A stretch of DNA of 64,000 bases from Candidatus Sysuiplasma jiujiangense (GTDB lineage Archaea; Thermoplasmatota; Thermoplasmata; Sysuiplasmatales; Sysuiplasmataceae), in the NCBI GenBank assembly GCA_019721075.1, contig JAHEAD010000002.1, forward strand, positions 152,949-216,948, read 5' to 3'. Made by a program: the position numbers and the translations under genes. Positions within the stretch are counted from its first letter, which is position 1. The number at the start of each line of letters is the position of its first letter. This document shows, piece after piece, positions 1 to 64,000 of the stretch. Below the pieces are notes generated by a model that was not told the DNA's origin, did no database searches, and saw only the letters and a list, made by a program, of their open reading frames with translations.

Positions 1-1
1 C

Positions 2-1162
2 GAAGCGGACGAAAGAGTTGTGTTTGAAAATTCCATCATTCTTCCCGGTGCTGTGGACCTGCATGTCCACTTCAGGGAGCCGGGGCTCACGCAGAAGGAG
101 GATATAGAGAGCGGCAGCCTGTCCGCAGCCTTCGGCGGCGTAACATGCGTCGGTGAAATGCCAAACACTGTTCCACCCGCCATCACACCGGAAAGAGTCG
201 AGAAGAAAATTGAACTGTTCAAAAAGAAGTCATATGTCGACTTCGTTGTCTATGGTGGCCTCATGAAGGGCGTGAGGGTTGCCTCACTGTCAAAGAGGGC
301 GGCGGCCTTCAAGCTGTTTATGGGAAGTTCCACCGGAGACCTTGTGTGCGATGACCCTGAGCTTCAGATGGAGCTTATCCGTTCAGCTGCCGAATCTGGC
401 AAATTGGTCATCGTGCATGCCGAGGACGAATCCAGAAGGAACAGGATTTCCGAATCAAACCTCCGTGACCATTATCGTTCAAGGCCGCCGGAGTGCGAAA
501 CTGAAGCAGTCAAAAGGCTTATCGGTTTTTCAAACAGAGATTATCACCCCAGAATTCATGTGGCACATGCCACACTCAGGGAATCCGTGGAAATGGCCCA
601 CCCGGACAACATTACATTTGAGGTAACGCCTCATCATCTTCTTCTGGACTATGACATGCACCTCGGCACCTTCGGCAAGGTTAACCCTCCCCTCAGAAGG
701 CGTGATGACCGGATTGCACTCATCAGACTCCTGAATTCCGGTTTAGTCGATACAATAGGGTCCGACCATTCACCGCACACTCCTGAGGAAAAGGGTGACG
801 ATTTCGACTATGCTCCTTCGGGAATTCCCGGCGTCGAAACAATGCTGCCGCTGATGCTTAACCTCGTGGCGAACGAGGAGATGAAACTTGAAACACTGGT
901 CAGGGCAATAAGCGAGAATCCGTCAAAACTGCTTCACCTCAGAAAGGGAAAGATTGCCGTCGGATATGATGCAGACCTTGTTGTAGTGAATCTGCGCAGA
1001 ACGAGTGTCATCAAGGGAGAAAATCTTCACTCCAGATGCGGCTGGACGCCTTTTGAGGATTTCAGTGCAATTTTTCCAGAACGCGTGTATCTCCGTGGAA
1101 AAGAATTAATCAGTGGTTCGGCAGTTACCGGCAGGCCTAAGGCAAGAAACGCGGCTGAATGA
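2..1162 (+). CDS. pyrC: Dihydroorotase, 5' end cut by the window edge
   Basis: Zinc amidohydrolase that interconverts carbamoyl aspartate and dihydroorotate, step three of UMP synthesis, in the cytosol. The metal-binding HVHFREPG motif lies near the visible N-terminus, followed by conserved VHAEDE, HVAHAT and GSDHSPHT segments carrying metal and catalytic residues. The frame is open to the window edge, and the family usually has about 40 residues before the HxH motif, so the true start is upstream. A GTG at 20 could be miscalled as the start. The next gene starts four bases after the stop. The frame-specific family match is strong; only the N-terminus is uncertain. Confidence 0.93.
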   Translation, partial: EADERVVFENSIILPGAVDLHVHFREPGLTQKEDIESGSLSAAFGGVTCVGEMPNTVPPAITPERVEKKIELFKKKSYVDFVVYGGLMKGVRVASLSKRAAAFKLFMGSSTGDLVCDDPELQMELIRSAAESGKLVIVHAEDESRRNRISESNLRDHYRSRPPECETEAVKRLIGFSNRDYHPRIHVAHATLRESVEMAHPDNITFEVTPHHLLLDYDMHLGTFGKVNPPLRRRDDRIALIRLLNSGLVDTIGSDHSPHTPEEKGDDFDYAPSGIPGVETMLPLMLNLVANEEMKLETLVRAISENPSKLLHLRKGKIAVGYDADLVVVNLRRTSVIKGENLHSRCGWTPFEDFSAIFPERVYLRGKELISGSAVTGRPKARNAAE

Positions 1163-1166
1163 TACG

Positions 1167-2318
1167 ATGGAAATCGATACTCAGGAGCTGAAGGGAAAGG
1201 TTTTCAGGTGCCTTGAAGGGTGCGGCCTGTGCTGCCTGTGCCAGCCGGAGCTCCTTCCTTCCGAGACCGCACAGTTTCTCTCCATAGAAAAATTGAAGAG
1301 TTCCGTGACAAGAAGTTCGATAGATCCGTCCAGAAAGGCCATAGCAATGTATGGCAATGGCGGTCCGTGCAGACTTCTCAGCGACAGAAAATGCACGGCT
1401 TATCCGCGGAGACCCCATTTCTGCAGAATTTTTCCCGTCCACACACATCTCATGTGGCGCATACAGCTCACGGTAGACCTCTCGTGCCGCGGTGTTTGGC
1501 GCGAGGACTGGAAGGAGAAAACTGGCGTGTATGAGGATCTCGAAGCATACGGCCTGAAAGAACTGCACAGCTACACCAGCGAGAAGCTCGAGAGGGAACT
1601 TGGCGAAGCACGGGAGGTCTACGGCGAATTCAGGGAGAACTGCATCGATGCCGACGTATGGATGGAGCCTGCCAGCATGAGGGAGCGTGCTTCCGCTCTG
1701 ATAGCACAGGGATACTTCTCATCACTTTCTGGCATAGGGCTGGTGCTTTCGGCGGCCGATGCCTGCCGAGGAAGCGGCCTGGACTTCATGACATCGCTCA
1801 GGCTTGCAGAAAGGACCGGCGCGCAGGATTCAGTTGCAGCGGCGCTGGAGGAACTGCTGGACGAGATGCTCTCAATAGAGGACATTGCGGACAGGCCTGT
1901 CTTCGTCGACAGGGATCTGAACTGGCTGGTTTTCGGCCATGACGGGGGACGCCCGGCAAAATTCAGGCTGGGCGAAAAGGGCGGTATTTCGAAGATCGGT
2001 TCGGCTGATTTTTCCGTCAGCGGCATATCTGCGAATCCGGCAGGCGCAGGAAGGCTCTCCGATTTCGCCGTCCTCACCAACCGCCGGGATGTTTTCCTGG
2101 GCTTCGTCTACTATATTGTGGATGACGCGGATTATGCCGACAGTGTTGAAAACATATATTTCGAGAATCTCGCCATGACACAGCTCGACCTGCTCCTCAG
2201 ATCAGCACTTGCAAATCCTTCAAGCAGTTCCAGCCTGGGACCGGAGCACATATCAGACGGAGTTGTTTTCATCGATATGGATATGCACGATGCACCGACG
2301 ATAGGATCTGTCATCTGA
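1167..2318 (+). CDS. YkgJ-family cysteine-cluster protein with long C-terminal extension
   Basis: The first 120 residues form a YkgJ-type putative Zn/Fe-chelating cluster: C15, C19, C22, C23 and C25 in a CxxxCxxCC arrangement, then a GPC...KCxxYxxRPxxCRxFP block. YkgJ proteins have no firm biochemical role; metal binding is a family inference. The remaining 260 or so residues are not recognised and make this longer than ordinary YkgJ proteins of 100-250 residues. I chose the ATG at 1167, just before the cysteine block and four bases after pyrC; an upstream in-frame start at 1113 would overlap pyrC. Probably co-transcribed with pyrC. Confidence 0.8.
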   Translation: MEIDTQELKGKVFRCLEGCGLCCLCQPELLPSETAQFLSIEKLKSSVTRSSIDPSRKAIAMYGNGGPCRLLSDRKCTAYPRRPHFCRIFPVHTHLMWRIQLTVDLSCRGVWREDWKEKTGVYEDLEAYGLKELHSYTSEKLERELGEAREVYGEFRENCIDADVWMEPASMRERASALIAQGYFSSLSGIGLVLSAADACRGSGLDFMTSLRLAERTGAQDSVAAALEELLDEMLSIEDIADRPVFVDRDLNWLVFGHDGGRPAKFRLGEKGGISKIGSADFSVSGISANPAGAGRLSDFAVLTNRRDVFLGFVYYIVDDADYADSVENIYFENLAMTQLDLLLRSALANPSSSSSLGPEHISDGVVFIDMDMHDAPTIGSVI

Positions 2319-2556
2319 TTCCTGCCGGCCATTCAGTCAACCTTACTGCAGACCACTCCCCAGACCGGATGATAAATCGCAGAAAGATTCGATGAAAATG
2401 GTGGATGCACATTCACCGTGCCCAGAAACGGCAGCCGCCGCGCAGGCAGCTGTTCAGCCCCAGGGCGGGCAGACCAATGTCGCTGGCAGCATACTGTCTC
2501 CTGCCCCTTTTAGTTTTTTTGAAACGCTTTTATTGTCCCCGAGATTTTGCGCAGCC
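2319..2556. other. Intergenic stretch without a supported gene
   Basis: No convincing gene. A 64-codon frame (2392-2586) is low-complexity and runs into the PadR operator region. A T-rich run near 2508-2535 could terminate the pyrC/YkgJ transcript. The rest, to 2647, is the PadR promoter/operator listed separately. Confidence 0.5.
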
Positions 2557-2625
2557 ATATTGATATTAGTATTTGTGTCAATATAGATGATAATATTGTT
2601 ATCTATATCGATGTCTATATATACA
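2557..2625 (+). promoter_or_regulatory. PadR promoter with a large operator-like dyad
   Basis: Positions 2581-2608 form an imperfect palindrome: 24 of 28 positions match the reverse complement, with outer arms ATATAGAT/ATCTATAT. A second dyad, ATATTGA at 2557-2563 with TCAATAT at 2578-2584, overlaps it. A TATA-like CTATATATA at 2615-2623 sits about 28 bp before the ATG at 2648, so the mRNA is probably leaderless. PadR proteins often repress their own operon through such dyads; autoregulation is an inference. Confidence 0.65.
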
Positions 2626-2647
2626 GGCTGCTGAATGGTAAAAAACA

Positions 2648-3181
2648 ATGCAGAAGACAGGAAAGTTAACCAGTGACAGGTGGCACACCGGTCTCATAGG
2701 GCTTTACGCACTGAAAATGATGGAGGAGGCACCGGTCTACGGTTATCAGATATCGCTTGTTATTTCGGAAAAGACACACCACACCTGGAAGCCGGGTGCA
2801 GGCTCAATCTATCCGGCACTCAAATCACTTGTCGGCAGGGGACTTGCTGAGGAAAAAGCTGTCTCTGGGAAGAAAATCTACAGCATAACAGCCGAGGGAA
2901 GGAAGGCGCTCAGGGGCATAAGATCGAGAGTGATAAACAGATCCTTTGACAGCATGGAAGTTTCAAGGCTGTGGTTCGATCTCATCGGCTCTGAAAATAT
3001 CGCCGATTTTGTTATCGGAAGACTGAGGAGAGATCTCAGGAATCTGGAGGAACTGATTGACGGTGCGGACTACGACCTGACTCCTTCCGAAAGGGATTAT
3101 GTTATCACAATGTCACTGTCGGAGATGGAGAGAACCAAGGCGAAACTCGAAGAGAAAAAAACCAGGGGGCACACCAGATGA
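2648..3181 (+). CDS. PadR-family transcriptional regulator
   Basis: Winged-helix DNA-binding protein of 177 residues. Residues 15-90 carry the PadR signature: YGYQI, a W-P-aromatic stretch, GSIYPALKSL, GL, and a Y-I-T-x-EG wing. The C-terminal part is helical and charged, as in the PadR dimerisation region. Its stop overlaps the start of the downstream ABC ATPase by four bases, so it heads the exporter operon. PadR regulators beside ABC-2 exporters commonly respond to toxic hydrophobic compounds; the ligand here is unknown. Confidence 0.9.
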   Translation: MQKTGKLTSDRWHTGLIGLYALKMMEEAPVYGYQISLVISEKTHHTWKPGAGSIYPALKSLVGRGLAEEKAVSGKKIYSITAEGRKALRGIRSRVINRSFDSMEVSRLWFDLIGSENIADFVIGRLRRDLRNLEELIDGADYDLTPSERDYVITMSLSEMERTKAKLEEKKTRGHTR

Positions 3182-4191
3182 CGGCGATCATTCAGAACGG
3201 GACCGACGCTCAGGATCCGAATTTCGAGATACGGACAAGAGATCTTGTCAAGAACTACGGCCATGTCAGGGCGCTTGACAATGTCAGCATCGACATACAG
3301 TCGGGCACGATATTCGGTCTTCTCGGTCCCAACGGCGCGGGAAAGACAACACTTATCAAGGTACTGACAGCCCTCATAAAACCGGACGGGGGGGAAGCAA
3401 CGGTTGCAGGCTACGACATACTCAGGCAGTCCAACGAGGTAAAGAAGAGAATCGGATGGGTTGCGGCAGAGGTCATACTCGATGACGACCTCACGGCAAT
3501 GGAAAACCTCTGGCTCCAGGCAAAACTGCAGAACATGAAGGATTGGAAGGAGACTGCAAAAAGGCTGCTTGATTACTTCGATCTGTCCGACAGAGCTGAA
3601 AGCAAAGTGAAGGAATTCTCCACAGGCATGCGCAAGAAGCTGGAAATTGCTCTTGCGCTGCTTCACAGCCCGTCCGTGATTTTCATGGATGAGCCGACAA
3701 TAGGTCTTGATCCTGGAACAAGAAGAATGCTCTGGGATCTGATCACGGGCATAAACAGGAACTACGGCATAACGGTGCTGCTCACCACCCATTACATCGA
3801 GGAGGCTGATGCACTGTGCGATCACCTTGCAATAATCAACAGGGGCAAAATCGCAGCCGTAGGCACGCCATCCGAGCTTAAATCACGTGTCAAAGGCGAA
3901 CTGATAGAAATCGAGACAGCCTCTCCCGCAGATGCTTCCGTATTCGGCGCCCTTCCCGGTGTCCGTGACATTAAGTCCGATGGAAACAGGATTACGGTGA
4001 GGGTGGACTCGTCAGAGGAAACGCTGCCGCTCATACTTTCCAAAATGAATACGCTGTCGATTCGAAAAATCAATGTGGAGAAGCCGAGCCTCGAGACTGT
4101 GTTTCTGGATATAACCGGAACGAGAATTGACGAGGAGGCACAGGTGGATATCAGGAAATTCTATGCAAACATAAGGAGGGCGAGACAATGA
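3178..4191 (+). CDS. ABC exporter ATP-binding protein (DrrA/CcmA-like)
   Basis: ATPase of an ABC-2 type exporter, 337 residues. Walker A is GPNGAGKTT (around residues 56-64), the signature is the degenerate FSTGM form common in this family, Walker B is VIFMDEP, and a switch His follows in LTTHYIEE. A C-terminal domain of about 100 residues with ExxLEDVFL-like ending (SLETVFLDITG) is typical of DrrA-like proteins. It overlaps PadR and the permease by four bases each, so the three genes are translationally coupled. Confidence 0.93.
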   Translation: MTAIIQNGTDAQDPNFEIRTRDLVKNYGHVRALDNVSIDIQSGTIFGLLGPNGAGKTTLIKVLTALIKPDGGEATVAGYDILRQSNEVKKRIGWVAAEVILDDDLTAMENLWLQAKLQNMKDWKETAKRLLDYFDLSDRAESKVKEFSTGMRKKLEIALALLHSPSVIFMDEPTIGLDPGTRRMLWDLITGINRNYGITVLLTTHYIEEADALCDHLAIINRGKIAAVGTPSELKSRVKGELIEIETASPADASVFGALPGVRDIKSDGNRITVRVDSSEETLPLILSKMNTLSIRKINVEKPSLETVFLDITGTRIDEEAQVDIRKFYANIRRARQ

Positions 4192-4967
4192 CCGCCGATT
4201 CGGTGAGTCAGTTCGAAGGCCTCTTTGTAAGAGAAATAAAGAGGATTTACAGGAATCCGCTTGTCATTCTGATCACTGTTGTACAGCCATTCCTGTGGCT
4301 GGCATTCTTCGGCAGCAGTTTTGCCGATGCCCCGAAATCGTTTCTGCTGAGTTACTTTGGCACGAAAGACTATATCGCATTCCTCCTGCCCGGTGTGCTC
4401 TCAACATCCATGCTTACCATCGGGATGTTCGGTTCGATGAGTTCAATTCAGGACAAGCGATTTGGCTACATGAAGCGCATACTGATAACACCCACAAGCA
4501 AGTCGGTTGTATTTCTCTCAAAGGTCTTTGGCGCGACTGTCAGGGGGCTCATTCAGATACCGGTGATGATTGTAGCAGCAGTCCTTTTTGGCGTCCATTT
4601 TGATGTCGGGCTTGACTGGATCGGATGGTTCCTCGCACTTTTCCTGCTCGGACTGGGCTTCTCATCGATGTTCCTTGGCCTGACAGTTTCAAGCACCGAC
4701 TGGCAGACCCCGGGCGTATTGTCAAATTTCATAACACTGCCACTGATGTTTGCGAGCACGGCGCTCTTCCCTAAGGCGGGCTTCCCTTCATGGATGAAGG
4801 CCATTTCCAGCGTTAATCCGGTAACATTTTCAGCCACTCTCGGCAGGAGCATAGTTCTAGGGTCATCAGACCCGAACTGGATTTACCTCGGTTATCTTGG
4901 AATATTCGCCCTCCTCATGATTGTGCTGGGAACATTTGCAGCCAGCAGATGGCTCAAAGTGGAATGA
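4188..4967 (+). CDS. ABC-2 type exporter permease
   Basis: Membrane partner of the preceding ATPase, 259 residues with about six hydrophobic segments and the usual ABC-2 layout: an N-terminal amphipathic stretch with RNPLV, a first TM, the motif LLPGV, then KRFGYMKRI before TM3, and SVNPVT before the last TM. It resembles DrrB/NodJ permeases. The start overlaps the ATPase stop by four bases. Substrate unknown; a drug or lipid-like compound is likely given PadR control. Confidence 0.9.
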   Translation: MTADSVSQFEGLFVREIKRIYRNPLVILITVVQPFLWLAFFGSSFADAPKSFLLSYFGTKDYIAFLLPGVLSTSMLTIGMFGSMSSIQDKRFGYMKRILITPTSKSVVFLSKVFGATVRGLIQIPVMIVAAVLFGVHFDVGLDWIGWFLALFLLGLGFSSMFLGLTVSSTDWQTPGVLSNFITLPLMFASTALFPKAGFPSWMKAISSVNPVTFSATLGRSIVLGSSDPNWIYLGYLGIFALLMIVLGTFAASRWLKVE

Positions 4968-4983
4968 GAGAAAAACTTTCCAA

Positions 4984-5021
4984 CTTTAAATATGCCACAT
5001 ACACTGAAATATAAAAGGGAG
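4984..5021 (+). promoter_or_regulatory. Probable promoter and RBS of the second ABC exporter
   Basis: An AT-rich box (CTTTAAATAT, 4984-4993) lies about 40 bp before the ATG at 5030 and a GGGAG at 5017-5021 lies eight bases before it. This suggests a short-leader mRNA with a Shine-Dalgarno, unlike the leaderless PadR transcript, and a start separate from the PadR operon. Confidence 0.45.
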
Positions 5022-5029
5022 AAACGGAA

Positions 5030-5980
5030 ATGCAATCGCTTGTTGCCGAATATCTATCTAAACAGTATGGAACGCTGAAAGCACTGGACAATCTTGACAT
5101 CGAACTGAAAGGAGGAAAATGCGTCGGATTTCTGGGTCCGAACGGTGCTGGAAAAACAACCACCCTGAAGCTTTTTACAGACATGATAAGGCCCACATCC
5201 GGCAGAGCGCTGATAAATGGTTACGATGTAAGGAAGGAAAAGAAAAAAGCGCTTGCATCGTGCGGTGCGCTGGTGGAGACACCAGAGATATATCCGTCTC
5301 TTACGCCGAGGGAGTCCCTGTCGATGCTCGCAGAAATAAGAGGATTGCCCAGAAGCGAATACAGGAAGAGAGTTGACGAAGTCATTAGCAGTGTGAAAAT
5401 GGAGGACTGGACGGATCAGAAAGTGGGCAAGTTCTCCAAGGGGATGAAGCAGAGAATCAATGTTGCTGCTGCTCTGCTGTCGGACCCTGAAATAATAATA
5501 CTGGACGAGCCTACCAGCGGCCTCGATCCGAGGGGCATGGCAGAAGTCAGGGATATTGTAAAGTCGCTTAAGGCGAGAAACATACTGATTTTCATGAGTT
5601 CGCATCTCCTGGCAGAGGTACAGGAGGTATGCGACGAAGTCGCAATTATAGACCACGGAAAACTGCTTGTCCATGGAACAATCTCCGAGGTGACGTCAAA
5701 GTTTTCAGGCCGCCCATCCGTCAGGAGCTTCGATGCGGAGTTCCTGAATGAATGGACTGCGGAGGCAATAGCCGACAGACTCGGACAAATCAGCGGGATT
5801 GTATCCATTGAAAAACCAGGCAGCAGTAAAGTAAGGATAAATTTCAACGGCACGCTGGAGGAACAGGCGCGGCTGCTTGCTGCGCTGGCAGGTTCCGGAA
5901 TGGGGCTGATAACGTTCAGGGAATCATCTTCCACCGCACTAGAGGACACGTATATGAATCTGATAAAGGAGACACTGTAA
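5030..5980 (+). CDS. ABC transporter ATP-binding protein (exporter type)
   Basis: ATPase of 316 residues. Walker A GPNGAGKTT, signature FSKGM, Walker B IIILDEP followed by TSGLDP, and H-loop in SSHLLAEV. The C-terminal domain is short and variable, as in NatA/BcrA-like ATPases. It shares one base with the downstream permease (TAATG), so the two form one exporter. Function may be antibiotic or ion export; the substrate cannot be read from sequence. Confidence 0.93.
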   Translation: MQSLVAEYLSKQYGTLKALDNLDIELKGGKCVGFLGPNGAGKTTTLKLFTDMIRPTSGRALINGYDVRKEKKKALASCGALVETPEIYPSLTPRESLSMLAEIRGLPRSEYRKRVDEVISSVKMEDWTDQKVGKFSKGMKQRINVAAALLSDPEIIILDEPTSGLDPRGMAEVRDIVKSLKARNILIFMSSHLLAEVQEVCDEVAIIDHGKLLVHGTISEVTSKFSGRPSVRSFDAEFLNEWTAEAIADRLGQISGIVSIEKPGSSKVRINFNGTLEEQARLLAALAGSGMGLITFRESSSTALEDTYMNLIKETL

Positions 5981-6861
5981 TGACTGCAGCAGAGAACTTC
6001 GTGAAAATGGAAATGCAGGGGGACGGCATCCAGGGTATTCCGGGAGGCATCACTCAGGCGATCAAGATTGCAAAGTACGAGATGCTCAATTATATCAGAT
6101 CGAGACGCTTCTATGTGCTCCTCCTCATCGATTTGATAATAGGCGGCCTGCTCACAGTCATCGTCGGATACTACCGGCCCTCGTCCGTTCTGGCCAGCAC
6201 ACTTTCATTCTATTCCACATGGTGGGGAAGCATCATCGGTTTCCTCGTAGTGCTCTCCTGCATATTCTTCGGCGGCGACGCAATCTCCGGTGAATTTCAG
6301 AACAGGACCGGCTACTTCCTGATCGGCAATCCGATCAGAAGGTCATCCGTCTACACAGGCAAATTTATCGGTGCGCTACTCTCAGCCCTTGTTGTTGTCT
6401 TCCTATACTTCTTCATCGCGCTTGCGAATGGCATCTACTACTTCGGAGCATCTGTCCCGTCGCAGCTCATCGAATCGCTTCTTTTCTCGCTCGTGTATCT
6501 CCTGTCGGTCATGGGATTCACATTTTTTTTCAGCTCCCTTTTCAGGAGTTCGGTCACCTCAGTCATACTCACAGCAATCCTCTTCCTGTTTGTATTCTCA
6601 ACAGTGCAGACATTCCTCAGCCTGTTTGTCGGCATCGAGCCGTGGTTTCTTATCAGCTACGGTGCAGGCATAATTTCAGCCGTATTTACAGTTCCATATC
6701 CCACACACAGTTCCAAATCTGTCAGCAGATTCGGGCTGCACCTGTCGTCGGTGACCACGTATACGCCGACCATTGTTGAAGGGCTGCTCATCATGGTTGC
6801 ATACTTCATCATATCCGTTCTGCTAGGACTCCTGCTCTTTGAAAGAAGCGAATTCAGATGA
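5980..6861 (+). CDS. ABC-2 family permease
   Basis: Membrane protein of 293 residues with six hydrophobic segments, after a soluble N-terminus of about 35 residues. The block GGDAISGEFQNRTGY, an ISGEFxxxT motif between TM2 and TM3, is typical of ABC-2 permeases of the NatB/YhfK-like type. The start codon overlaps the stop of its ATPase by one base. A possible shorter start lies at Met8. Together with the ATPase it makes the second exporter beside the PadR-controlled one. Confidence 0.88.
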   Translation: MTAAENFVKMEMQGDGIQGIPGGITQAIKIAKYEMLNYIRSRRFYVLLLIDLIIGGLLTVIVGYYRPSSVLASTLSFYSTWWGSIIGFLVVLSCIFFGGDAISGEFQNRTGYFLIGNPIRRSSVYTGKFIGALLSALVVVFLYFFIALANGIYYFGASVPSQLIESLLFSLVYLLSVMGFTFFFSSLFRSSVTSVILTAILFLFVFSTVQTFLSLFVGIEPWFLISYGAGIISAVFTVPYPTHSSKSVSRFGLHLSSVTTYTPTIVEGLLIMVAYFIISVLLGLLLFERSEFR

Positions 6862-6949
6862 ATTGATTCGACGGTATCACGGCATAGCCAATGATCCGCA
6901 AACCTTCATGAGCGTCATTAAAACAGAACGCCGTATTTCTTCCAAAAGG

Positions 6950-6957
6950 TTAATAAA
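6950..6957 (+). promoter_or_regulatory. TATA-like box of the LSm-L37e-purF cluster
   Basis: TTAATAAA lies about 25 bp before the LSm ATG at 6979, the spacing expected for a leaderless archaeal transcript. No Shine-Dalgarno is visible before the ATG. Confidence 0.5.
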
Positions 6958-6978
6958 CAACAGCAAAATGTGACATCC

Positions 6979-7203
6979 ATGGCAACTGCTGTCAAGCCGC
7001 TTGCGTTCCTCGCACAGGCGATGGAATCGCATGTCATGGTTGAGCTGAAAGGCAACCGGGGATACAGGGGCATACTGGACGGCTACGATCCTCATATGAA
7101 CATAGTGCTAAAGAACGCGGAAGAGATAGTAAACAACGAAGTTGTCCGAAAACTGGAAGTTGCCATAGTCAGAGGCGACAACGTTATATACATATCACCC
7201 TGA
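6979..7203 (+). CDS. LSm (Sm-like archaeal) RNA-binding protein
   Basis: Small Sm-fold protein of 74 residues expected to form a homoheptameric ring that binds U-rich RNA. Sm1 is visible as VMVELKGNRGYRGILDGYD followed by MNIVL, and Sm2 as IVRGDNVIYIS. The ATG at 6979 is preferred over an upstream GTG at 6970 because it gives the normal N-terminus. L37e follows after ten bases and purF after that, a gene order shared by many euryarchaea. Confidence 0.93.
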   Translation: MATAVKPLAFLAQAMESHVMVELKGNRGYRGILDGYDPHMNIVLKNAEEIVNNEVVRKLEVAIVRGDNVIYISP

Positions 7204-7213
7204 GGGATGATTT

Positions 7214-7378
7214 ATGGGCAAGGGAACACCGTCACAGGGAAAGAGAAGCAGAAACAAGTCACACATAATCTGCAGAAGATGCGGAAGACATTCATACAAC
7301 ATAAAGGGCTTCTGCTCCTCATGCGGTTACGGAAAGAGCGCTAAGGCCAGAAACTATTCATGGGCTAAAGCCCATTAG
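7214..7378 (+). CDS. rpl37e: 50S ribosomal protein L37e
   Basis: A 54-residue basic zinc-ribbon protein of the large subunit, read directly from the DNA. It begins [11 protein letters not shown] and carries two CxxC knuckles, C20/C23 and C34/C37, separated by HSYNIKGF, exactly the L37e layout. Length is normal for the family (about 55-65). It lies between LSm and purF with ten- and twelve-base gaps, so all three are probably co-transcribed. Its size makes it easy for gene finders to miss. Confidence 0.95.
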
Positions 7379-7390
7379 CGAAGTGAAAAA

Positions 7391-8827
7391 ATGAATTCCG
7401 ACAAAGCCGGACACAAGTGTGGCGTTGTCGGCATGATCTCAAGCAATAATGTTGCCCCCGCTCTTTATGCGAGCCTCAGGATAATGCAGCACAGAGGGCA
7501 GAACAGTGCGGGTATCGCGGTCAGCTCATCCGAGGAAACAATCAAGGCGGTCAAGGGTCTCGGCCTTGCCCACGAGGTTTTCAATGGCGAAAATATTTCG
7601 TCGTTGACATCGCATTCCGGCATAGGGCATGTGCGCTATCCCACGACGGGAGACGACATGATCGAGAACGTGCAGCCGCTTGTCCTGAGTTCTGCGGTCG
7701 GCGATGTTGCCTTGGGGCATAATGGCGATATTGTCAACTCGAACGTACTGAGGGAGCGTCTGGAGAATGAAGGCTGGGGTTTTTTCTCGACGACGGACAC
7801 CGAACTGGTCCTCCGCCTGATTGTGAACGAACTGAAGGACATGTACGAACCGGCGAGGGCCATCAGGAACGCCCTTAGGCGTGTTGAAGGAGGCTATGCT
7901 TTTACACTGATGATAGGCAGCAGGGTATTCGGCATCAGGGATCCTTTAGGCATACGGCCCCTCGCACTCGGCAGGATCCCGGGCGGCTATGCAATAGCAA
8001 GCGAAAGCGTAGTCTTTGACATGCTTGACGGCGAGCTGATACGCGATTTCTATCCCGGAGAGATAATCGAGCTGACAGACGGGGATTACCTGTCATTTCC
8101 GGCACCTTTGCAGCCCGAGAAGGCAGAGAAGGCAAATTGCATGTTCGAGTACGTCTACTTCGCGAGACCTGACAGTGTAATCGACGGCAAGTCGGTTTTC
8201 GAAGTGAGGCGCAACATAGGCCGCGTACTTGCCAGGGAGAGACCGGCCGACGCGGATGTCATCATACCCGTCCCGGATTCTGGCAGAACCCATGCGATTG
8301 GATTCTGCGAAGTGTCTGGAATTCCTCTTTCTGAGGGGTTGATGAAGAACAGATTCATTGAAAGAACTTTCATTATGCCGGAGCAGAGTGCCAGGGAGAA
8401 TAGCGTCTCGCTGAAGCTGAATCCTCTCAGACCGGTAATCAGGGGAAAGAGAGTTGTGATAATAGACGATAGTATTGTCCGCGGCACAACGATGAAAAAG
8501 ATTGTCCAGATGGTGAGAAAGGCGGGCGCCACTGAAGTGCATGTGAGAATCGGCTGCCCGATGATTGTTGCCCCTTGCTACTACGGTGTTGATATGAAGA
8601 CAAGGGACCAGTTCATAGCCGTGGGCAAGAGCGAGGACGATATTGCAAGGGAAATAACCGCTGACAGCCTCGGCTATCTCAGTATACAGGGTCTTGTGGA
8701 GGCGCTTGGCATAAAGGGTTCCGACCTCTGCCTCGGCTGCCTCACAGCGGAATATCCAACGAAGGTCCCCGGCGAAAGGATGAGATTCCAGAGAAGTCTT
8801 GAAAGCTTTCAGAAAATACAGGCCTGA
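7391..8827 (+). CDS. purF: Amidophosphoribosyltransferase
   Basis: Catalyses the first committed step of purine synthesis: PRPP plus glutamine to phosphoribosylamine. The N-terminal Ntn glutaminase begins at Cys10 (CGVVGM), so nine residues must be removed to expose the nucleophile. The PRPP-binding loop is VVIIDDSIVRGTT. Cysteines in ANCMFEY, GCPMIVAPC and DLCLGC match the four Fe-S ligand positions of the Bacillus-type enzyme, suggesting a 4Fe-4S cluster. Length 478 is normal. Last gene of the LSm-L37e-purF cluster; a PurP-family gene lies at 56285-57442. Confidence 0.96.
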   Translation: MNSDKAGHKCGVVGMISSNNVAPALYASLRIMQHRGQNSAGIAVSSSEETIKAVKGLGLAHEVFNGENISSLTSHSGIGHVRYPTTGDDMIENVQPLVLSSAVGDVALGHNGDIVNSNVLRERLENEGWGFFSTTDTELVLRLIVNELKDMYEPARAIRNALRRVEGGYAFTLMIGSRVFGIRDPLGIRPLALGRIPGGYAIASESVVFDMLDGELIRDFYPGEIIELTDGDYLSFPAPLQPEKAEKANCMFEYVYFARPDSVIDGKSVFEVRRNIGRVLARERPADADVIIPVPDSGRTHAIGFCEVSGIPLSEGLMKNRFIERTFIMPEQSARENSVSLKLNPLRPVIRGKRVVIIDDSIVRGTTMKKIVQMVRKAGATEVHVRIGCPMIVAPCYYGVDMKTRDQFIAVGKSEDDIAREITADSLGYLSIQGLVEALGIKGSDLCLGCLTAEYPTKVPGERMRFQRSLESFQKIQA

Positions 8828-8897
8828 AATTTAAGGAATGGCCTGCAAAATGATTATAACACATCACAATATGCAACACCTGTACACCAGCAGACAT

Positions 8898-8970
8898 GGG
8901 CCGGTAGATCAGTTGGAAGATCGCTACCTTGGCATGGTAGAGGCCACGGGTTCAAATCCCGCCCGGTCCA
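8898..8970 (+). tRNA. tRNA-Ala (GGC)
   Basis: A cloverleaf folds with acceptor stem 8898-8904/8963-8969, D stem GATC/GATC, anticodon stem CTACC/GGTAG and loop TTGGCAT, giving anticodon GGC. The acceptor contains the G3-U70 wobble that identifies alanine tRNA. One A-C mismatch closes the T stem. No intron and no encoded CCA. Confidence 0.95.
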
Positions 8971-9044
8971 TACTCACATAAGTTTAGAACTAGTTTTTAA
9001 GAGATTTTAAACGATTTCAATCTGAACTTGAACTTATATTGATA

Positions 9045-9118
9045 TGGGTCCGTCCGGATTTGAACCGGAATCTATAGGTCCCGAACCTACAAGGATAACC
9101 AAGTTACCCCACGGACCC
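9045..9118 (-). tRNA. tRNA-Pro (CGG)
   Basis: On the minus strand a seven-base acceptor (GGGTCCG/CGGACCC), a T arm with TTCAAAT, and anticodon stem GTAGG/CCTAT around loop TTCGGGA give anticodon CGG with G37, as expected for proline. The D-arm/anticodon junction has an extra T. Discriminator A, no encoded CCA, no intron. It converges on tRNA-Ala across about 75 bp of AT-rich sequence. Confidence 0.92.
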
Positions 9119-9237
9119 TGGCTGGTTGACGCAGAGAATATTCACAGATTAAGAAGTTTCCTCCAAAATCAAAGTGCGCATTAACCGGTTGTTTCTTTCC
9201 TCCAGGGGCAGGCATACCTTTCTGAAATTCGAAACCA

Positions 9238-9256
9238 TTTAAATATAATAAATATC
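9238..9256 (+). promoter_or_regulatory. AT-rich promoter of msrA
   Basis: The run ATTTAAATATAATAAATAT is the strongest TATA-like block nearby. It places transcription start near 9270-9280, giving a short leader before the ATG at 9295. Confidence 0.5.
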
Positions 9257-9294
9257 ACTATACACTGCGCTATCGTTTGAAGCCTGGTAACACG

Positions 9295-9855
9295 ATGAAT
9301 GCACATGACAGTAAACTGAATTTGAAAACTGCCGTTTTGGGTGGCGGATGCTTCTGGTGCACCGATGCAGTTTTTTCCGAAGTGATCGGAGTTGAAAGAA
9401 CTGAATGCGGCTATGCCGGCGGGAACGTGGAAAATCCTTCCTACGAACTTGTCTGTTCGGGAAACACAGGGCACGCTGAAGTTGTCAGGATAGCATATGA
9501 TCCGCTGAAGATTGATTACAGAAGCATTCTCGAAATTTTCTTTGCAACGCATGACCCGACGACGGTGGACAGGCAGGGGCCCGATTACGGCTCCCAGTAC
9601 AGATCAATAATACTATATCAGACCCAGGAAGAGAAACAAATTGCGGAGCACCTTATCGCTGAAATGACGGAGCAGAAGGTATTCGACGATCCCATTGTCA
9701 CGGAAGTTGTTCCGCTCAATGATTTTTATCCTGCCGAGGAATACCATCAGAAATTTTTCAGCAGGAATCCCGGCAAGCCGTACTGCAGGATAGTCATAGG
9801 ACCGAAGGTTTCAAAATTCAGGAAGAAGCACCAGGATCTGCTGAAAACGGCTTAA
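9295..9855 (+). CDS. msrA: Peptide methionine sulfoxide reductase MsrA
   Basis: Reduces S-methionine sulfoxide in proteins and free methionine, a cytosolic oxidative-damage repair step. The catalytic motif GCFWC has Cys19 as nucleophile; GYAGG, FFATHDPTT, GPDYGSQYRS and the AEEYHQKFF block are all present. Length 186 is normal. An in-frame TTG at 9277 is possible, but the ATG fits the promoter spacing. No distinct resolving cysteine is visible near the C-terminus apart from C-containing YCR, which may serve. Monocistronic by position. Confidence 0.95.
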   Translation: MNAHDSKLNLKTAVLGGGCFWCTDAVFSEVIGVERTECGYAGGNVENPSYELVCSGNTGHAEVVRIAYDPLKIDYRSILEIFFATHDPTTVDRQGPDYGSQYRSIILYQTQEEKQIAEHLIAEMTEQKVFDDPIVTEVVPLNDFYPAEEYHQKFFSRNPGKPYCRIVIGPKVSKFRKKHQDLLKTA

Positions 9856-9905
9856 CTTCGGAGATGCGGAATAATTCGTCAATAAACGATTCGAATATCG
9901 TCAAT

Positions 9906-9913
9906 ATTAAATA
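9906..9913 (+). promoter_or_regulatory. TATA-like box of the XRE/mevalonate cluster
   Basis: ATTAAATA lies about 28 bp before the ATG at 9938, consistent with a leaderless mRNA covering the regulator and the three following genes. Confidence 0.5.
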
Positions 9914-9937
9914 AGGCGACCAGCAATCGACCTCAAT

Positions 9938-10648
9938 ATGCATAGCGCGCTGAAGGAAAAGATTGCAGGAGAAATCGTTCTCTCTGCGGATCCCGGGCGC
10001 ACGATGAAGAAGTGGCGAGAAGAATTCCACCTGAGCCAGCTTGAGCTGTCGAGGGAGCTGAAAATATCCGCCTCAGTGATCAGCGACTATGAATCCGGGC
10101 GAAGAAAATCGCCCGGAGCCTCCATGGTCAGGAGGTACGTTGAGGCAATGATCAGTCTGGAGCTCAGGAGCGGCGGAAGGTTTATCAAGCGCTTTGACAC
10201 CGAGGCGACACCCGATTACCTTCTGAGCATGAGGGAATTTTCCAGATCCATTCACCTTGATGAGCTCATTTCAGCAATAGACGCAGAAAACCTTTCAAAG
10301 GAAGTGAGCACTGACCGATACCTTCATGGTTATACCCTGCTGGACAGTATAAAGGCCATAACCTCGCTTGGCTCCGCTGATTATCTGAAGATATTCGGAT
10401 GGAGCAGCCAGAGAGCACTGATTTTTACTAGCGTGAAATTCGGCAGGTCTCCCATGATAGCGGTAAGAGCCCATCCGATGAAGCCTGCTGCTGTAGTGTA
10501 TCACAGGCCTGAAAACATCGACCAGCTGGCCATACTGCTGTCTAAACTTGAAAACATACCGCTGCTCAGAAGCGACATAGAACAGAGAGACATGATAGAA
10601 ATACTGGAAAAATTCGGAGATGAAAACAGTGATGTTCGGACAAAGTGA
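9938..10648 (+). CDS. XRE-type HTH regulator next to mevalonate genes
   Basis: Protein of 236 residues with an N-terminal helix-turn-helix at about residues 27-55 ([21 protein letters not shown]) and a C-terminal domain of about 150 residues of unknown fold. This matches a family of archaeal HTH proteins often found beside HMG-CoA synthase. Here its 3' end overlaps the HMG-CoA synthase gene by up to 29 bases, so it probably controls, or is controlled with, the isoprenoid genes. The C-terminal domain could sense a metabolite; that is inference. Confidence 0.85.
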
Positions 10649-11699
10649 AAATGGTGCAGGCATAGTGAGTTACGGGGCATACGTGCCCAGATTCAGGATA
10701 CTGCCGGAGGAGATTGCCAGGATCTGGGGAGAGAACGGAGACGCAGTGAAAAAGGGACTGATGATATACAGCAAGTCAGTCCCGTACCCCGACGAGGATG
10801 TCATAACAATTTCGGTGGAGGCGGCCAGGAATGCCCTCGCGAGATGTTCCGTAGACCCTGAAGAAATCGGGGCAGTCTATGTGGGAAGCGAATCGCATCC
10901 GTATGCAGTCAAGCCTTCAGGCACCATAGTTGCGGAGGCCATTGGCGCTTCGCATTTTATTACAGTGGCTGACTACGAGTTCGCATGCAAGGCGGGGACA
11001 GCCGCGATGCAGACAAGCATGGGACTCGTGATTTCCAGGATGGTGAAATACTCTCTGGCAATAGGTGCAGATACTTCACAGGGTGCTCCGGGAGACGCGC
11101 TCGAATATTCGGCTTCCGCCGGCGGTGCGGCATACATTATCGGAATAGACAACATTATTGCCAGCATAAACAGGACCTTCTCGTTCACTTCAGACACTCC
11201 AGACTTCTGGAGGAGAGAGGGACAGGCATATCCGAGCCACGGGGGGAGGTTTACCGGGGAGCCTGCCTATTTCAGGCATGTGAGCACCTGTGCAAAGGAA
11301 CTCATGAAACTCCAGGGCACGACTGCAGACGATTACGACTACGCCGTATTCCATCAGCCAAACGGTAAATTTCCCACGAGGGTGGCGCAGATGCTAGGTT
11401 TCGAGAAAAAGCAGTTTGAGACGGGCCTGATGACGCCGTACATCGGCAACACATATTCCGCATCCATGATGATCGGACTTGCTGCGATCCTCGACATTGC
11501 AAAGCCCGGGGACCGCATATTCGGTGTTGCGTTCGGTTCGGGGGCAGGAAGCGACGGATTCGACATCACCGTCACGGACGCAATGAACGGTTTCCACAGG
11601 GAGAACGCACCGACTGTAAAGCAGCTAGTGGAAAATTCGGAAACGCTCGACTACGGCACATATGCCAAATTCAAGGGAAAAATAGTCATGAAGGAATGA
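10620..11699 (+). CDS. Hydroxymethylglutaryl-CoA synthase (archaeal type)
   Basis: Condenses acetyl-CoA with acetoacetyl-CoA to HMG-CoA, the second step of the mevalonate route to archaeal lipids. The N-terminal [14 protein letters not shown] block, catalytic Cys123 in FACKAGT, and a later VFHQPNGKF histidine motif are present. About 350 residues is normal for archaeal HMGS. Start choice is between ATG 10620 and ATG 10632; a GGAG at 10616-10619 is better spaced for the latter. The stop overlaps the thiolase start. In methanogens HMGS, thiolase and the DUF35 protein form one substrate-channelling complex. Confidence 0.94.
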
Positions 11700-12868
11700 T
11701 GATGAGAGAAGTGGCGATTATCGGGATAGGCGACACGCGTTTCGGAGAACTCTGGGAACACTCTCTCAGGGACATAGGCATGCAGGCCGGCCTTTCAGCA
11801 GTCGGCGATGCCGGCATAACAGGCGAGCAAATAGAGGCGCTCTATATCGGCAACATGGCCGCCGGAAGCCTGATCGACCAGGAACACCTCGGGGCGCTTG
11901 TTGCGGATTATTCAGGCCTTGCCTCGCTCCACCTGCCCGCAGTGCGTATCGAGGCGGCCGGTGCATCCGGCGGAATGGCACTGAGAGAGGGATATATGGC
12001 AGTTGCCTCCGCCATGCACGATATTGTGATGGTGGCCGGAGCTGAGAAAATGACGGACGTGACAGACGAGGAAATACCGCGAATACAGATGGCAGGCGGC
12101 GATCAGCAGTGGGAAGGGCTTACGGGAGCAACAATGGCCAGTCTTCATGCCATGATAGCAAAGAGGCACATGCATGAATACGGCACCACGAGGGAGCAGA
12201 TAGCCAGCGTTTCGGTGAAGAACCACAGGAACGGCTCAATGAATTCGACTGCACAGTACCAGAAGGCTATAGACATCAGCACGGTGCTGAAGGCACCGAT
12301 GGTTTCTGACCCCCTTGGAGTGTTCGACTGCGCACCGATTTCAGACGGATCCGCGGCACTCATACTTGCACCGCTCGAGGCAGCAAAAAAATACGCCCAG
12401 GAGCCGGTGGTCATTGCCTCATCTTCGGCGGCAACAGATACACTCGCCCTTCACCACCGCGAAAGCATAACGAGATTCGACTCCGTCCGTGTTGCCTCAA
12501 ACAATGCATACAGGAAGGCAAACGTCAGGCCAAAGGACATTAAGATTGCAGAAGTCCACGATTCTTTTACCATTTCGGAAATACTGAACATAGAGGATCT
12601 CGGATTTTTTGAAAAGGGGAAGGGCGGTGCAGCCACGCTGGAAGGAATGACAGAAATAAACGGCGTTGTCTCGGTCAACACCTCAGGCGGACTGAAATCC
12701 AGGGGAGATCCCATGGGAGCAACCGGCATCGCGCAGGCGGTAGAAGTCGTGAGACAGCTGCGGGGCCAGGCGGAAAAGAGACAGGTCAGCGATGCGGAAT
12801 ACGGCCTGTCGCTCAATGTGGGTGGAACAGGTGCAACATCGGTTGTTCACATATTCAGGAGGGCTTAG
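11696..12868 (+). CDS. Archaeal acetoacetyl-CoA thiolase homologue lacking the nucleophilic Cys
   Basis: Thiolase-fold protein of 390 residues in the place of the acetyl-CoA C-acetyltransferase that feeds HMG-CoA synthase. The archaeal thiolase/SCP2-like signature is clear: [20 protein letters not shown], an [10 protein letters not shown] block carrying the conserved His, and the C-terminal LNVGGTGAT. At the segment where thiolases carry the acyl-accepting Cys (AACASG), residue 89 is Gly (AAGASGG; codon GGT at 11960-11962). If correct, normal Claisen chemistry would be lost or altered. It overlaps HMGS by four bases and DUF35 follows after two bases, so it is probably still part of the complex. 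Confidence 0.9.
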
Positions 12869-12870
12869 AA

Positions 12871-13272
12871 ATGGCAAATCCCAGGTACTGGAGAGAAAAT
12901 CCAAGCAGATATACACTCCTCGGTGTGAAGTGCGGTAACTGCAGTGGCGTCTTCTTTCCGCCCAGGGCCATCTGTCCAAGATGCAGGAGGAAGAGCCTCG
13001 GTAAGATAAAACCGTACAGGCTTTCAGGAAAAGGAAAAGTGTACTCTTATACGCTCGTGCATGAGCCGATGCCGGACTTTTCCCTCATGAGGCCGTACGT
13101 GATGGCAATGGTCGAGATGGACGAGGGAGTGAGAGTGACGGCGCAGATAGTCGACTGCAAACCGGAGGACGTCAGCATAGGAATGAAGGTAGAGGCGATA
13201 TTCAGGAAACTCGGTTCTGAAGGAAACTCGGGAATAATACGGTACGGATACAAATTCAGACCGGCGGTTTAG
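12871..13272 (+). CDS. DUF35 zinc-ribbon/OB-fold acyl-CoA-binding scaffold protein
   Basis: Protein of 133 residues with a rubredoxin-like zinc ribbon (C21, C24, C35, C38) followed by an OB-fold (about residues 55-133, beginning GKVYSYTLVH). In the structurally known methanogen complex the DUF35 subunit bridges thiolase and HMG-CoA synthase and lets the CoA arm swing between active sites. The operon order here, HMGS-thiolase-DUF35, matches that role. All four zinc ligands are intact, so the scaffold is probably functional even though the thiolase looks altered. Confidence 0.93.
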   Translation: MANPRYWRENPSRYTLLGVKCGNCSGVFFPPRAICPRCRRKSLGKIKPYRLSGKGKVYSYTLVHEPMPDFSLMRPYVMAMVEMDEGVRVTAQIVDCKPEDVSIGMKVEAIFRKLGSEGNSGIIRYGYKFRPAV

Positions 13273-13503
13273 CGACGCGCATCACACTGTCTTTCTCCGG
13301 CGATGAGAACAGGGAGCAAGTGCTCGGGCATCAGGCTCACTGAAGCTCAAATCATCACGCCGCTTCTTGAGTGCTGTAGGCATAGCGCTTTACGCATCTT
13401 CCTTGATGCAGGCGCAGCAGGGATTCAGGTTTCATAAGTTGCAGAAAGAAGCGGCCTGAACCTGCAAAACATATTTCAATTCTGCTGACTGTATCCGCGC
13501 GGT

Positions 13504-14283
13504 ATGGAACCAAAGAATGAGGAACACGACAGAAGGGTCGAAGGATTTTTCAGCCGGAAGTCGGAGGGGTATGCGAAGAGTGCTTCTCATGCCGGCGGCT
13601 CCGACCTGCACCTGCTTGTTTCGAATCTGCCACTGAGCGGAAACAGTACTGCACTGGATATAGCAACGGGAACCGGTTTTACGGCGATTGAAATGGCAAA
13701 GCATCTGAAATCCGTTTGTGCCATTGACAGGACGGAAGAAATGCTCAGGCAGGCAATAATTCTCTCGAAGCATAAGGGTCTGGCAAACATCGATTTCTTC
13801 ACAGCGGATGTTTCCCGCATTCCGTTCAAAGCAGGCATGTTCGATATCGTGACATGCAGAAGAGCGGCACATCATTTCAGCGAGAAGGGGGAGTTCCTGA
13901 TGGAGGCCCGCAGGGTGCTGAAGGCGCATGGTTCACTGGGAATTGCAGATATGATCGCTCCAGCCGGTATGGAGGCGGAATACAACGGGTTTGAGAGGGC
14001 CAGAGACAGCAGCCATGGGCTTGCGGAAAATAAAAACGACTGGAAACGGATTGTCGAGGATGCCGGATTCATGATACAATTCCTTAAAGTCGAGGAGGAA
14101 AGGGTTTCCTTTGAAAAATGGCTGTTCCCTGTGACAGAATCCGAAGAAGGCGGCAAAAAAGCAAGGCGCTTCCTTGACGGCAGCCCCTTCGACTTCAAGA
14201 AATCCATTTCATACGATGCTGCGGAAGACAGCTTCCTTAAGAGGAGAATAGTGATCGTGGCAACTGCGGATGGAGGAGACTGA
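13504..14283 (+). CDS. Class I SAM-dependent methyltransferase
   Basis: Soluble Rossmann-fold methyltransferase of 259 residues. Motif I reads DIATGTGFTAIEMA (about residues 57-70), followed by an acidic AIDRTEEML motif II, FFTADVSRIPF, and CRRAAHHFSE at motif IV. It belongs to the broad UbiE/COQ5-like Methyltransf_11 group, whose substrates range from quinones to small metabolites; the substrate is not evident. It stands alone between the mevalonate cluster and hutH, with AT-rich CATATTTCAATT 30 bp before the ATG as a possible promoter. Confidence 0.85.
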   Translation: MEPKNEEHDRRVEGFFSRKSEGYAKSASHAGGSDLHLLVSNLPLSGNSTALDIATGTGFTAIEMAKHLKSVCAIDRTEEMLRQAIILSKHKGLANIDFFTADVSRIPFKAGMFDIVTCRRAAHHFSEKGEFLMEARRVLKAHGSLGIADMIAPAGMEAEYNGFERARDSSHGLAENKNDWKRIVEDAGFMIQFLKVEEERVSFEKWLFPVTESEEGGKKARRFLDGSPFDFKKSISYDAAEDSFLKRRIVIVATADGGD

Positions 14284-14386
14284 CCGACTGTCGTCATGAG
14301 ACTGAAACGGTTAGGCGCGTGCCGTAGCCCCCGCCCGCATGGTGTTAATATTTCTATAACAAACGGCATTCAGGCGTGGAATCCGT

Positions 14387-15883
14387 ATGACAGGCGAACT
14401 CAGGATCAGCGGCAACGCCCTGACTGTTGAATCACTGGTTGAGGTTGCAAGACATAACAGGAAAATTTTGCTCGACAGAAATTCACTCGAAAAGGTGAAA
14501 AGATCGAGGAAACTGCTTGAGAAAATGCTGAGGCGTGGGGAAACAGTATACGGTGTCAATACAGGTTTCGGCGAGCTCTGCAACACAAGAATAGACAGCA
14601 GAGAGGCTGCGGAACTGCAGAGGAATCTTGTCCTGAGCACATGTGCAGGAACCGGTGATCCTGTTTCCGCCGAGGAAACAAGAGCACTGATGCTGCTGAG
14701 GCTGAATACGCTCATGCGCGGCTATTCAGGCGTCAGGACTGAGGTTGTGGCGCTGCTCAGGGACATGCTGAACCGCGGCGTACATCCTGTCATACCGTCA
14801 CGCGGTTCGGTAGGTGCAAGCGGCGATCTTGCTCCGCTCGCACACATGGCGTCTGTAATGATCGGCGAGGGGGAAGCGGAGTTCGAAGGAAAGATTATGA
14901 AAGGGAGCGAAGCACTCCGCGCTGCAAAACTAGAAACGATCGAGCTCAGGGAGAAGGAGGGGCTCGCACTCATCAACGGGACACAGTTCATGACTGCTCT
15001 CGGCGCAATAGCCGTGTACGATACAAGAAGACTGCTGGAGCAGAGCCTGGCAGTCTTTTCGATGAGTCTCGAGGCGCTCAGGGGAAGAATTGATCAATTT
15101 TCGATGAAGGCAATGGGGGTGAGACCGCACAGCGGCATGAAGTACGTCGCCGCCAGGCTTAACGACATTGCCAGGGGAAGCAGGCTGATAGGGAACGGCG
15201 AAAGGACACAGGATCCGTACACACTCAGGTGCGCACCGCAGGTCCTCGGTCCGCTGCACGAGATGCTGAACTACTGCAGCCAGGTGCTCACAGTTGAAAT
15301 GAATTCGACCACCGACAACCCGCTCGTCCTCACCGAAGACGAAAAGGTTATTTCGGCCGGCAACTTCCACGGACAGCCTGTTGCAACTGTGCTGGACAGT
15401 CTCTGTATACCGCTTCAGGCGATGGTTTCCTTTTCCGAGAGACGCGTTGCAAGACTGACGGATTCCAAACTCAGCGGACTCACGCCGTTCCTTGCAGACA
15501 GGCCCGGCCTCGAATCAGGCTACATGGTGCTGCAGTACACTGCGGCGGCGCTTGTTTCCGAAAACAAGGTCCTCAGCCATCCGTCATCCTCCGATTCCAT
15601 TCCGACATCTGCAAACCAGGAGGATTTCGTCAGCATGGGAGCCTACTCCGCAATAAAACTGAGACAGATGGTCAGAAATGCTTTTGCGGTCATTGGAATA
15701 GAGGCAATCTGCGCCGCAAGGGCACTCGAAATCGCCGGCGGTCCGTCAGCACCGGAGATCGCCAGGATTCATGTGTCCGTAAGAAAGAGGATCAAGGGAT
15801 ACAGCGGAGACAGAATTCATTCAGGGGATATCGAAACTATTGCCGGCATGCTGAGGGATGGTGCGCTTCTGCTGCCGGAATAA
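14387..15883 (+). CDS. hutH: Histidine ammonia-lyase
   Basis: Deaminates L-histidine to trans-urocanate, the first step of histidine degradation. The Ala144-Ser145-Gly146 triad in GSVGASGDLAPLAH forms the MIO electrophile, and Tyr55 in YGVNTGFG, NGTQF, and STTDNPL are the other active-site blocks. Length 498 is typical. The normal partners urocanase and imidazolonepropionase are absent here, but genes for the end of the pathway lie at 27135-28654. A TATA-like TTAATATTTCTATA lies about 30-40 bp before the ATG. Confidence 0.95.
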   Translation: MTGELRISGNALTVESLVEVARHNRKILLDRNSLEKVKRSRKLLEKMLRRGETVYGVNTGFGELCNTRIDSREAAELQRNLVLSTCAGTGDPVSAEETRALMLLRLNTLMRGYSGVRTEVVALLRDMLNRGVHPVIPSRGSVGASGDLAPLAHMASVMIGEGEAEFEGKIMKGSEALRAAKLETIELREKEGLALINGTQFMTALGAIAVYDTRRLLEQSLAVFSMSLEALRGRIDQFSMKAMGVRPHSGMKYVAARLNDIARGSRLIGNGERTQDPYTLRCAPQVLGPLHEMLNYCSQVLTVEMNSTTDNPLVLTEDEKVISAGNFHGQPVATVLDSLCIPLQAMVSFSERRVARLTDSKLSGLTPFLADRPGLESGYMVLQYTAAALVSENKVLSHPSSSDSIPTSANQEDFVSMGAYSAIKLRQMVRNAFAVIGIEAICAARALEIAGGPSAPEIARIHVSVRKRIKGYSGDRIHSGDIETIAGMLRDGALLLPE

Positions 15884-15966
15884 GAGGAATGAAAGGGAAG
15901 AGAGGACGTGCCTATTTCCGCAACATTCATTTCTTAACCGAACCGCTCGAATCTGTGAGCCCGTAG

Positions 15967-16941
15967 TCAGAAATTCTGAATCTCAAGCCCCAGCTTATCC
16001 AGTGTTGCTGCATCTATTGAAAAAATAATATTCCAGTTGGGCATGTCGACGACTTCGCCCACACTCAGATTCCCGGCGAGCGAACAGAGGACATAAGCCT
16101 CTGACCTGTCGAGTCCGGCTTCGCTCATCAGGTCAATCATCTGTGAAACGGCTGATTTGGCCGCTTTGTAAGGATCACTGGAAATGCCGGAAGTCGAAAT
16201 GAAAGCGGATTCTTCCCGGTATTCCCTTGAAATGACAAGAGGGGCGGTCAGGGAATGTGTGGCCTCCTTTGCTGGAATAACAGAAATTCTCAGGCTGAGT
16301 CTGGACTCTGTTTCGATGGCGGTGCCGCAGACTTCACCGTCTCCCTGAAGCGCATGGGTATCTGCAGTGGCAAAGAGAGCTCCGTCGACATTGACCGGGA
16401 AAAGGACGACGCTCCCGCGCCGGAGGCGCCTGTTGTCCATATTTCCGCCGAAATACTGAGGGGGAATCAGAGGATAATCGGATTTGGCGGACGGCGCCAC
16501 GCCCATTACCCCCATGAATGGCCTGGTCCTGAGCGACAGCCCTTTCAGAAACTCATTTCTGTAGGGCCTGGCATAGCCGTCCTCTATAGACCAGTAATAG
16601 ACTTTCCTCTCGGGAAAAATTTCGGGGAGGAGACCGAAATCCGGGGAATGCATGCTCCATCCCCAGTTTCCGCATTTGATGTCCAGTATTTCGACACGGA
16701 GTATGTCCTTCTTCTTTGCACCACGCACATACACCGGACCAACGGCGGCGTCAGTGAGCGAGCCATCTTTCATTGAAACAGCCGAGGCGGGGGAACCGAG
16801 TTTCACCTGGTTCGTTGACGAATCAGGAACGTTGAATGTCACTCTGTCCCCGGAGGAAATTTCCAGGACAGGTTTGTTTTTTGAGGACCATGCCAGAATA
16901 AGGTTTTCGATTTTGTGGCCGTCGACAAATGCGTTGCCCAT
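15967..16941 (-). CDS. Acetamidase/formamidase family protein
   Basis: FmdA/AmdA-family amidohydrolase of 324 residues, predicted to hydrolyse formamide or short amides to ammonia and the acid. Family blocks seen: a VTFNVPDSS-like N-terminal beta region, GPVYVRGAKKKDIL, the metal-site region LFATADTHALQGDGEVCGTAIE, and a C-terminal helical stretch beginning YKAAKSAVSQMIDL. The gene converges with hutH. Formamide release from formimino-glutamate in some histidine pathways makes a link possible, but the FTCD-type genes in this window suggest a folate route instead. Leaderless by promoter spacing. Confidence 0.87.
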   Translation of the reverse strand: MGNAFVDGHKIENLILAWSSKNKPVLEISSGDRVTFNVPDSSTNQVKLGSPASAVSMKDGSLTDAAVGPVYVRGAKKKDILRVEILDIKCGNWGWSMHSPDFGLLPEIFPERKVYYWSIEDGYARPYRNEFLKGLSLRTRPFMGVMGVAPSAKSDYPLIPPQYFGGNMDNRRLRRGSVVLFPVNVDGALFATADTHALQGDGEVCGTAIETESRLSLRISVIPAKEATHSLTAPLVISREYREESAFISTSGISSDPYKAAKSAVSQMIDLMSEAGLDRSEAYVLCSLAGNLSVGEVVDMPNWNIIFSIDAATLDKLGLEIQNF

Positions 16942-16961
16942 AATACTTGATTTTTAATCAC

Positions 16962-16969
16962 CCTTATAG
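16962..16969 (-). promoter_or_regulatory. TATA-like box of the acetamidase gene
   Basis: On the minus strand CTATAAGG is centred 25 bp before the ATG at 16941, the leaderless spacing. The 16942-17100 interval also holds the divergent ClC promoter and a GAATTT hexamer repeated about three times near 17024-17041. Confidence 0.5.
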
Positions 16970-17145
16970 TATTGTTGCCTACCTCCGAAGCATGGTCCTG
17001 TTTGCAGAATGCAGCTGACGGTTGATTTGAATTTGAATTTGAAAATAATATAATTGAAAATTGCGATGAGTGAAATGGAGCGAAAAACTATTTTAACGAT
17101 TGAGTGGTGGCGAAAGACAGCACTGAAGGTGAAAGCATCGGCATA

Positions 17146-18945
17146 ATGGAATCGCTGAAGATCCGCATACTCTCAGGCTATGTCAGAAAATGGTTTTTCA
17201 TCGGTATTTTCATAGGGACGGTCGCTGGAATAGGATCGCTGGTGCTGTATTATGCCATATCACTTGCGACAAACGTTTTTCTCACAGGCATTACCGGATT
17301 TGTCCCTCCCTCACCGATAAGCGAAGGAGGGAGCGCCGTGTATCACTTCGGCAGCTACAGGTACTATCTTATACCCGTATCGACCGGACTCGGAGGTCTC
17401 ATTGCGGGACTGATAGTCTATGGATTCGCACCGGAGGCCGAAGGACACGGTACCGATGCTGCGATAGAGGCGTTTCATTTCAGAAAGGGGATCATCAGGA
17501 GAAGGGTTCCGTTCGTGAAACTGGTGGCCTCAGCCGTGACCATAGGCTCCGGCGGCAGTGCAGGGAGGGAAGGACCTGTAGCGCAGATCGCTGCAGGATT
17601 CGGTTCATTCATTGCCGACATAATGAAGCTGAGCGAACGGGACAGAAGAATTGCTGTTGCGGCAGGAATAGGTGCGGGAATAGGAAGCATATTCATGGCC
17701 CCTCTCGGAGGAGCACTGCTGAGCACCGAAGTTCTCTACAGGAGGGACTTTGAAGTCGAAGCGCTCATACCCTCGATCATAGCATCCGTGACGGGATATG
17801 CGATTTTCGGCTACTTCTTCAACTATCAGCCGCTGTTTTCCCTGCCTTCATCTTCGATACTCCTGTTCCTGCATCCCCAGTCGCTGCTTCTCTATGCCCT
17901 CATCGGAGCCATAACCGGTGTTGTCGGTATAATCTACGTCGCCACCTTTTACGGTGTGAGGAATTTCTTTTCCAAAAGGGTAAAACTGCCGAAATACTTC
18001 AGACCCGCAGTCGGCGGTGTCCTGGTCGGGCTGATTGCAATTGCTTTTCCCGAGGTCCTCGGCCTGGGTTACGGATGGGTTCAGCTCATACTGCTGAACA
18101 ATCTCGCCCTGCTGCCCCTCTGGATACTCATTGCACTCATCTTTGCAAAGATATTCGCTACATCCCTCAGCATTGGCTCCGGCGGCTCCGGGGGCGTTTT
18201 TGCACCGGGAATTGTGATAGGAACGCTGGTTGGCGCCGTAATCGCTGTTGTCTTCCACGATTATTTCGGCTCACTTTTCCCGTACCTCAACATAACGGAA
18301 ATCGCGATTGTGGGAATGATTGCCTTCTTCGGAGGCGTGTCAAAGGCTCCCATCTCGATAATCATCATGGGGACAGAGATGACAGGCGGATATGCACTCT
18401 TCCTGCCGCTGATGCTGGCGACCACAATAGCCTACTTTGTATCCGGCAGCAAATATTCAATCTACCGTGCACAGGTGATGGACAGGATGCATTCGCCCGC
18501 ACATTCGGAAGAATATGAGAAGCCAATAATGGATTATATCGGTGTAAAGGAAGCAATGAATCCTAATATTGTGACGGTGGACGCCGATATGAACATCGGG
18601 GACGCATACAGGCTTGCGGTGGAGCTGAAAGCATCCGGTGTGGTAGTGACACGAAACAATCAGGCTGAAGGCTACATCACTTTCATTGAGTTAAACGAAG
18701 GTTTCAACAGCGGCCGGCCGAAAGTTTCAGACATAGTGAAGATCAGGGCAGGCACGATAAACTCTGACCTTACAGCACACGACGCATTCAATGAGCTTAC
18801 GGGCAAAAAGATGGAGATCCTTGCGGTCTTTGACCAGAAGAGGAATGAAATCATCGGGGCTGTCGGTCTTCAGGATATTGCAAGAAAATACAATGAGAAG
18901 ATCAAGGAGATTGCTGAAGCCTCCAACAGGGAAGAGGAATTCTGA
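17146..18945 (+). CDS. ClC-family chloride channel/H+ antiporter with CBS pair
   Basis: Membrane protein of 599 residues. The N-terminal 430 or so form the ClC fold with GSGGSAGREGP, which carries the gating glutamate, and GSGGSGGVFAPG later. A glutamate in LLSTEVLYRRDF matches the internal proton glutamate of exchangers, so coupled H+/Cl- exchange is more likely than a passive channel. The C-terminal part has two CBS domains (about 470-525 and 540-595) that may bind adenine nucleotides. The ATG at 17146 suits the CTATTTTAAC box at 17088-17097 and a GGTGA at 17128; in-frame GTGs at 17104 and 17107 would add up to 14 residues. Confidence 0.92.
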   Translation: MESLKIRILSGYVRKWFFIGIFIGTVAGIGSLVLYYAISLATNVFLTGITGFVPPSPISEGGSAVYHFGSYRYYLIPVSTGLGGLIAGLIVYGFAPEAEGHGTDAAIEAFHFRKGIIRRRVPFVKLVASAVTIGSGGSAGREGPVAQIAAGFGSFIADIMKLSERDRRIAVAAGIGAGIGSIFMAPLGGALLSTEVLYRRDFEVEALIPSIIASVTGYAIFGYFFNYQPLFSLPSSSILLFLHPQSLLLYALIGAITGVVGIIYVATFYGVRNFFSKRVKLPKYFRPAVGGVLVGLIAIAFPEVLGLGYGWVQLILLNNLALLPLWILIALIFAKIFATSLSIGSGGSGGVFAPGIVIGTLVGAVIAVVFHDYFGSLFPYLNITEIAIVGMIAFFGGVSKAPISIIIMGTEMTGGYALFLPLMLATTIAYFVSGSKYSIYRAQVMDRMHSPAHSEEYEKPIMDYIGVKEAMNPNIVTVDADMNIGDAYRLAVELKASGVVVTRNNQAEGYITFIELNEGFNSGRPKVSDIVKIRAGTINSDLTAHDAFNELTGKKMEILAVFDQKRNEIIGAVGLQDIARKYNEKIKEIAEASNREEEF

Positions 18946-18979
18946 GGGAGAACAAAAGACTGAAGACCGCCCGCTGCAT

Positions 18980-19618
18980 CTATCTCTCCAGCATAAATTT
19001 CTCCACTGCTGAAACAAACTCCGCCGGCTGCTGCCAGTGCGGCACATGCCCCGAATCGGAGAATTCCAGATAGATGCTGTTCCTGATCGCATCATGAAGA
19101 GCTCTTCCCACTGCAGACGGTATAATGCTGTCGCCGGCACCCCACACTATAAGCGTCCTTACTCCGCTCCTGACAACACAGCTGACAAGAGGATCTGAGC
19201 GCATCCCGTCGGAATCGAGGTCGAATCCGATACCTGCCGTATCCTCAAGAACCAGCGCTGTGACCCTCCGCGGGAACGAGCAGAGAAAGTGCAGTGCAAT
19301 CCATCCTCCCATCGAGTTACCGAGAAGTGCCGCCTTCCCGATTCCGAGATGACGGAGCAGTTCGTCGGCCGCCGACGCATATCCACGTACCGGCATGTCC
19401 ATGAATTCACCGAAGTGCGGAGGCAGCGACGGGGCAACCACCCTGAACTTCCTTTTCAGCCGGGGAACAACCTTCTTCCAGGTTCCGGAATGTGAATTCC
19501 AGCCATGGAGAAGAAGGAGTACGCTGTCCGATTCGCCTTCGTCAAGGTAGCCGACTCTGCCGAAATCCCTTGATTCGAAGTAACTGTTGTCCGCCGAAAG
19601 ACCGCTTTCAGATGACAC
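18980..19618 (-). CDS. Alpha/beta hydrolase
   Basis: Soluble hydrolase of 212 residues. Oxyanion-hole HGW (LLLHGWNSHSGTW), nucleophile elbow GNSMGG, acid in WGAGDSIIP and catalytic His in SGHVPHW are all present in order. It is shorter than typical 260-280 residue members because the lid between strands 6 and 7 is nearly absent. Substrate unknown; esters or lactones are possible. It is the last gene of a minus-strand series after lonB, nadM and pncC, 32 bases after pncC. Confidence 0.88.
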   Translation of the reverse strand: MSSESGLSADNSYFESRDFGRVGYLDEGESDSVLLLLHGWNSHSGTWKKVVPRLKRKFRVVAPSLPPHFGEFMDMPVRGYASAADELLRHLGIGKAALLGNSMGGWIALHFLCSFPRRVTALVLEDTAGIGFDLDSDGMRSDPLVSCVVRSGVRTLIVWGAGDSIIPSAVGRALHDAIRNSIYLEFSDSGHVPHWQQPAEFVSAVEKFMLER

Positions 19619-19650
19619 ATCCGATAATATGCATACCAGGCGCTTATCTC

Positions 19651-20160
19651 TTACGGATTGCCGCCTGGTTTCCGCTTCCCCCTGAGGATGTCAGCAAGCA
19701 TCTCATTGCAGAACAGGAGTGCGTCTGCAGCACAACTCTGCCGGACGGCATCCCGCCCGCCGGAGTAAACGCTCCTCCTGATGCTGGTTTTCCCGTCCAC
19801 GAATACAGCTATGTAGCAGAGACCGACAGGATTCCCTGTGCCATCGCCTCCCGGGCCGGCGAGGCCGGTTGTTGCAACAGCCATGTCCGTCTTCATGATC
19901 TTCGACACGCCGGAAGCCATTTCTTCCGCGACTTCACCGCTAACCGGCCCAAATGCCGCGATTGTCTTTCCTGGCACTCCGAGAATTTCCTGTTTAGCGC
20001 TGCTGCTGTATGCGACTACCGCTCCCCTGAAAAAAGAGGAGACGCCCGGCCTTGAGGTCAGTGCGGCGCTCACCATTCCGCCGGTTACGGATTCTGCAAG
20101 CGAAATTGTCTTACGGCCCGATGCAAGGTGCGACGACAGCTGTTCAACCAGATTTTTCAT
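19651..20160 (-). CDS. pncC: CinA C-terminal domain protein, probable NMN amidohydrolase
   Basis: A single CinA C-terminal (PncC) domain of 169 residues, predicted to deamidate nicotinamide mononucleotide to nicotinate mononucleotide. The signature AESVTGG, the GPVSGEVAEEMA helix and TTGLAGPGGDGTGNPVG are clear. The ATG at 20160 gives a standard N-terminus; an in-frame start at 20205 would overlap nadM by 62 bases. It overlaps the 3' end of nadM by 17 bases, and both enzymes act on NMN, so the pair looks like one NAD salvage unit. Confidence 0.9.
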   Translation of the reverse strand: MKNLVEQLSSHLASGRKTISLAESVTGGMVSAALTSRPGVSSFFRGAVVAYSSSAKQEILGVPGKTIAAFGPVSGEVAEEMASGVSKIMKTDMAVATTGLAGPGGDGTGNPVGLCYIAVFVDGKTSIRRSVYSGGRDAVRQSCAADALLFCNEMLADILRGKRKPGGNP

Positions 20161-20674
20161 TCGACTCTGAAAGTCTGAATAATTCCCTGACACGTTCCAC
20201 CCCATGAAAAGATTCTATAACATCCGCAGCGCTTGCCGGCACGAGCTCTTTCCACCTGCCGCCGTTAATCATCATTTCCCTGATGTGCGTACCGGAATAC
20301 AGGTTTCTACTGAAGATTTTTGTCTGTCTTACTTCGTATCCTGCCTCGCTGAACAGCCTTTCGGTAAGCGGATTGTTTGTGAATATAGTGCTGAATTCGG
20401 GCACAAGCGACTTTACATGTGAGACCCAGAGCGAATATCTGTTTATGTCAATGATGGGTATTATATGCGTGCGCTGCTGGAGTTTCTTCTCCGTCAGGGA
20501 TCTGAATATCATCTGGTAACGCTCGCCTGCAGTGAACGGATTGTCCCTCATATGCGAATACTGCGCACTCCCGATTCCGACAATTACTTCATCACAGCTC
20601 TGCAGTATCTCCTCAATAGCCTTAAGGTGACCGAGATGGAATGGCTGATATCTTCCTATCACTAGACCGTTCAT
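20144..20674 (-). CDS. nadM: Nicotinamide-nucleotide adenylyltransferase (archaeal NadM)
   Basis: Transfers AMP from ATP to NMN or nicotinate mononucleotide to form NAD or its deamido form. The archaeal nucleotidyltransferase motif GRYQPFHLGH (residues 7-16) is at the N-terminus, followed by VGIGSAQYSH and NPFTAGER blocks. Length 176 matches archaeal NadM. The start lies 12 bases after the lonB stop and its end overlaps pncC, so it sits inside a lonB-nadM-pncC-hydrolase operon. Confidence 0.94.
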   Translation of the reverse strand: MNGLVIGRYQPFHLGHLKAIEEILQSCDEVIVGIGSAQYSHMRDNPFTAGERYQMIFRSLTEKKLQQRTHIIPIIDINRYSLWVSHVKSLVPEFSTIFTNNPLTERLFSEAGYEVRQTKIFSRNLYSGTHIREMMINGGRWKELVPASAADVIESFHGVERVRELFRLSESNEKSG

Positions 20675-20686
20675 TGATGCACTTGT

Positions 20687-22705
20687 CTACCGCGGAAGAG
20701 GTCTTCCTCCTTTAATCTTTGCGGGCTGCACAGGAACCGATTCCACGGGCTGCTCGCCTTCCGTAGCGTCGGGAACAAATATGGCGCTGATTTTCGATAT
20801 AAGCTTGTCCTTTTCAGGTCCCGCTACAAGCGCCTCCTTCAGCACGTCCAGCAGCGTTCTGACAGTAAATATCCTGATCTTTCCCTCATATCTGGGTTCG
20901 AGAAGGACATCTCCCAGGTTGTCAGCAGGTATTATTACCTCCGCCAGGCCCGTTTCGGCGGCCGCTTCTGCCTTGGCCGTAACGCCGCCTACGGGCAGGA
21001 CGTGGCCCCTCACGCTCAGGCTCCCCGTCATCGCAATGGACTGGTTGACAGGAACCTTCTCAAATGCAGATATGACAGCAGTTGCGATTGAAACCGATGC
21101 GCTGTCACCTTCCACCCCCTCATAAGTGCCGATGAACTGTATATGTATGTCATGATTGCTTATGTCCTCGCCAGAATACTTCTTGATTATGGCGGAGACG
21201 TTGTCCACCGCCTCCTTCGCTATATCTCCCAGCTTGCCTGTGGCAATAACCCTCCCTCCAGATCTGGTATGGGCGGGTGTCACTTCCGCAACAATCGGCA
21301 GGACAATCCCTGAAAACTCGGACATACCCGAATCGGCTCCAAGTGCAGCAAGGCCGTTGACGGTGCCGATGAGGCCGCCAGTCGTAATGATTGTGTTGTA
21401 TTCCTTTCTGCGCTGAATATACCTGTCTGCAACCTGCTGCTCAAGCGATCTGGCAATCTTCTTTGCTTTCAGGACATGCTCCCTGTGGACGAGGTCCGAA
21501 CCCTCCTCCCTTGCGATGTCACCCGAAACTCTGACAAGGCCACCGAGTTCCCTCAGCCTCAAAGTAAGGCGGCCCTTTCTTCCTGCGCGCCGCTGCCCCT
21601 CCTTTATTATTTCCGCAACCGCGAATTTGTCGAAATGGGGTATCTTCTTGTCCTTGACGACCTCCTGTGCAACAAACCGGATGAGCTTCTGCCTGTTCAG
21701 CGCGCTGTCAGGCATGGTTGTGTTCATGTAAACTTCGTATCCGTATCCCCTTATTCTCGAACGGAGCGCCGGGTGCATGCCCTGCAGCGCATCGAGATTT
21801 CCGGCGGCAACGAGTATAAAATCACATGGAACAGGCTCGCTTTTCACCATCGCTCCGGAACTTCTTTCGCTCTGACCGAGTATCGAGAATTTTCCCTCCT
21901 GCATTGCTGTCAGGAGACTCTGCTGCGACTCAATCCTCAGCAGGTTGATTTCATCTATGAAAAGAACGCCTTTGCTTGCCTTGTGTATGGCGCCCACTTC
22001 CAGCCGTTCATGAGCAGGTGTTTCCAGCCCGCCGCTCTGGAAGGGATCGTGCTTGACGTCGCCGAGCAGCGCACCCGCATGCGCACCCGTCGCATCAACA
22101 AACGGAGGCATTTCGTCCGGAGTATGCGATATGAGCAGCTTCGGAACCATGATGCTCTCCTGCCTCTGCCCTGTGTACCGCATGAAAAACCAGATGAATA
22201 TGGCGGCTATTATGCCGAACAGCAGAATAGACGGATCGGACGGCTTGCTGTATATGAAGATTGCTATTGAGGCTATTATTATCATCAGGACGAGCATCCA
22301 GTAAACAGATGCCTTCTGCTGGCGCCTCTGCATCATTTCGGCGCGCTGAGCATTGACTATCTCCTTGCCCTTTCCGGCAGGCACAATGCGTATTTTCGGC
22401 TCGTTGGGATCTTCCGGGTTATGGTATGCTATTACGTCCTGCAGTTCCCCTTTAGGAAGAAACTCCACCATGGAGCTTGCAAGCATTGATTTGCCTGTAC
22501 CAGGCTCGCCGATCAGCATTACGTGCCTTTTCTGCTCAGCAGCTTTCCTGACGACCCTGACAGCTTCGTCCTGCCCAATGACCTGATCGGACTGCCGCGG
22601 AGGAATGCTTATCTCACCGGTATGAGAAAAATTCTGTGTGACAATCCAGGTGTCAGCATCCTGAATTGCGCTCTCATCCTTCTCCTGCACCTCGCCTTCA
22701 GCCAA
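20687..22705 (-). CDS. lonB: Membrane-anchored archaeal Lon protease LonB
   Basis: ATP-dependent protease of 672 residues that degrades misfolded and regulatory proteins at the inner face of the membrane. AAA+ Walker A is GEPGTGKS (66-73), interrupted as usual by two TM helices at about 130-175 ([15 protein letters not shown] and [15 protein letters not shown]). Walker B FIDEINLL follows, then a C-terminal protease domain with the Ser of [10 protein letters not shown] and Lys of [10 protein letters not shown] as the catalytic dyad. The start is a TTG at 22705; no ATG gives a full N-terminus. First gene of the minus-strand NAD operon. Confidence 0.96.
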
Positions 22706-22817
22706 TTAGATTCAGCTCTTATTGATTTGTAGTCTTCCTTGCTAAATAAGGTTTTTGACACGGTTCGCGCGATCCGGCCGTATCGGCGACCGTCACACAC
22801 ACGCCGGAACGCTGCGT

Positions 22818-22827
22818 ACTTTTAACA
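22818..22827 (+). promoter_or_regulatory. TATA-like box before the small ORF and hel308
   Basis: ACTTTTAACA is centred about 30 bp before the ATG at 22853, not before the hel308 start at 22957. This spacing favours transcription that begins at the small ORF. Confidence 0.4.
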
Positions 22828-22852
22828 GCGTACCCTTAATTATCAAGGAACC

Positions 22853-22960
22853 ATGCTAATCAGGTTCAGCACCGGCGGCGGAGCAGTACGCGTTGCCCAA
22901 ATTGCAATGGATTTAATGGCTGCAGCCGATACCGGAAGACTGTGGAGCAGAAAAGAATGA
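22853..22960 (+). CDS. Possible 35-residue ORF coupled to hel308
   Basis: An ATG-initiated frame of 35 codons, starting MLIRFSTGGGAV and ending LWSRKE. Its TGA overlaps an ATG of hel308 (bases 22957-22960, ATGA), the coupling arrangement used by several confirmed gene pairs in this window, and a TATA-like box sits about 30 bp upstream of its ATG. The peptide has no recognised family. It could be a leader peptide or a small partner protein. Spurious occurrence is possible at this length. Confidence 0.45.
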   Translation: MLIRFSTGGGAVRVAQIAMDLMAAADTGRLWSRKE

Positions 22961-25125
22961 GGCCGGAAGAACTGGGCATCAGCAGTGAAATTGCTCGGAT
23001 ACTCGCGGAGACAGGCATAACGAATCTTTATCCGACACAGGAAGTGGCCCTGCCTCACGTGCTTAACGGCAGGAATGTTGTGGCGGCTGTCCCCACTGCT
23101 AGCGGTAAGTCGCTTATCGGTTATATTGCGCTCCTGAGGGCGGCTCTGTCAGGCCAGAAAGGCATGTATATCGTGCCTCTCAAGGCGCTGGCAAATGAAA
23201 AGTATGAGGATCTCAGCAAATTCGGCAGAATGGGCGCAAGCGTAGCGGTCAGCACGGGCGACCTTGACTCGAAAGGAGAACGTCTTGGGAACAACAGCAT
23301 CATAGTGGCGACGAGCGAAAAGGCGGATTCGCTGTTGAGACACAGCGCTCCCTGGATAAGAGAGCTGTCCGTCCTGGTCGTCGATGAAATTCACATGATA
23401 AACGACGCTGACAGGGGCCCAACGCTTGAAATGGTCATCGCAAGGCTCAGAAAACTTGTTCCCAACATACAGATCATAGGACTGAGTGCCACGATAAAGA
23501 ATTCGACAGAAATAGCTGACTGGCTTGAGGCGGAACACGTCCACAGCGATTGGAGGCCGGTGGACCTCAAAATAGGTACATACTGTGAAGGCGAGCTGTT
23601 CTTCACGAACAACGAACGCAGGATGATAGACAACAACCCCGATGACCTGTGGCCTCTTATTGAGGATGCCGTAAAAGACAGCGGTCAGGTTCTAGTCTTC
23701 GTTAACACGAGGAAGAGCACGGAGACCGTTGCTTCGCGATACGGGTCGCGAATGAGGAAACTGATGGAGCAGGTGAACGATGAAATTGAACTCATGGAAG
23801 ACGATGACGGGGACGAGTCCAATACACATCTGTCGAAGATTCTCATTGATTCCATCAGGAACGGCATAGCGTTCCATCATGCCGGTCTAACAGGAAGACA
23901 GAGGACACTTGTAGAACGTCTCTTCAAGCAGGGAAAGATCAAGTGCCTCGTGGCCACGCCGACCCTCGCGGCAGGGATAAACCTGCCCGCAAGGACCGTA
24001 ATAATAAGGGACATTTACAGGTACGATGCACACACAGGCAACACGCTGATTCCCGTGGCGGAAATTAAACAGATGCTCGGAAGGGCCGGAAGACCGTCGT
24101 ATGACGACTACGGCGAAGCTGTGATCATAGCAAAGAGCGCAGAACAGGCATCCCTCATACTTGATGAATATCTTCTCGGTGAATCAGAAAGCGTCAATTC
24201 ACAGATTGGAAATGAGAGGTCGCTCAGAACACATGTCCTGAGCGCTTTCGCCACCAGGGTGGCAGGTTCAATCGACGAACTCAGGGAGTTCTTTTCATTC
24301 AGTTTCTTTTCGTTTAAGAATGATCTGAGCAGCCTGGACGAATCGCTGAACTCAATAATATCCTATCTTTGGGAAAACGGCATGATTGCGGTGGAGGGCG
24401 AGAGGATCAGGGCAACCACCTTTGGAAAAAGGGTCTCGGATCTCTATATCGATCCACTTTCGGCGGTAATAATGAGGGATGCCATACTGCGGTTCAAACC
24501 GGGGAAGGAACTCGGTTTTCTGCATTCCATCTGTTCGACGCCGGACATCATACCCCTCTACTGCAGGAATTCCGAAGTGGATGATCTGAACGATATCGCC
24601 GAAAACAGAAAGGGCGAACTGCTGCAGCAGATAGAAGAGGCGGAAGATACCGGATTATACCTGTCGCAGCTCAAGACTGCGCTTCTGCTGAAGGACTGGA
24701 TGAGCGAGGAAACTGAAGATCAGATACTTGGAAGGTACGGGATTTATCCCGGCGACTTGAGGAACAAGGCGGAAACAGCTTCCTGGCTTGTTTCCAGCGC
24801 AGCCGAGCTTTCGTCCGTAATGGCTTCGGGCAGCGCGCAGCAGCTGGAGCTCCTTGCCCTGAGGATGGAGAAGGGTCTGAGCGAACGCCTTCTTGATCTG
24901 GCGACAATCAGAATGGTGGGAAGAAACAGGGCGCTCACGCTGTACAGGCACAATTTCAGGAGCAGGAAGGATGTGGCTGCGGCGGACGAGGAAGCGGTCG
25001 CAGCTTTGCCGGGTTTCGGAAGAAATATTGCAAGGAAGATAATTGAGAACGCAAGGAGATCCAGAAAGGTGCTGAAAATACCGCAAAAAGAGGAGATCCC
25101 GCAGGACTGGTTTTTCAATGAATGA
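22957..25125 (+). CDS. hel308: Hel308 superfamily 2 DNA helicase
   Basis: ATP-dependent 3'-5' helicase that acts on stalled and forked DNA. Motif I VPTASGKS, motif Ia IVPLKALANEK, motif II VVDEIHMI, motif III GLSATIKN, an AFHHAGL block, motif V ATPTLAAGINLPAR and motif VI QMLGRAGRP are all present, then a winged-helix, ratchet domain and a C-terminal HhH stretch (ALPGFGRNIARKI). About 720 residues is normal. The ATG at 22957 overlaps the stop of the preceding 35-codon frame; a GTG at 22942 is the alternative. Cgi121 follows with eight bases of overlap. Confidence 0.95.
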   Translation: MRPEELGISSEIARILAETGITNLYPTQEVALPHVLNGRNVVAAVPTASGKSLIGYIALLRAALSGQKGMYIVPLKALANEKYEDLSKFGRMGASVAVSTGDLDSKGERLGNNSIIVATSEKADSLLRHSAPWIRELSVLVVDEIHMINDADRGPTLEMVIARLRKLVPNIQIIGLSATIKNSTEIADWLEAEHVHSDWRPVDLKIGTYCEGELFFTNNERRMIDNNPDDLWPLIEDAVKDSGQVLVFVNTRKSTETVASRYGSRMRKLMEQVNDEIELMEDDDGDESNTHLSKILIDSIRNGIAFHHAGLTGRQRTLVERLFKQGKIKCLVATPTLAAGINLPARTVIIRDIYRYDAHTGNTLIPVAEIKQMLGRAGRPSYDDYGEAVIIAKSAEQASLILDEYLLGESESVNSQIGNERSLRTHVLSAFATRVAGSIDELREFFSFSFFSFKNDLSSLDESLNSIISYLWENGMIAVEGERIRATTFGKRVSDLYIDPLSAVIMRDAILRFKPGKELGFLHSICSTPDIIPLYCRNSEVDDLNDIAENRKGELLQQIEEAEDTGLYLSQLKTALLLKDWMSEETEDQILGRYGIYPGDLRNKAETASWLVSSAAELSSVMASGSAQQLELLALRMEKGLSERLLDLATIRMVGRNRALTLYRHNFRSRKDVAAADEEAVAALPGFGRNIARKIIENARRSRKVLKIPQKEEIPQDWFFNE

Positions 25126-25624
25126 GGCTGCGGCTGCAATGGATGCAACGTTCATAGGATGCCTGCGGGGCAGGGAGACGGATCCCCGGACAATAATTGA
25201 AGAGTTCAGGAGGAATGGCTTCATGGCGCAGCCCGTCAACGCAGACAAGGTCTTCGGTGTCGACCATCTCATGAGCGCATATCTGCATGCTTCAAGGCGT
25301 TTTTCGAGGGGCAGGGGCTTGTCCGATGATTTCGGAACAGAATTCCTTTCCTGCGTTGCATGTGAAAGACAGATTTCGAAATCAATTCGGCGGATGAAAG
25401 TGGCGGACGGTGAGAGGATAGCAATCATGATTACGCCTGCCGTGGATGATGAAAGACTCGTAAGAATACTTGAGAAGCTGCATCTTTTCAGGGATGACAC
25501 ACTTATGGATGTGAACGACATTAAAAAGAAAAATGCGCAGGAATTCGGTATAAGCGAGGCCGATGGCGCTCAGCTGACGGATGCCATACTCGAGAAAATA
25601 GCCTTGCTTGACCTTTCGAACTGA
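25118..25624 (+). CDS. cgi121: KEOPS complex subunit Cgi121
   Basis: Regulatory subunit of the KEOPS complex that makes t6A37 on ANN-decoding tRNAs; Cgi121 binds Bud32 and recruits the tRNA 3' end. The 168-residue sequence has the family blocks GVDHLMSAYLHASRRF, a small run of G/S, FLSCVACERQISKSIRRM, and a C-terminal EFGISEADG-like segment. Adjacent Hel308-Cgi121 genes occur in many euryarchaea. It starts within the last codons of hel308, so the genes are coupled. The core KEOPS subunits Kae1/Bud32 are not in the window. Confidence 0.88.
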   Translation: MNEAAAAMDATFIGCLRGRETDPRTIIEEFRRNGFMAQPVNADKVFGVDHLMSAYLHASRRFSRGRGLSDDFGTEFLSCVACERQISKSIRRMKVADGERIAIMITPAVDDERLVRILEKLHLFRDDTLMDVNDIKKKNAQEFGISEADGAQLTDAILEKIALLDLSN

Positions 25625-25934
25625 ATATGCCTGTCAACCGGTGTTTCATCTTCAGAGGCCGGGCAGGCACACTAGCCGATCATTGGACAGGAAGTAATGC
25701 GGCAGCGGGGTGGCATGGAGCGCACATTAAGCGCATGATCACAAGTATCATCGATATCATGGGTCACCCATCCCACTGGACTCATCCCCCGGATCCACGA
25801 ACTCTGCAGACTGAACTGGCGCAGGCTGCAGATTTTCAAGTCAAGGGGCATCAGGCAACAATAATGCATTAATAATATTGCATTCTTAAGACTACCCGAC
25901 AGGTCCGGTCTAACAAAAACAGGAGTCAGTCCGC
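25625..25934. other. Intergenic stretch between cgi121 and mrp
   Basis: No convincing gene; an 81-codon frame (25627-25872) has no family features and starts directly after cgi121. The distal part is AT-rich, with AATGCA at 25863-25868 mirrored by TGCATT at 25879-25884, a possible operator or promoter region for the Mrp gene. Confidence 0.5.
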
Positions 25935-27086
25935 TTGGATGAAAAACAGATAATGGAAGCATTGAGGCCAGTGAAGGATCCTGAGATAGGAATCAGCATC
26001 GTGGACCTGAACATGGTGAGAGGCATACACTTCCAGGGGACAAGGGTAACGATAGAAATAGCGCTTACTGTCCAGGGTTGCCCCCTGCAGAAGACAATTG
26101 AATCAGACGTCAGATCAATAATTATGCAACAGCCCGGCATCGATGGTGTGGACATCAAGCTGGGCGTAATGACACGGGAGGAGCAATTCAGGCTTTCCGA
26201 GGATTTGAGGAGAATAAGGAAGCAGAGCAAACCCGAGGGCGCCACCGAAGTTGCTCCCGGAATATTCAGATACGGTAAAATGGGCATACAGCACGTGATT
26301 GCAGTAGTATCCGGAAAGGGAGGAGTGGGCAAATCACTGACTACCGGGCTCATTGCAGCCGAGCTTTGGAGAGAAGGTTTTTCGGTGGGGATACTGGATG
26401 CCGACATAACGGGACCGAGCATGGCGAAAATAATGGGTGTCGGCGGAAGGGCAAGGGCAACGGAAAAGATGCTGATTCCATCTGAAACAGCGGAAGGCAT
26501 AAAACTCATCTCGATGAACCTGGTTCTCGAAAGGCAGACACAGGCGGTAGTATGGCGCGGACCTCTTGTCACCCGTGCAATTAACCAGCTCTATTCGCAA
26601 ACTGACTGGGGAAACCTGCACTTTCTTCTCCTGGATCTCCCGCCGGGGACAAGCGATGCGCAGCTCACTGTATTTCAGTCCATACCGCTTGACGGCATAG
26701 TGGTCGTGAGCACACCCCAGTCACTAGCGCACATGATTGTTGAAAAGGCACTGGATATGGCAAGGGTCACCAAGATACCGGTGCTGGGCCTGGTGGAAAA
26801 CATGAGCTTTATGAAATGCCCCCACTGCGGCGAGACGATAGAAATGTATCCGAGGGACGACGGCAGGGATTCAGAACTGCTGTCCGGGCTGAAAGTGCTC
26901 GGCAGGATGCCGTTTGACCCCAAGGTAGCGGTTCTGGCCGACAGAGGGCAACTCGGTAAATTCGAGTCCGAGGATGTCAGGAAGCTTGTTGAAAACCTCA
27001 GAAGGGAGATACTGAACATATCATCCGTTTCCACTGAGCCGATCGCATGGCGGAAGGAGACAGCTGCTGCCGACAGGGCTGCCTGA
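25935..27086 (+). CDS. Mrp/NBP35-family Fe-S cluster carrier ATPase with N-terminal MIP18 domain
   Basis: P-loop ATPase (383 residues) predicted to hold and deliver 4Fe-4S clusters to apo-enzymes in the cytosol. Residues 1-85 form a MIP18/DUF59 domain with Cys49 in VQGCPL; the deviant Walker A GKGGVGKS is at 127-134, LLDLPPGTSD follows, and CPHCGE near residue 296 supplies the bridging cysteines. The TTG start at 25935 has an AGGAG nine bases upstream; Met7 (25953) is a less likely alternative. A long gap separates it from cgi121; ftcD follows after 48 bases. Confidence 0.93.
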   Translation: MDEKQIMEALRPVKDPEIGISIVDLNMVRGIHFQGTRVTIEIALTVQGCPLQKTIESDVRSIIMQQPGIDGVDIKLGVMTREEQFRLSEDLRRIRKQSKPEGATEVAPGIFRYGKMGIQHVIAVVSGKGGVGKSLTTGLIAAELWREGFSVGILDADITGPSMAKIMGVGGRARATEKMLIPSETAEGIKLISMNLVLERQTQAVVWRGPLVTRAINQLYSQTDWGNLHFLLLDLPPGTSDAQLTVFQSIPLDGIVVVSTPQSLAHMIVEKALDMARVTKIPVLGLVENMSFMKCPHCGETIEMYPRDDGRDSELLSGLKVLGRMPFDPKVAVLADRGQLGKFESEDVRKLVENLRREILNISSVSTEPIAWRKETAAADRAA

Positions 27087-27134
27087 AAGCAGGATGGAAG
27101 CAGAATTACATTCACTTACCGGAGAACGGAACAG

Positions 27135-28055
27135 ATGACGAAACTTATCGAATGCGTCCCCAATTTCAGCGAAGGGAGAAGGAAGGATGTTGTCTCACTG
27201 ATCGAACAGGCAATCAGGACAGTACCGAATATCATGTTCATGGGTTCGGAAATGGATGCCTCACACAACAGGAGTGTCCTGACATTTGTTGGACCGCCGG
27301 ACAGCGTTGCGGAGGCTGCGTTCAGGGCATGCAAGAAGGCCTCCGAACTTATTGATATGAACATGCACAGGGGAGAGCATCCGAGAATCGGCGCCACTGA
27401 TGTCATACCATTCATACCGGTCTCGGACTCCAGCATAGGAGAATGCATCGAACTTTCGGAGAAGGTGGCCATGAGAATAGCAGAAGAACTCGGCATACCC
27501 ACATACCTGTATGAAAGTGCCGCCCGGAGGCCAAACAGGAAGAACCTTTCAGACATAAGAAAGGGGGAATACGAGGGCCTGAAGGAGGCAGTTCTCACTG
27601 ACGAGTCCAGAAGACCGGATTTCGGCGGCCCGGAGCTACACCCTACGGCAGGTGCCACAGTAGTCGGTGCCAGGCCGGTTCTTGTTGCATACAACGTCTA
27701 TCTCAAGACACCGGACGTTGCTGTTGCGAAGAGGATAGCCGGCAAAGTAAGGGAAAGGAACGGCGGCCTTCCCGGCGTGAAGGCTCTCGGCTTCTTCATA
27801 TCCGAGAGGAATATGGCGCAGGTCTCGATGAATCTCACGGACCTGACAAAGACATCCACGCTCGCTGCATATGAGAAGGTCAGCGAGGAGGCGGTGCTGG
27901 AAGGGGTGGAGGTCGCAGGGAGCGAAATTGTCGGTCTGCTGCCGATCGCAGAGATTGCGGGTGTTGCAGTGCAAAAACTTAAGCTGATGGACTTCAATAG
28001 AAGCCAGATAATCGAGTCAAGGCTGCTTGACCTGATACTTGAAAAAGGTGAATAG
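27135..28055 (+). CDS. ftcD: Glutamate formimidoyltransferase
   Basis: Transfers the formimino group of N-formimino-glutamate to tetrahydrofolate or a related carrier, the last step of one histidine degradation route. The 306 residues cover the two formiminotransferase subdomains: IECVPNFSEGR at the N-terminus, GSEMDASHNRSV, MNMHRGEHPRIGATDV and HPTAGATVVGAR. In animals this domain is fused to a cyclodeaminase; here that domain is the separate next gene, two bases away. Links functionally to hutH at 14387. Confidence 0.95.
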   Translation: MTKLIECVPNFSEGRRKDVVSLIEQAIRTVPNIMFMGSEMDASHNRSVLTFVGPPDSVAEAAFRACKKASELIDMNMHRGEHPRIGATDVIPFIPVSDSSIGECIELSEKVAMRIAEELGIPTYLYESAARRPNRKNLSDIRKGEYEGLKEAVLTDESRRPDFGGPELHPTAGATVVGARPVLVAYNVYLKTPDVAVAKRIAGKVRERNGGLPGVKALGFFISERNMAQVSMNLTDLTKTSTLAAYEKVSEEAVLEGVEVAGSEIVGLLPIAEIAGVAVQKLKLMDFNRSQIIESRLLDLILEKGE

Positions 28056-28057
28056 CA

Positions 28058-28654
28058 TTGTCATACTCTGAAAAGAAGATAGCGGAATTCGTAAAGGAAC
28101 TCTCATCACCCTCGCCGACACCAGGAGGCGGTTCCGCATCCGCGATAGTCGCATCGGCAGCTGCGGCGCTGATTGTCATGGACTGCAATCTGACACTGGG
28201 AAAGGAGAAGTACGAGGCCATACAGGATAATGTCTCCGAAATCAGGCGCAGGAGCCAGAAGCTCTGCGGCCTGCTCCTGAAGCTTGCAGACCGTGATGCA
28301 AAAAGTTTTGATGCCGTAATGAAGGCGGTAGGGCTGCCGAAGGACACGGAGCTGAGAAAGCTGAAGAGGTATGAGCGGATCCAGAGCGCCCTCAAGCATG
28401 CCACAGAAGTACCGCTTGAGATAATGCAGCTCTGTTCAGAACTCCAGAAGATGGCCAACTACATGGCCGAAAAGGGCAACAGGAACAGCAGATCCGATGC
28501 GATGGTCGGCTGCATATTTGCCGAAGCGGCACTGAAAGGGGCCTACGAGAACCTGGAGATCAATCTTGAATCGATCAAGGACACGGCCTTTGTCGATGAA
28601 ATGAACAGGAAGGTGGCGGAACTGCTCCGATCGCCGCCTCAGTACGTGCGGTAG
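28058..28654 (+). CDS. Formimino-tetrahydrofolate cyclodeaminase-like protein
   Basis: A 198-residue all-helical FTCD C-terminal domain, predicted to convert 5-formimino-tetrahydrofolate to 5,10-methenyl-tetrahydrofolate and ammonia. The hallmark TPGGGSASAIVASAAAAL lies at residues 20-40, and an ADRDAKSFDAVMKA block follows. The start is a TTG at 28058, two bases after the ftcD stop; no in-frame ATG precedes the conserved region. It may also be annotated as methenyl-THF cyclohydrolase, a family it shares, but adjacency to ftcD favours the deaminase. Confidence 0.92.
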   Translation: MSYSEKKIAEFVKELSSPSPTPGGGSASAIVASAAAALIVMDCNLTLGKEKYEAIQDNVSEIRRRSQKLCGLLLKLADRDAKSFDAVMKAVGLPKDTELRKLKRYERIQSALKHATEVPLEIMQLCSELQKMANYMAEKGNRNSRSDAMVGCIFAEAALKGAYENLEINLESIKDTAFVDEMNRKVAELLRSPPQYVR

Positions 28655-28708
28655 GCTGTTTCTGCACCTTCCTGTTCTGTGGAGCATCCGGTTTCACGCT
28701 GCAAATAG

Positions 28709-28718
28709 AATAATATAT
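28709..28718 (+). promoter_or_regulatory. TATA-like box of the YdcF-family gene
   Basis: AATAATATAT lies about 29 bp before the ATG at 28743, the leaderless spacing. Confidence 0.5.
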
Positions 28719-28742
28719 GCTATCGGCAATCGAAACAGTGCC

Positions 28743-29300
28743 ATGCTGACAGTTGTTGTTGTCCTGGGATGCAGACCGGATGGGAACAGGCCCACCCCGG
28801 AGCTTACCAGAAGGGTGAAACATGGTGTGGAGACTGCCATGCGTGCGTCGAAAAGGGGGGAGAGCATGCTTCTCTTTTCAGGCGGAAAAACATCCGGGAC
28901 AGAAAGCGAAGCTTCCATCATGCACAGGGATTATGAACTGAACTACAGGGATATAGCCATACCATCCATACTTGAGAACAGGAGCCTTGACACCATCGGG
29001 AATGCGTATTTCAGCGCCAGGATACTGAAAAGACTTGAGTACGGCAGGATTGTCGTCGTGACTAGCCCGTTCCACGTTCCCCGCTCGAAGTATCTATTCT
29101 CGTTCATCCTCGGGAGGAGGGTGGGAAGCTCCACATTCGGCGCTGTTCCCGGAACCGTTCCGAAGGAGGAGAAAGCGCCCCTTGAGATGGCAAAGCATCT
29201 CTTTGCCGGCGTGAAAAGCGGCGACCTTGATGCAGTATGGGGAAGAATGCGCAGGATGCATCCATACTATATGCCGGGCAGCCTGAAGGCCCGCGCATAG
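28743..29300 (+). CDS. YdcF-family (DUF218) protein
   Basis: A 185-residue Rossmann-like DUF218 protein. It has VVVLGCRPDG, LLFSGGKTSGTESEA, LENRSLDTIGNA and VVTSPFHVPRSKYLF, the conserved spots around the presumed ligand pocket. Members include SanA, ElyC and YdcF, linked to envelope or SAM-binding roles, but no single function is established. Unlike envelope members it has no N-terminal TM helix and is probably cytosolic. It converges on the giant repeat protein gene, whose stop is 55 bases away. Confidence 0.83.
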   Translation: MLTVVVVLGCRPDGNRPTPELTRRVKHGVETAMRASKRGESMLLFSGGKTSGTESEASIMHRDYELNYRDIAIPSILENRSLDTIGNAYFSARILKRLEYGRIVVVTSPFHVPRSKYLFSFILGRRVGSSTFGAVPGTVPKEEKAPLEMAKHLFAGVKSGDLDAVWGRMRRMHPYYMPGSLKARA

Positions 29301-29355
29301 GGAATAAACTGCAGTGCACCTGGAGGCGAAGGCACGGTGCCGAAACATTGTCTGT

Positions 29356-32300
29356 TCACTTGTGCGCTATAGCCAGTCCGCATTCGCATCTGTCCGTCCT
29401 TGTCGAACAGACATCGTGGTACTCCCTGCCGCACCTGCACTCGTAAACTTCCATCCCCTCCCGTATCCTGCCCCTGCAGTACTGGCAGATACGTACAGCC
29501 TGAATGCTCCCTTTATCCATTCTGAACAGCTTGACGGTGACACTTTCGCCTTCGTCCAGGAGGTTTTTCGACCTGACCTCGACATTTACTTCGCCCGTTG
29601 CCCCTGACGAAATACCTATTCTCCTTTCCTGTCCGGGTTTGAGATTTCCAATGGTCTCGTTCATCCTGAATGTGCTGCCGCTGACGGTCGAGGTGACCTG
29701 GAGCGCAACTGCCTTCCCTGCATTAACAATCCTGACCGAAGCACCGCCCGCCTCATTCGCAGCCCGGATCTTGAGACGCGGAATCAGCGACTGCCTTGTT
29801 CTTTTCAGCTCCTCAAGTATCAGTGTTGCCTGTGCTGCCGAACTGTCCGGCAGGTCGGCATAAATTGCATTCAGCCTGCCATCAATATTTCTGAGATTCA
29901 CACCTGCATTGCGCAGCTCCCTGGAAATGCGCGCGATTTCGTCCTTCAATGGAGCCAGAGCCTTAAAAATCTCGGCCTTGCGGGCCGCATTCTCCCTGGT
30001 CTTCCGGAGATATGATATTGCCTCTTCATACCTCTGCTCTGAGACTAGCTCTTCTATTTTCCGATCTGCCTCAAGTCTGAGATCGTCCGGATAGCCAATG
30101 CCGTCCACAGCCCTCGACAGCGCCCCCTGAAGGGTCTCTATCATGACAAATGAGATATCCTTCAGCGCCGGACCGCTTATCGAGAGGGCATCAAGCATGT
30201 GACCTTCCATCATATTCTTCCTGGCCTGCTCCACCATACCCGGCCTGAATTCGATTCCGAGCTCCTCAGCTGCGGCAGTGGCCTTCTCAAGCCCGTTGAG
30301 GGCTGATACGCTTTCAGCCTGCAGCTTTTCCGAAGATGCTGCGTCAATTGAGGAAAGCAGCGAGAAAGCGTCTGATGTTCTGCCTTCCCTCAGGAATTCC
30401 CTGGCTCTCTGCAGGTCGTCAAACCAGCCCTTTTCTGAGACGCCTGCCTCGTTGTAGCTCTGAAGCCTCTTCTCGGTTTCGTCAACCCTTTCCCTGAGCA
30501 GCCTGACTTCAGACAGCATATCGTCCAGTATCTGCTCAATCCTGATCCCCTTCTCTATGACTTCACGGTATTTCTTTGCCGAAAGAAGGGATCTTATGGA
30601 TTCTGTCTCCTCCTTCAGGCTCTTTATCTCTACGCCTTGTTTCGCCGCCGATTCTATTTTTTCATTTGAAATATCAAGGGTGCGTTCTGCCATTTCCTTC
30701 TGGAGTTTCAGCCTGTCGTTCAGGTCCTTGATTTCAAGAAGGCCATCGATTGCGTTTTCGCTTCCCTGCTGGATTGCATCTGCAATTACGTCTATTTTCT
30801 TCCTTATCTCGGTCAGCCTGTCCTCAGAAATCAGCGACGTGACGGAAGCGGAATAGCGTTTCAGGAGTCCGGTACCGGAGGTTTTCAGCGACATGATGCA
30901 TATCTCGGTGCATTTCTGGGCTGTCTGCAGCGAGAGCAGATGCTGTTCATTGCTCAGCAGTGTCTTGGACTGCCTGAGCATTCCGATTGCACTGCCGTCT
31001 ATTATTCCGAGTTCGTCGAGCTTCTCGACAAAATTCTCCGCCTTACTGATGGCGTTTGCAGTCTCGGTCACCGCATTACGCGAGAAATTTAGTTCCTTGT
31101 CTGCAAGAGAGATACTGCTGAACGCCTGTTCATACTGCCCCCTGGCCAGAAGTTCTCTTGCCCTGTCGAGTCTCGATTCCACGAGCTTTACGTCTACGCC
31201 CTCCATTTCGGCCCTTGCGCTCTCCGCCGAGACCGATTTGACAGCACTTTCTATGGCATTCTGAATCACCGATTCAATATCGGCGGTTGCCTTTCTGCTG
31301 GCCAGAAGTGCGTCGTAATAGTTTCTTTCGCGCATGAGATTGCTGATGCTCACCCTCGTGTCTTCGAATTCCTGCACATCCAGGGAAAGGGAGCCCGCAA
31401 GCTGAATCAACCCTTTGAGTCTGATTATTTCCTTCGGTGCGAGAACGGATGACATTCCCCTGTCCTCCATCTCGAGAGCTTCCGATATTGCAGCGCTTGC
31501 TGAGAGATAATCGAAATGCTTAAGAGCGCTTCTTGCCGAGTTAAGCCGATCTTCCAGCCCTTCGATTGATAAATTGAGCTTCTTCGACTCCTGATACTGC
31601 CTTTCGGCCTTCTCCAGCTTTTCGGCAATCTCATCAACATGGCGAAGTTTTCCCTGTATCTCATCGTTCGCAAGGGAAACCATCCTGTTGGCCGTCTCGA
31701 AGTCCTCGAATTTGAGCGCGGCTCTTGCCCTTCCTATCAGGTTGTAGCCGTATCCTATTTCGATCTTCTTTCTCCTTGCAGTCGAAACCATTGCCATCAG
31801 ATCCGACATGACTTTGGAAAAGTAATCGGCGATAAGGCCGTAAATTATGTCGTGCGCCTCGCCTGCAGTTTTCAGGGCACCCTCCAGATCAATCGCCAAC
31901 TGTCTTTCCGCAGATTCCAGCATTGTGGTCGCCGATTTGACTGCAAGATTCGGGAAGATGGAGAGCAGGCGCCTCGATCTCTGTATAAGCGACTGCACCC
32001 TGAATACATCACCATTGCCTGACCAGTCCACAATATCCTTCGCAGTGCAGGCAGATCTGTAGTAGCTGTGATCCGCCTGGAGTTGTTTGGCCTCCTCCAC
32101 CAGTTTTCCGAGTCTCTCCTTCATGTTGCCGGTCGCCTGCTCGGTGCACTTTTTTGCTCTTTCCAGCCAGCTGTTGTTCATCTGCAGCAGCCTTGCCTCA
32201 ATCTCGGTGTCCATCCTGTTGGTAATCTCAATGCATTTGCTGTACTCTGAATTCCTGACAAATGAAACAGCGTTTTCCAGCTGCTCGTTCAGTTCGAGCG

Positions 32301-33756
32301 TTTCTGCGCCGAGATATTCGAGTGCTGAAATCTTCCTGTCGAGTGCGTCAATCTGGCTCGTGGAAAATGTCTCCAGCATCTGGTGCATGCTCTTGAGGAG
32401 GGATGTGGACGCTTCGATAAATTCTTCAAACTTCTTTTCCTCAAACTTGCGCTTTGCGTCGGCATACTTGATGCCTATGTCCACCGAATTGCTTATAAGG
32501 GATATGAGAACAGAATATTCATTTTCCATTTTTGAGAGAAGCTCATCGGCGCGGTTCATGCGCTCCGAAAGCTCTTTGGACTCCTCATTTGCAAGTTCGG
32601 CCATCCTGACCGCTTCCTCAAATCTTCTTTTCTTTACGAGCTCCCTCACCTCATTCAGCCTCTGGTTTATGCCGGTGAGATCGGCTCCTCTTTTCATCGC
32701 CTCTGCAATATACTTCCTGCTGTTGAATAAGACCCTGGCAATGTAGTCATATTTCGCCTTCTCGAATTCTGCTTCGAACGACTTCAGCGAGGAATAGGCT
32801 TTTTCAAAATTGCCTTCTGAAAGGAGTCGCTCGATTTCCTTGATCTTCAGAGACGACGACGATGCAACAGCCTCGTTGAGCGTGCTGTTTGAAAGCTCGC
32901 TCCGGATGGTTTTTATGTTTGCCTCGAAAGCCTTCCTCAGCCTCTGGTCCACATCCCTCCGCAGGGACAGAAGTAGAGACTCTAACTCACCAAATTTCTG
33001 TTCCGGGGGGAGTGCCTGGATTGATGCAAGACGGTCTTTCATCGATGATGTGCCAAGACCGAACAGACGCGATATCTCAATTCTGGCGGATATATCCTTG
33101 ATCTGCGCATCTGCGTTCTTCCTGAACTGCGAGACTATCGAAACGCCTGCCTCCTCGAGCAGCCGGAACGCATTTTCATAATTCCCGGAACTCATTTCAT
33201 TCCTGGCGCTGGAAAGCAGGCTATCGACACCTTCAATTGCAAGGCCGTGCGACTTTGCCTCCACTATCGTTCTCTGGACTTTAGAAAATTCATTGGAATA
33301 CAGTTCGGATAAATTCTTTTCCTCCCTCGACCATACCTCTGTAATTGCTGCGTCCGCACTCTCGTACTCCTTTCTTGCAAGGAGCATGCGCACCTGCTCA
33401 ATGTTCTCGCCGACCATGCCGATGTTTACCCCCTTCGAGCGGAGGAATTCAAGGATTCTTGCAGTTGAATCTATCCTTGAACTGAATATCTTCTGAAGTT
33501 CCTCGTTGAGGCCGTCTATCGCAACGGAGGCGGCAGAGATGCATTCCCTGTACTCCCTTGCGTTGAAACTGACTTCAGCCTTCTTTGAATTCTCCTGGAA
33601 GTCCTTTGAGGAAAATCCGATTTTTTCGCAGAGCAGCGCAAGTGAGGACAGCTCCCTCATCTTGGCCTCGGCGTCCTCCTTCTCCTGGGCTATTTCCTTC
33701 GCCTTGTCGGCAAGCTGCTTGCCGAGTTTCATGTTGCCGAAATAGTTTCCTGTCAA
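29356..33756 (-). CDS. Giant helical-repeat protein with C-terminal RING/PHD-like zinc finger
   Basis: A 1466-residue, highly charged, almost entirely helical protein. About a dozen degenerate units of roughly 90-110 residues recur, each with a helix ending in a pattern like (A/L)-x-x-G-x-Y/F-E-x-A followed by an acidic helix (for example ARKEYESADAAI, SSGNYENAFRLL, ARGQYEQAFSSI, SEQRYEEAISYL). Near 1330-1415 is a beta-rich domain (VRIVNAGKAVALQVT...RRIGISSG) of CARDB-like look. The end holds eight metal ligands: C1424, C1427, C1440, C1442, H1447, C1450, C1457, C1459, a C4HC3 order as in RING-CH/PHD fingers. No signal peptide or TM. The start is TTG 33756, about 22 bp below a TATATATA; ATG 33732 is possible. 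Function unknown; the repeats suggest a scaffold. Confidence 0.85.
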   Translation of the reverse strand: MTGNYFGNMKLGKQLADKAKEIAQEKEDAEAKMRELSSLALLCEKIGFSSKDFQENSKKAEVSFNAREYRECISAASVAIDGLNEELQKIFSSRIDSTARILEFLRSKGVNIGMVGENIEQVRMLLARKEYESADAAITEVWSREEKNLSELYSNEFSKVQRTIVEAKSHGLAIEGVDSLLSSARNEMSSGNYENAFRLLEEAGVSIVSQFRKNADAQIKDISARIEISRLFGLGTSSMKDRLASIQALPPEQKFGELESLLLSLRRDVDQRLRKAFEANIKTIRSELSNSTLNEAVASSSSLKIKEIERLLSEGNFEKAYSSLKSFEAEFEKAKYDYIARVLFNSRKYIAEAMKRGADLTGINQRLNEVRELVKKRRFEEAVRMAELANEESKELSERMNRADELLSKMENEYSVLISLISNSVDIGIKYADAKRKFEEKKFEEFIEASTSLLKSMHQMLETFSTSQIDALDRKISALEYLGAETLELNEQLENAVSFVRNSEYSKCIEITNRMDTEIEARLLQMNNSWLERAKKCTEQATGNMKERLGKLVEEAKQLQADHSYYRSACTAKDIVDWSGNGDVFRVQSLIQRSRRLLSIFPNLAVKSATTMLESAERQLAIDLEGALKTAGEAHDIIYGLIADYFSKVMSDLMAMVSTARRKKIEIGYGYNLIGRARAALKFEDFETANRMVSLANDEIQGKLRHVDEIAEKLEKAERQYQESKKLNLSIEGLEDRLNSARSALKHFDYLSASAAISEALEMEDRGMSSVLAPKEIIRLKGLIQLAGSLSLDVQEFEDTRVSISNLMRERNYYDALLASRKATADIESVIQNAIESAVKSVSAESARAEMEGVDVKLVESRLDRARELLARGQYEQAFSSISLADKELNFSRNAVTETANAISKAENFVEKLDELGIIDGSAIGMLRQSKTLLSNEQHLLSLQTAQKCTEICIMSLKTSGTGLLKRYSASVTSLISEDRLTEIRKKIDVIADAIQQGSENAIDGLLEIKDLNDRLKLQKEMAERTLDISNEKIESAAKQGVEIKSLKEETESIRSLLSAKKYREVIEKGIRIEQILDDMLSEVRLLRERVDETEKRLQSYNEAGVSEKGWFDDLQRAREFLREGRTSDAFSLLSSIDAASSEKLQAESVSALNGLEKATAAAEELGIEFRPGMVEQARKNMMEGHMLDALSISGPALKDISFVMIETLQGALSRAVDGIGYPDDLRLEADRKIEELVSEQRYEEAISYLRKTRENAARKAEIFKALAPLKDEIARISRELRNAGVNLRNIDGRLNAIYADLPDSSAAQATLILEELKRTRQSLIPRLKIRAANEAGGASVRIVNAGKAVALQVTSTVSGSTFRMNETIGNLKPGQERRIGISSGATGEVNVEVRSKNLLDEGESVTVKLFRMDKGSIQAVRICQYCRGRIREGMEVYECRCGREYHDVCSTRTDRCECGLAIAHK

Positions 33757-33977
33757 CTGGGCTTCACCGGCGTATATATATCATAATGAGTCAGCACAAC
33801 AGCTCGGATTTCCGTTCATTCCGTATAAATATAATGACGTAGTTACGCCGCCTGATTTTCAGCCAGCACTGCCTTTCGGGACGCAGGTGCTGGGCTGACT
33901 GCCGAAACTGCGTGATCCCGTATGGCTTCCAGGCTTCCTGGAGCGAGACATGTTCCGTCGCCGCAGAGGCTGCTGAC

Positions 33978-34859
33978 ATGTGGAAAAGATTATTCAACCG
34001 AAGCGTGATACCGGAGCCTATGGGATTGGATGCACTTGGATTGAGGATGCCTACGGGCGTGTCTGATTTTGACTCCATAATAGACGGCGGACTTCCTGCC
34101 GGTTCCGTTGTTCTTCTGCTTGGAGACGTAGGAAGCGGTTTCGTTGAATTTGCATACACATCCGCCGCCAAAATTTCGCTGGCAATGGAGAGACCTGCAT
34201 CGATGAGCTATCTTATGGGTGACAGAGCTGCCGCTGGCAGGCTGCCGGAAAACATTCATTACGTCACTTTCTTCAAACCCAGGGAGGAAATACTTCAGGA
34301 AATATTGTTTTCATTCAACGAGGAGTTCCACGGGGCATTTGAAAAGAACGTGAAATTCACTGACTTCTCTGAGTATTATTTTGAGAAGTCAGTGGTGCCT
34401 GCATCGTGGGTGGACAGGCAGGGAGGCCTGCTGAGAAAAGGCTCTTCCTCGCTCATAAACTCGATTGTCGATTTTCTTGACAGGCAGGCGCAGGGCAGCT
34501 TCATAATCATTGATTCACTGACAGATCTTCTCCTGAGCGAAAGCATAGAACTGATGGATATTGTCGCGATGCTCCGCGGGATACAGCGCATGTCAAAAAA
34601 ATGGAAAGGCGTCATCTACCTCCTGCTGACTGAGGGCATACTTGAGAAGAGGAAGGAGCAGATGATAATAGACAGCGTTGACGGCGTGTTTGTCTTCGAA
34701 TGGAGCAAGAATACCAGCAGCAGCAAGAGGCAGCGATACATCTACATATCGAAGTTTGTGAGCCTGATGCCGCATCTCGACGAGCAGAGAGTGGCCAGAT
34801 TTGCAACAACTCTGACATCCCAGAGCGGCCTCGTGGTAATAGATACGGAGAGGATATGA
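33978..34859 (+). CDS. KaiC-like protein with inactivated P-loop
   Basis: RecA/KaiC-fold protein of 293 residues. It starts like a KaiC domain (MPTGVSDFDSIIDGGLPAGSVVLLLGD), but Walker A reads GDVGSGFV: Phe and Val occupy the Lys and Ser/Thr positions (codon at 34140-34142). A hydrophobic Walker B-like strand IIIDSLTDLL remains. It is therefore unlikely to hydrolyse ATP alone. The downstream intact KaiC protein overlaps by four bases, suggesting an obligate heteromer of inactive and active subunits. I chose ATG 33978; the 22 residues an upstream GTG would add look non-coding. Confidence 0.82.
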   Translation: MWKRLFNRSVIPEPMGLDALGLRMPTGVSDFDSIIDGGLPAGSVVLLLGDVGSGFVEFAYTSAAKISLAMERPASMSYLMGDRAAAGRLPENIHYVTFFKPREEILQEILFSFNEEFHGAFEKNVKFTDFSEYYFEKSVVPASWVDRQGGLLRKGSSSLINSIVDFLDRQAQGSFIIIDSLTDLLLSESIELMDIVAMLRGIQRMSKKWKGVIYLLLTEGILEKRKEQMIIDSVDGVFVFEWSKNTSSSKRQRYIYISKFVSLMPHLDEQRVARFATTLTSQSGLVVIDTERI

Positions 34860-35557
34860 TGGCCTCCGTACAGCCCACAGGGATAGAGGGACTGGATGAC
34901 ATGCTGGGAGGGGGCATACCTGGAGGTGCCATTGTTGTCATACTGGGGTCATTCGGCACGGGCAAGACGACAATGAGCATCCAGTATCTTCTGAAGGGAC
35001 TGAGTTCGGGCGAAAAATGCATTTACATTTCTCTTGAGGAGGACGAGAAATCAATTGTAAAGAACGCTCTGACCTATGGATGGAGACTCGGCGATTACAC
35101 CGGTAACGGAATGCTCTCGATAATCAAGCTTGAGCCGTCAGATGCCAAAACAACGCTTGAACGAGTGAAGAGCGAATTTCCCCGGTTCATCCGTGAATTC
35201 GGCGCAAGCAGGGTCGTAATAGACTCGATCTCGCTGCTGACCATGCTTTACGAGAGCGAATCGGAGAAGAGAACAGGCCTTTTCAACCTGTGCGACCTGA
35301 TAAGGCAGTCCGGTGCAGGCGCTCTTCTGACTTCGGAAGTAAATGAAAACCACCCCTCTTCCTCCAGAGACGGAATGGTGGAATATACGGCGGACGGCGT
35401 AATACTTCTCCAGAGCACGGAGTCGAAGGACGCTTCTGAGCAACAGCTTACGCTCAGGGTCGTAAAAATGAGGGGTGTGGCCCATTCGAGGAGGATAAAG
35501 CCTTACAGCATTACGAGAGAAGGGATAGTTGTTCATTCCGGATCGGAGATATTCTGA
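34856..35557 (+). CDS. KaiC-like RecA-superfamily ATPase
   Basis: Single-domain KaiC protein of 233 residues with intact Walker A GSFGTGKTT (about residues 28-36), a catalytic YISLEEDEKS glutamate pair and Walker B VVIDSISLL, ending in KMRGVAHSRRIKPYSI, a typical KaiC finish. The start ATG at 34856 overlaps the stop of the degenerate partner (ATGA), so an upstream frame to 34700 is not coding. Archaeal single-domain KaiC proteins are implicated in signalling and in regulating taxis or transcription; the role here is unknown. Confidence 0.92.
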   Translation: MMASVQPTGIEGLDDMLGGGIPGGAIVVILGSFGTGKTTMSIQYLLKGLSSGEKCIYISLEEDEKSIVKNALTYGWRLGDYTGNGMLSIIKLEPSDAKTTLERVKSEFPRFIREFGASRVVIDSISLLTMLYESESEKRTGLFNLCDLIRQSGAGALLTSEVNENHPSSSRDGMVEYTADGVILLQSTESKDASEQQLTLRVVKMRGVAHSRRIKPYSITREGIVVHSGSEIF

Positions 35558-35640
35558 AGTAAGCGTTTCCAACCGGACATTTCACTGAAAAGCGCGGTGA
35601 CCAGTCAACTCTATATCGGTGAAATAATTAGTTCCCCGTG

Positions 35641-36228
35641 ATGGAGAATAAAATCCCGCCCGGACAGTTCTGGGGAAGGAAATTTGTAATCTACACGATA
35701 AACGGCGTTCCGCAGGTCGATCTGCAGAACTACAGGTTTGAACTGTTCGGAAGCGTTGACAGGCCCATTGCCATGGGCCTCGACGAGATTAGAGCCGTCT
35801 CGGACACAAAAATCACCAGGGACTTCCATTGCGTTACAAAATGGAGCATAAAGGACTGTGAATGGAAGGGCGTTCCTTTTTCTGAACTCAGTTCCAGGGC
35901 AGGTATCCGCTCGGAGGCAAACTTCGCGTATGCCTACTGCCTTGACGGCTATACGACTGTCATACCTGTCGAAAACATGCGTGACGCATTGCTTGCCATC
36001 GGACTGAACGGAGAGGACATTTCGCCCAAACAGGGTGCGCCGGTAAGGCTGGTGGTGCCGTCGCTGTACGGATGGAAAAGCGCAAAATGGGTCCATGCAA
36101 TTGAACTGCTGAAGGATTACAGGGACGGTTACTGGGAGGAGCGGGGATACCATGAGAGAGGAGATTTCATGCTTGAGGAACGTTACAAGGATCCTGCAGC
36201 CAGATTTATCCACAAGAAGGTAGCCTGA
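35641..36228 (+). CDS. Sulfite oxidase-like molybdopterin oxidoreductase
   Basis: Soluble 195-residue protein with only the Moco-binding oxidoreductase domain. The cofactor-ligating Cys64 sits in DFHCVTKWS, followed by WKGVPFSEL, a VPSLYGWKSAKWV block and an EERGYHERGDFMLEERY end, all typical of archaeal COG2041 proteins. There is no dimerisation domain, heme domain, twin-Arg signal or TM, so its electron partner and substrate are open. A TATATCG near 35611 lies 28 bp before the ATG; the in-frame GTG at 35638 adds one residue. Confidence 0.9.
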   Translation: MENKIPPGQFWGRKFVIYTINGVPQVDLQNYRFELFGSVDRPIAMGLDEIRAVSDTKITRDFHCVTKWSIKDCEWKGVPFSELSSRAGIRSEANFAYAYCLDGYTTVIPVENMRDALLAIGLNGEDISPKQGAPVRLVVPSLYGWKSAKWVHAIELLKDYRDGYWEERGYHERGDFMLEERYKDPAARFIHKKVA

Positions 36229-36332
36229 TTTTACTCTGTTCCTCCTTTCCTCCGTGTTGAATCAGGCAGGCAACATCCAGACGGAACGGTTCAGGCTGCA
36301 TGATGCAGGCGGCTGCGAATACAGGAACGAAA

Positions 36333-36346
36333 CTATATCTTTTTAT
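36333..36346 (+). promoter_or_regulatory. TATA-like box of the KDG kinase gene
   Basis: CTATATCTTTTTAT lies 22-35 bp before the ATG at 36368. It supports this start over longer in-frame extensions back to 36254. Confidence 0.5.
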
Positions 36347-36367
36347 CCGGTCTGCAATACAAGCCTC

Positions 36368-37351
36368 ATGAATTCTCTGACATTTAATGAGGACAGGGAG
36401 TATTCAGTTGCGGCCATGGGCGAGCCAATGGCTGAATTCTCGTTCTACGGCGGCAGCAGATACGCTCTGAGTTTCAGCGGAGATTCCATCAATCTGACCA
36501 CCTCCATTGCAAGACTCGGCCTTAAGCCGGCAGTGATATCCGCTGTCGGAGATGACCACTTCGGAAAGGCGCTCCTGGCCAATGCCACAGGAGAGGGGAT
36601 CTTCTGCGGGGGCATTACAGTGGAAACGGGCGGCTTTACGGGCATATATTTCATTGACGTCGGAAAGGAGGGGGAGCACGAGTTCACTTATTTCAGGCGT
36701 GGAAGTGCGGCATCAAAAATCAGGCTGTTGCCTGAACAGGAGGAGGTCATACGCAGTTCATCGGTCTTCCATTTCAGCGGCATCACGCAGGCGATAAGCA
36801 GGCAGTCTTACGAGGAGACGCTGAAGGCAGTGGCAATTGCCGGCAGATCCGGATGTCTCGTTTCGTATGATCTGAATTTCAGACAGAAACTGTGGAGCAG
36901 CAAAGAAGCCAGAAATGGTCTGTCGCAAATAAAGGAGTACGTGGATATCATATTTGTCAGCTCCGAGGATCATGAAATGCTGTTTGGAAAGGCCGGAGCC
37001 GATGAGGCGCTGGAGCATTACAGAGATCTCGGAGTGGAAAATATAGTCTACAAGGCAGGGAAAAACGGTTCATACGGATGGTTCAGCGGAAAGAGAGTCC
37101 GCCAGAAAATTTACAGGGTGAAGCCCGTGGACACAACAGGTGCGGGTGACGCATTTGACGCCGGCTTCCTTGCTGCGATAATAATGGGCAGGAGTTTCGG
37201 GGAAGCTATGAAAATGGGCGCTGTAAATTCGGCATTGAAATGCACCAGGAAAGGAGGAACAAGGGGACTTCCGCGGTATGCTGCAGTTTCAAGGATACTG
37301 AAAGGCAGCCTGCAGGCAAGCGCAAATGCCCGCAGCAGTAGAACGAAGTAA
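36368..37351 (+). CDS. kdgK: PfkB-family 2-keto-3-deoxygluconate kinase
   Basis: Ribokinase-fold kinase of 327 residues, probably phosphorylating 2-keto-3-deoxygluconate in the semi-phosphorylative Entner-Doudoroff pathway. Substrate-binding blocks match characterised archaeal KDG kinases: VAAMGEPMAEF, FTGIYFIDVG, TYFRRGSAAS, SGITQAIS, FRQKLWSS. The PfkB signature DTTGAGDAFDAGF contains the catalytic Asp. A 38-residue upstream extension is rejected on promoter spacing and lack of family match. A hairpin follows the stop. Confidence 0.9.
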   Translation: MNSLTFNEDREYSVAAMGEPMAEFSFYGGSRYALSFSGDSINLTTSIARLGLKPAVISAVGDDHFGKALLANATGEGIFCGGITVETGGFTGIYFIDVGKEGEHEFTYFRRGSAASKIRLLPEQEEVIRSSSVFHFSGITQAISRQSYEETLKAVAIAGRSGCLVSYDLNFRQKLWSSKEARNGLSQIKEYVDIIFVSSEDHEMLFGKAGADEALEHYRDLGVENIVYKAGKNGSYGWFSGKRVRQKIYRVKPVDTTGAGDAFDAGFLAAIIMGRSFGEAMKMGAVNSALKCTRKGGTRGLPRYAAVSRILKGSLQASANARSSRTK

Positions 37352-37353
37352 AA

Positions 37354-37381
37354 ATGCGGCCCGGAGGAGACCAGGCCGCAT
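37354..37381. terminator. Hairpin between kdgK and a small minus-strand gene
   Basis: A perfect eight-base stem, ATGCGGCC with GGCCGCAT, spans 37354-37381 around a 12-base loop, three bases after the kdgK stop. Lying between two converging genes it could end transcription from either side. There is no T tract after it, and archaeal termination normally relies on one, so this is tentative. Confidence 0.45.
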
Positions 37382-37396
37382 GGGATGGGTTAATAT

Positions 37397-37504
37397 TCAG
37401 ACAAAGAGCGGTTCGCAGCCGTAAAGCCTGTAGACAGATATCCAGCTGCAATCATCGCCCTCTTCGGCTTCTTCAGCCTGTTCGAAGGAAATCTTATCGG
37501 TCAT
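37397..37504 (-). CDS. Probable leaderless gene for an acidic 35-residue peptide
   Basis: A 35-codon frame beginning MTDKISFEQAEEAEE and ending LYGCEPLFV. A canonical TATA-like TTTAAATA on the minus strand lies centred 29 bp before the ATG, the spacing seen at larger confirmed genes here. The peptide is acidic, with two cysteines (in DDCSW and YGCEP) that could form a disulfide or bind metal. No known family. It might be a small regulator, a toxin-antitoxin piece or a metal-binding peptide; none is supported directly. The longer in-frame extension to 37729 lies upstream of the promoter and is not coding. Confidence 0.55.
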   Translation of the reverse strand: MTDKISFEQAEEAEEGDDCSWISVYRLYGCEPLFV

Positions 37505-37529
37505 AACATGGCATTCTACCTGCTCTCGG

Positions 37530-37537
37530 TATTTAAA
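37530..37537 (-). promoter_or_regulatory. TATA-like box of the 35-residue peptide gene
   Basis: TTTAAATA on the minus strand (also palindromic) is centred 29 bp upstream of the ATG at 37504. The remainder of 37540-37760 holds no supported gene. Confidence 0.5.
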
Positions 37538-37792
37538 CGGCACAGGGGGGAGGTCGCCGAAAGCGCCCACTCGGCTGCAGCAAAGCGGAGCAGAAACGGT
37601 TGTCACTGCCAAGGCTGGCATGCCGCTGATGCGCTGCTTCAGAATGCCTGCATGGCGCAGGGCAGACACAGGAAACGCAAATCCTGCCGAAGTGATGGTG
37701 GACTGCGGTTTGCTGGACAAGGACTGCATTTCTGAAGCTGATTAGATCATTCAATGGAAATGTTTTAATCATACCCAATTTAATGGAGAAAC

Positions 37793-38470
37793 GTGGCGAA
37801 GAAAAAAAAACTGGAAGAGGAGGAGTTCAAATTTGTTCCTCCTGAATTTGACGAAAGGGAATATATTGAAAAGGATCTCAGGGACAGCAAACTGCTCATC
37901 ATCACCACGATGTTCGGACTCGTGGCCGGCATTGCAGCGGCCGCTTCAAGCATCTTCCTGAACAGTGCGCTGCTCGGTTTCATACTGATAATTGTCGTTC
38001 TTGTCGTTGTTTTCAGGTTTCTCTATCCGCTCATGAAGGTCGAGGTGGATAAATTCAAGAGAACCGACTTCATTTACAAGGGAGGTACCATCATCGTCAC
38101 AGCGCTTGCCATCTGGATCCTGCTTGTCAATCCGCCATTCTATGTGATGAGCCCGCCTGCGATAAAAAACGTGTCTCTGTCTGAACAGACTTCTGCAGGG
38201 TGGATCAGCTACCCGCTCAACAGTTCAGGCGTGATACCCGCGGGAACAATCAACATTTCCGCGCGGGTGCTTCACCAGGGGCAGGTTTCGGTCTGGATTT
38301 ATCTGACCTCCGGCAACGGCACACGGAAGTACGCTATGAGCGAATCGGCACATTCTGAATATCAGTACATAGAGCACTTCGGTTCAGGAAGCTACAGTTT
38401 CATAATAAAGGCGGAACTGCCCAATGGAACATACACCGAAAGCCAGAGTTATCCGATAACAATCTCATGA
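37793..38470 (+). CDS. Membrane protein of unknown function with extracytoplasmic domain
   Basis: A 225-residue protein starting at a GTG. The N-terminus is a K-rich then acidic cytosolic tail. Three hydrophobic helices follow (about residues 33-52, 58-75 and 98-115), then a Ser/Thr/Asn-rich C-terminal domain of about 110 residues with several NxS/T sites (SLSEQT... NGTRKY, NGTYTE) that is probably outside. No family recognised. A TTTTAAT box at 37760-37770 suggests a leaderless mRNA. It abuts the convergent CCA-adding enzyme gene with no gap. Confidence 0.78.
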   Translation: MAKKKKLEEEEFKFVPPEFDEREYIEKDLRDSKLLIITTMFGLVAGIAAAASSIFLNSALLGFILIIVVLVVVFRFLYPLMKVEVDKFKRTDFIYKGGTIIVTALAIWILLVNPPFYVMSPPAIKNVSLSEQTSAGWISYPLNSSGVIPAGTINISARVLHQGQVSVWIYLTSGNGTRKYAMSESAHSEYQYIEHFGSGSYSFIIKAELPNGTYTESQSYPITIS

Positions 38471-39823
38471 CCGCTCCCACGGAAACGAGTGAAACAGCAG
38501 CCTCGAAAGCGCCTCCCTGTTTTCCGGACTGATCACATCATCGCCTGCGTAGATCTCCATCCGCTGGATGAGTTTGTCAAGATCAGCCCCGAAACCGACT
38601 GATTTTGCCTTCTGTCTCAGCAGCATTTCAGGCGTTCTGAATTCCTTCCCCGTCTCGGAATGAAGGCGTCCCTCGGCGACGAATATGTCCCCTCCTCCGG
38701 ATTTGTGTTTCGCAATGAAATTTTGCGCATTGGGAGACCAGCCGAACGGACCGGCTCTGACCCATTTTGAGGGGTGTTGCCTGTGAACCGTTTCGAACAG
38801 CAGCTTGATATCGGCGCCGGCATAGCCGAGCGTTCTGTTGACATCGAACCCATGGCTGTTGAGAAGCACGGAGACATTTTTAACTGCCTTGTTAAGCTGC
38901 GGATACAGATTGTCTTCCATGATATCCGGCCTGGGCAGTTTGATCATCAGTATACCATGTCCTGAGCGTTCCAGTTCATCCCTGATCTTCGAAAGGGGTG
39001 CAAGATGCTCCTGAGGCGGGAAAAAGAAATTCAGGCCCGGTTTATTCAGGTAACTTCTCGATGCAAGCACTGAAAGGGCAAATGAATCTTTTTCCAGCGC
39101 GGCCGCAACGTTCCTCTCCCGGTCCACCGGATCCGGAACGATGAGACATGAATCGGCATCCCTGAGTCTGTCGCCCAGTGATGCTCCAGGAGGGATTATG
39201 ACAGTCCCGTAATCCCAGGCAGAGGCAGCCTCGACGACCGAACGGAAATCGCGATACGCCAGCACCAGAAGTTCGCAGAGATATCCGGAAAAACCATGTG
39301 TTTTTGCTTCCGCACCGTAAACCCCGGTTCCCTTGAAGAACTGTTTCAGCAGCCTCACATGGTCCCTCTGGCTTTCGGACATGGTCCTGTTGATGAACTC
39401 CGTATGGAAGGGGGTCCTGTCGACGGCTGACATCCTGGCTGAGCTGTCGCGGATTGAATAGCATGGGACAAGGTCGATGGCAACGTTGTTGCTTTTGCCC
39501 CTGACATATGGATGCTCTGCGTATTTCAGAAACGGCTCATCCAGTATTGCCATCCCCATGGCTATGCCGTATTTTTCCAGTTCCTTTCTTGTAACATTAT
39601 CGGGAAATTTCACAAATACGTCCACATCCGGATTCCTGAGGAAGGTATTCTTTGAAACAGAACCGACAAGCGTCGGTTCCACCCTGATTCCAGGAGGGAA
39701 GTTACTTGAGGCATAGTCGGCGGCCTTGGCAATTACGTTCCGGACTGCTTCGCTGATGCGCCGGATCTCCGCTGCGTCCGGCTTTATTCTTGAAAGTACG
39801 TTCTCCTCCAGATCTGGATGCAT
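38465..39823 (-). CDS. cca: Archaeal CCA-adding enzyme (class I tRNA nucleotidyltransferase)
   Basis: Adds and repairs the 3' CCA of tRNAs; needed here because none of the three tRNA genes encodes CCA. The nucleotidyltransferase head shows GSVSKNTFL with GS at 54-55 and NPDVDVF with Asp66 and Asp68, plus the third acidic residue in VAIDLVPCY. The tail contains KTHGFSGYLCELL and a LVVPDPVDRERNVAAAL-like segment, diagnostic of the archaeal type. I chose the ATG at 39823 since the preceding 35 residues of the open frame (cysteine/aromatic-rich) have no family match. Confidence 0.94.
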   Translation of the reverse strand: MHPDLEENVLSRIKPDAAEIRRISEAVRNVIAKAADYASSNFPPGIRVEPTLVGSVSKNTFLRNPDVDVFVKFPDNVTRKELEKYGIAMGMAILDEPFLKYAEHPYVRGKSNNVAIDLVPCYSIRDSSARMSAVDRTPFHTEFINRTMSESQRDHVRLLKQFFKGTGVYGAEAKTHGFSGYLCELLVLAYRDFRSVVEAASAWDYGTVIIPPGASLGDRLRDADSCLIVPDPVDRERNVAAALEKDSFALSVLASRSYLNKPGLNFFFPPQEHLAPLSKIRDELERSGHGILMIKLPRPDIMEDNLYPQLNKAVKNVSVLLNSHGFDVNRTLGYAGADIKLLFETVHRQHPSKWVRAGPFGWSPNAQNFIAKHKSGGGDIFVAEGRLHSETGKEFRTPEMLLRQKAKSVGFGADLDKLIQRMEIYAGDDVISPENREALSRLLFHSFPWERS

Positions 39824-40163
39824 ATGGAAGGGAATAGGTGGCTGGTTCAATAATCCTTCCACCAGACAGGCGGAAGCGCAGCATGCGTAGTACCAGCCCC
39901 AGAAACCAATGTGGTGGGGATAAAACATTTGCTTAGGAGGAAAGTTGAGCCATCAGTCTCCGGGAACTGGCACGGATCATAATTTATCATATCATCATAT
40001 ATGAAAATTCCTATTCTGTTAAAGAGTTGACAATGCACTGAATTCCGTTCATCATAAATTACGCAAAACTATTACTAAAAATAGAAGACAATGTCAGCTT
40101 CTCTGCAGGGGGAACGGCACAGTCGTGGAATGAGCATTGCGCGATTGCCGGAAAAGCAGTAAA
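39824..40163. other. Intergenic region between cca and the ABC permease
   Basis: No supported gene. The middle is very AT-rich, with a perfect ten-base palindrome TCATATATGA at 39995-40004 and A/T tracts to 40085 that may hold the promoter and an operator of the downstream importer. Confidence 0.5.
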
Positions 40164-41927
40164 ATGCGCAAAATTACAATTAGGTCGTGGGTGTTGCCCG
40201 AAGAAGGTGACAGGATGAAAACGGCAGCCAGGCTTGTTATTCTGACAGCCGCGGTCGCGGTGCTTGCCGCTTCAGCCCTGTTGAGCAGCGGAGGGGAAGC
40301 CATATCATTCTACGCCATCCCCTATGATGCTTTCCGCAGCCTTATCAGGATGACCGCGGCGTACATAATCTCAATCCTATTCTCGCTTGTATATGCATAC
40401 GCAATGTACGCGAGCAGGCGGGCCGAGAGGATCATGCACCCGATCCTCGACGTCCTGCAGTCCGTGCCCATACTCGGATTTTTTCCTGTTGCGCTTTACT
40501 TCTTTGTTGAGATCGTCAGCGGCAACGAGATTGGATGGGAGTTCGCCTCCATATTTCTCATTTTCACAAGCATGGTATGGAACATCACATTCGGCATGTA
40601 CGATTCACTGATAAGCATCCCGAGGGAACTCAACGACGCAGCTAAAATCTACGGTCTGACAGGATGGAGAAGATTTGGTGCCCTGTTCTTCCCGTCGATG
40701 ATTCCGAAGCTTGTTTACAACAGCATGGTATCCTGGGCAGGTGGCTGGTATTTCCTGATACCGGCCGAGTACATAACGACCTCGATATCCGCTTCGGGCG
40801 GGGGAGCTGTCCTGCCCGGTCTGGGCTCCATTCTCTATCTGTCCGCGCTGAAGGGGGAGGTCGGTCTGATGGCGGCAACATTTGCAGTCCTCGTCATAAT
40901 AATCGTCGCGATGGATTTGCTCATATGGAGACCGCTCAGCGCATGGTCTGAGAAATACAAGTACGAATACACGGTGACTGACGGGGAGGGAACAGTGTAC
41001 ACCAGATTCCCTATGAGGCAGTACTACGCATGGTTTCCCCTTGTCCCCGGTTCGAGCAGGCTGATCTCAAAAACAGTGGGAAGGGCCGCAGATGCGTTCA
41101 ATAATGCCGGACACAGGGTTGCGCACTTCTTTGGAAGAACGGCTAAATACTGGAAATTTGCAATGCTGTCCGCCGTGGCGGTGTTTTTCGCGCTTTTTAT
41201 ATTCGCCGCGTTCGGGGCGCTTGAGACCGTCTATGCGCTGATCACCGGACCGGGAAAGGAGTATGCGGCAATAATGCCGGAGGCGCTCGGGCTTTCACTG
41301 CTGAGGCTGGTGGCCGCATATTTCATTTCACTTGCGATTGCCATACCGCTGGCTGTTGCAGCAACCGGAAAGGGAAGGGGAAAACACCTGATGATGGCTG
41401 CCGAAATAGTCGCGTCTGTACCTGCAACGGCGATTTTTCCGATCATTGTTTTCCTTCTGATCGACATTACGCACGGACTCAATATACCGTCCATCCTCCT
41501 CCTTGTCACCGGCATGGTATGGTACATTTTTTTCAACGTTTCTGCAGGCCTGAAGAGCATACCTTCCGAGATAATAGAGGCCGCAAGGAACTACGGTGTC
41601 AGAGGCAGGCTGTACGTCAGGAGAATCATGCTTCCGGCGATTTTTCCTTCGCTTGTCACGGGAAGCATTACAGCTTTTGGGGGCGGATGGAATGCTCTGA
41701 TTGTTTCGGAATACGTGCCATCGATCACGCCCGGCGCCAGCCCCTACTATGTGCTGGGAATAGGATATCTCATAGACAAGGCGACCTATACTGTTCCTGA
41801 AAACACCGGCCTTCTTGTCTTCTCCCTGATAGTAATGATTTGCGTTGTTATCGCAATAAACAGGCTTTTCTGGAGAAGGATGCAGAGACTCGCTGAAAAG
41901 AAGTACAAAATGGAGGGAATCAGCTGA
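40164..41927 (+). CDS. Duplicated NitT/TauT-type ABC transporter permease
   Basis: A 587-residue membrane protein made of two homologous permease domains. Each has the BPD_transp_1 core with the EAA-type loop: IPRELNDAAKIYGLTGWRRF in the first half and IPSEIIEAARNYGVRGRLYVRR in the second. This matches a family of fused anion/sulfonate-type permeases. About twelve TM helices are visible. The ATPase gene follows after 91 bases; no substrate-binding protein is present, so substrate specificity is unclear. Starts at 40137 (TTG) and 40215 (ATG, near AGGTGA) are alternatives. Confidence 0.9.
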   Translation: MRKITIRSWVLPEEGDRMKTAARLVILTAAVAVLAASALLSSGGEAISFYAIPYDAFRSLIRMTAAYIISILFSLVYAYAMYASRRAERIMHPILDVLQSVPILGFFPVALYFFVEIVSGNEIGWEFASIFLIFTSMVWNITFGMYDSLISIPRELNDAAKIYGLTGWRRFGALFFPSMIPKLVYNSMVSWAGGWYFLIPAEYITTSISASGGGAVLPGLGSILYLSALKGEVGLMAATFAVLVIIIVAMDLLIWRPLSAWSEKYKYEYTVTDGEGTVYTRFPMRQYYAWFPLVPGSSRLISKTVGRAADAFNNAGHRVAHFFGRTAKYWKFAMLSAVAVFFALFIFAAFGALETVYALITGPGKEYAAIMPEALGLSLLRLVAAYFISLAIAIPLAVAATGKGRGKHLMMAAEIVASVPATAIFPIIVFLLIDITHGLNIPSILLLVTGMVWYIFFNVSAGLKSIPSEIIEAARNYGVRGRLYVRRIMLPAIFPSLVTGSITAFGGGWNALIVSEYVPSITPGASPYYVLGIGYLIDKATYTVPENTGLLVFSLIVMICVVIAINRLFWRRMQRLAEKKYKMEGIS

Positions 41928-42018
41928 CCTTTCCTGCTTCGGTGCGGGACTGTTCGATAGTGTCTGTTTTATATCAGGGACGCATCTCTGAGCGAAGATT
42001 TCTGCCTAAACAGAGGGA

Positions 42019-42765
42019 ATGGCTATGACTCTTCTTCAGGTCGACAACGTTTCGAAGAGACTCGTAGTCAAGGGCAACCCGTTTGTGATACTCGACAGCA
42101 TATCGTTCGACATAAAGGAAAGGGATTTCATATGCATCGTCGGTCCGTCAGGATCCGGCAAGAGCACTCTCCTCAGAATCATATCCGGGCTTGAACGGCC
42201 CACTTCGGGAGAAGTGAAATTTGCCAGCGAGGGGAGGAGCCTGGTTGTTTCCATGGTCTTCCAGTCTTTCGCGCTACTTCCATGGCTGACAGTGGTAGAG
42301 AATGTTGCCATAGGCCTCGAAGCCAGGAACATGCCGAAAAAGGAGAGGACCGGCATTGCGAAGAAATACATAGACATCGTCGGTCTCAGCGGTTTTGAGG
42401 ACGCCTATCCCAAGGAGCTTTCCGGCGGAATGAAGCAGCGTGTGGGTATCGCCAGAAGCCTGGCGGTGGAACCGGACCTCCTCTGCATGGATGAACCGTT
42501 TTCAGCGCTCGACGTTCTCACTGCACAGGGACTTAGGGATGAAGTTCTCACCTTATGGCAGAACAATGAACTGCCGCCCTCCGCGGTCCTGATGGTCACG
42601 CACAATCTTGAGGAGGCGGTATACATGGCAGACAGGATACTCGTGATATCACCCAGACCGGGAAGAATCATAAGCGAGCTATCGGTTGATATGCCAAGGC
42701 CCAGGGACAGGAAGAGCCCTGAATTTCTTGACTGGGTCGACCAGGTATTTTCCAAGATCGTATGA
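42019..42765 (+). CDS. NitT/TauT-type ABC importer ATPase
   Basis: A 248-residue ATPase of the SsuB/TauB/NrtD class. Walker A GPSGSGKST, Q-loop VFQSFALLPWLTV, signature LSGGMKQRVGIARSL, Walker B LLCMDEPFSALD and H-loop MVTHNLEEAVYM are all complete. It pairs with the duplicated permease just upstream. TTTTATATC at about 41967-41976 and an AGAGGGA before the ATG suggest an additional promoter, so the ATPase may also be transcribed separately. Confidence 0.93.
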   Translation: MAMTLLQVDNVSKRLVVKGNPFVILDSISFDIKERDFICIVGPSGSGKSTLLRIISGLERPTSGEVKFASEGRSLVVSMVFQSFALLPWLTVVENVAIGLEARNMPKKERTGIAKKYIDIVGLSGFEDAYPKELSGGMKQRVGIARSLAVEPDLLCMDEPFSALDVLTAQGLRDEVLTLWQNNELPPSAVLMVTHNLEEAVYMADRILVISPRPGRIISELSVDMPRPRDRKSPEFLDWVDQVFSKIV

Positions 42766-42916
42766 ACCTGCGTGCGGGCATGCATCCCGGAACAGGTTCA
42801 TGCAGAGTTGACTCAGAATCCAGTGCGGCTGCCCCATGCAGGCCGCAGTGACGATCTTTTCAGCAGCCGGGTGCAGAGAAATTTCAGTCGCAGCAGCATG
42901 AACAGCAAATAGATAA

Positions 42917-42940
42917 AAAATATTAAATATATCATATTTT
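42917..42940 (+). promoter_or_regulatory. TATA box within a dyad, promoter of the ArsR/bactofilin operon
   Basis: AAAATAT at 42917-42923 and ATATTTT at 42934-42940 form a seven-base inverted repeat. The TATA-like TTAAATATA (42923-42931) lies between the arms, 30 bp before the GTG at 42961. Binding of the encoded winged-helix protein here would block transcription; autoregulation is an inference. Confidence 0.55.
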
Positions 42941-42960
42941 CTTTACATATCTGAACTGAT

Positions 42961-43266
42961 GTGGAAAGAGTCACGAGTACTCAGGAGTTGCTCAGAATAA
43001 TGAAAGTAATGGCGAACCCTGTCAGACTGAGGATAATAGCGTCGCTTGAGAGAGAGCCGAAGCACATATATGCACTTGCAAAGGAACTGAAACTTTCCTA
43101 TCCGCTCGTGCACCTCTACCTCAATTCCCTTGAGAAAGCAGGTCTTGTGACCGCCGTGACTGAGACCGGGGTCGAGGATGAGAGGGAGAGAAAGATCTAC
43201 CGCATAAGTCCTTTCAGGATAGTGCTGACGCCCGAGATGATCAGGAAAGTCGAGGAGGCGTCCTGA
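42961..43266 (+). CDS. ArsR-like winged-helix regulator
   Basis: A 101-residue DNA-binding protein starting at GTG. MANPVRLRIIASLEREPKHIYALAKELKLS is the ArsR/HTH_20-type helix-turn-helix (residues 17-46) and a wing follows (ERERKIYRISPF). No cysteine or histidine metal site is visible, so metal sensing is unlikely. The stop is directly followed by the next gene start, and the six genes to 46217 are packed with gaps of one base or overlaps, so it probably regulates this whole operon. Confidence 0.88.
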   Translation: MERVTSTQELLRIMKVMANPVRLRIIASLEREPKHIYALAKELKLSYPLVHLYLNSLEKAGLVTAVTETGVEDERERKIYRISPFRIVLTPEMIRKVEEAS

Positions 43267-43596
43267 ATGGAGCGAAGGGGAGTCCTTCTGCTCATGATAT
43301 TGCCGTCAATAGTGATGGCGGCCGCTGTTCCGGCGCTGACGCTCTACTACATGGCACACGGTCTGGAGCTTGTTGCCGGGACAATAATAATCATCTTCGG
43401 CATCATTGGAGCCACCGTTCTTGGAGTCGTGGGAATTGGTGTCTCATCCACGTTTTCGTACGATGGATACGGAAACGAAAGGGAATCGCTGAAGATACTG
43501 AGGGCCGCCGAACGGACAATGCTGGAGGAATTTGACGATGTCATCTCCGTGCTGAAGGAAATTGAGGAAACACTTTCGCCGAGGGAGGATGACTGA
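43267..43596 (+). CDS. Small membrane protein of the bactofilin operon
   Basis: A 109-residue protein with two TM helices (about residues 7-28 and 37-58) followed by a cytosolic, charged coiled-coil-like tail (RAAERTMLEEFDDVISVLKEIEETL). No family recognised. It starts with the base after the regulator stop. The layout suggests a membrane anchor whose tail meets the next, coiled-coil, protein. Confidence 0.78.
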   Translation: MERRGVLLLMILPSIVMAAAVPALTLYYMAHGLELVAGTIIIIFGIIGATVLGVVGIGVSSTFSYDGYGNERESLKILRAAERTMLEEFDDVISVLKEIEETLSPREDD

Positions 43597-43731
43597 TTGC
43601 CTGCCGGAAACAGTTATTCTGACATGAGCGACAGCGAAATCGCCGGGGAGCTGAAGAAGAGGCTGGAGGAAATGAAAGCGCTTCTCTCAAGGATAAGGGA
43701 TGAACTGAAATCAGCAGCAGGGAGCGATTGA
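43597..43731 (+). CDS. 44-residue coiled-coil peptide of the bactofilin operon
   Basis: A frame starting at TTG immediately after the previous stop (or at ATG 43624, giving 35 residues) and ending one base before the bactofilin start. It encodes a highly charged amphipathic helix (SEIAGELKKRLEEMKALLSR then IRDELK) with heptad spacing of leucines and isoleucines. Perfect packing in the operon supports coding. It is too short for default gene calling. Possible oligomeric partner of the membrane protein tail. Confidence 0.65.
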   Translation: MPAGNSYSDMSDSEIAGELKKRLEEMKALLSRIRDELKSAAGSD

Positions 43732-43732
43732 A

Positions 43733-44476
43733 ATGAAGGCCGGAGAGCGGTTCGACAGAAACTACGGAGGCCTGGAAAGGGGCTACAAATTCAGCGGCAA
43801 ACAGAATTTTCAGACAGAAAATATAAATGTGTCGGGCAGCGCCGAACTCGAACGCGCCGACGCCAGGAAGATCATCATCTCGGGCTCAGCCGCCGTCAAA
43901 TCGGATGTCGACTGCGAAGAACTCCGGTGCAGCGGCTCAGTAAAAGCCGGCGGCAACATCAGCGCAGAAACAGCCACCGTATCCGGATCGTTTGCAGCGG
44001 ACAAAAACATCCACTGCGAAAATGCCGTTATCAGCGGCAGCTGCAGGATTGGAGGCTCTTTCCTTGCATCCGGGACAATCGAGGTTGCGGGCAGCCTGGC
44101 TTGCGGCGGCTCCATTACATGCGACATACTGGACGCTGCAGGAAGGATCGGCGCTTCCTCCGTTTCTGCAGGCAGATTCCGTGTTAACGGAGGCGGTGAA
44201 TTAGGCGAGGTGGAGTGCGTAACAGCTGAAATCAACAGGGAAAGAAGGAAGGGAAGACTGAAGAGGTTGCTGGGAAGGATGGGATACAGAGGCGAACTGA
44301 GGATAAACAGCCTGCATGCACGGGAGGAGGTGTACATAAGGTACTGCTCAGTGAATGAACTGACCGCCCGCCGGGCGGTTCTGTCCGGCGGAAGTGTCAT
44401 CCGCAAACTGATTTACAGCGACACTTTTGTAGTCGAAGAAGATGCTGTCGTACAGGAAACAATAAAACTGCAGTGA
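43733..44476 (+). CDS. Bactofilin-like polymer-forming protein
   Basis: A 247-residue beta-solenoid protein. From residue 30 to 165 repeating strands carry SGSA/SGSV/AGG turns (INVSGSAEL, IIISGSAAV, CSGSVKAGG, VSGSFAAD, ISGSCRI), the pattern of the bactofilin/polymer-forming cytoskeletal family. A basic linker (RERRKGRLKRLLGR) interrupts before two more strands. It has several cysteines, unusual for the family. Bacterial bactofilins assemble membrane-associated filaments and often neighbour ABC or cell-wall genes; here the ABC exporter genes overlap directly. Confidence 0.8.
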   Translation: MKAGERFDRNYGGLERGYKFSGKQNFQTENINVSGSAELERADARKIIISGSAAVKSDVDCEELRCSGSVKAGGNISAETATVSGSFAADKNIHCENAVISGSCRIGGSFLASGTIEVAGSLACGGSITCDILDAAGRIGASSVSAGRFRVNGGGELGEVECVTAEINRERRKGRLKRLLGRMGYRGELRINSLHAREEVYIRYCSVNELTARRAVLSGGSVIRKLIYSDTFVVEEDAVVQETIKLQ

Positions 44477-45441
44477 TATGGAGAAGTGAATCAGTGAATA
44501 CGGAAAATGTCATCGATGTAGAGAATCTCAGATACCGGTACGGCGGGGAACGCTATGCCGTCGACGGCATTACATTCGGTGTCAGCAGGGGCGAAATTTT
44601 CGGTTTCCTGGGAAGGAACGGAGCCGGCAAGACAACGACGATTAAGGTGCTGACGACACTCATGGCACCGACTTCAGGCAGTGCCCGGGTGCTCGGCACT
44701 GACGTCAGGAAGGGAGGAAAGGCACTCCGCAGGAGGATGGGTGTTGTCCTGCAGGACGATTCATTCGATTTCACGACTGTCGAGAAGGCGCTGGATCTTT
44801 ACGGTGCAATGTGGGGTGTACGGAGAGATCTGAGAAGGAGGAGAATAGACGAACTCGTGGCCTTTTTTGAACTGGAGGACGAACGGAAAAAGAGGCTGTG
44901 GGATCTTTCCGGCGGACAGCGGAGAAGAGTCCAGGTTGCGCGGGAATTCATGCACGATATGGAACTTCTCTTTCTGGATGAGCCTACAGTCGGGCTCGAT
45001 ACTGTCACCAGGAGGAAGATCCTTGACATGGTGAAGAAGAGAACGTCTGAGGGGCTCACCGTTTTTTTTACGACGCATAATCTGGAGGAGGCCGACTACG
45101 TCTGCGACCGTGTCGCAATAATAGACCATGGCCACATACTGGCAAACGACACAGTTTCAATGCTGAAGAGAAAATATTCGGGAATGAAAACTGTCGAAGC
45201 CGCGTTTACGGAGGAACAGCGTGTCGTGACTCCGCTGCTTCAGGGAATTACCGATGCACGCATAGAGATACCGCAGACTCAGGGCGAACCGTACAGAATA
45301 GTCAGTTCTGAAACGGAAGAGACTCTCAGGAATATTGTGGAGGTATCCGTGAAAGGCGGGCTGCATATCAGCTTCCTCAATATTCATCCGGTTACGCTGG
45401 AGGATGTCTTCCTGAACACTGTCTCAGGGGTGGTGCAGTGA
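44473..45441 (+). CDS. ABC exporter ATPase of the bactofilin operon
   Basis: A 322-residue DrrA-like ATPase. Walker A GRNGAGKTT, Q-loop VVLQDDSFDF, signature LSGGQRRRVQVAREFM, Walker B LLFLDEPTVGLD and H-loop FTTHNLEEADY are intact, followed by an exporter-type C-terminal domain ending TLEDVFLNTVSG. The GTG at 44473 overlaps the bactofilin stop; a GTG at 44494 is an alternative. It overlaps the permease gene by four bases. Confidence 0.93.
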   Translation: MIWRSESVNTENVIDVENLRYRYGGERYAVDGITFGVSRGEIFGFLGRNGAGKTTTIKVLTTLMAPTSGSARVLGTDVRKGGKALRRRMGVVLQDDSFDFTTVEKALDLYGAMWGVRRDLRRRRIDELVAFFELEDERKKRLWDLSGGQRRRVQVAREFMHDMELLFLDEPTVGLDTVTRRKILDMVKKRTSEGLTVFFTTHNLEEADYVCDRVAIIDHGHILANDTVSMLKRKYSGMKTVEAAFTEEQRVVTPLLQGITDARIEIPQTQGEPYRIVSSETEETLRNIVEVSVKGGLHISFLNIHPVTLEDVFLNTVSGVVQ

Positions 45442-46217
45442 CGGATATAATCAGCGCATACAGACTTGCAAGGCGGAATCTGATAGTAAACACTGATCCG
45501 GGCACACTTGTTTTCCTGATAATGATGCCCACGATATACCTGGTGTTCATGGGCTACATGTACGGTTCACTGATCAGCGGTCTGAGCGTCGGCGGCCATA
45601 CGATAAACTACATCAGCTTTCTTGCCCCGGGAATAATTTCATTTCAGGCGCTGACCGCCGGAGCCGTGGCGGGCAGCATGCTGTGGTCCGACAGGCGATA
45701 CGGCATGTTCGAGCAGATACTTTCCTGTCCGTACACACGCGCCGAATACCTTCTGGGCATCATATTCACCACAATGGCGCTGTCCATATTCGGAGCGCTG
45801 ATAATGCTTCTTCTCTCCGTTCTGCTCAGGGCAACGGTTTCCCTTGCACTGACAGCCATAATCGCAATTGTTGCCAGCCTCATCTTCGGCAGCCTTTTCT
45901 GGGGATCATTCATGCTTGCTCTCGCCGCCAAATCCAGATCCAACCAGATGTACAACAGCATACAGATACTGATCCTGTTCTTCGCAAGCTTCGCAAGCAC
46001 CGTGTTCTATCCCGTTTCCGCGAACACGCCTGCCCTGCTGCGCTACATAACGGTTTTCAACCCGCTGACGTATCTGACGGACGCGATAAGATACGGATAT
46101 GTGGCTAACTTCGGCATGGGATTCGTAACGGACGAGGCCATACTGATTGCCGAAACACTGGTCATGTTCGTCATTTCCCTGATATTCTACAGGAACGTCA
46201 GGATAGGCGTGAAATAA
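45438..46217 (+). CDS. ABC-2 type permease of the bactofilin operon
   Basis: A 259-residue membrane protein with six TM helices, partner of the preceding ATPase. ABC-2 landmarks are ISFLAPGIISFQ, DRRYGMFEQILSCPYTR and ITVFNPLTYLTDAIRYG. It starts with GTG overlapping the ATPase stop. Substrate unknown. Its stop overlaps the D-aminoacyl-tRNA deacylase ATG by one base, so the deacylase is probably read from the same transcript. Confidence 0.91.
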   Translation: MTDIISAYRLARRNLIVNTDPGTLVFLIMMPTIYLVFMGYMYGSLISGLSVGGHTINYISFLAPGIISFQALTAGAVAGSMLWSDRRYGMFEQILSCPYTRAEYLLGIIFTTMALSIFGALIMLLLSVLLRATVSLALTAIIAIVASLIFGSLFWGSFMLALAAKSRSNQMYNSIQILILFFASFASTVFYPVSANTPALLRYITVFNPLTYLTDAIRYGYVANFGMGFVTDEAILIAETLVMFVISLIFYRNVRIGVK

Positions 46218-47065
46218 TGGCAGGAACTCAGGAAGGAGTGACATTCATAGTGTCACGCCAGGATGCTGCAAGCGTCAATATCGGCAGAAACATAATGGAG
46301 CTGGGGAGATGGACCCGGGAGAGAGAGGAAGCGGGGATGCGTCTTTTCGCAAGCGGCTGCTTCCGGCTTGTTGAAATCGGAGGCATCCACATCCATCAGG
46401 AACATCTGGACAGGACAATCGGGGAAAGCTTTGGATTCAGACCGTCGCTTATTGTTTTCCTCTCGACGCACAGATCGGAGAGCAACATGCCTGCGGCCAC
46501 CATTCATCCCGTGGGGAACTACGGCAGGGCCGAGCTTGGAGGGGCCAGCAGGAAAATAGTGCGCTCCCGCGCAGCATTCATGACGGGAAGGCTGATACAG
46601 ATGAAAAACGAATTTGCAGACACGCGCTACGGAGCCACTTTTGAGGCAACGCACCATGGTCCCTACGTGGATGTACCGTCCCTGTTCGCCGAAATTGGAA
46701 GCGATGAAACAGCCTGGCAGGATGCGGAGGCTGCCAAAAGGCTCGCGAGGGCACTGCTCGAGGGAAGGGATTCGGACGGGATGACAGCCATAGGCATTGG
46801 CGGAGGGCACTACTGTCCGAGGTTTGCTGAAATAGCGGTGAAGAGGAAGATCAATTTTTCGCACTTCGTCCCGAATCACAGCCTGAGTCTTGTGGACGAC
46901 ACGCTTGCGGATGAAATTGTGGAGAAGAGCGACGGAGCCGAATGCGTTGTCGTACATTCGTCAAAGAAGTTCGAAGACGAACTTCATTCCGCTGAAAAAC
47001 TATTCAGGGACAGAGGGCTGGAGGTCATTGAGCCGTCGGGGCTGGAGCCGAGGAAAGGCATTTAG
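46217..47065 (+). CDS. dtdA: Archaeal/plant-type D-aminoacyl-tRNA deacylase (DTD2)
   Basis: Hydrolyses D-aminoacyl-tRNAs, and in plants also acetaldehyde adducts on aminoacyl-tRNA, as translational proofreading. The 282 residues show the family blocks FLSTHRSESNMPAATIHPVGN, YGATFEATHHGPYVD and GIGGGHYCPRFAE, with conserved histidines expected in the zinc-dependent active site. It is the last gene of the ABC operon by position, but functionally a housekeeping gene. Its stop overlaps the stop of convergent pyrH by two bases. Confidence 0.93.
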   Translation: MAGTQEGVTFIVSRQDAASVNIGRNIMELGRWTREREEAGMRLFASGCFRLVEIGGIHIHQEHLDRTIGESFGFRPSLIVFLSTHRSESNMPAATIHPVGNYGRAELGGASRKIVRSRAAFMTGRLIQMKNEFADTRYGATFEATHHGPYVDVPSLFAEIGSDETAWQDAEAAKRLARALLEGRDSDGMTAIGIGGGHYCPRFAEIAVKRKINFSHFVPNHSLSLVDDTLADEIVEKSDGAECVVVHSSKKFEDELHSAEKLFRDRGLEVIEPSGLEPRKGI

Positions 47066-47754
47066 GCCGATGTTATCATCGTTCCGACGAACGGCTCGCC
47101 TTTTATCGCCCTGATGAACTGCTGTATATCCCTCCCGTGAAGGACTGCGGTGGGTATTTTGCTCCTGCTTATCAGCTTGGCCCCGAGCGGATCGAATATG
47201 AAGCTAGAACCCGCCTCCATCTTAGAATAGACAACCTTGTCCATCAGTTCCCTGAATGTCATCCTGTCAATTCTCTTTGCAGACGGATTGATCTTCGGAT
47301 CGTCTGTGTAAACACCGTCCACCGATGTGGCATTGATTATTCTTGCGGCCCTGATCTTCTCAGCGGCAAGCGCGGCGACTGCATCGGTCGTCTGTCCTGG
47401 ATGAGTCCCTCCCATCACCACTATGGGGTAGTTGTTGGAGGCCAGCCTGGCTTCGTCGATGCTTTCGGCCGGTTTATAGTATGCCTTTTCCCCTAGCGCG
47501 GTGATGAGCAGTCTTGCATTCAGCCGGGTGACTTCGATCCCCAGCTCGTCAAGGGAGGATTCGTCGGCGCCGAGGGAGCGCCCGATGGTTATGTAATAGC
47601 GTGCAATCTTTCCCCCTCCGCAGACTACAAGAAATTTATAAGAGGGCAGCATATCAAGTAGAGCAGAGGCGAGCTGTTTGATGTATGATGTATCCTCATT
47701 GTCAGGGACGAGTATTGAGCCGCCTATTGAAATTGCAATTTTTTCCTGTGCCAT
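47062..47754 (-). CDS. pyrH: UMP kinase (archaeal PyrH)
   Basis: Phosphorylates UMP to UDP in pyrimidine synthesis; amino-acid-kinase fold, 230 residues. N-terminal AISIGGSILVP, VVCGGGKIARYY, VVMGGTHPGQTTDAVAA and INATSVDGVYTDDPK are diagnostic. The ATG at 47754 gives the standard archaeal N-terminus; the open frame extends 38 residues further but without homology and across the intergenic AT-rich zone. Pairs functionally with pyrC at the window start. Confidence 0.95.
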   Translation of the reverse strand: MAQEKIAISIGGSILVPDNEDTSYIKQLASALLDMLPSYKFLVVCGGGKIARYYITIGRSLGADESSLDELGIEVTRLNARLLITALGEKAYYKPAESIDEARLASNNYPIVVMGGTHPGQTTDAVAALAAEKIRAARIINATSVDGVYTDDPKINPSAKRIDRMTFRELMDKVVYSKMEAGSSFIFDPLGAKLISRSKIPTAVLHGRDIQQFIRAIKGEPFVGTMITSA

Positions 47755-47833
47755 TTGACAACCTGCCTTTTTGAATGCCCTTCTGATTAATGGGAGAGAA
47801 TATTTCAGTATTAAAAAACACTGACGTGAAAAT

Positions 47834-49066
47834 ATGGAAATAAGCGAAAGACAGAGATACGATTTCAAGCGGGAGATAGAGAAGATAGCATCGTATCAGG
47901 GACGCGGAACAGAACTCATTTCCGTTTATGTGCCTGCCGGCAAAGTTATTTCGGACATTGCCAGCTACCTGAGGGACGAACAGTCCCAGTCGTCGAATAT
48001 AAAGTCGTCGACAACAAGAAAGAACGTGCAGAGTGCAATTTCATCCATACTTTCCAGACTGAAAGGTTACAAGATGGTTGCTCCGGAGCATGGGATTGTT
48101 TTCTTCGTCGGAACGGTGCCTAAGAGCGGCGACCAGACAATGATGGTGCAGCATGTCATTGAGCCTCCGGAGCCGGTGACAACATTCCTTTACAGGTGCG
48201 ATTCCTCATTCTACCTGGAACCGCTGCTCGGCATGCTTGAGGTAAAGGATGTCTACGGACTGATAGTAATTGACAGAAAGGAGGCGACAATCGGATTTCT
48301 CAAGGGGCAGACCATACAGGTTGTGAAGAACATGCATTCCCTTGTGCCCAGCAAGCACAGGATGGGAGGACAGTCGGCCCTCAGGTACGAGAGACTCATA
48401 GAGATCGCCGCGAACGAATATTACAAGGATGTCGCCGAATTGTGCACAAACGCCTTCCTGAACGTCAAGAATCTGGCCGGCATACTTGTCGGAGGGCCGG
48501 GGAGCACCAAGGATTTCTTCGTGAAGGAACAGTATCTGCACTACGAACTGCAGAAGAAGATAATAGACACCTTCGACACCGGGTATACCGACGAGTACGG
48601 ATTGAGGGAGCTCGTCGAAAAGGCAAGGGACAGGCTCAAGGACCTTGACATAATGAAGCAGAAGGCACTTATTGAAAGACTCCTGGCGGAGATCAGGAAG
48701 CCGGACGGCGGCCTCGCCGCCTATGGCATCATGGAGGTCATGGATGCGCTGAACATGGGGGCCGTCTCCCTTCTGCTCGTGAGCGAGGGGCTGAAGAAGA
48801 TGAGCAGGGAATACACATGCGGCTCCTGCGGCAACGTTGTAACACTGATACAGTCCGACAACGATACCGCTGCGCCGAAGTGCGGGAAGTGCGGCGGGCA
48901 AACGGCGCTTACCTCGGAAAGGGATCTTGTGGACGTCATGTTTGAAAAGGCGGAACAGATGGATACGGACGTGGAACTGATTTCGGCAGACTCCGAAGAA
49001 GGCAAGATGCTGCTCACTGCATTTTCCGGGGTGGCCGCAATACTCCGTTACAGGGCGGGCAGATGA
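47834..49066 (+). CDS. prf1: Peptide chain release factor aRF1
   Basis: Recognises all three stop codons and releases the polypeptide. The stop-codon reading motif NIKS is at residues 55-58 and the GGQ motif that enters the peptidyl-transferase centre at 178-180. The C-terminal domain carries a zinc-ribbon-like pair: CGSCGN and CGKCGG. Length 410 is normal. GTATTAAAA at about 47804-47812 fits a leaderless start. Overlaps argS by four bases, so the two translation genes form an operon. Confidence 0.96.
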   Translation: MEISERQRYDFKREIEKIASYQGRGTELISVYVPAGKVISDIASYLRDEQSQSSNIKSSTTRKNVQSAISSILSRLKGYKMVAPEHGIVFFVGTVPKSGDQTMMVQHVIEPPEPVTTFLYRCDSSFYLEPLLGMLEVKDVYGLIVIDRKEATIGFLKGQTIQVVKNMHSLVPSKHRMGGQSALRYERLIEIAANEYYKDVAELCTNAFLNVKNLAGILVGGPGSTKDFFVKEQYLHYELQKKIIDTFDTGYTDEYGLRELVEKARDRLKDLDIMKQKALIERLLAEIRKPDGGLAAYGIMEVMDALNMGAVSLLLVSEGLKKMSREYTCGSCGNVVTLIQSDNDTAAPKCGKCGGQTALTSERDLVDVMFEKAEQMDTDVELISADSEEGKMLLTAFSGVAAILRYRAGR

Positions 49067-50757
49067 ATATGGATCCACTCCGGCAATTCATAGACGAGGC
49101 GGAGCACCATATCGTGGAGGCGATAAGAAGGAGATACGGCACCGACATGACAATCTCGCTTGAAATACCCGGGGAGAGGGCCGACTTTTCCTATCCCTGC
49201 TTCGCACTGGCAAAGAAGGCAGGCAGGGATCCGTCGCAGATAGCCTCCGAACTGGCGGCGGACTACCGGGGAATTGATCTTGAGTTCAGTGCGACGAACG
49301 GCTACCTCAATGTAAACGTGAGCGGCGAGAAACTTGCGTCGCTGACTGTCAGCACCATTCTCAAAGCAGGCAGAGAGTACGGCAGGACAGCCATGACGGA
49401 GGCACGGATAAATGTCGAGCACACATCAATCAACCCAAACGGTCCCGTGCATATCGGCAGGGCGAGGAATGCGATAATAGGCGACACGCTCGTGAGATGC
49501 ATGAGGCAGTGCGGATACAGCATAACCTCCGAGTATTATGTCGACGACGTGGGAAGACAGGTGGTCGTTCTCCTCTGGGGTGTGAAACATCTGGTACTGG
49601 AAGACACCGCGGAGAGCAAAGAGGACAGAAGACTCGTCCGCTATTACATCGCGGCGAGCGACAGGGCTAAGACCGATCCTGCGTGCGCAGGCGATATCCA
49701 GGAGCTGCAGCTCAGACTGGACAGGGGCGATACGGAAACGGTAAGTGCTGCAAGACAGGTTGCGGATGCAGTTCTCTCAGGCATAAAGAAAACACTTGCA
49801 TCGATCAATGTCAGCATTGACAGATACTCGTATGAGAGCGATCTGATAGTCAGCGGAAGGGTCCGTGAGGTTATCGAGACGATGAAAAGACTGCCGGTAG
49901 CTGTCGAGGAGGACGGCGCATGGTACATCCCCGTAGGCACGAAGGACGGGGAGGACAGATTCTATTTCACAAGGAAGGACGGAACCAGCCTCTACACGAC
50001 AAGGGATGTTGCCTACCACATGGACAAATTCTCGAGGTCAGACAGGGTGATAGACGTCCTTGGGGAGGATCAGAAGCTCGGAGTCAGGTTCCTTTCGGAC
50101 GCGCTGAATCTCATCGACAGCCGGATGAAACCGGAATTTCTTTTCTACTCGTTCGTCAGCCTGCCCTCCGGCAGGATGTCCACAAGAGGAGGCAACTTCG
50201 TACTCCTCGATGACCTGGTGGAGGAGGGAAGGAAGCGTGCGAAACAGGAAGTTCTCAGGAGGAGAAGCGATATCTCTGACGGTGAGGCCGAAAAGATTGC
50301 CGTTGCAGTGGGAACAGGGGCGCTGCGATACAATATTGCAAGGATCCAGCCGGAAAAGAAGGTTGTCTTCAGGTGGGAGGACGCGCTGAATTTCGAAGGC
50401 AACAGCGCACCGTTCATTCAGTATGCCCACGCCAGGGCGTGCAGCATACTCGAGAAGGCCGGAAAATGGGAGACAGGTGCGCTCTCATATGATGAGGACG
50501 CCGAAATTGCACTCTGCAGACAGCTCGCCATATTCCCCTCCCTTCTCAGGGATATATCCAGATCGATGGCGGTGCACAGGATGGCCGTGTATGCGCAGCA
50601 GCTTGCATCCCTCTTCAATCAGTTTTACAGGCTTGTCACAGTCCTGAAGGCGCCTGGCGAGAAGAGGGAAAGCAGGCTTGCACTTGTCGACGCTTCGAGG
50701 ATTGTGCTGGAGATTGCGCTGAATTGCCTTGGAATCGAGGCACCACGTTCGATGTGA
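49063..50757 (+). CDS. argS: Arginyl-tRNA synthetase
   Basis: Class I synthetase charging tRNA-Arg, 564 residues. An N-terminal Add-1 domain of about 110 residues precedes the catalytic domain with the HIGH-type motif NGPVHIGRARNA; the KMSKS loop is the degenerate RMSTRGG, common in archaeal ArgS. The C-terminal DALR anticodon-binding domain begins near FIQYAHARACSI. Start overlaps the prf1 stop (ATGA). Confidence 0.96.
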   Translation: MNMDPLRQFIDEAEHHIVEAIRRRYGTDMTISLEIPGERADFSYPCFALAKKAGRDPSQIASELAADYRGIDLEFSATNGYLNVNVSGEKLASLTVSTILKAGREYGRTAMTEARINVEHTSINPNGPVHIGRARNAIIGDTLVRCMRQCGYSITSEYYVDDVGRQVVVLLWGVKHLVLEDTAESKEDRRLVRYYIAASDRAKTDPACAGDIQELQLRLDRGDTETVSAARQVADAVLSGIKKTLASINVSIDRYSYESDLIVSGRVREVIETMKRLPVAVEEDGAWYIPVGTKDGEDRFYFTRKDGTSLYTTRDVAYHMDKFSRSDRVIDVLGEDQKLGVRFLSDALNLIDSRMKPEFLFYSFVSLPSGRMSTRGGNFVLLDDLVEEGRKRAKQEVLRRRSDISDGEAEKIAVAVGTGALRYNIARIQPEKKVVFRWEDALNFEGNSAPFIQYAHARACSILEKAGKWETGALSYDEDAEIALCRQLAIFPSLLRDISRSMAVHRMAVYAQQLASLFNQFYRLVTVLKAPGEKRESRLALVDASRIVLEIALNCLGIEAPRSM

Positions 50758-50881
50758 GAAGCCTGCGCCACGCTTTGGGCTGCCGGCAGCGGGCGCTGCT
50801 ACGGGGCAAGCTTAAAAATCGTAAAAGAAGAAAAGGAAGAAATTGTTAAGATATTTATGATGTGCCTCGCACACCTGAAAC

Positions 50882-53800
50882 CTACTTCCCTTTGCCCTTG
50901 CCCTTGTCGCGCCCTCTTGCGGGCATTCTCCTGCGCAGCGCGATTACCGCTATGACAGCAACTATGATTATCACTATGCCGGCGTAGAGCGCATACACCG
51001 CAATCTGCGACTGTGTTACGGCGATGGGCTGCGTTCCCGTGTTATCCACGGATGACAGCTGCAGTGCCGCCGATGTTTCAGCCTTCAGTGTAAAATTACC
51101 GAACGTCGCCGGTGCCCATTTGATTGTTCCGTAGACAGTCTGGTTAGGCTTGATTACGCTGACACTTGTCTTGTTCGTACCGTTGTAGAAGACAGTGATT
51201 GTTCCGATTTTAGTCTTTGCGCCGCTCTGGGCAGCGATGGCATAGAGGGTCACCTTGGCTGACGAGGCATTGGCGTTGCCGATGTTCATGATGTTGACGG
51301 TGATTGTTCCGGGGGTTCCCTGCGTGAAGGTCTTCGGCTTGAATGTTATGTTGACGACGCGGAGATCCGGCCTCGGTTCCGATGTGACCACGAGAGAATA
51401 TGTGGACGAGGCTTTAACCCCGTTGGGAGCAATGACAGTCAGGTTGACGGTAAGAGGTGTTGAACTTATTGCGGTGTAGATGTGTGTGACGTTCATTCCA
51501 CCCTGTGCGCCCGTGAGGTTCAGATAGCGGCTGTATGTTACATTGCCCTTCTGTGTGGCGTTCGTCGTGTTATGCGCATCACCGAAATTCCACTGGAAAA
51601 GGAGTACCGAATTGTTCCAGTCTGGATCGGTTGTTGCGGATGCGTTGAAGTGGACCGTGGTATTCTCCTGAACGGAGCCGCCCGCTGCCTTCCACTTGCT
51701 GTTATAGACAACAAATGATACAATGGGCTTGAGCGTCTTATTGACCTGAACCGTTATACTCGTGGTGTTTGTAAATCCGACTTCGTCTGTCACTGTCAGG
51801 TTGAGGGTGAAGTTGCCTGCCTTCGCATATGAATGCGATGCGTTAAGGTTGGACTGCGTGTTGCTTATTACAGTGTAGTTGCGTATGCCATCTCCCCATG
51901 AAAAGTTGTATGAGATGATGATGCCCTGGTTGTCTCCCGGACTGATTGATGCCTTTGACTTCAGGCCGTTGACGACAAACGGCACATCCTGGTTCGCGTA
52001 AACCTTTCCGGAAACTGCCGTGTTGTTCACGCTTATCACGGAAGTAAGCGTTGTGTCGTTTGCAACCCTGACGGATATTGTCATGTTCGCCCTGTCGCCC
52101 GTGACGGTTGTAGCGGTAAGCGTTATGTTGATGAAAACACCGGGCGTGGTGTAGTTGTAATAGGTGTGCGGGGCAACGGAGCTTGAAGTGTTTGTGAAAG
52201 AGGAGCTGTAGTTGGTTGTGTTCCAGTGCCATGAATAATAAAGCGGACCGCCCGAAGGATCATAGGAGCCTTGTGCGGTGTAGTTTATTGCCATTCCGGC
52301 GCGGACGATGTAGTATTTCACAACACCGCCGACCGTGTAGGCGTACGAGTACCGGCTGGAGGCAGCAGCCGCCTTGACAACCGGTTTCTGGCCGACCTTG
52401 AATGCCATTGAGACGGTTGCATAGCCGGTGGATGTTATCGTGGTATACACTACCACCGTGGTGTGACCTGAGACAGAAACGCCGGTCGAAGTCGTGGAGT
52501 TCGAGTACAGCTCGAATCCCGGCGGCAGGACAACAGTATTGTAATAATGCATGGCGGTGGTGTTGTATGCTGCAACGAACACTGCCGAATAGGACGATGA
52601 ATTTTGCGGGAGCGTGGAGAGCATTGTCGTATATGTGTCGGTAGAAACAATGCTGAAGGCGGAACCCGATGTTATTGGGCCGGTTGCAATTCCGGACAGC
52701 GTCAGGGAAAAGGCGGATTCGTTGCTCAGATAGGGAGACGAGTTAACCTCCAGGAGGTTGTATGTCGTGGTATACTCGGGCCCGAGTCCTGCGATAAACG
52801 ACTGTATCACTGAAGTGCTGTTAATCGATGGATAGCCGTTGTTGAACGCCAGGGCAAACTGCATCCTCGCGCTTGGCACAAAGCTGAAAGGAACACCGTA
52901 CACCGGACTGCCGGCGTCAAGAGACTGGTTGAAACTTACAGTAAAGTTTTTCCAGTTTGCGACAGTTTGCGAATAGTAAATTGCTGTTGTAGACAGCGGG
53001 GAAGCCGAAGTGAACTTGCTGCTCAGAACGACGGAAGGAAGCAGATAGCCCGGTATATCGGCGGCAGTCACGGTGACATTGGAAATATACGAAGCGTAGC
53101 CTGTCGCATTTATTGCAGCAACATAGGTGCCCACCGGCACGAAGAAAGAAACGAGATTCGAGGAAACGCTGCCCTCAAACAGGCGCTCGGACAGCGGTAT
53201 TGACGTGCTGGCATACGAGAGCATGTAGGCCCGGATGCCGGACAGTATGCCCCCGGAAGAGGAGGAAACGCTTGCCTGCATGTCTGCTGCAAGCGGAAGA
53301 GACATCTTGATTGTGGGAGAGGTGCTAATCTGCACGTTGGTGACACTCGTGTAATTTGGTGCAAAATATTCCTGTGCCGACGCATAGCTCGAATTGAGGT
53401 TGTCAACGGACGCCAAAATTGTGTAATTGTATTTGTCGCTCACAGTGATGGAAAGCGTCCCCGCGGAGTTGGTGTAACCGGTATAAATTGTCTGGTTGCC
53501 CTCGCCGTATGCCGCCAGGACCGATCCTGTTTCCATAAACTGTACAAAGGCACCCTTAAGCCCTGTCTTTGCGAACTGCGTGTTGTTCACAATAACTGTT
53601 GCCGTCACATTGCTGGAACTGCTCTCAGCTATCTGCATCAGGCGTATCTGGGCCGAAACGCTTGCTGTGTCGTTGAATCGGACGGGTGAAAGGAGGTGGC
53701 CGGTGAAGTATCCCGGAGCCGAAGCGTTGATCCAGTAGTATCCTGGTTCAAGCGGACCAGTCGGTGCGCCTGTTATTGAATACCCGGTGGTACTGTTAAA

Positions 53801-54079
53801 CGTGATAGTGTAGGTCAGCGAAGGATAGTGTGTGTTTTCAAGCATCACGACCGCGTTCGTGAGAGGAATTAATGGAGCGCCGCCCGTCAGGGTGCCGTAT
53901 ACGTTGACCTGCAGAATGTTGCCGCCGGTTGTGCCCATCGGGGCCTGCGATTTGTTGACCGAGCTCGTTATTCTGGCCGTGTTTTTTGCTGGTTCGGTCA
54001 TTATCAGTGCTGCAGACGACACGATTAATGCAGCAATCAAAAGCACGGATAATGCCTTCTTATATGCCCTGATTTCCAT
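50882..54079 (-). CDS. Large secreted, membrane-anchored PKD/CARDB surface protein
   Basis: A 1065-residue surface protein. A signal peptide (KALSVLLIAALIVSSAALIM) is followed by a Ser/Thr/Asn-rich ectodomain with carboxypeptidase-regulatory-like beta modules at the N-terminal end, three PKD-like domains in the second half (marks: SYDPSGGPLYYSWHW, FSWGDGIRNYTV, FQWNFGDAHNTT) and a CARDB-like domain (RPDLRVVNITF...). One TM helix near the end precedes an R/K/G-rich tail. Dozens of NxS/T sequons predict dense N-glycosylation, suggesting an S-layer or adhesin-like role. The ATG at 54079 has a strong GGAGG eight bases upstream, and a CTTTTAAGAG box lies at about 54117-54126. Confidence 0.88.
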   Translation of the reverse strand: MEIRAYKKALSVLLIAALIVSSAALIMTEPAKNTARITSSVNKSQAPMGTTGGNILQVNVYGTLTGGAPLIPLTNAVVMLENTHYPSLTYTITFNSTTGYSITGAPTGPLEPGYYWINASAPGYFTGHLLSPVRFNDTASVSAQIRLMQIAESSSSNVTATVIVNNTQFAKTGLKGAFVQFMETGSVLAAYGEGNQTIYTGYTNSAGTLSITVSDKYNYTILASVDNLNSSYASAQEYFAPNYTSVTNVQISTSPTIKMSLPLAADMQASVSSSSGGILSGIRAYMLSYASTSIPLSERLFEGSVSSNLVSFFVPVGTYVAAINATGYASYISNVTVTAADIPGYLLPSVVLSSKFTSASPLSTTAIYYSQTVANWKNFTVSFNQSLDAGSPVYGVPFSFVPSARMQFALAFNNGYPSINSTSVIQSFIAGLGPEYTTTYNLLEVNSSPYLSNESAFSLTLSGIATGPITSGSAFSIVSTDTYTTMLSTLPQNSSSYSAVFVAAYNTTAMHYYNTVVLPPGFELYSNSTTSTGVSVSGHTTVVVYTTITSTGYATVSMAFKVGQKPVVKAAAASSRYSYAYTVGGVVKYYIVRAGMAINYTAQGSYDPSGGPLYYSWHWNTTNYSSSFTNTSSSVAPHTYYNYTTPGVFINITLTATTVTGDRANMTISVRVANDTTLTSVISVNNTAVSGKVYANQDVPFVVNGLKSKASISPGDNQGIIISYNFSWGDGIRNYTVISNTQSNLNASHSYAKAGNFTLNLTVTDEVGFTNTTSITVQVNKTLKPIVSFVVYNSKWKAAGGSVQENTTVHFNASATTDPDWNNSVLLFQWNFGDAHNTTNATQKGNVTYSRYLNLTGAQGGMNVTHIYTAISSTPLTVNLTVIAPNGVKASSTYSLVVTSEPRPDLRVVNITFKPKTFTQGTPGTITVNIMNIGNANASSAKVTLYAIAAQSGAKTKIGTITVFYNGTNKTSVSVIKPNQTVYGTIKWAPATFGNFTLKAETSAALQLSSVDNTGTQPIAVTQSQIAVYALYAGIVIIIVAVIAVIALRRRMPARGRDKGKGKGK

Positions 54080-54437
54080 TAATATTTCCTCCGAATGCAT
54101 TGTTTCCCCGCTCAACCCTCTTAAAAGGTAAACGGGTACTATGAGTTCGAAGACAACTTTTTCGGGACTAAATGCTACCACTTAATAAAGGTTATTGAGG
54201 ATCGTGAATGCGCGTAACACACGCCGGAGAGGATTCATGATGCATTTTATTTCGCTGGCTGCTTCCCTCATCAGCCGCCATGTGAAGCATCTGCTGCAGC
54301 CATGCTGTTTGAACATCGGGCTGCCCGGATGCCTCTGCCTGAACCCATTCGCGTAATGATACATTTAGGCATTTTTGACTGACAGGAAACTGCTTCCGGC
54401 AGAAACAGATGTTCTTGTTCGACAGGATAAAGTCCGA
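54080..54437. other. Promoter region of the surface protein and gap to the GT2 gene
   Basis: On the minus strand the surface-protein mRNA appears to start near 54095, downstream of CTTTTAAGAG (54117-54126), with GGAGG at about 54088-54092 as its ribosome-binding site. The remainder up to 54437 shows no supported gene; a 60-codon minus frame (54182-54364) has no family features. Confidence 0.5.
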
Positions 54438-56102
54438 TCACGCCTGGATGCCGGAAACCGGACGCGGATGCTGTGCTTTGAGGAAGGTATTGACCATTGC
54501 CGGATCAGGAAAGAGACAGGAGGGATTCACCCTTGCGTCTACGGTCGTGCTGAGGTCGGTCAGGTAGCTTTTCCTGCCGCCAAATCTCATAATGATTAAA
54601 GGTGACAGCATCATGGGGACAAGCCATATGGAGTTGTATACTGCACCCAGCGGATTGACAGTGACTATGCCAAACCAGAGTATCCCGTCCATTACCATGG
54701 CGTAAGCGGATATCCTGAGCACCTCCCCCGGCGACAGCGGAATTTCGTTCTTCGGGGTAACCGGTATTGTCCGCAATCCGCCGATAAAATATACGATCAT
54801 GCTCTTGAACTCGTAAGGTATGGATATTGAGGCGATTGCCGAACTTAGCCACCTGTGTTTCAGGTAGGCTGACCAGCTGATGCCGCAGACGGACCGGATC
54901 GCAATGCTTACTGCGGAAACAAACACGCCCAGAATTGCCATGAAGCGGAGAATGGGCACCGACCAGTATGTTGCCACAGGATTTGACAGGAAATGCTGGA
55001 AGAAACCGGCGGCTGATGAAGGAGTCGAAGAGAAACCGTAAACGGTCAGGAACATGCCCAGAGGCAGCAGCAGATTCGTTATATGACCTATCGGGATCTG
55101 CAGCAGATGCAGTTTCCTGCTTTTTGAGAGCCTTTTCCGCGAAAAGCCGAAAAATTCCATGGAGCCTCTGGTCCACTTGTTCTGCCTCTTGATGAAGCCA
55201 CGGACATTCTCCGGCATTGCTTCATAGGTGTGCAGCGGCACAAACCTTGAATGCCAGTTTTTCTCCGCAAGGGCAACAGCTGTTGCGAAATCCTCCGAAA
55301 CATACCCTTCCACAAAGCCTCCCACTTCCTTCAGTGCAGACACCCTGATGAGTACATTGTGGCCGTAGCAGAAAACTGCATCCAGAACATTGGCAAGCTG
55401 CCGCTCCCAGACAAACTGTCCTATGCGTGTCATCGCCGCAAGAGCCTTGACGAAGCCCGTATCCAGATTCCATATGTTGATCATGCCCTGAAAAATCGCC
55501 ACTCCGCTGTTGGAAGGGTGTTCGGAAAATTTTAGCGCCTCTTCCACCCAGTCGGGCGGAATATATGAGTCAGAGTCGAGCAGTACGATGTAATCGTAGG
55601 ACGCATACTGACGCAGCCAGTCATTAATCGCTCCTGCCTTGAATCCCCTTCTCTCGTTTCGCCTCACAACGGTGTAGTGATGTTCAGCCGAAATACCGTC
55701 CACGATTGTCCGCGCCTCAGGATTTGTTGAATCGTCTATGATGTGGACATCGCACGGATATGACTGCCTTATGGCAGCAAGGCATTCAGGAACCACGTCG
55801 TTCATGGTGGCATACAGTATTGCGACCCTCTTCCCCGGAGGAGCCGATGAAAGCCTCGGCGGCTGGACATAATGAGTAAAGAGCGCCGTAAGCTGCCTTG
55901 CTATTCCGTAAGAGCTTCCGGAAAAGAGAACCGTCAGGACTGCAAAGAGAGCAACAGACGCCGCATGATTCCATCTGATTATGAACAGGGCCAGCGATGC
56001 TTCAAGTGCAAGAAATATTGTTGCGTAAAGCGAATAAAATACGCGCCTGATGCCTGTCTCATAAGAATGGCGCCTTGCAGAATCGGGAACAGTCGCTTTC
56101 AT
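54438..56102 (-). CDS. Membrane GT2 glycosyltransferase (cellulose synthase-like)
   Basis: A 554-residue processive-type family 2 glycosyltransferase. Two TM helices precede the catalytic domain, which has IIDDS (123-125 DDS), LLDSDSY (DSD 176-178), SEDFATA for the catalytic base and RQNKWTRGS in place of QxxRW. Four or more TM helices follow and would form a translocation channel. Predicted to make or extend an exopolysaccharide or glycolipid at the membrane. It lies just upstream, on the same strand, of the heavily sequon-bearing surface protein; a link to its glycosylation is possible but unproven. Confidence 0.9.
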   Translation of the reverse strand: MKATVPDSARRHSYETGIRRVFYSLYATIFLALEASLALFIIRWNHAASVALFAVLTVLFSGSSYGIARQLTALFTHYVQPPRLSSAPPGKRVAILYATMNDVVPECLAAIRQSYPCDVHIIDDSTNPEARTIVDGISAEHHYTVVRRNERRGFKAGAINDWLRQYASYDYIVLLDSDSYIPPDWVEEALKFSEHPSNSGVAIFQGMINIWNLDTGFVKALAAMTRIGQFVWERQLANVLDAVFCYGHNVLIRVSALKEVGGFVEGYVSEDFATAVALAEKNWHSRFVPLHTYEAMPENVRGFIKRQNKWTRGSMEFFGFSRKRLSKSRKLHLLQIPIGHITNLLLPLGMFLTVYGFSSTPSSAAGFFQHFLSNPVATYWSVPILRFMAILGVFVSAVSIAIRSVCGISWSAYLKHRWLSSAIASISIPYEFKSMIVYFIGGLRTIPVTPKNEIPLSPGEVLRISAYAMVMDGILWFGIVTVNPLGAVYNSIWLVPMMLSPLIIMRFGGRKSYLTDLSTTVDARVNPSCLFPDPAMVNTFLKAQHPRPVSGIQA

Positions 56103-56284
56103 GGTATGGCCGTGCCGCTCGATTGCTGTTCCGCTCAGGATTGTATTTATGCTTTATTTGATAGTTTTCGAACGGATGCCGGGAAGTCGCTGCATTTTGG
56201 CCGGCGTGGCGTGCGGACGGATTCCAATCGCGACAGAGAAACGTAAAGCTGAATGCGTGAAGGCAGACAGGGTCTGCCATAAGA

Positions 56285-57442
56285 TCAGGTCACTACATCC
56301 GCTATCCTGTCTTCGGCTGCGGCCCTCTTTATCTCCATGGCAATTCGCCTCCCTGTGCTCATGTTTGTCCCATAGAGCATGTTCCCGTATGGATGCCCGG
56401 ACCAGATGTGAGCGTTTGTACCTCCTCCAATTCTCGGTGCGACATCGTAAATGTAGAAGTTCATGTCCTTGTCAACGCAGGTCTGGAGGGTGAACGGCCC
56501 TATTATACCGGGCGGATAGTGCTTCTGTGTTGCACCGACATACCTCTCGGCCAGTTCGAACGCACTGTCAAGAAGAGACTCCCTGATCGTTGCGCTGTTG
56601 TGGCCCACAACCGTGTATTCCGGTATTTTCTGCGATTCCGGAAGCGCGAGCTGCTGGTCTGCAGGCAGCCTCACATGGCCGTCGAGCGAGGACTCAAATC
56701 TCCAGTCAATTCCAAGCAGTTCGATCTTCTCCCCTCTTTCCTCCAGGGGCGAGTAGAAGAAGTCTAGATTGAACACCGGCCCTATGATGTAGCGCTCTAT
56801 TCGTGCCCTCCTTAGGGACTCTGCATCTATCACATGTGCCCGGAGCATCGCCTCTGATTTGCGCCTGTACTCCTCAAAACTTGATGCCGTAAAAAAACCG
56901 CGTTCCAGCTTTTTTTCGGCGTGATGAAGCTTGATCATCGAAAGGGAGTCGATGTTCTCCGGCTTCTCTATCGTTTCTGGATAGGGCAGATGAGCCTTCT
57001 CAAGGAGCGTGTAATAGTTGTCCTTTTCCTCCCGCTCTTCAGTCCTCAGAAGATTCCTGGAGCCGAACAGAGGCACTGCAAACCTGTTCTCAATGTCATC
57101 GACGGCGCAGTAAGAACTGAAGGATCTGTTTGGCACAAATATTACTGAATTTTTCAGCAGCTCGTCAATGCTGCGCTTGCTCATTATGTCGCTGAACCTG
57201 GAGAGCACGAGCGTCCTGTCGACGACACCTCTCGTAACCTTTCCTTCGCCATCCCTGACTGTCCTCAGGTATTTTGAATAAGTCGCATCTCTGCCTTTCT
57301 GGACGACCACGATGGAGCGCATCCCTTCCTGCATTGCGCCGTCGGCAACATCGATTGCCGAATGGGAGCCTATAACACCCACAGTCAGGTTTTCGGCCCT
57401 GAAGGTGCGGGCTGTCTCCTGGATATTCATTCTGTCAATCAT
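56285..57442 (-). CDS. purP: PurP-family formate-dependent FAICAR synthetase or paralogue
   Basis: ATP-grasp ligase of 385 residues. True PurP converts AICAR, formate and ATP to FAICAR, the archaeal replacement for PurH transformylase. Family blocks are GVIGSHSAIDVADGA, KGRDATY, SFSSYCAVDDIENRF, FYSPLEERGEKIELLGID, PPGIIGPFTLQT and ARIGGGTNAHI (written there as APRIGGGTNAHI). The glycine-rich nucleotide loop is unusual: where PurP has a GARGGRG-like run it reads HAEKKLERG. It may be a PurP2-type paralogue of changed function. Start could also be Met5 at 57430. Confidence 0.85.
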   Translation of the reverse strand: MIDRMNIQETARTFRAENLTVGVIGSHSAIDVADGAMQEGMRSIVVVQKGRDATYSKYLRTVRDGEGKVTRGVVDRTLVLSRFSDIMSKRSIDELLKNSVIFVPNRSFSSYCAVDDIENRFAVPLFGSRNLLRTEEREEKDNYYTLLEKAHLPYPETIEKPENIDSLSMIKLHHAEKKLERGFFTASSFEEYRRKSEAMLRAHVIDAESLRRARIERYIIGPVFNLDFFYSPLEERGEKIELLGIDWRFESSLDGHVRLPADQQLALPESQKIPEYTVVGHNSATIRESLLDSAFELAERYVGATQKHYPPGIIGPFTLQTCVDKDMNFYIYDVAPRIGGGTNAHIWSGHPYGNMLYGTNMSTGRRIAMEIKRAAAEDRIADVVT

Positions 57443-57493
57443 GCTGTTCTTTCACTCATAACGGCTGGCCGGATAAAAAAGTTGCACTGCCAA

Positions 57494-59152
57494 TCAGGTT
57501 TCGCTTGTTTCGCTCTTGACCCTGTATACGACCTGTTTCTGCCGGGCTGCCTCCGGCCGCCTGGGCCTCAGCGCAGAAGGGATTATAGCAATAATCACAG
57601 CGACACTGAAGATCGCGAACACCTGGTGGAACGAGCGCATGAACGGATGCCAGAGCACCTGGTAGGAGGGACTGTTCACAACCGAAGGGGGCAGATTATT
57701 CACACTGCCAATGAAGAGAGTGATGAAATTTGATACGTTTACTGTCGTGCCTATGAAGACAAACGCAATTGTCAGAGCTATCATGCTGGCTACATTGAGC
57801 ATTGTGGAGTTTGTAGCTGCGCCGACACCCCTTTCGTTCGGTTTCATGGAGCTCATGATTGACGAAATATTTGGTGAGCCGAACAGGCCGCCTCCCACGC
57901 CTGCCAGCGCAAGCACGCCGGAGACCTCCAGCGGCTGGGCATTTTGTGGCAGAATACTCAATATAAGAAGCGTGATGGCCGAAAGAACAACACCGGCTGT
58001 TGTCAGTCCGCGAGAACCAATCCGGTCTGAGAGTATGCCGCTCAGGGGGCCGACCAGCAGGAAACCCAGACTCATAGGAATGAGCTGCAGCCCGGCATTA
58101 AAAGCGCTCAGCCCCTTGACGCCCTCAAAGTAAAAGACAAGCAGGAACATTATGCCGCCTCTTCCGATGGCTATGAGTGTCGACGAGAGAACACCGGCTG
58201 AAAAACTCCTGCTTCTGAAGAGCGAGAATTTCATGAGTGGATGCTTTGCAAACCGGACTTCATTCACTATAAAGAGTATCATCAGTACAGGAAAGATCGC
58301 AAAAGCAATGTAACTCATTGCCAGATACGGGTGGAAGGTGGCATAGAGCAGGTTCACCTTTGATGCTGAGCCTGCGGTCATTCCACCCAGCGTGTAGAAT
58401 GTTGAGCCGAGCAGCAGCGCGGATATCGAACCTGAGAACAGAACCGCTCCAGGCAGATCCAGCGTCTCCCTGCTGTTTGGAGTCGACAGTTCATGCAGCC
58501 TGAGATAAGCCCAGACGGTGGCAAAAATGCCTATGGGGACATTGATGAAAAATATGTAGCGCCAGCTTGCAACCGATGTGATTACGCCGCCCAGGACCAG
58601 TCCCAGGATGCTGCCTCCCACGCCGGAAACCATGTTTGTGCCCAGAGCGAGACCGCGCTGATTCGGGGGGAAAGCATCTGTGAGAATCGCTGCTGAGTTG
58701 GACCAGAGCATTGCAGCGCCTATCGCCTGCACAAACCTGAAAATAACGAGCTGCAGTCCTTCGGTAATCATTGCATTGGGAATAATAATGCCGGAAAGGC
58801 CTGACAGCAGAGAGCCTGCAGTGAATACAGCGAACCCTGCATTGTATATCCTGACCCTGCCCTTCAGATCAGCCAGCCTTCCGAAGAATATCAGAAGTGT
58901 TGCAGTAATGAGCATATAGCCCATAAGTGACCATATCACGTAAACAAAGGAGTCGGCGCTGGCTATTGCATATCCGACACTGGTTGCCGGAAGTGTTCCT
59001 CCTGGTATGTGCCTGAGCACGCTCCTGAGTATGTAAGGCAGGGAAATAATCACAATGCTCGTGTCAATTGAAGCCATCAGAATCGCGATTGTTGTGTTGG
59101 AAAGGACTACCCACTTGTAGTCCAGTTTTCCTCTGCCCTTCGTGTTTTCCAT
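57494..59152 (-). CDS. 14-TM MFS transporter (DHA2/EmrB-like)
   Basis: A 552-residue major facilitator with about 14 TM helices and an N-terminal charged tail. DHA2 markers are motif A-like FFGRLADLKGRVR, LTDAFPPNQRGLALG and motif C VSGVGGSILGLVLGG. Members export drugs, toxic compounds or act in proton antiport. A GGAG about nine bases before the ATG and an AATTTATTC box near 59185 suggest a short-leader mRNA. The regulator, if any, is not adjacent, but a repeat at 59321-59360 lies upstream. Confidence 0.91.
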   Translation of the reverse strand: MENTKGRGKLDYKWVVLSNTTIAILMASIDTSIVIISLPYILRSVLRHIPGGTLPATSVGYAIASADSFVYVIWSLMGYMLITATLLIFFGRLADLKGRVRIYNAGFAVFTAGSLLSGLSGIIIPNAMITEGLQLVIFRFVQAIGAAMLWSNSAAILTDAFPPNQRGLALGTNMVSGVGGSILGLVLGGVITSVASWRYIFFINVPIGIFATVWAYLRLHELSTPNSRETLDLPGAVLFSGSISALLLGSTFYTLGGMTAGSASKVNLLYATFHPYLAMSYIAFAIFPVLMILFIVNEVRFAKHPLMKFSLFRSRSFSAGVLSSTLIAIGRGGIMFLLVFYFEGVKGLSAFNAGLQLIPMSLGFLLVGPLSGILSDRIGSRGLTTAGVVLSAITLLILSILPQNAQPLEVSGVLALAGVGGGLFGSPNISSIMSSMKPNERGVGAATNSTMLNVASMIALTIAFVFIGTTVNVSNFITLFIGSVNNLPPSVVNSPSYQVLWHPFMRSFHQVFAIFSVAVIIAIIPSALRPRRPEAARQKQVVYRVKSETSET

Positions 59153-59482
59153 TTCCTATTGCTCCGAAACAAATATCTTCCAGAATAAATTGATATATGA
59201 ACCCTTGTAAATTTTTTCAGCTACAGGAAAATTACATCTGTGGCCGGAGATAAAAAATGATGTTTTCCCGTTTCCTGACCAGATTCCGCTTCAGTGATCA
59301 TTATCCGTACCGGAAATACGATTCATAGAACTGCGATCTATGAAGCTGCGATCTATGAATCTCTTTGAACGCTTTAGACGCGATCCGAGAAACCGCGAAA
59401 ACGGCAAACATGGAAAAAGGCTGTAAGGAAATATGGCATGTACTGCGTAAGTTTAATAAGAGTGCAGAAGGTTCCGAATTTC
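59153..59482. other. Divergent intergenic region with a repeated operator-like motif
   Basis: Holds the MFS promoter on the minus strand and TTTAATAA (59452-59459) 28 bp before the ATG at 59483 on the plus strand. At 59321-59360 ATTCATAGA is followed by CTGCGATCTATGAA twice, 15 bases apart, ending TCTATGAAT: both an inverted repeat and a tandem repeat. No gene seen. Confidence 0.55.
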
Positions 59483-59872
59483 ATGTCATCTTCGCCGGCT
59501 CAGGACACGATTCCGCAGACAAACATTGCACAGCAGAATCCTGGGCAGTCGCCCCTTGACCATGACGCCGATAGTGCAAAAACACTTATCATAATTGCAA
59601 TGGTCGTGCAGCTGGTTATCGCACTGGTCGGCATACTGAGCGTGTTTCTGCTAGTCGGATTTATCTGGCTCATACTCGACTATTTCCTGTTATACAAGCC
59701 GCTGACCGAAAGGCGTGTCGCGGATGTGGAAACACCTGGCCTCGTGCTTGGAATAATACAGCTCATCCTCGGCGGCGTCATACCCGGCATTCTCATAATC
59801 ATTGCCTATACCAAGATAAAGGATTCACTAAGGAACAGTACTCAGATCGTTGCCGGGCCGCCGGCACCGTAG
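59483..59872 (+). CDS. Small membrane protein, DUF4870-like
   Basis: A 129-residue protein with a polar N-terminus rich in Gln, Ser and Pro (about 30 residues) and three TM helices (about residues 34-52, 56-72, 88-108). The central helices frame a YFLLYKPLTERR loop. It resembles short DUF4870/Tic20-like membrane proteins of unknown role; the family assignment is tentative. The ATG at 59483 fits the TATA box 28 bp upstream, and an in-frame ATG at 59438 would lie before that box. Confidence 0.75.
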   Translation: MSSSPAQDTIPQTNIAQQNPGQSPLDHDADSAKTLIIIAMVVQLVIALVGILSVFLLVGFIWLILDYFLLYKPLTERRVADVETPGLVLGIIQLILGGVIPGILIIIAYTKIKDSLRNSTQIVAGPPAP

Positions 59873-60043
59873 TGCATACAGCTTCGAATGCCGCATGTGC
59901 AGGCGGCGAACAGTTATGCAGACTTTTCCTGGTGGAAATTATTTAATCCGGCGAACGGCTGTCCGGAATGGCAGTTTCATCTCCGTTCGATATTTCCTGT
60001 TCAGGCAGCGACGTTTCGTTCATTCCCGCCCTGCTGCAAATAT

Positions 60044-60574
60044 TCAGTCCGAAGGTTTCCTGAGATGACCGTTTAAAACCCGGGATAACCCGGGTCGAGA
60101 AAACAGAATCACGATCACACCGCCAAGTGTCTGGATTACGGTACTGACAATGTAGGTTTCGATGGAAACCGAATACCCCAGCCCTATGCCCAGCGTCTTT
60201 GAGATAATGAAGATGCGGTACCATACCGCATACCTGAAAACAGCATAGTAGGCTGTCCACAATATCGACCAGACTCCCATTGAAAGGGATGCAATTCCGA
60301 GTGTTCTGAGCGCCCATAGTTTCGCATTCACCAGATACGCAATACAGGCTGAAAACAGCGCAATTGACGCATATACTGCGGAATAGAATGCAAGGTTATG
60401 AAGACTGGCTGGAAAAAATATATCTGCCACACCAGCGGCGACGCCGGCGAATATTCCCGCTGCAAAGGACGATACAGTGCACGACCCGTAATGACCGGAA
60501 ATGAGAGTTTCCTTTTTGCGGCCGCGGTCACACATTTTCAGCGGATGATCGGCAGAACCCATTACATTGCTCAC
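60044..60574 (-). CDS. Membrane protein of unknown function
   Basis: A 176-residue protein, GTG start at 60574 (ATG at 60562 is the alternative). Five or so hydrophobic helices occupy residues 33-165, with a short Cys/basic cytosolic N-terminus and a basic C-terminus. No family recognised. No neighbours on the same strand nearby. The 171 bases between it and the gene at 59483 contain no supported gene. Confidence 0.72.
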   Translation of the reverse strand: MSNVMGSADHPLKMCDRGRKKETLISGHYGSCTVSSFAAGIFAGVAAGVADIFFPASLHNLAFYSAVYASIALFSACIAYLVNAKLWALRTLGIASLSMGVWSILWTAYYAVFRYAVWYRIFIISKTLGIGLGYSVSIETYIVSTVIQTLGGVIVILFSRPGLSRVLNGHLRKPSD

Positions 60575-60871
60575 ACAGTGCCCCTCCAGTTTCAGGAATT
60601 ACTGTCTGGGAAAAATTAGAGTACTGCACTTATTAAATGGATATGAATGTATGATCCATATTTGCAGTGCCGTCATGAGGTCAATTGATCCCACATTTCC
60701 GCGTGCATGAAGTCATTCAATCGGTTCCGATCAGCATCCGGCCGCGCAAAGGAAGACTGTACAACAGATGACACCGGCTGTCAAGCCTCTGCTTCGAATA
60801 AGACGGTGCCTTCTCAGCACATGGCCTCCCGCAACCGGTTCGCAGTTCAAGGAGATGCAATAGCTGAAAGA
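60575..60871. other. Intergenic stretch upstream of the membrane protein
   Basis: TTTAATAAG on the minus strand near 60630-60638 is a possible promoter for the preceding minus-strand gene. ATGGAT and ATCCAT around 60638-60658 form a short dyad there. Otherwise nothing is evident. Confidence 0.45.
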
Positions 60872-60944
60872 TAGCCCCGGGCAGATTCGAACTGCCGTCG
60901 CAAGATCCAGAGTCTCGCATGATTGACCGCTACACTACGGGGCT
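60872..60944 (-). tRNA. tRNA-Gln (CTG)
   Basis: A minus-strand cloverleaf: acceptor AGCCCCG/CGGGGCT starting A1-U72 as in archaeal tRNA-Gln, anticodon stem CGAGA/TCTTG with loop CTCTGGA (anticodon CTG), T arm with GTTCGAATC, discriminator A. No encoded CCA and no intron. The decayed mobile element lies within 100 bp upstream of its 5' end. Confidence 0.94.
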
Positions 60945-61032
60945 GAGACGCAACGCCATGACTACCGGGATAATGGATAAATCTAACTGTTGTTTATAGA
61001 ACGGAATGCAAGTCGTCTTCGAGCTACTTCTA

Positions 61033-61120
61033 GTGAACTGTGACACAGGCTCACTTGCCCTTGTACTTCTTGGTGACATGCACTTTCGCCGAATTGCCGA
61101 ACCTTATTAGGTGCCACTTC
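61033..61120 (-). pseudogene. Relic of a transposon-associated AbrB-like (DUF2080-type) ORF
   Basis: On the minus strand a short stretch reads RFGNSAKVHVTKKYKGK, then a TGA, then ACVTVH. This resembles the small AbrB-like proteins (DUF2080, often called transposon-encoded) that travel with archaeal insertion elements. The TGA at 61051-61053 (where Trp would fit) and further stops show that it is dead. The match is from memory of the pattern, so the family is tentative. Confidence 0.5.
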
Positions 61121-61586
61121 TAGAAGGATCGTGGGTTCTTAGCTTATGTGTTAGCCATACTGCACCTTGAAACGCACCTCTATGTTGCTTGCGGCGTAAG
61201 CATGAAGTCTGAGAAGAAGGCAAAACCTGATACAATCAGGGTGCTCCTCATAACAGTGACGGATGTCGAAAGCGTTCGTCTCAACAGCATTACGGTTCAC
61301 AGTCCACCCTCGACGGTTTCTCAGAAGAGACGAAGAAGTTCATAATGCCATGGAGCAACAATGATGTGAGGCCAACGTTATGGAAGAAATTCATATGCAG
61401 CCTCATCGAGGTGTCACCGGACTTCCCACGTGAGTATTGCAGAAGGTAAACCAGGAGTCACAGATGTCTGCGGGCAAGAGAACAGCGGGATGGCGCACAC
61501 AGCAGAGAAGGGAAGACAGGATAAGGACTGCAGCAATTGGCAAGGGAGACCGGCTCAATATCTTCAATATGACACTGATAGGGGGC
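61121..61586 (+). pseudogene. Frameshifted C-terminal fragment of a DDE-type transposase
   Basis: Three reading frames in succession give transposase-like text: LHLETHLYVACGVSMKSEKKA (to about 61287), then YGSQSTLDGFSEETKKFIM with WSNNDVRP and PREYCRR (61288-61446), then QESQMSAGKRTAGW with REDRIRTAA and NIFNM (61437-61580). The order fits the catalytic and C-terminal parts of archaeal IS transposases, in which a strand with LETH, an arginine-rich EYxRR block and an SADKR-like motif follow one another. Two frameshifts and no N-terminal half mean it is inactive. It ends before the GH31 gene. Confidence 0.6.
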
Positions 61587-61615
61587 TTATGCCTTATTCG
61601 CTTCTGGAACAGATA

Positions 61616-61625
61616 TTATTTAAAG
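61616..61625 (+). promoter_or_regulatory. TATA-like box of the GH31 gene
   Basis: TTATTTAAAG is centred 28 bp before the ATG at 61649, which marks that ATG as the leaderless start. Confidence 0.5.
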
Positions 61626-61648
61626 GAGAAATTAAAACAGTCTCCTCC

Positions 61649-63985
61649 ATGGCTGATGATTACAAAGCGCGGTTAACTCTTTTACCGTGGTCAGAGAACA
61701 TTGTTAAACTGGAATTCGGCAGACCTTCTACAATGATCGAAGAACTGCTCTTCCCAAAGCGGGTGGCAAACGTAAACAGACAAGGTAACTGGCGCCTTTC
61801 AGAAACGGAACAGGGGACCATCCTGTCTTTCCAAAGCAGGAAAATTGTCAAGTTCAATGTGACAGGGAACGGCGATTCTCTGATATTTGCCCAGACAATA
61901 GGTGATGAAGACAGAGTTTACGGACTTGGCGAAAAATATGCGAGGTTGAATCGCAGGTTCAAAACATTCAACATGTGGAATACCGATCAGTTCAACCATC
62001 TTCCGACAGGGGATCCCGCATATGTTTCGATTCCATTCTACATCGTCGCATCAAAGGGAAGTTACACTGGCATATTTTTCTCATATGCAGGTTTTTCGAA
62101 GTTCGATACCGGTGTAGAGAGAAAGGATGCCATAACGGTGACAATTAATTCGAAGGAGGCGGCGCTGTATGTTATTCATGGTGAAACTCCAGCAGAGATC
62201 ATCAGCAGGTACTCTGAAATTACAGGGAAACCGCTCCTGCCTCCAAAATGGGCCGTCGGATATAATCAGTGCCGTTATAGCTACAAAACGGAGAGTGAAG
62301 TACTTGACATGGCAGCGACATTCAGGCATAAGAAAATACCTTGCGATGCCATCTGGCTTGACATAGATTATATGGAAGATTACATGAACTTCACCTGGGA
62401 CAAAAGGAAGTTTCCCAATCCTAGGGCAATGCTCGACAAGATTCATTCGATCGGTTTCAAACTTGTCACCATACTGGATGTCGGAATAAAGGTCGAAAAG
62501 GGATATTCGGGATATGAAACGCTGAAAAAGGCTGATGGTTTTCTGAAAAATGGAGAGGACAGGGACTTCCTGGGAAGTGTCTGGCCGGGAATATGCGCCT
62601 TTCCTGATTTTCTGCGGACTGATGTCAGGGAACTGTGGGGCAATTGTATTGGCGAGTGGGTAAAACAAGGTATCGATGGTGTATGGTTGGATATGAACGA
62701 GCCATCGATTTTTGTTATGATCGATGCCGCCAGGGAATTGATTGAATTTATTACCCGCAGTGAGTCACTCGCAGGATACGATAGTTTACTGGCCGACAGC
62801 AACTTCATAATGACGCTCAGAGACAAGGCAGCGTCCCTCAGCCCAAACAGCATCTTCAAGGGAATTGGCCATATGCCACTTGGGTCATTCCATACTGGAG
62901 ACAATGGTGAAAAGCACTCAGACCTTGAGTTGCACAATGCCTATTCTACAATGGAAGTAATGGCCACAGCTGCAAGTTTCAAAGTAAATAATCCCGGAAA
63001 ACGCTGGTTCATACTTTCCCGTTCTGGTTATGCTGGAATTCAGCAGTATGCAGCTGTATGGACCGGGGACAATCAATCTGACTGGGGACATCTCGCTATC
63101 AGTATACCGCAGCTGTTAAGCCTTGGGCTATCGGGAGTACCTTTCGTTGGTGCGGATGTCGGCGGATTCTCAGATGATGCCGATCCTGAGCTTCTGGCCA
63201 GATGGACACAGCTTGGAGCATTTTATCCTTTTTTCAGGAACCACACAGTCAAGGGATCCGCGAGACAGGAACCTTGGTCATTCGGCAAGAAATATGAAAA
63301 GATCATTTCTGACGCAATTAAATTACGCTACAAGATTTTGCCCCAGATTTACTGGCTGCTGGTCAAGTCGCACAGGGAAGGAATACCGGTAATGAGGCCC
63401 ATGTTCTATGAGTTTCCCGGCGATAGTGAAGCTTATGATATTGACGATCAGTTCATGCTGGGTTCTGAGATTCTTGTTGCTCCCGTAATTTCACCCGGCG
63501 CAAGGGCTAGGGGTGTCTACCTTCCACTTTGCAAATGGCTCAATATGTGGACTGGCGAGGTTGCAGGACCAGGCTGGCATTTTGTTGATGCGCCGCTGAA
63601 TAGGATACCATATTTCCTGAAAGAGGACACAGGAATAGTTATGGCCGGGCCGGTTGACAATACCCAGAAAGAATGGAAACTCAGGGTTGAGGTATTTCTG
63701 GAGACTCAAGCCTGTATCAGAGTTTACGACGATGATGGGGAGAGCCTGGCAGAAAGCCTTTCTTATGAAGTGAAGCTTTGCTTCGTCAGAAGGAAAGACA
63801 ACATAGATGTTGATGGAGAGGTGATATGCGACGGTTTCAGCAGAAATGGAAAGATTGAAGTCAGAGTCCACTCCATGAAACCTGTCAACTCCGTCCGTTT
63901 TCTCGGCAACACAGTAAATACAACCAGAACTGGCGATGCTGTTTCTTTCAGAATAAACATCGGCGATTTGCTTGATCGTTCCTGA
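61649..63985 (+). CDS. GH31 family alpha-glucosidase
   Basis: A 778-residue glycoside hydrolase predicted to release glucose or related sugars from the non-reducing end of alpha-glucans. GH31 blocks are VYGLGEKYARLN, the barrel start AVGYNQCRYSY, IWLDIDYM, catalytic nucleophile Asp348 in VWLDMNEPS, RSGYAGIQQYAAVWTGDNQ with Asp474 as acid/base, GVPFVGADVGGF and FYPFFRNH. It resembles Sulfolobus MalA, though longer. No signal peptide, so intracellular. The open frame extends to 61430, but that stretch overlaps the decayed transposase in another frame; the TATA box supports 61649. Last gene in the window. Confidence 0.93.
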   Translation: MADDYKARLTLLPWSENIVKLEFGRPSTMIEELLFPKRVANVNRQGNWRLSETEQGTILSFQSRKIVKFNVTGNGDSLIFAQTIGDEDRVYGLGEKYARLNRRFKTFNMWNTDQFNHLPTGDPAYVSIPFYIVASKGSYTGIFFSYAGFSKFDTGVERKDAITVTINSKEAALYVIHGETPAEIISRYSEITGKPLLPPKWAVGYNQCRYSYKTESEVLDMAATFRHKKIPCDAIWLDIDYMEDYMNFTWDKRKFPNPRAMLDKIHSIGFKLVTILDVGIKVEKGYSGYETLKKADGFLKNGEDRDFLGSVWPGICAFPDFLRTDVRELWGNCIGEWVKQGIDGVWLDMNEPSIFVMIDAARELIEFITRSESLAGYDSLLADSNFIMTLRDKAASLSPNSIFKGIGHMPLGSFHTGDNGEKHSDLELHNAYSTMEVMATAASFKVNNPGKRWFILSRSGYAGIQQYAAVWTGDNQSDWGHLAISIPQLLSLGLSGVPFVGADVGGFSDDADPELLARWTQLGAFYPFFRNHTVKGSARQEPWSFGKKYEKIISDAIKLRYKILPQIYWLLVKSHREGIPVMRPMFYEFPGDSEAYDIDDQFMLGSEILVAPVISPGARARGVYLPLCKWLNMWTGEVAGPGWHFVDAPLNRIPYFLKEDTGIVMAGPVDNTQKEWKLRVEVFLETQACIRVYDDDGESLAESLSYEVKLCFVRRKDNIDVDGEVICDGFSRNGKIEVRVHSMKPVNSVRFLGNTVNTTRTGDAVSFRINIGDLLDRS

Positions 63986-64000
63986 CTTTTAAAATAGTAT

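Follow-up and report, generated by a model that had tools for sequence, protein, structure and literature searches.

The rod gene and its neighbours

The stretch of DNA analysed here (the window, 64,000 nt) carries on its minus strand a single uninterrupted open frame at 29356-33756, whose product is predicted to consist of a long helical rod, a beta-sandwich and a C-terminal zinc finger (Table 1). Six relatives of the window's family share an invariant N-terminus, MKLGKQL, and because they begin with this sequence we place the start of the protein at the corresponding ATG; a TTG start at 33756 would add 8 residues. Residues are numbered from the ATG throughout, so that the cysteines previously numbered C1424 and C1459 are C1416 and C1451 here. 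When the 2.29-Mb genome is searched the gene turns up once, and no Pfam or NCBIfam family covers the protein. The NCBIfam 'SAXB' model matches 22 members, which is taken as reflecting coiled-coil composition.

Table 1. Features of the rod locus, in window coordinates.
Feature	Position	Strand	Evidence
Rod protein CDS, 1458 aa	29356..33732	-	ATG start, conserved MKLGKQL N-terminus
Helical rod (predicted), residues ~37-1310, repeats of 62-64 aa (short + long helix)	29803..33624	-	Repeat HMM and AlphaFold2
Beta-sandwich (predicted, Ig/CARDB-like), residues ~1320-1412	29497..29775	-	AlphaFold2, Foldseek, CARDB matches
C4HC3 Prok-RING_1-like zinc finger, C1416-C1451	29380..29487	-	Ligand invariance in 29/29, Pfam PF14446
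Degenerate RecA/KaiC-fold protein, likely ATG 34020 in ORF 33912-34859	34020..34859	+	PF06745, E 5.8e-9
Second KaiC-like ATPase, likely ATG 34856	34856..35557	+	PF06745, E 1.9e-59; TIGR03880 above cut-off

Divergent from the rod gene lies a pair of KaiC-like genes that overlap by 4 bases, the first encoding a degenerate Walker A motif (GDVGSGFV) and the second an intact one (GSFGTGKT). Such a pair is codirectional with the rod gene in family f12 (the window's family is f1), and outside the window's family the pairing of the rod gene with a degenerate RecA/KaiC-fold gene is seen at L049.

The helical rod and the beta-sandwich

An iterated repeat HMM applied to 44 proteins places 560 spacings in the bin of 60-64 aa. 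With this model 15 repeats are detected in the window protein, mostly spaced at multiples of about 62 aa, and 21 contiguous repeats in a relative (L044). The unit is accordingly 62-64 aa, present in about 21 copies per protein, and replaces the dozen or so repeats of roughly 100 residues given by the sequence-only reading. An AlphaFold2 model of residues 640-1204, built with 43 homologues (mean pLDDT 88.7), displays a strict alternation of helices of about 15 and about 40 residues, and from this modelled secondary structure we infer that the rod may be a chain of three-helix bundles in which helices run on from one bundle into the next, in a spectrin-like manner.

In this inferred topology the rod would resemble the chains of three-helix bundles in EzrA and in spectrin-type rods such as those of alpha-actinin and plectin. 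EzrA is a regulator of FtsZ. The rod differs from these proteins in its unit (62 aa, compared with about 106 aa for the three-helix spectrin repeat) and in having no membrane anchor, and in Foldseek E values of at least 1.9. The Foldseek search with the rod model returned no significant structural match (best E 1.9), and the Pfam matches listed for rod proteins include no spectrin family. The weak Foldseek list comprises alpha-catenin and vinculin in addition to the EzrA, alpha-actinin and plectin rods. Two solenoid types were also considered and find no support: TPR, with a two-helix unit of 34 aa as against a period of 62-64 and weak matches in 3 of 29 members, and HEAT, for which no match was found.

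The model of residues 1205-1458 (pLDDT 90.3) begins with helices, continues with seven or eight strands that form a beta-sandwich and ends in the small finger. The beta domain that the sequence-only reading had placed ahead of the finger is thus recovered in the prediction, with a pLDDT of about 90. By Foldseek the modelled sandwich is similar to beta domains of the transglutaminase and GH2 types; CARDB matches are found in 5 rod orthologues, and residues N1337 and G1352 are invariant.

The C-terminal C4HC3 finger

The finger of the window protein has the spacing C-x2-C-x12-C-x-C-x4-H-x2-C-x6-C-x-C and is the sole match to a loose eight-ligand pattern when all six-frame ORFs of the window, 41,790 aa in total, are searched. 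The sequence-only reading described eight correctly ordered metal ligands and named beforehand their conservation in homologues as the point on which the assignment could be refuted; all eight, together with G1421 and G1435, are without exception conserved in 29 of 29 aligned proteins from 27 genomes, an alignment that includes two proteins (L056 and L057) sharing the finger only, and on this point the assignment is not refuted. These two were entertained as giant rod orthologues and set aside, being kelch/membrane proteins with the finger alone in common. Across 60 distinct fingers the common spacing is C-x2-C-x12-C-x(1,2)-C-x4-H-x2-C-x6-C-x(1,2)-C, and AlphaFold2 models the finger with good pLDDT as short strands and one helix. 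We take it to be a putative two-zinc treble clef of the RING/PHD type.

The nearest Pfam family is Prok-RING_1 (PF14446), which is matched by 35 of 36 fingers with a best E of 2.3e-15; the finger of the window protein reaches 15.6 bits, the gathering cut-off being 29.1. The C4HC3 order is common to both, whereas the CxC of the last knuckle of the window finger is seen only in its own family. The finger profile also reaches the structures of the RING-H2 protein Arkadia (E ~4e-5) and of the PHD protein Pygopus (~1.5e-3), so that the earlier description of the finger as eukaryote-like holds for these structural matches but not for its closest family. A RING-like treble clef behind the helical region of a scaffold has a precedent in alpha-COP, a COPI coat subunit whose C-terminal RING-like domain has PF14446 as its own HHpred match (PMC4678705). 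There too the treble clef comes after a wholly helical part of a large scaffold protein, although alpha-COP bears no sequence relation to the rod.

The finger is a mobile module in Thermoplasmata. It ends the kelch/membrane proteins mentioned above, a Na+/H+ exchanger (L068) and proteins combining the finger with zinc ribbons, and it is internal to DUF835 proteins. In many families it is followed by a short tail, KK(R/K)VALKI, sometimes past a long linker; the window's family has no such tail. One reading of the finger is that it recognises a modified peptide tail on chromatin, as PHD fingers do, which would make the protein a chromatin scaffold. The C4HC3 order, the x4 between C4 and H and the Pygopus match are what would be expected of such a reader. 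In PHD fingers, however, a Trp precedes the last Cys pair, and this residue is missing in 60 of 60 fingers, the C6-C7 loop, longer in PHD fingers, has just 6 aa, and the same finger is found on membrane and kelch proteins. We consider a chromatin reader very improbable.

Distribution of the rod family

A first contig scan using the C-terminal 151 aa as query gave no match; a profile built on the last 250 aa matches 148 of the 300 genomes that were sampled from the class, a few of these matches being weak or partial. The architecture had been called unusual for an archaeon, which is wrong at the level of the class, with orthologues in about half of the genomes sampled. Orthologues are 1330-1640 aa long. 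Those of three families (f20, f30 and f32) and part of a fourth (f21) end after the sandwich and lack the finger, and one of them (L143) retains the rod, the sandwich and the smc neighbourhood. Because finger-less orthologues keep these three, the constant element is the rod and not the finger.

Gene order and a possible scaffold function

In six families (f14, f18, f21, f23, f24 and f27) smc, scpA and scpB directly precede the rod gene, all on one strand, although at some of these loci one short gene was misread by the ORF picker, and about 15 further f18 and f23 genomes share the smc-linked arrangement as judged by matching coordinates. The gap between scpB and the rod gene is 54-171 bp, and the rod gene may for this reason have a separate promoter. 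In another family (f13) an ftsZ-type gene lies directly upstream of the rod gene, with a gap of 3-48 bp, in 5 of 5 genomes with a readable upstream side. It has been argued that archaeal Smc-ScpA has no functioning ScpB and that scpB is located away from scpA in Thermoplasmatales, and archaeal pairs of ScpA and ScpB have been found to show no binding to one another (PMC7055376). Given these arguments, the contiguous smc-scpA-scpB-rod runs of other families of the class merit follow-up.

A second protein with the finger is also placed beside a division gene. In the window genome a 234-aa protein combining the finger with zinc ribbons is encoded 150 bp upstream of a bona fide FtsZ gene (TIGR00065), and proteins of this type lie beside ftsZ at three other loci (L060, L062 and L071). 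That two unrelated finger proteins adjoin ftsZ-type genes is, we suggest, the best independent support for a role in division.

From this gene order we propose that the rod protein serves the machinery of chromosome segregation and cell division as a scaffold or spacer with no catalytic role of its own, a function to which we give about an even chance. About 21 copies of the 62-aa unit, each with a short (15 aa) and a long (about 40 aa) helix, would build three-helix bundles linked by continuous helices into a long rigid spectrin-like rod, capped by the beta-sandwich and then by the putative two-zinc RING/PHD-type treble clef. The rod would span distance, and the C-terminal sandwich and finger would dock a partner protein; the proposed link is to SMC, FtsZ or the KaiC-like ATPases. 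The proposal builds on the observed anatomy of the sequence, its conservation and the gene order, and on a predicted fold; its structural part is well supported. Against it, the rod gene of the window's own family adjoins neither scpB, which lies on contig C11, nor ftsZ. The gap behind scpB with its room for a separate promoter, the archaeal ScpA and ScpB pairs that fail to bind, the lack of a significant structural match for the rod, and a gene order that may in part be slowly decaying synteny also count against it.

A more specific form of the proposal is that the protein is a class-wide accessory subunit of Smc-ScpA, in which the rod of about 21 bundles would dock Smc-ScpA or FtsZ through the sandwich and finger and would be an archaeal counterpart, by convergence, of eukaryotic HAWK subunits or bacterial EzrA. 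HAWK subunits of eukaryotic condensin and cohesin are likewise large proteins built of helical repeats, and they associate with SMC-kleisin complexes (PMC7055376), to which the rod protein would be linked through its gene order; HAWKs are however HEAT solenoids, which the rod does not match. We put this form forward tentatively and think it rather unlikely.

A different view of the same neighbourhoods takes the protein for a general scaffold, of cytoskeletal or stress type, that the adjacent KaiC-like ATPases regulate, and the smc and ftsZ neighbourhoods for functionally unrelated remnants of an old gene order. The neighbours of the rod gene do differ between families, and the KaiC-like pair is linked to it in both f1 and f12. 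Convergent genes for histidine ammonia-lyase and FTCD are kept near the rod gene in many families, the histidine-lyase in about ten, and as these are also retained, part of the rod gene order may be inherited synteny. Remnants of old order do not readily account for codirectional runs that recur with two different segregation or division modules, nor for a second finger protein that is independently tied to ftsZ, and we regard a general scaffold of this kind as doubtful.

Ubiquitin-like system and the question of ligase activity

The sequence-only reading saw no ubiquitin-like, E1 or E2 genes, which is correct for the surroundings of the rod gene but not for the genome, as contig C4 carries an operon encoding, in order, a ThiF-type E1 (7e-50), a Ubl, an E2 and a JAB/JAMM protease. 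The Ubl is 85 aa long and has PDPEGG near its end followed by a short tail, the E2 has both an HPN motif and the catalytic Cys, and the arrangement recurs in several families. The finger has a possible counterpart in the small RING-H2 protein srfp of Caldiarchaeum, which is encoded in a ubiquitin operon and shown to be an E3, with an activity that requires I30, W58 and R69 (PMC5654768). Both are archaeal RING-related fingers in hosts with E1, E2, Ubl and JAMM genes, although here the finger tips a 1458-aa rod protein, is encoded apart from the operon and has no Trp at that place.

The protein might thus be a RING-type E3 ligase, in which the finger would recruit E2~Ubl from the genome's operon and the rod would position substrates. 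Besides the complete operon, this reading draws on the match of the finger profile to RING-H2 E3s, on a hydrophobic residue at C1+2 in 48 of 60 fingers (38 of the 60 have CPxC), and on one family (f7) in which a Ubl-E2 fusion gene is divergent from the rod gene. The E2 of that fusion has however lost its catalytic Cys, and in the window genome the rod and E2 genes are on different contigs. Nor do fingered rods and E2 associate across families, 9 having both, 11 the rod only, 8 E2 only and 4 neither (odds ratio 0.41, Fisher p 0.29). The E2 model PF00179 gives no match in 40 of 40 genomes from 11 families that invariably have fingered rods and in which a preceding search had found no E2, in a search whose control panel was silent, the same model having matched in 32 of 60 relatives; conversely, E2 is present in families where the rod is absent or finger-less (f6, f20, f30 and f32). 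The Trp at the E2-contact position between C6 and C7 is found in 0 of 60 fingers, and Arg or Lys occurs within two residues after C8 in 10 of 60. Because there are families with fingered rods in which no E2 was found, E2 without the finger, and no such Trp, a dedicated E3 role for the rod is unlikely, and recruitment of the operon's E2 by the finger seems to us quite improbable. The suggestion of a giant scaffold with a binding or ligase-like finger therefore survives in its predicted helical rod, predicted sandwich and invariant finger, while its ligase part is weakened by the phyletic pattern and the missing Trp.

Implications

The rod proteins, about 1500 residues long and so far bearing no Pfam or NCBIfam name, form a family found in a large part of Thermoplasmata, where their genes adjoin those for condensin and tubulin-like proteins. 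Should this adjacency prove functional, archaea would own a rod scaffold dedicated to segregating chromosomes or to division. The family bears on the question of which protein takes the place of the kite subunit in Smc-ScpA complexes of archaea, and on what RING-like fingers originally did before there were ubiquitin ligases. The E1-Ubl-E2-JAMM operon found in many families of Thermoplasmata represents a ubiquitin-like system beyond Aigarchaeota and Asgard, and one that is directly testable.

Ubiquitin-like genes and the rod gene

A complete E1-Ubl-E2-JAMM operon lies on another contig (C4) of the window's genome, and this operon is found again in many families of the class. Its E2 has both the HPN motif and the catalytic Cys, and its Ubl, which would need trimming, ends in PDPEGGQWQSL. 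Family f15 of this class (loci L121 and L123) encodes a second E2 that is more eukaryote-like and is accompanied by an E1, a Ubl and a JAMM of its own. In family f7 the rod gene forms a divergent pair with a Ubl-E2 fusion gene, the E2 part of which has lost its catalytic Cys; a CDC48_N-like gene (98 aa) adjoins the fusion gene.

Coordinates of genes discussed in the text
Feature	Location	Strand
Ubl-E2 fusion, f7	L038:4222-4983	-
Ubl-E2 fusion, f7	L039:4711-5394	-
Ubl-E2 fusion, f7	L047:13342-14001	+
Ubl-E2 fusion, f7	L052:6330-7004	+
E1-Ubl-E2-JAMM operon	L102 (G000:C4:2500-17000), 6472-8511	-
Formiminotransferase/cyclodeaminase, beside rod gene	window 27135-28654	+
Two KaiC-like genes, 4-base overlap	window 34020-35557	+
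RING-like finger and zinc-ribbon protein (234 aa), adjoining ftsZ	L165:5128-7071 (G000:C4)	-
Na+/H+ exchanger (PF00999), C-terminal RING-like finger	L068:5024-6838	-
Kelch surface-type, transmembrane helix and rod-type finger	L056:3577-7281	-
Kelch surface-type, as above	L057:7043-10750	+
Zinc-ribbon protein, helical repeats by eye	L162:1402-3009 (G000:C5)	+

Finger, tail and repeat

The RING-like finger also occurs on other proteins. The ftsZ pairing seen in the window's genome recurs at L060, L062 and L071, and in the kelch proteins the finger presumably sits at the cytoplasmic end. Past the finger, at the extreme C-terminus, a conserved KK(R/K)VALKI tail follows a linker of variable length (L037-L040, L047-L053, L058 and L059); this tail is possibly a docking motif.

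The C-terminal profile search also returned paralogues of 1900-2400 aa with the helical plus beta unit twice (G020:C3, G030:C36, G075:C37 and others), in which the finger part of the profile had no match. By eye, the L162 zinc-ribbon protein carries the same helical repeats of approximately 62 aa, and the repeat thus seems to be a more widely used module of the window's genome.

Conserved neighbours

Of the KaiC-like pair next to the rod gene, the first gene has a degenerate Walker A motif and the second an intact one. The genes that persist beside the rod gene (window, L044 and L132-L133) encode formiminotransferase/cyclodeaminase and, among relatives, histidine ammonia-lyase, and this arrangement is an old conserved synteny.

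Follow-up and report, generated by a model that had tools for sequence, protein, structure and literature searches.

Heteromers of RecA-fold subunits, some of them without ATPase function, are familiar from eukaryotes, Rad55-Rad57 and the Shu-type Rad51 paralogues being examples. Cyanobacterial KaiC carries two tandem domains of the same fold in one protein. In archaea, an inactivated KaiC-like domain has been defined as iKaiC, and the cases given in the sections on these domains are divergent, possibly inactivated KaiC ATPase domains fused with signalling domains (PMC5847659). The single RecA domain protein SSO2452 (aRadC) is a RadA paralogue, reported in the part of one article that deals with it as an ssDNA binder and D-loop inhibitor (PMC8708640) and mentioned in another as a protein that may partner the SSB-ssDNA complex (PMC10003305). 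Finally, the NCBIfam entry TIGR03880 (KaiC_arch_3) is a hypoth_equivalog, a family without assigned function.

Here, we describe two overlapping KaiC-type genes, K1 and K2, in a stretch of 64,000 nucleotides (hereafter the window) from a Thermoplasmata archaeon with a 2.29 Mb genome. K1 resembles iKaiC in its divergent, possibly inactivated ATPase domain and may already be listed among the inactivated KaiC of Makarova 2017, but it stands alone and has a strict active partner. The P-loop and Glu pair of cyanobacterial KaiC are shared by K2; in contrast to that protein, two single-domain proteins are present, one of them dead. A canonical P-loop (GEPGTGKT) is present in SSO2452, which among solved proteins matches the K1 profile best by sequence, but is absent from K1. 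An initial annotation, made from the letters of the window, had described two overlapping KaiC genes, one with a dead and one with an intact P-loop, transcribed divergently from a giant repeat protein, and all of these elements are present, as follows (window coordinates).

29356 to 33756, minus strand: the giant, a 1466-aa helical-repeat protein with an Ig-like domain and a RING-like tail; no Pfam family above its cut-off
29380 to 29487, minus strand: RING-like zinc tail of the giant, ligand order C-C-C-C-H-C-C-C; 8 ligands invariant in 25/25 relatives
33757 to 34019, no strand: shared divergent intergenic region, 263 bp; K1 and giant starts aligned in relatives
33824 to 33832, plus strand: likely K1-K2 promoter element, TATAAATAT, read by eye
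34020 to 34859, plus strand: K1, a KaiC/RecA-fold pseudo-ATPase of 279 aa; conserved start in six family members, AlphaFold2 fold and 45-member family alignment
34122 to 34148, plus strand: degenerate P-loop of K1, GDVGSGFVE; no Lys in 132/132 relatives
34856 to 35557, plus strand: K2, an active-type single-domain KaiC ATPase of 233 aa, TIGR03880 KaiC_arch_3; 268.5 bits against a cut-off of 249.45
34946 to 34972, plus strand: intact P-loop of K2, GSFGTGKTT; K37 in 130/130 relatives

K1 and K2 lie on the plus strand with a 4-base overlap (ATGA), and the giant gene is divergent on the minus strand. The start of K1 was placed at ATG 34020, which is conserved in six aligned Sysuiplasmataceae members, the window and five others (ATGGGATYGGATGCRCG; ATGGGATYGGRTGCRCG including L035), and 5' of which the sequence is variable; the other candidate starts, GTG 33912 and ATG 33978, are purely mechanical. 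Residues of K1 are numbered from ATG 33978 (293-aa version), as in the alignments. The same six members also share an aligned giant start (TTG/GTG at 33756), and between the aligned starts the shared region measures 263 bp instead of the roughly 220 bp estimated at first. The ATAAA core of the promoter element is likewise aligned in all six. ATG 34856, which lies four bases within K1, is the start of K2, and a longer K2 ORF from 34700 was discarded as a listing artefact.

We then compared K1 across 132 non-redundant loci, using labels (Walker A, Walker B, catalytic Glu, finger) that we take from general knowledge of RecA/KaiC ATPases. The P-loop Lys is absent in all 132, and an intact first P-loop, which would have contradicted the idea of a conserved dead site, was found in none (0/132). 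Gly 52 and Gly 54 are invariant (132/132), position 57 is always acidic (Glu in 128, Asp in 4) and most members share the signature G-[DE]-x-G-[ASG]-G-x-x-[ED]. Residue 100, aligned with the catalytic E62 of K2, is Arg or Lys in 130/132, and K1 is without the catalytic Glu pair. The Walker-B Asp is kept in 130/132, with Glu in the other two, and the finger Lys K259, which aligns with K204 of K2, is also kept in 130/132. A pseudogene or sequencing error was rejected, the frame being open in nearly all relatives and dN/dS being 0.05-0.08 within the window's family wherever dS was estimable; genome G018 has two TAA codons within the tblastn span, yet its own 278-codon K1 frame is open.

Residues 57 (34146-34148) and 100 (34275-34277) are nearly invariant together, an acid replacing the P-loop Thr and a base replacing the catalytic Glu. 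Judged from these residues, ATP chemistry is predicted to be lost in K1 through a conserved charge swap, and the 57-100 pair might make a permanent built-in salt bridge in the empty pocket.

K2, on the other hand, retains every catalytic residue. The P-loop K37, the catalytic E62 and the Walker B D123 are each found in 130/130 relatives, and K204 and R206 in 129/129. TIGR03880 is matched by 44/44 K2 relatives, and Haloferax volcanii also has a match over the cut-off. K1 lies outside this family: it does not pass the cut-off, and merely 11/45 K1 members match at all. Against the KaiC ATPase domain PF06745 (gathering cut-off 26.6 bits), K2 scored 202.3 bits and K1 36.1 bits, the latter with a best stretch that covers 30 residues only. 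Identity with the circadian clock KaiC (TIGR02655, two tandem domains, >546 bits) was rejected for the single-domain K2, which reached 107 bits. Similarly, K2 scored 33 bits against RadB (TIGR02237, cut-off 172.4 bits), for which separate genes reach 293 bits. Replacement of RadB by K1-K2 was also rejected, as RadA/RadB-type proteins are matched in 57/60 genomes with or without the pair, and so was a defence system, PADLOC returning nothing for K1 or the giant and a weak match (mad8, 5e-6) for K2.

Modelled with AlphaFold2 (mean pLDDT 83.7), K1 is a RecA/KaiC domain, aligning with KaiC CI at Z 22.2 and rmsd 3.1 A over 229 residues; FlaH (21.6) and SSO2452 (21.3) tie with it within about 1. The best PDB sequence match of the K1 profile is SSO2452 (E 1.3e-11), and comparison of the K1 and K2 profiles gave E 1e-8. 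By sequence, K1 may be considered a candidate aRadC/RadA paralogue; in fold, KaiC and FlaH score equally well. In single-protein HMM scans K1 came out about as close to KaiC_arch_4 as to ArlH, RadA and KaiC; it was therefore assigned to none of them, and no recombination family is favoured by these scores. The source genome (G000) has 13 KaiC-type matches in all, with further clusters at C5:20046-22038, C8:84525-87195, C14:20040-20663 and C3:94472-94960, and some of these other genes have odd P-loops (GQPGTMKT, GPSFIGKE).

A full-length homologue of K1 was found in Natrinema thermotolerans (QCC61401.1, 33% identity over 264 residues), whose product name, 'HTR-like protein', is the record's own label. 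This places K1 in a haloarchaeal HTR-like family. The protein shares VIDSLTDL with K1 and has the dead signature GESGAGARE at the same position, so the dead state extends outside the phylum. In contrast to K1, its finger Lys is Gln and no K2-type gene stands beside it in that one record. K1 and K2 are an old, selected pseudo-ATPase/ATPase couple and not a product of decay, because the dead K1 site and the adjacent K2 are conserved and the haloarchaeal protein carries the same dead signature.

We also determined how strictly the two genes keep together. Counts over the 132 loci were made by tblastn with named representatives, because a simple ORF caller picked antisense ORFs in GC-rich genomes. 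K2 adjoins K1 in 130/132 loci, and both misses are contig ends, 1 base past the K1 match; the genes are never separated where the contig continues, in agreement with the gene adjacency anticipated for relatives. Among 60 relatives, K1 (E < 1e-50) is present in 45 genomes with K2 beside it in 44, and in the 45th (G003) the contig is cut inside K1. In the 15 genomes that lack K1, no K2-like match goes below E 1e-31. Similarly, among 292 genomes of the phylum, K1 is found in 35 and a K2 ortholog in 34 of these, the exception (G090) having K1 alone at a contig edge, while G065 and G078 have weaker K2-type matches only (4e-41, 7e-44) and no K1 match. Out of 283 class genomes with a completeness of at least 85%, 160 have K1, and families f6 and f17 have no K1 among the matches listed.

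The surrounding genomic context was examined by tblastn with named representatives over the 132 loci, together with Pfam scans; flank lengths vary among loci, and a missing distant gene carries no weight. Co-directional near neighbours encode CinA-like proteins (40 loci), PurC (25), TruD (10), DinB (10) and SMC (2), with RPA (17) and an RPA-associated protein (14) upstream and co-directional. Operons of RPA with RPA-associated proteins are described for Haloferax in the pertinent part of a previous report (PMC7776575). FEN1 is near and co-directional in 12/132 loci, each time with a convergent PolD DP2 behind it. A count of DNA-gene neighbours within set limits gave RPA/RPAP 15, FEN1 12, DinB 10 and SMC 2, a total of 39/132, an enrichment that was spotted after the fact. 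The most frequent neighbours, CinA-like (40/132) and PurC (25/132), are not DNA genes, and the non-DNA contexts further include TruD, a molybdopterin oxidoreductase (window family) and an NAD epimerase (by eye). Each DNA neighbour is limited to one or a few clades of the K1+K2 tree; as these clades are separate, about four independent DNA contexts are suggested.

In locus L045, K1-K2-SMC-ScpA-ScpB all lie on one strand, where ScpA (307 aa, no Pfam match) is named from its position and from a tblastn search that already included it as one of the two ScpA queries; in L068, an SMC gene is present 3.4 kb downstream. SMC is near universal (273/283 genomes) whereas K1 occurs in 160/283, so K1-K2 cannot be a subunit that SMC always requires. 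In family f9 (L070-L074, L098, L100, L102, L103, L256) TruD and DinB flank the pair; a universal partnership with DinB was rejected, DinB being present in 21/60 genomes only. Genome G044, 98% complete, lacks true K1, K2 and DinB altogether, its sole K1-like match being weak (2e-7). Directly downstream of K2, families f4 and f13 (L057, L058, L062, L065; L067, L092, L093, L095, L254) have small orphan genes of about 107-121 codons, two representatives of which gave no Pfam match, and in L239 (family f26) a convergent KaiC-type gene (GCAGSMKSS) occupies this position.

Our best explanation, tentatively held and given slightly less than even chances, is that K1 and K2 form a heteromeric KaiC-type ATPase in DNA or chromosome maintenance. 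Formation of a heteromer is in itself likely. For a DNA or chromosome role we see an even chance; it is the most likely role because RPA, FEN1, DinB and SMC-ScpAB recur as operon neighbours of the pair in separate clades. Under this explanation, K1 and K2, presumably from one transcript, would enter a heteromeric RecA/KaiC-type assembly, in which K2 would bind and hydrolyse ATP and K1, without P-loop Lys and catalytic Glu, would be unable to do so. K1 would instead be a fixed structural, trans-acting subunit, offering K259, aligned with the K2 finger Lys, as a putative trans lysine. ATP turnover at K2-K1 interfaces would then switch the assembly between states, and the assembly would act on DNA or the chromosome, either in the manner of a Rad51 paralogue or in association with SMC.

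The strongest competing possibility is that K1-K2 is an archaeal inactivated/active KaiC switch pair whose ATP-driven assembly changes relay a signal with no direct DNA role, the DNA neighbours being accidents of clade-specific gene order. We regard this as somewhat unlikely. It fits the description of iKaiC domains, in the portion of the source that covers them, as parts of archaeal signalling systems (PMC5847659), the 13 KaiC-type genes of the genome and the many metabolic neighbours. However, the neighbours examined revealed no recognisable receiver, kinase or sensor domain next to the pair or fused with it, no signalling input or output domain linked to it was recognised among the recurrent neighbours annotated, and RPA, FEN1, DinB and SMC recur.

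The initial annotation had gone further and cast the giant as the scaffold of the KaiC pair in one signalling or assembly module. Members of the giant family have about 1450-1620 residues, with helical hairpin repeats, an Ig-like domain and an eight-ligand tail. The RING-like tail is real, its eight Cys/His ligands being invariant in the 25 aligned relatives and arranged as C4HC3; a RING-type E3 ligase is a possible identity. The last 330 residues were modelled with a pLDDT of 91 and the tail with about 72-90; a Foldseek search with the C-terminus gave no RING among the matches listed and no convincing PDB match. A short conserved peptide of basic and hydrophobic residues (KKRVALKI-like) forms the C-terminus of the giants of L187, L189, L192, L194, L198-L203 and L051; a Pro-rich linker precedes it in three of them, and it is missing from the window's family.

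The dead/active pairing of that module stood up well (0/132 intact, 130/132 adjacent); the giant as a general scaffold did not, as it adjoins the pair in 8/132 loci only, seven from the window's own family (Sysuiplasmataceae) and one from a genome of a second family. A dedicated scaffold is therefore improbable in our view. In its favor, the giant is a divergent neighbour in the 7 family loci and co-directional in L051 (K1-K2-giant), unlike the divergent window family, and in families f3, f19, f20, f23, f25 and f62 some 6-12 kb separate it from the pair (about 7-9 kb in L038, L039, L040 and L042; about 6-12 kb in L265, L266, L267, L270 and L272). Against it, the pair occurs in families f9, f24 and f68 without a strong giant match, the giant being absent or too diverged to match, and families f2 and f21 have the giant without the pair.

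The tightest partner of the giant elsewhere is SMC-ScpA-ScpB. We examined 52 giant loci (L185-L204, L258-L282, L051, the window and five other family members, with L271 and L282 from one genome), and 17/52, from families f14, f18, f21, f23, f65 and f66, show SMC-ScpA-(ScpB)-giant with all genes pointing the same way. For L267, from f23, the order is SMC-ScpA-giant with no ScpB detected, and the other 35/52 are without this order, some owing to short contigs. In L188, L190, L191, L193, L204, L258-L261, L269, L275 and L278-L282 the giant comes last after SMC, ScpA and ScpB, mostly with a convergent gene for histidine ammonia-lyase (HutH) behind. The giant that follows SMC-ScpA-ScpB is a candidate for an unrecognised SMC-operon protein. 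ScpB is stated to be absent from most archaeal genomes analysed, in the part of a previous article where HAWKs are also mentioned (PMC7055376).

A weaker link between giant and pair remains in the 6-12 kb spacing of six families and in the presence of both within SMC-ScpAB clusters. Overall, the giant is a lineage-specific neighbour of the pair, and a slight indication exists that the place of both is near the SMC complex. The ancestral order may have been K1-K2-SMC-ScpA-ScpB-giant facing HutH, which is a reading of gene orders and no reconstruction; its pieces are K1-K2-SMC-ScpA-ScpB in family f8, K1-K2-giant facing HutH in f12, and SMC-ScpA-ScpB-giant, mostly facing HutH, in f14, f18, f21, f65 and f66. 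That the archaeal SMC-ScpAB complex has K1-K2 and the giant as hitherto overlooked accessory factors is nevertheless doubtful, and a direct SMC role of the pair is speculative and on the whole unlikely.

Two further explanations fare less well. K1 and K2 could be co-transcribed paralogues with separate jobs and without a complex, for which the haloarchaeal K1 homologue standing without K2 (one record) may be cited; this seems quite improbable, as the 130/132 adjacency spans more than 20 families whose other neighbours are shuffled and K1 and K2 are jointly present or absent. An ArlH/FlaH-like platform of a surface filament machine is hardly credible: K1 does have ArlH among its leading NCBIfam matches (43/45 members, best 1.7e-8) and FlaH reaches a fold Z of 21.6, but the window K1 scores 25.8 bits and K2 53.8, with K1 far below the 215-bit ArlH cut-off, and the annotated neighbours of the pair include no identified ATPase of a pilus or archaellum.

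The literature searched contained nothing combining ScpA, ScpB and KaiC, and, among the articles listed, the pair was not found described in work on Thermoplasmata KaiC or SMC gene neighbourhoods, on Methanomassiliicoccales ScpA/condensin/Rad55, or on inactivated KaiC heteromers; the haloarchaeal reviews searched mention neither HTR-like proteins nor KaiC. The combination of inactivated and active KaiC is known in outline, and the chromosome-maintenance context looks new.

With its exceptionless dead site and strict active neighbour, K1 is a clean case of non-catalytic subunits in RecA-fold assemblies, and as the HTR-like protein belongs to the same family, haloarchaeal researchers gain a testable gene. 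If the SMC-accessory reading were true, the giant, as a subunit built of helical repeats, would take the place that HAWKs occupy in eukaryotes, and K1-K2 would act as a loader or remodeller powered by ATP. In summary, that the pair stays together in Thermoplasmata archaea and tends to lie near replication, repair and chromosome-folding genes suggests an unstudied two-part DNA-maintenance machine.
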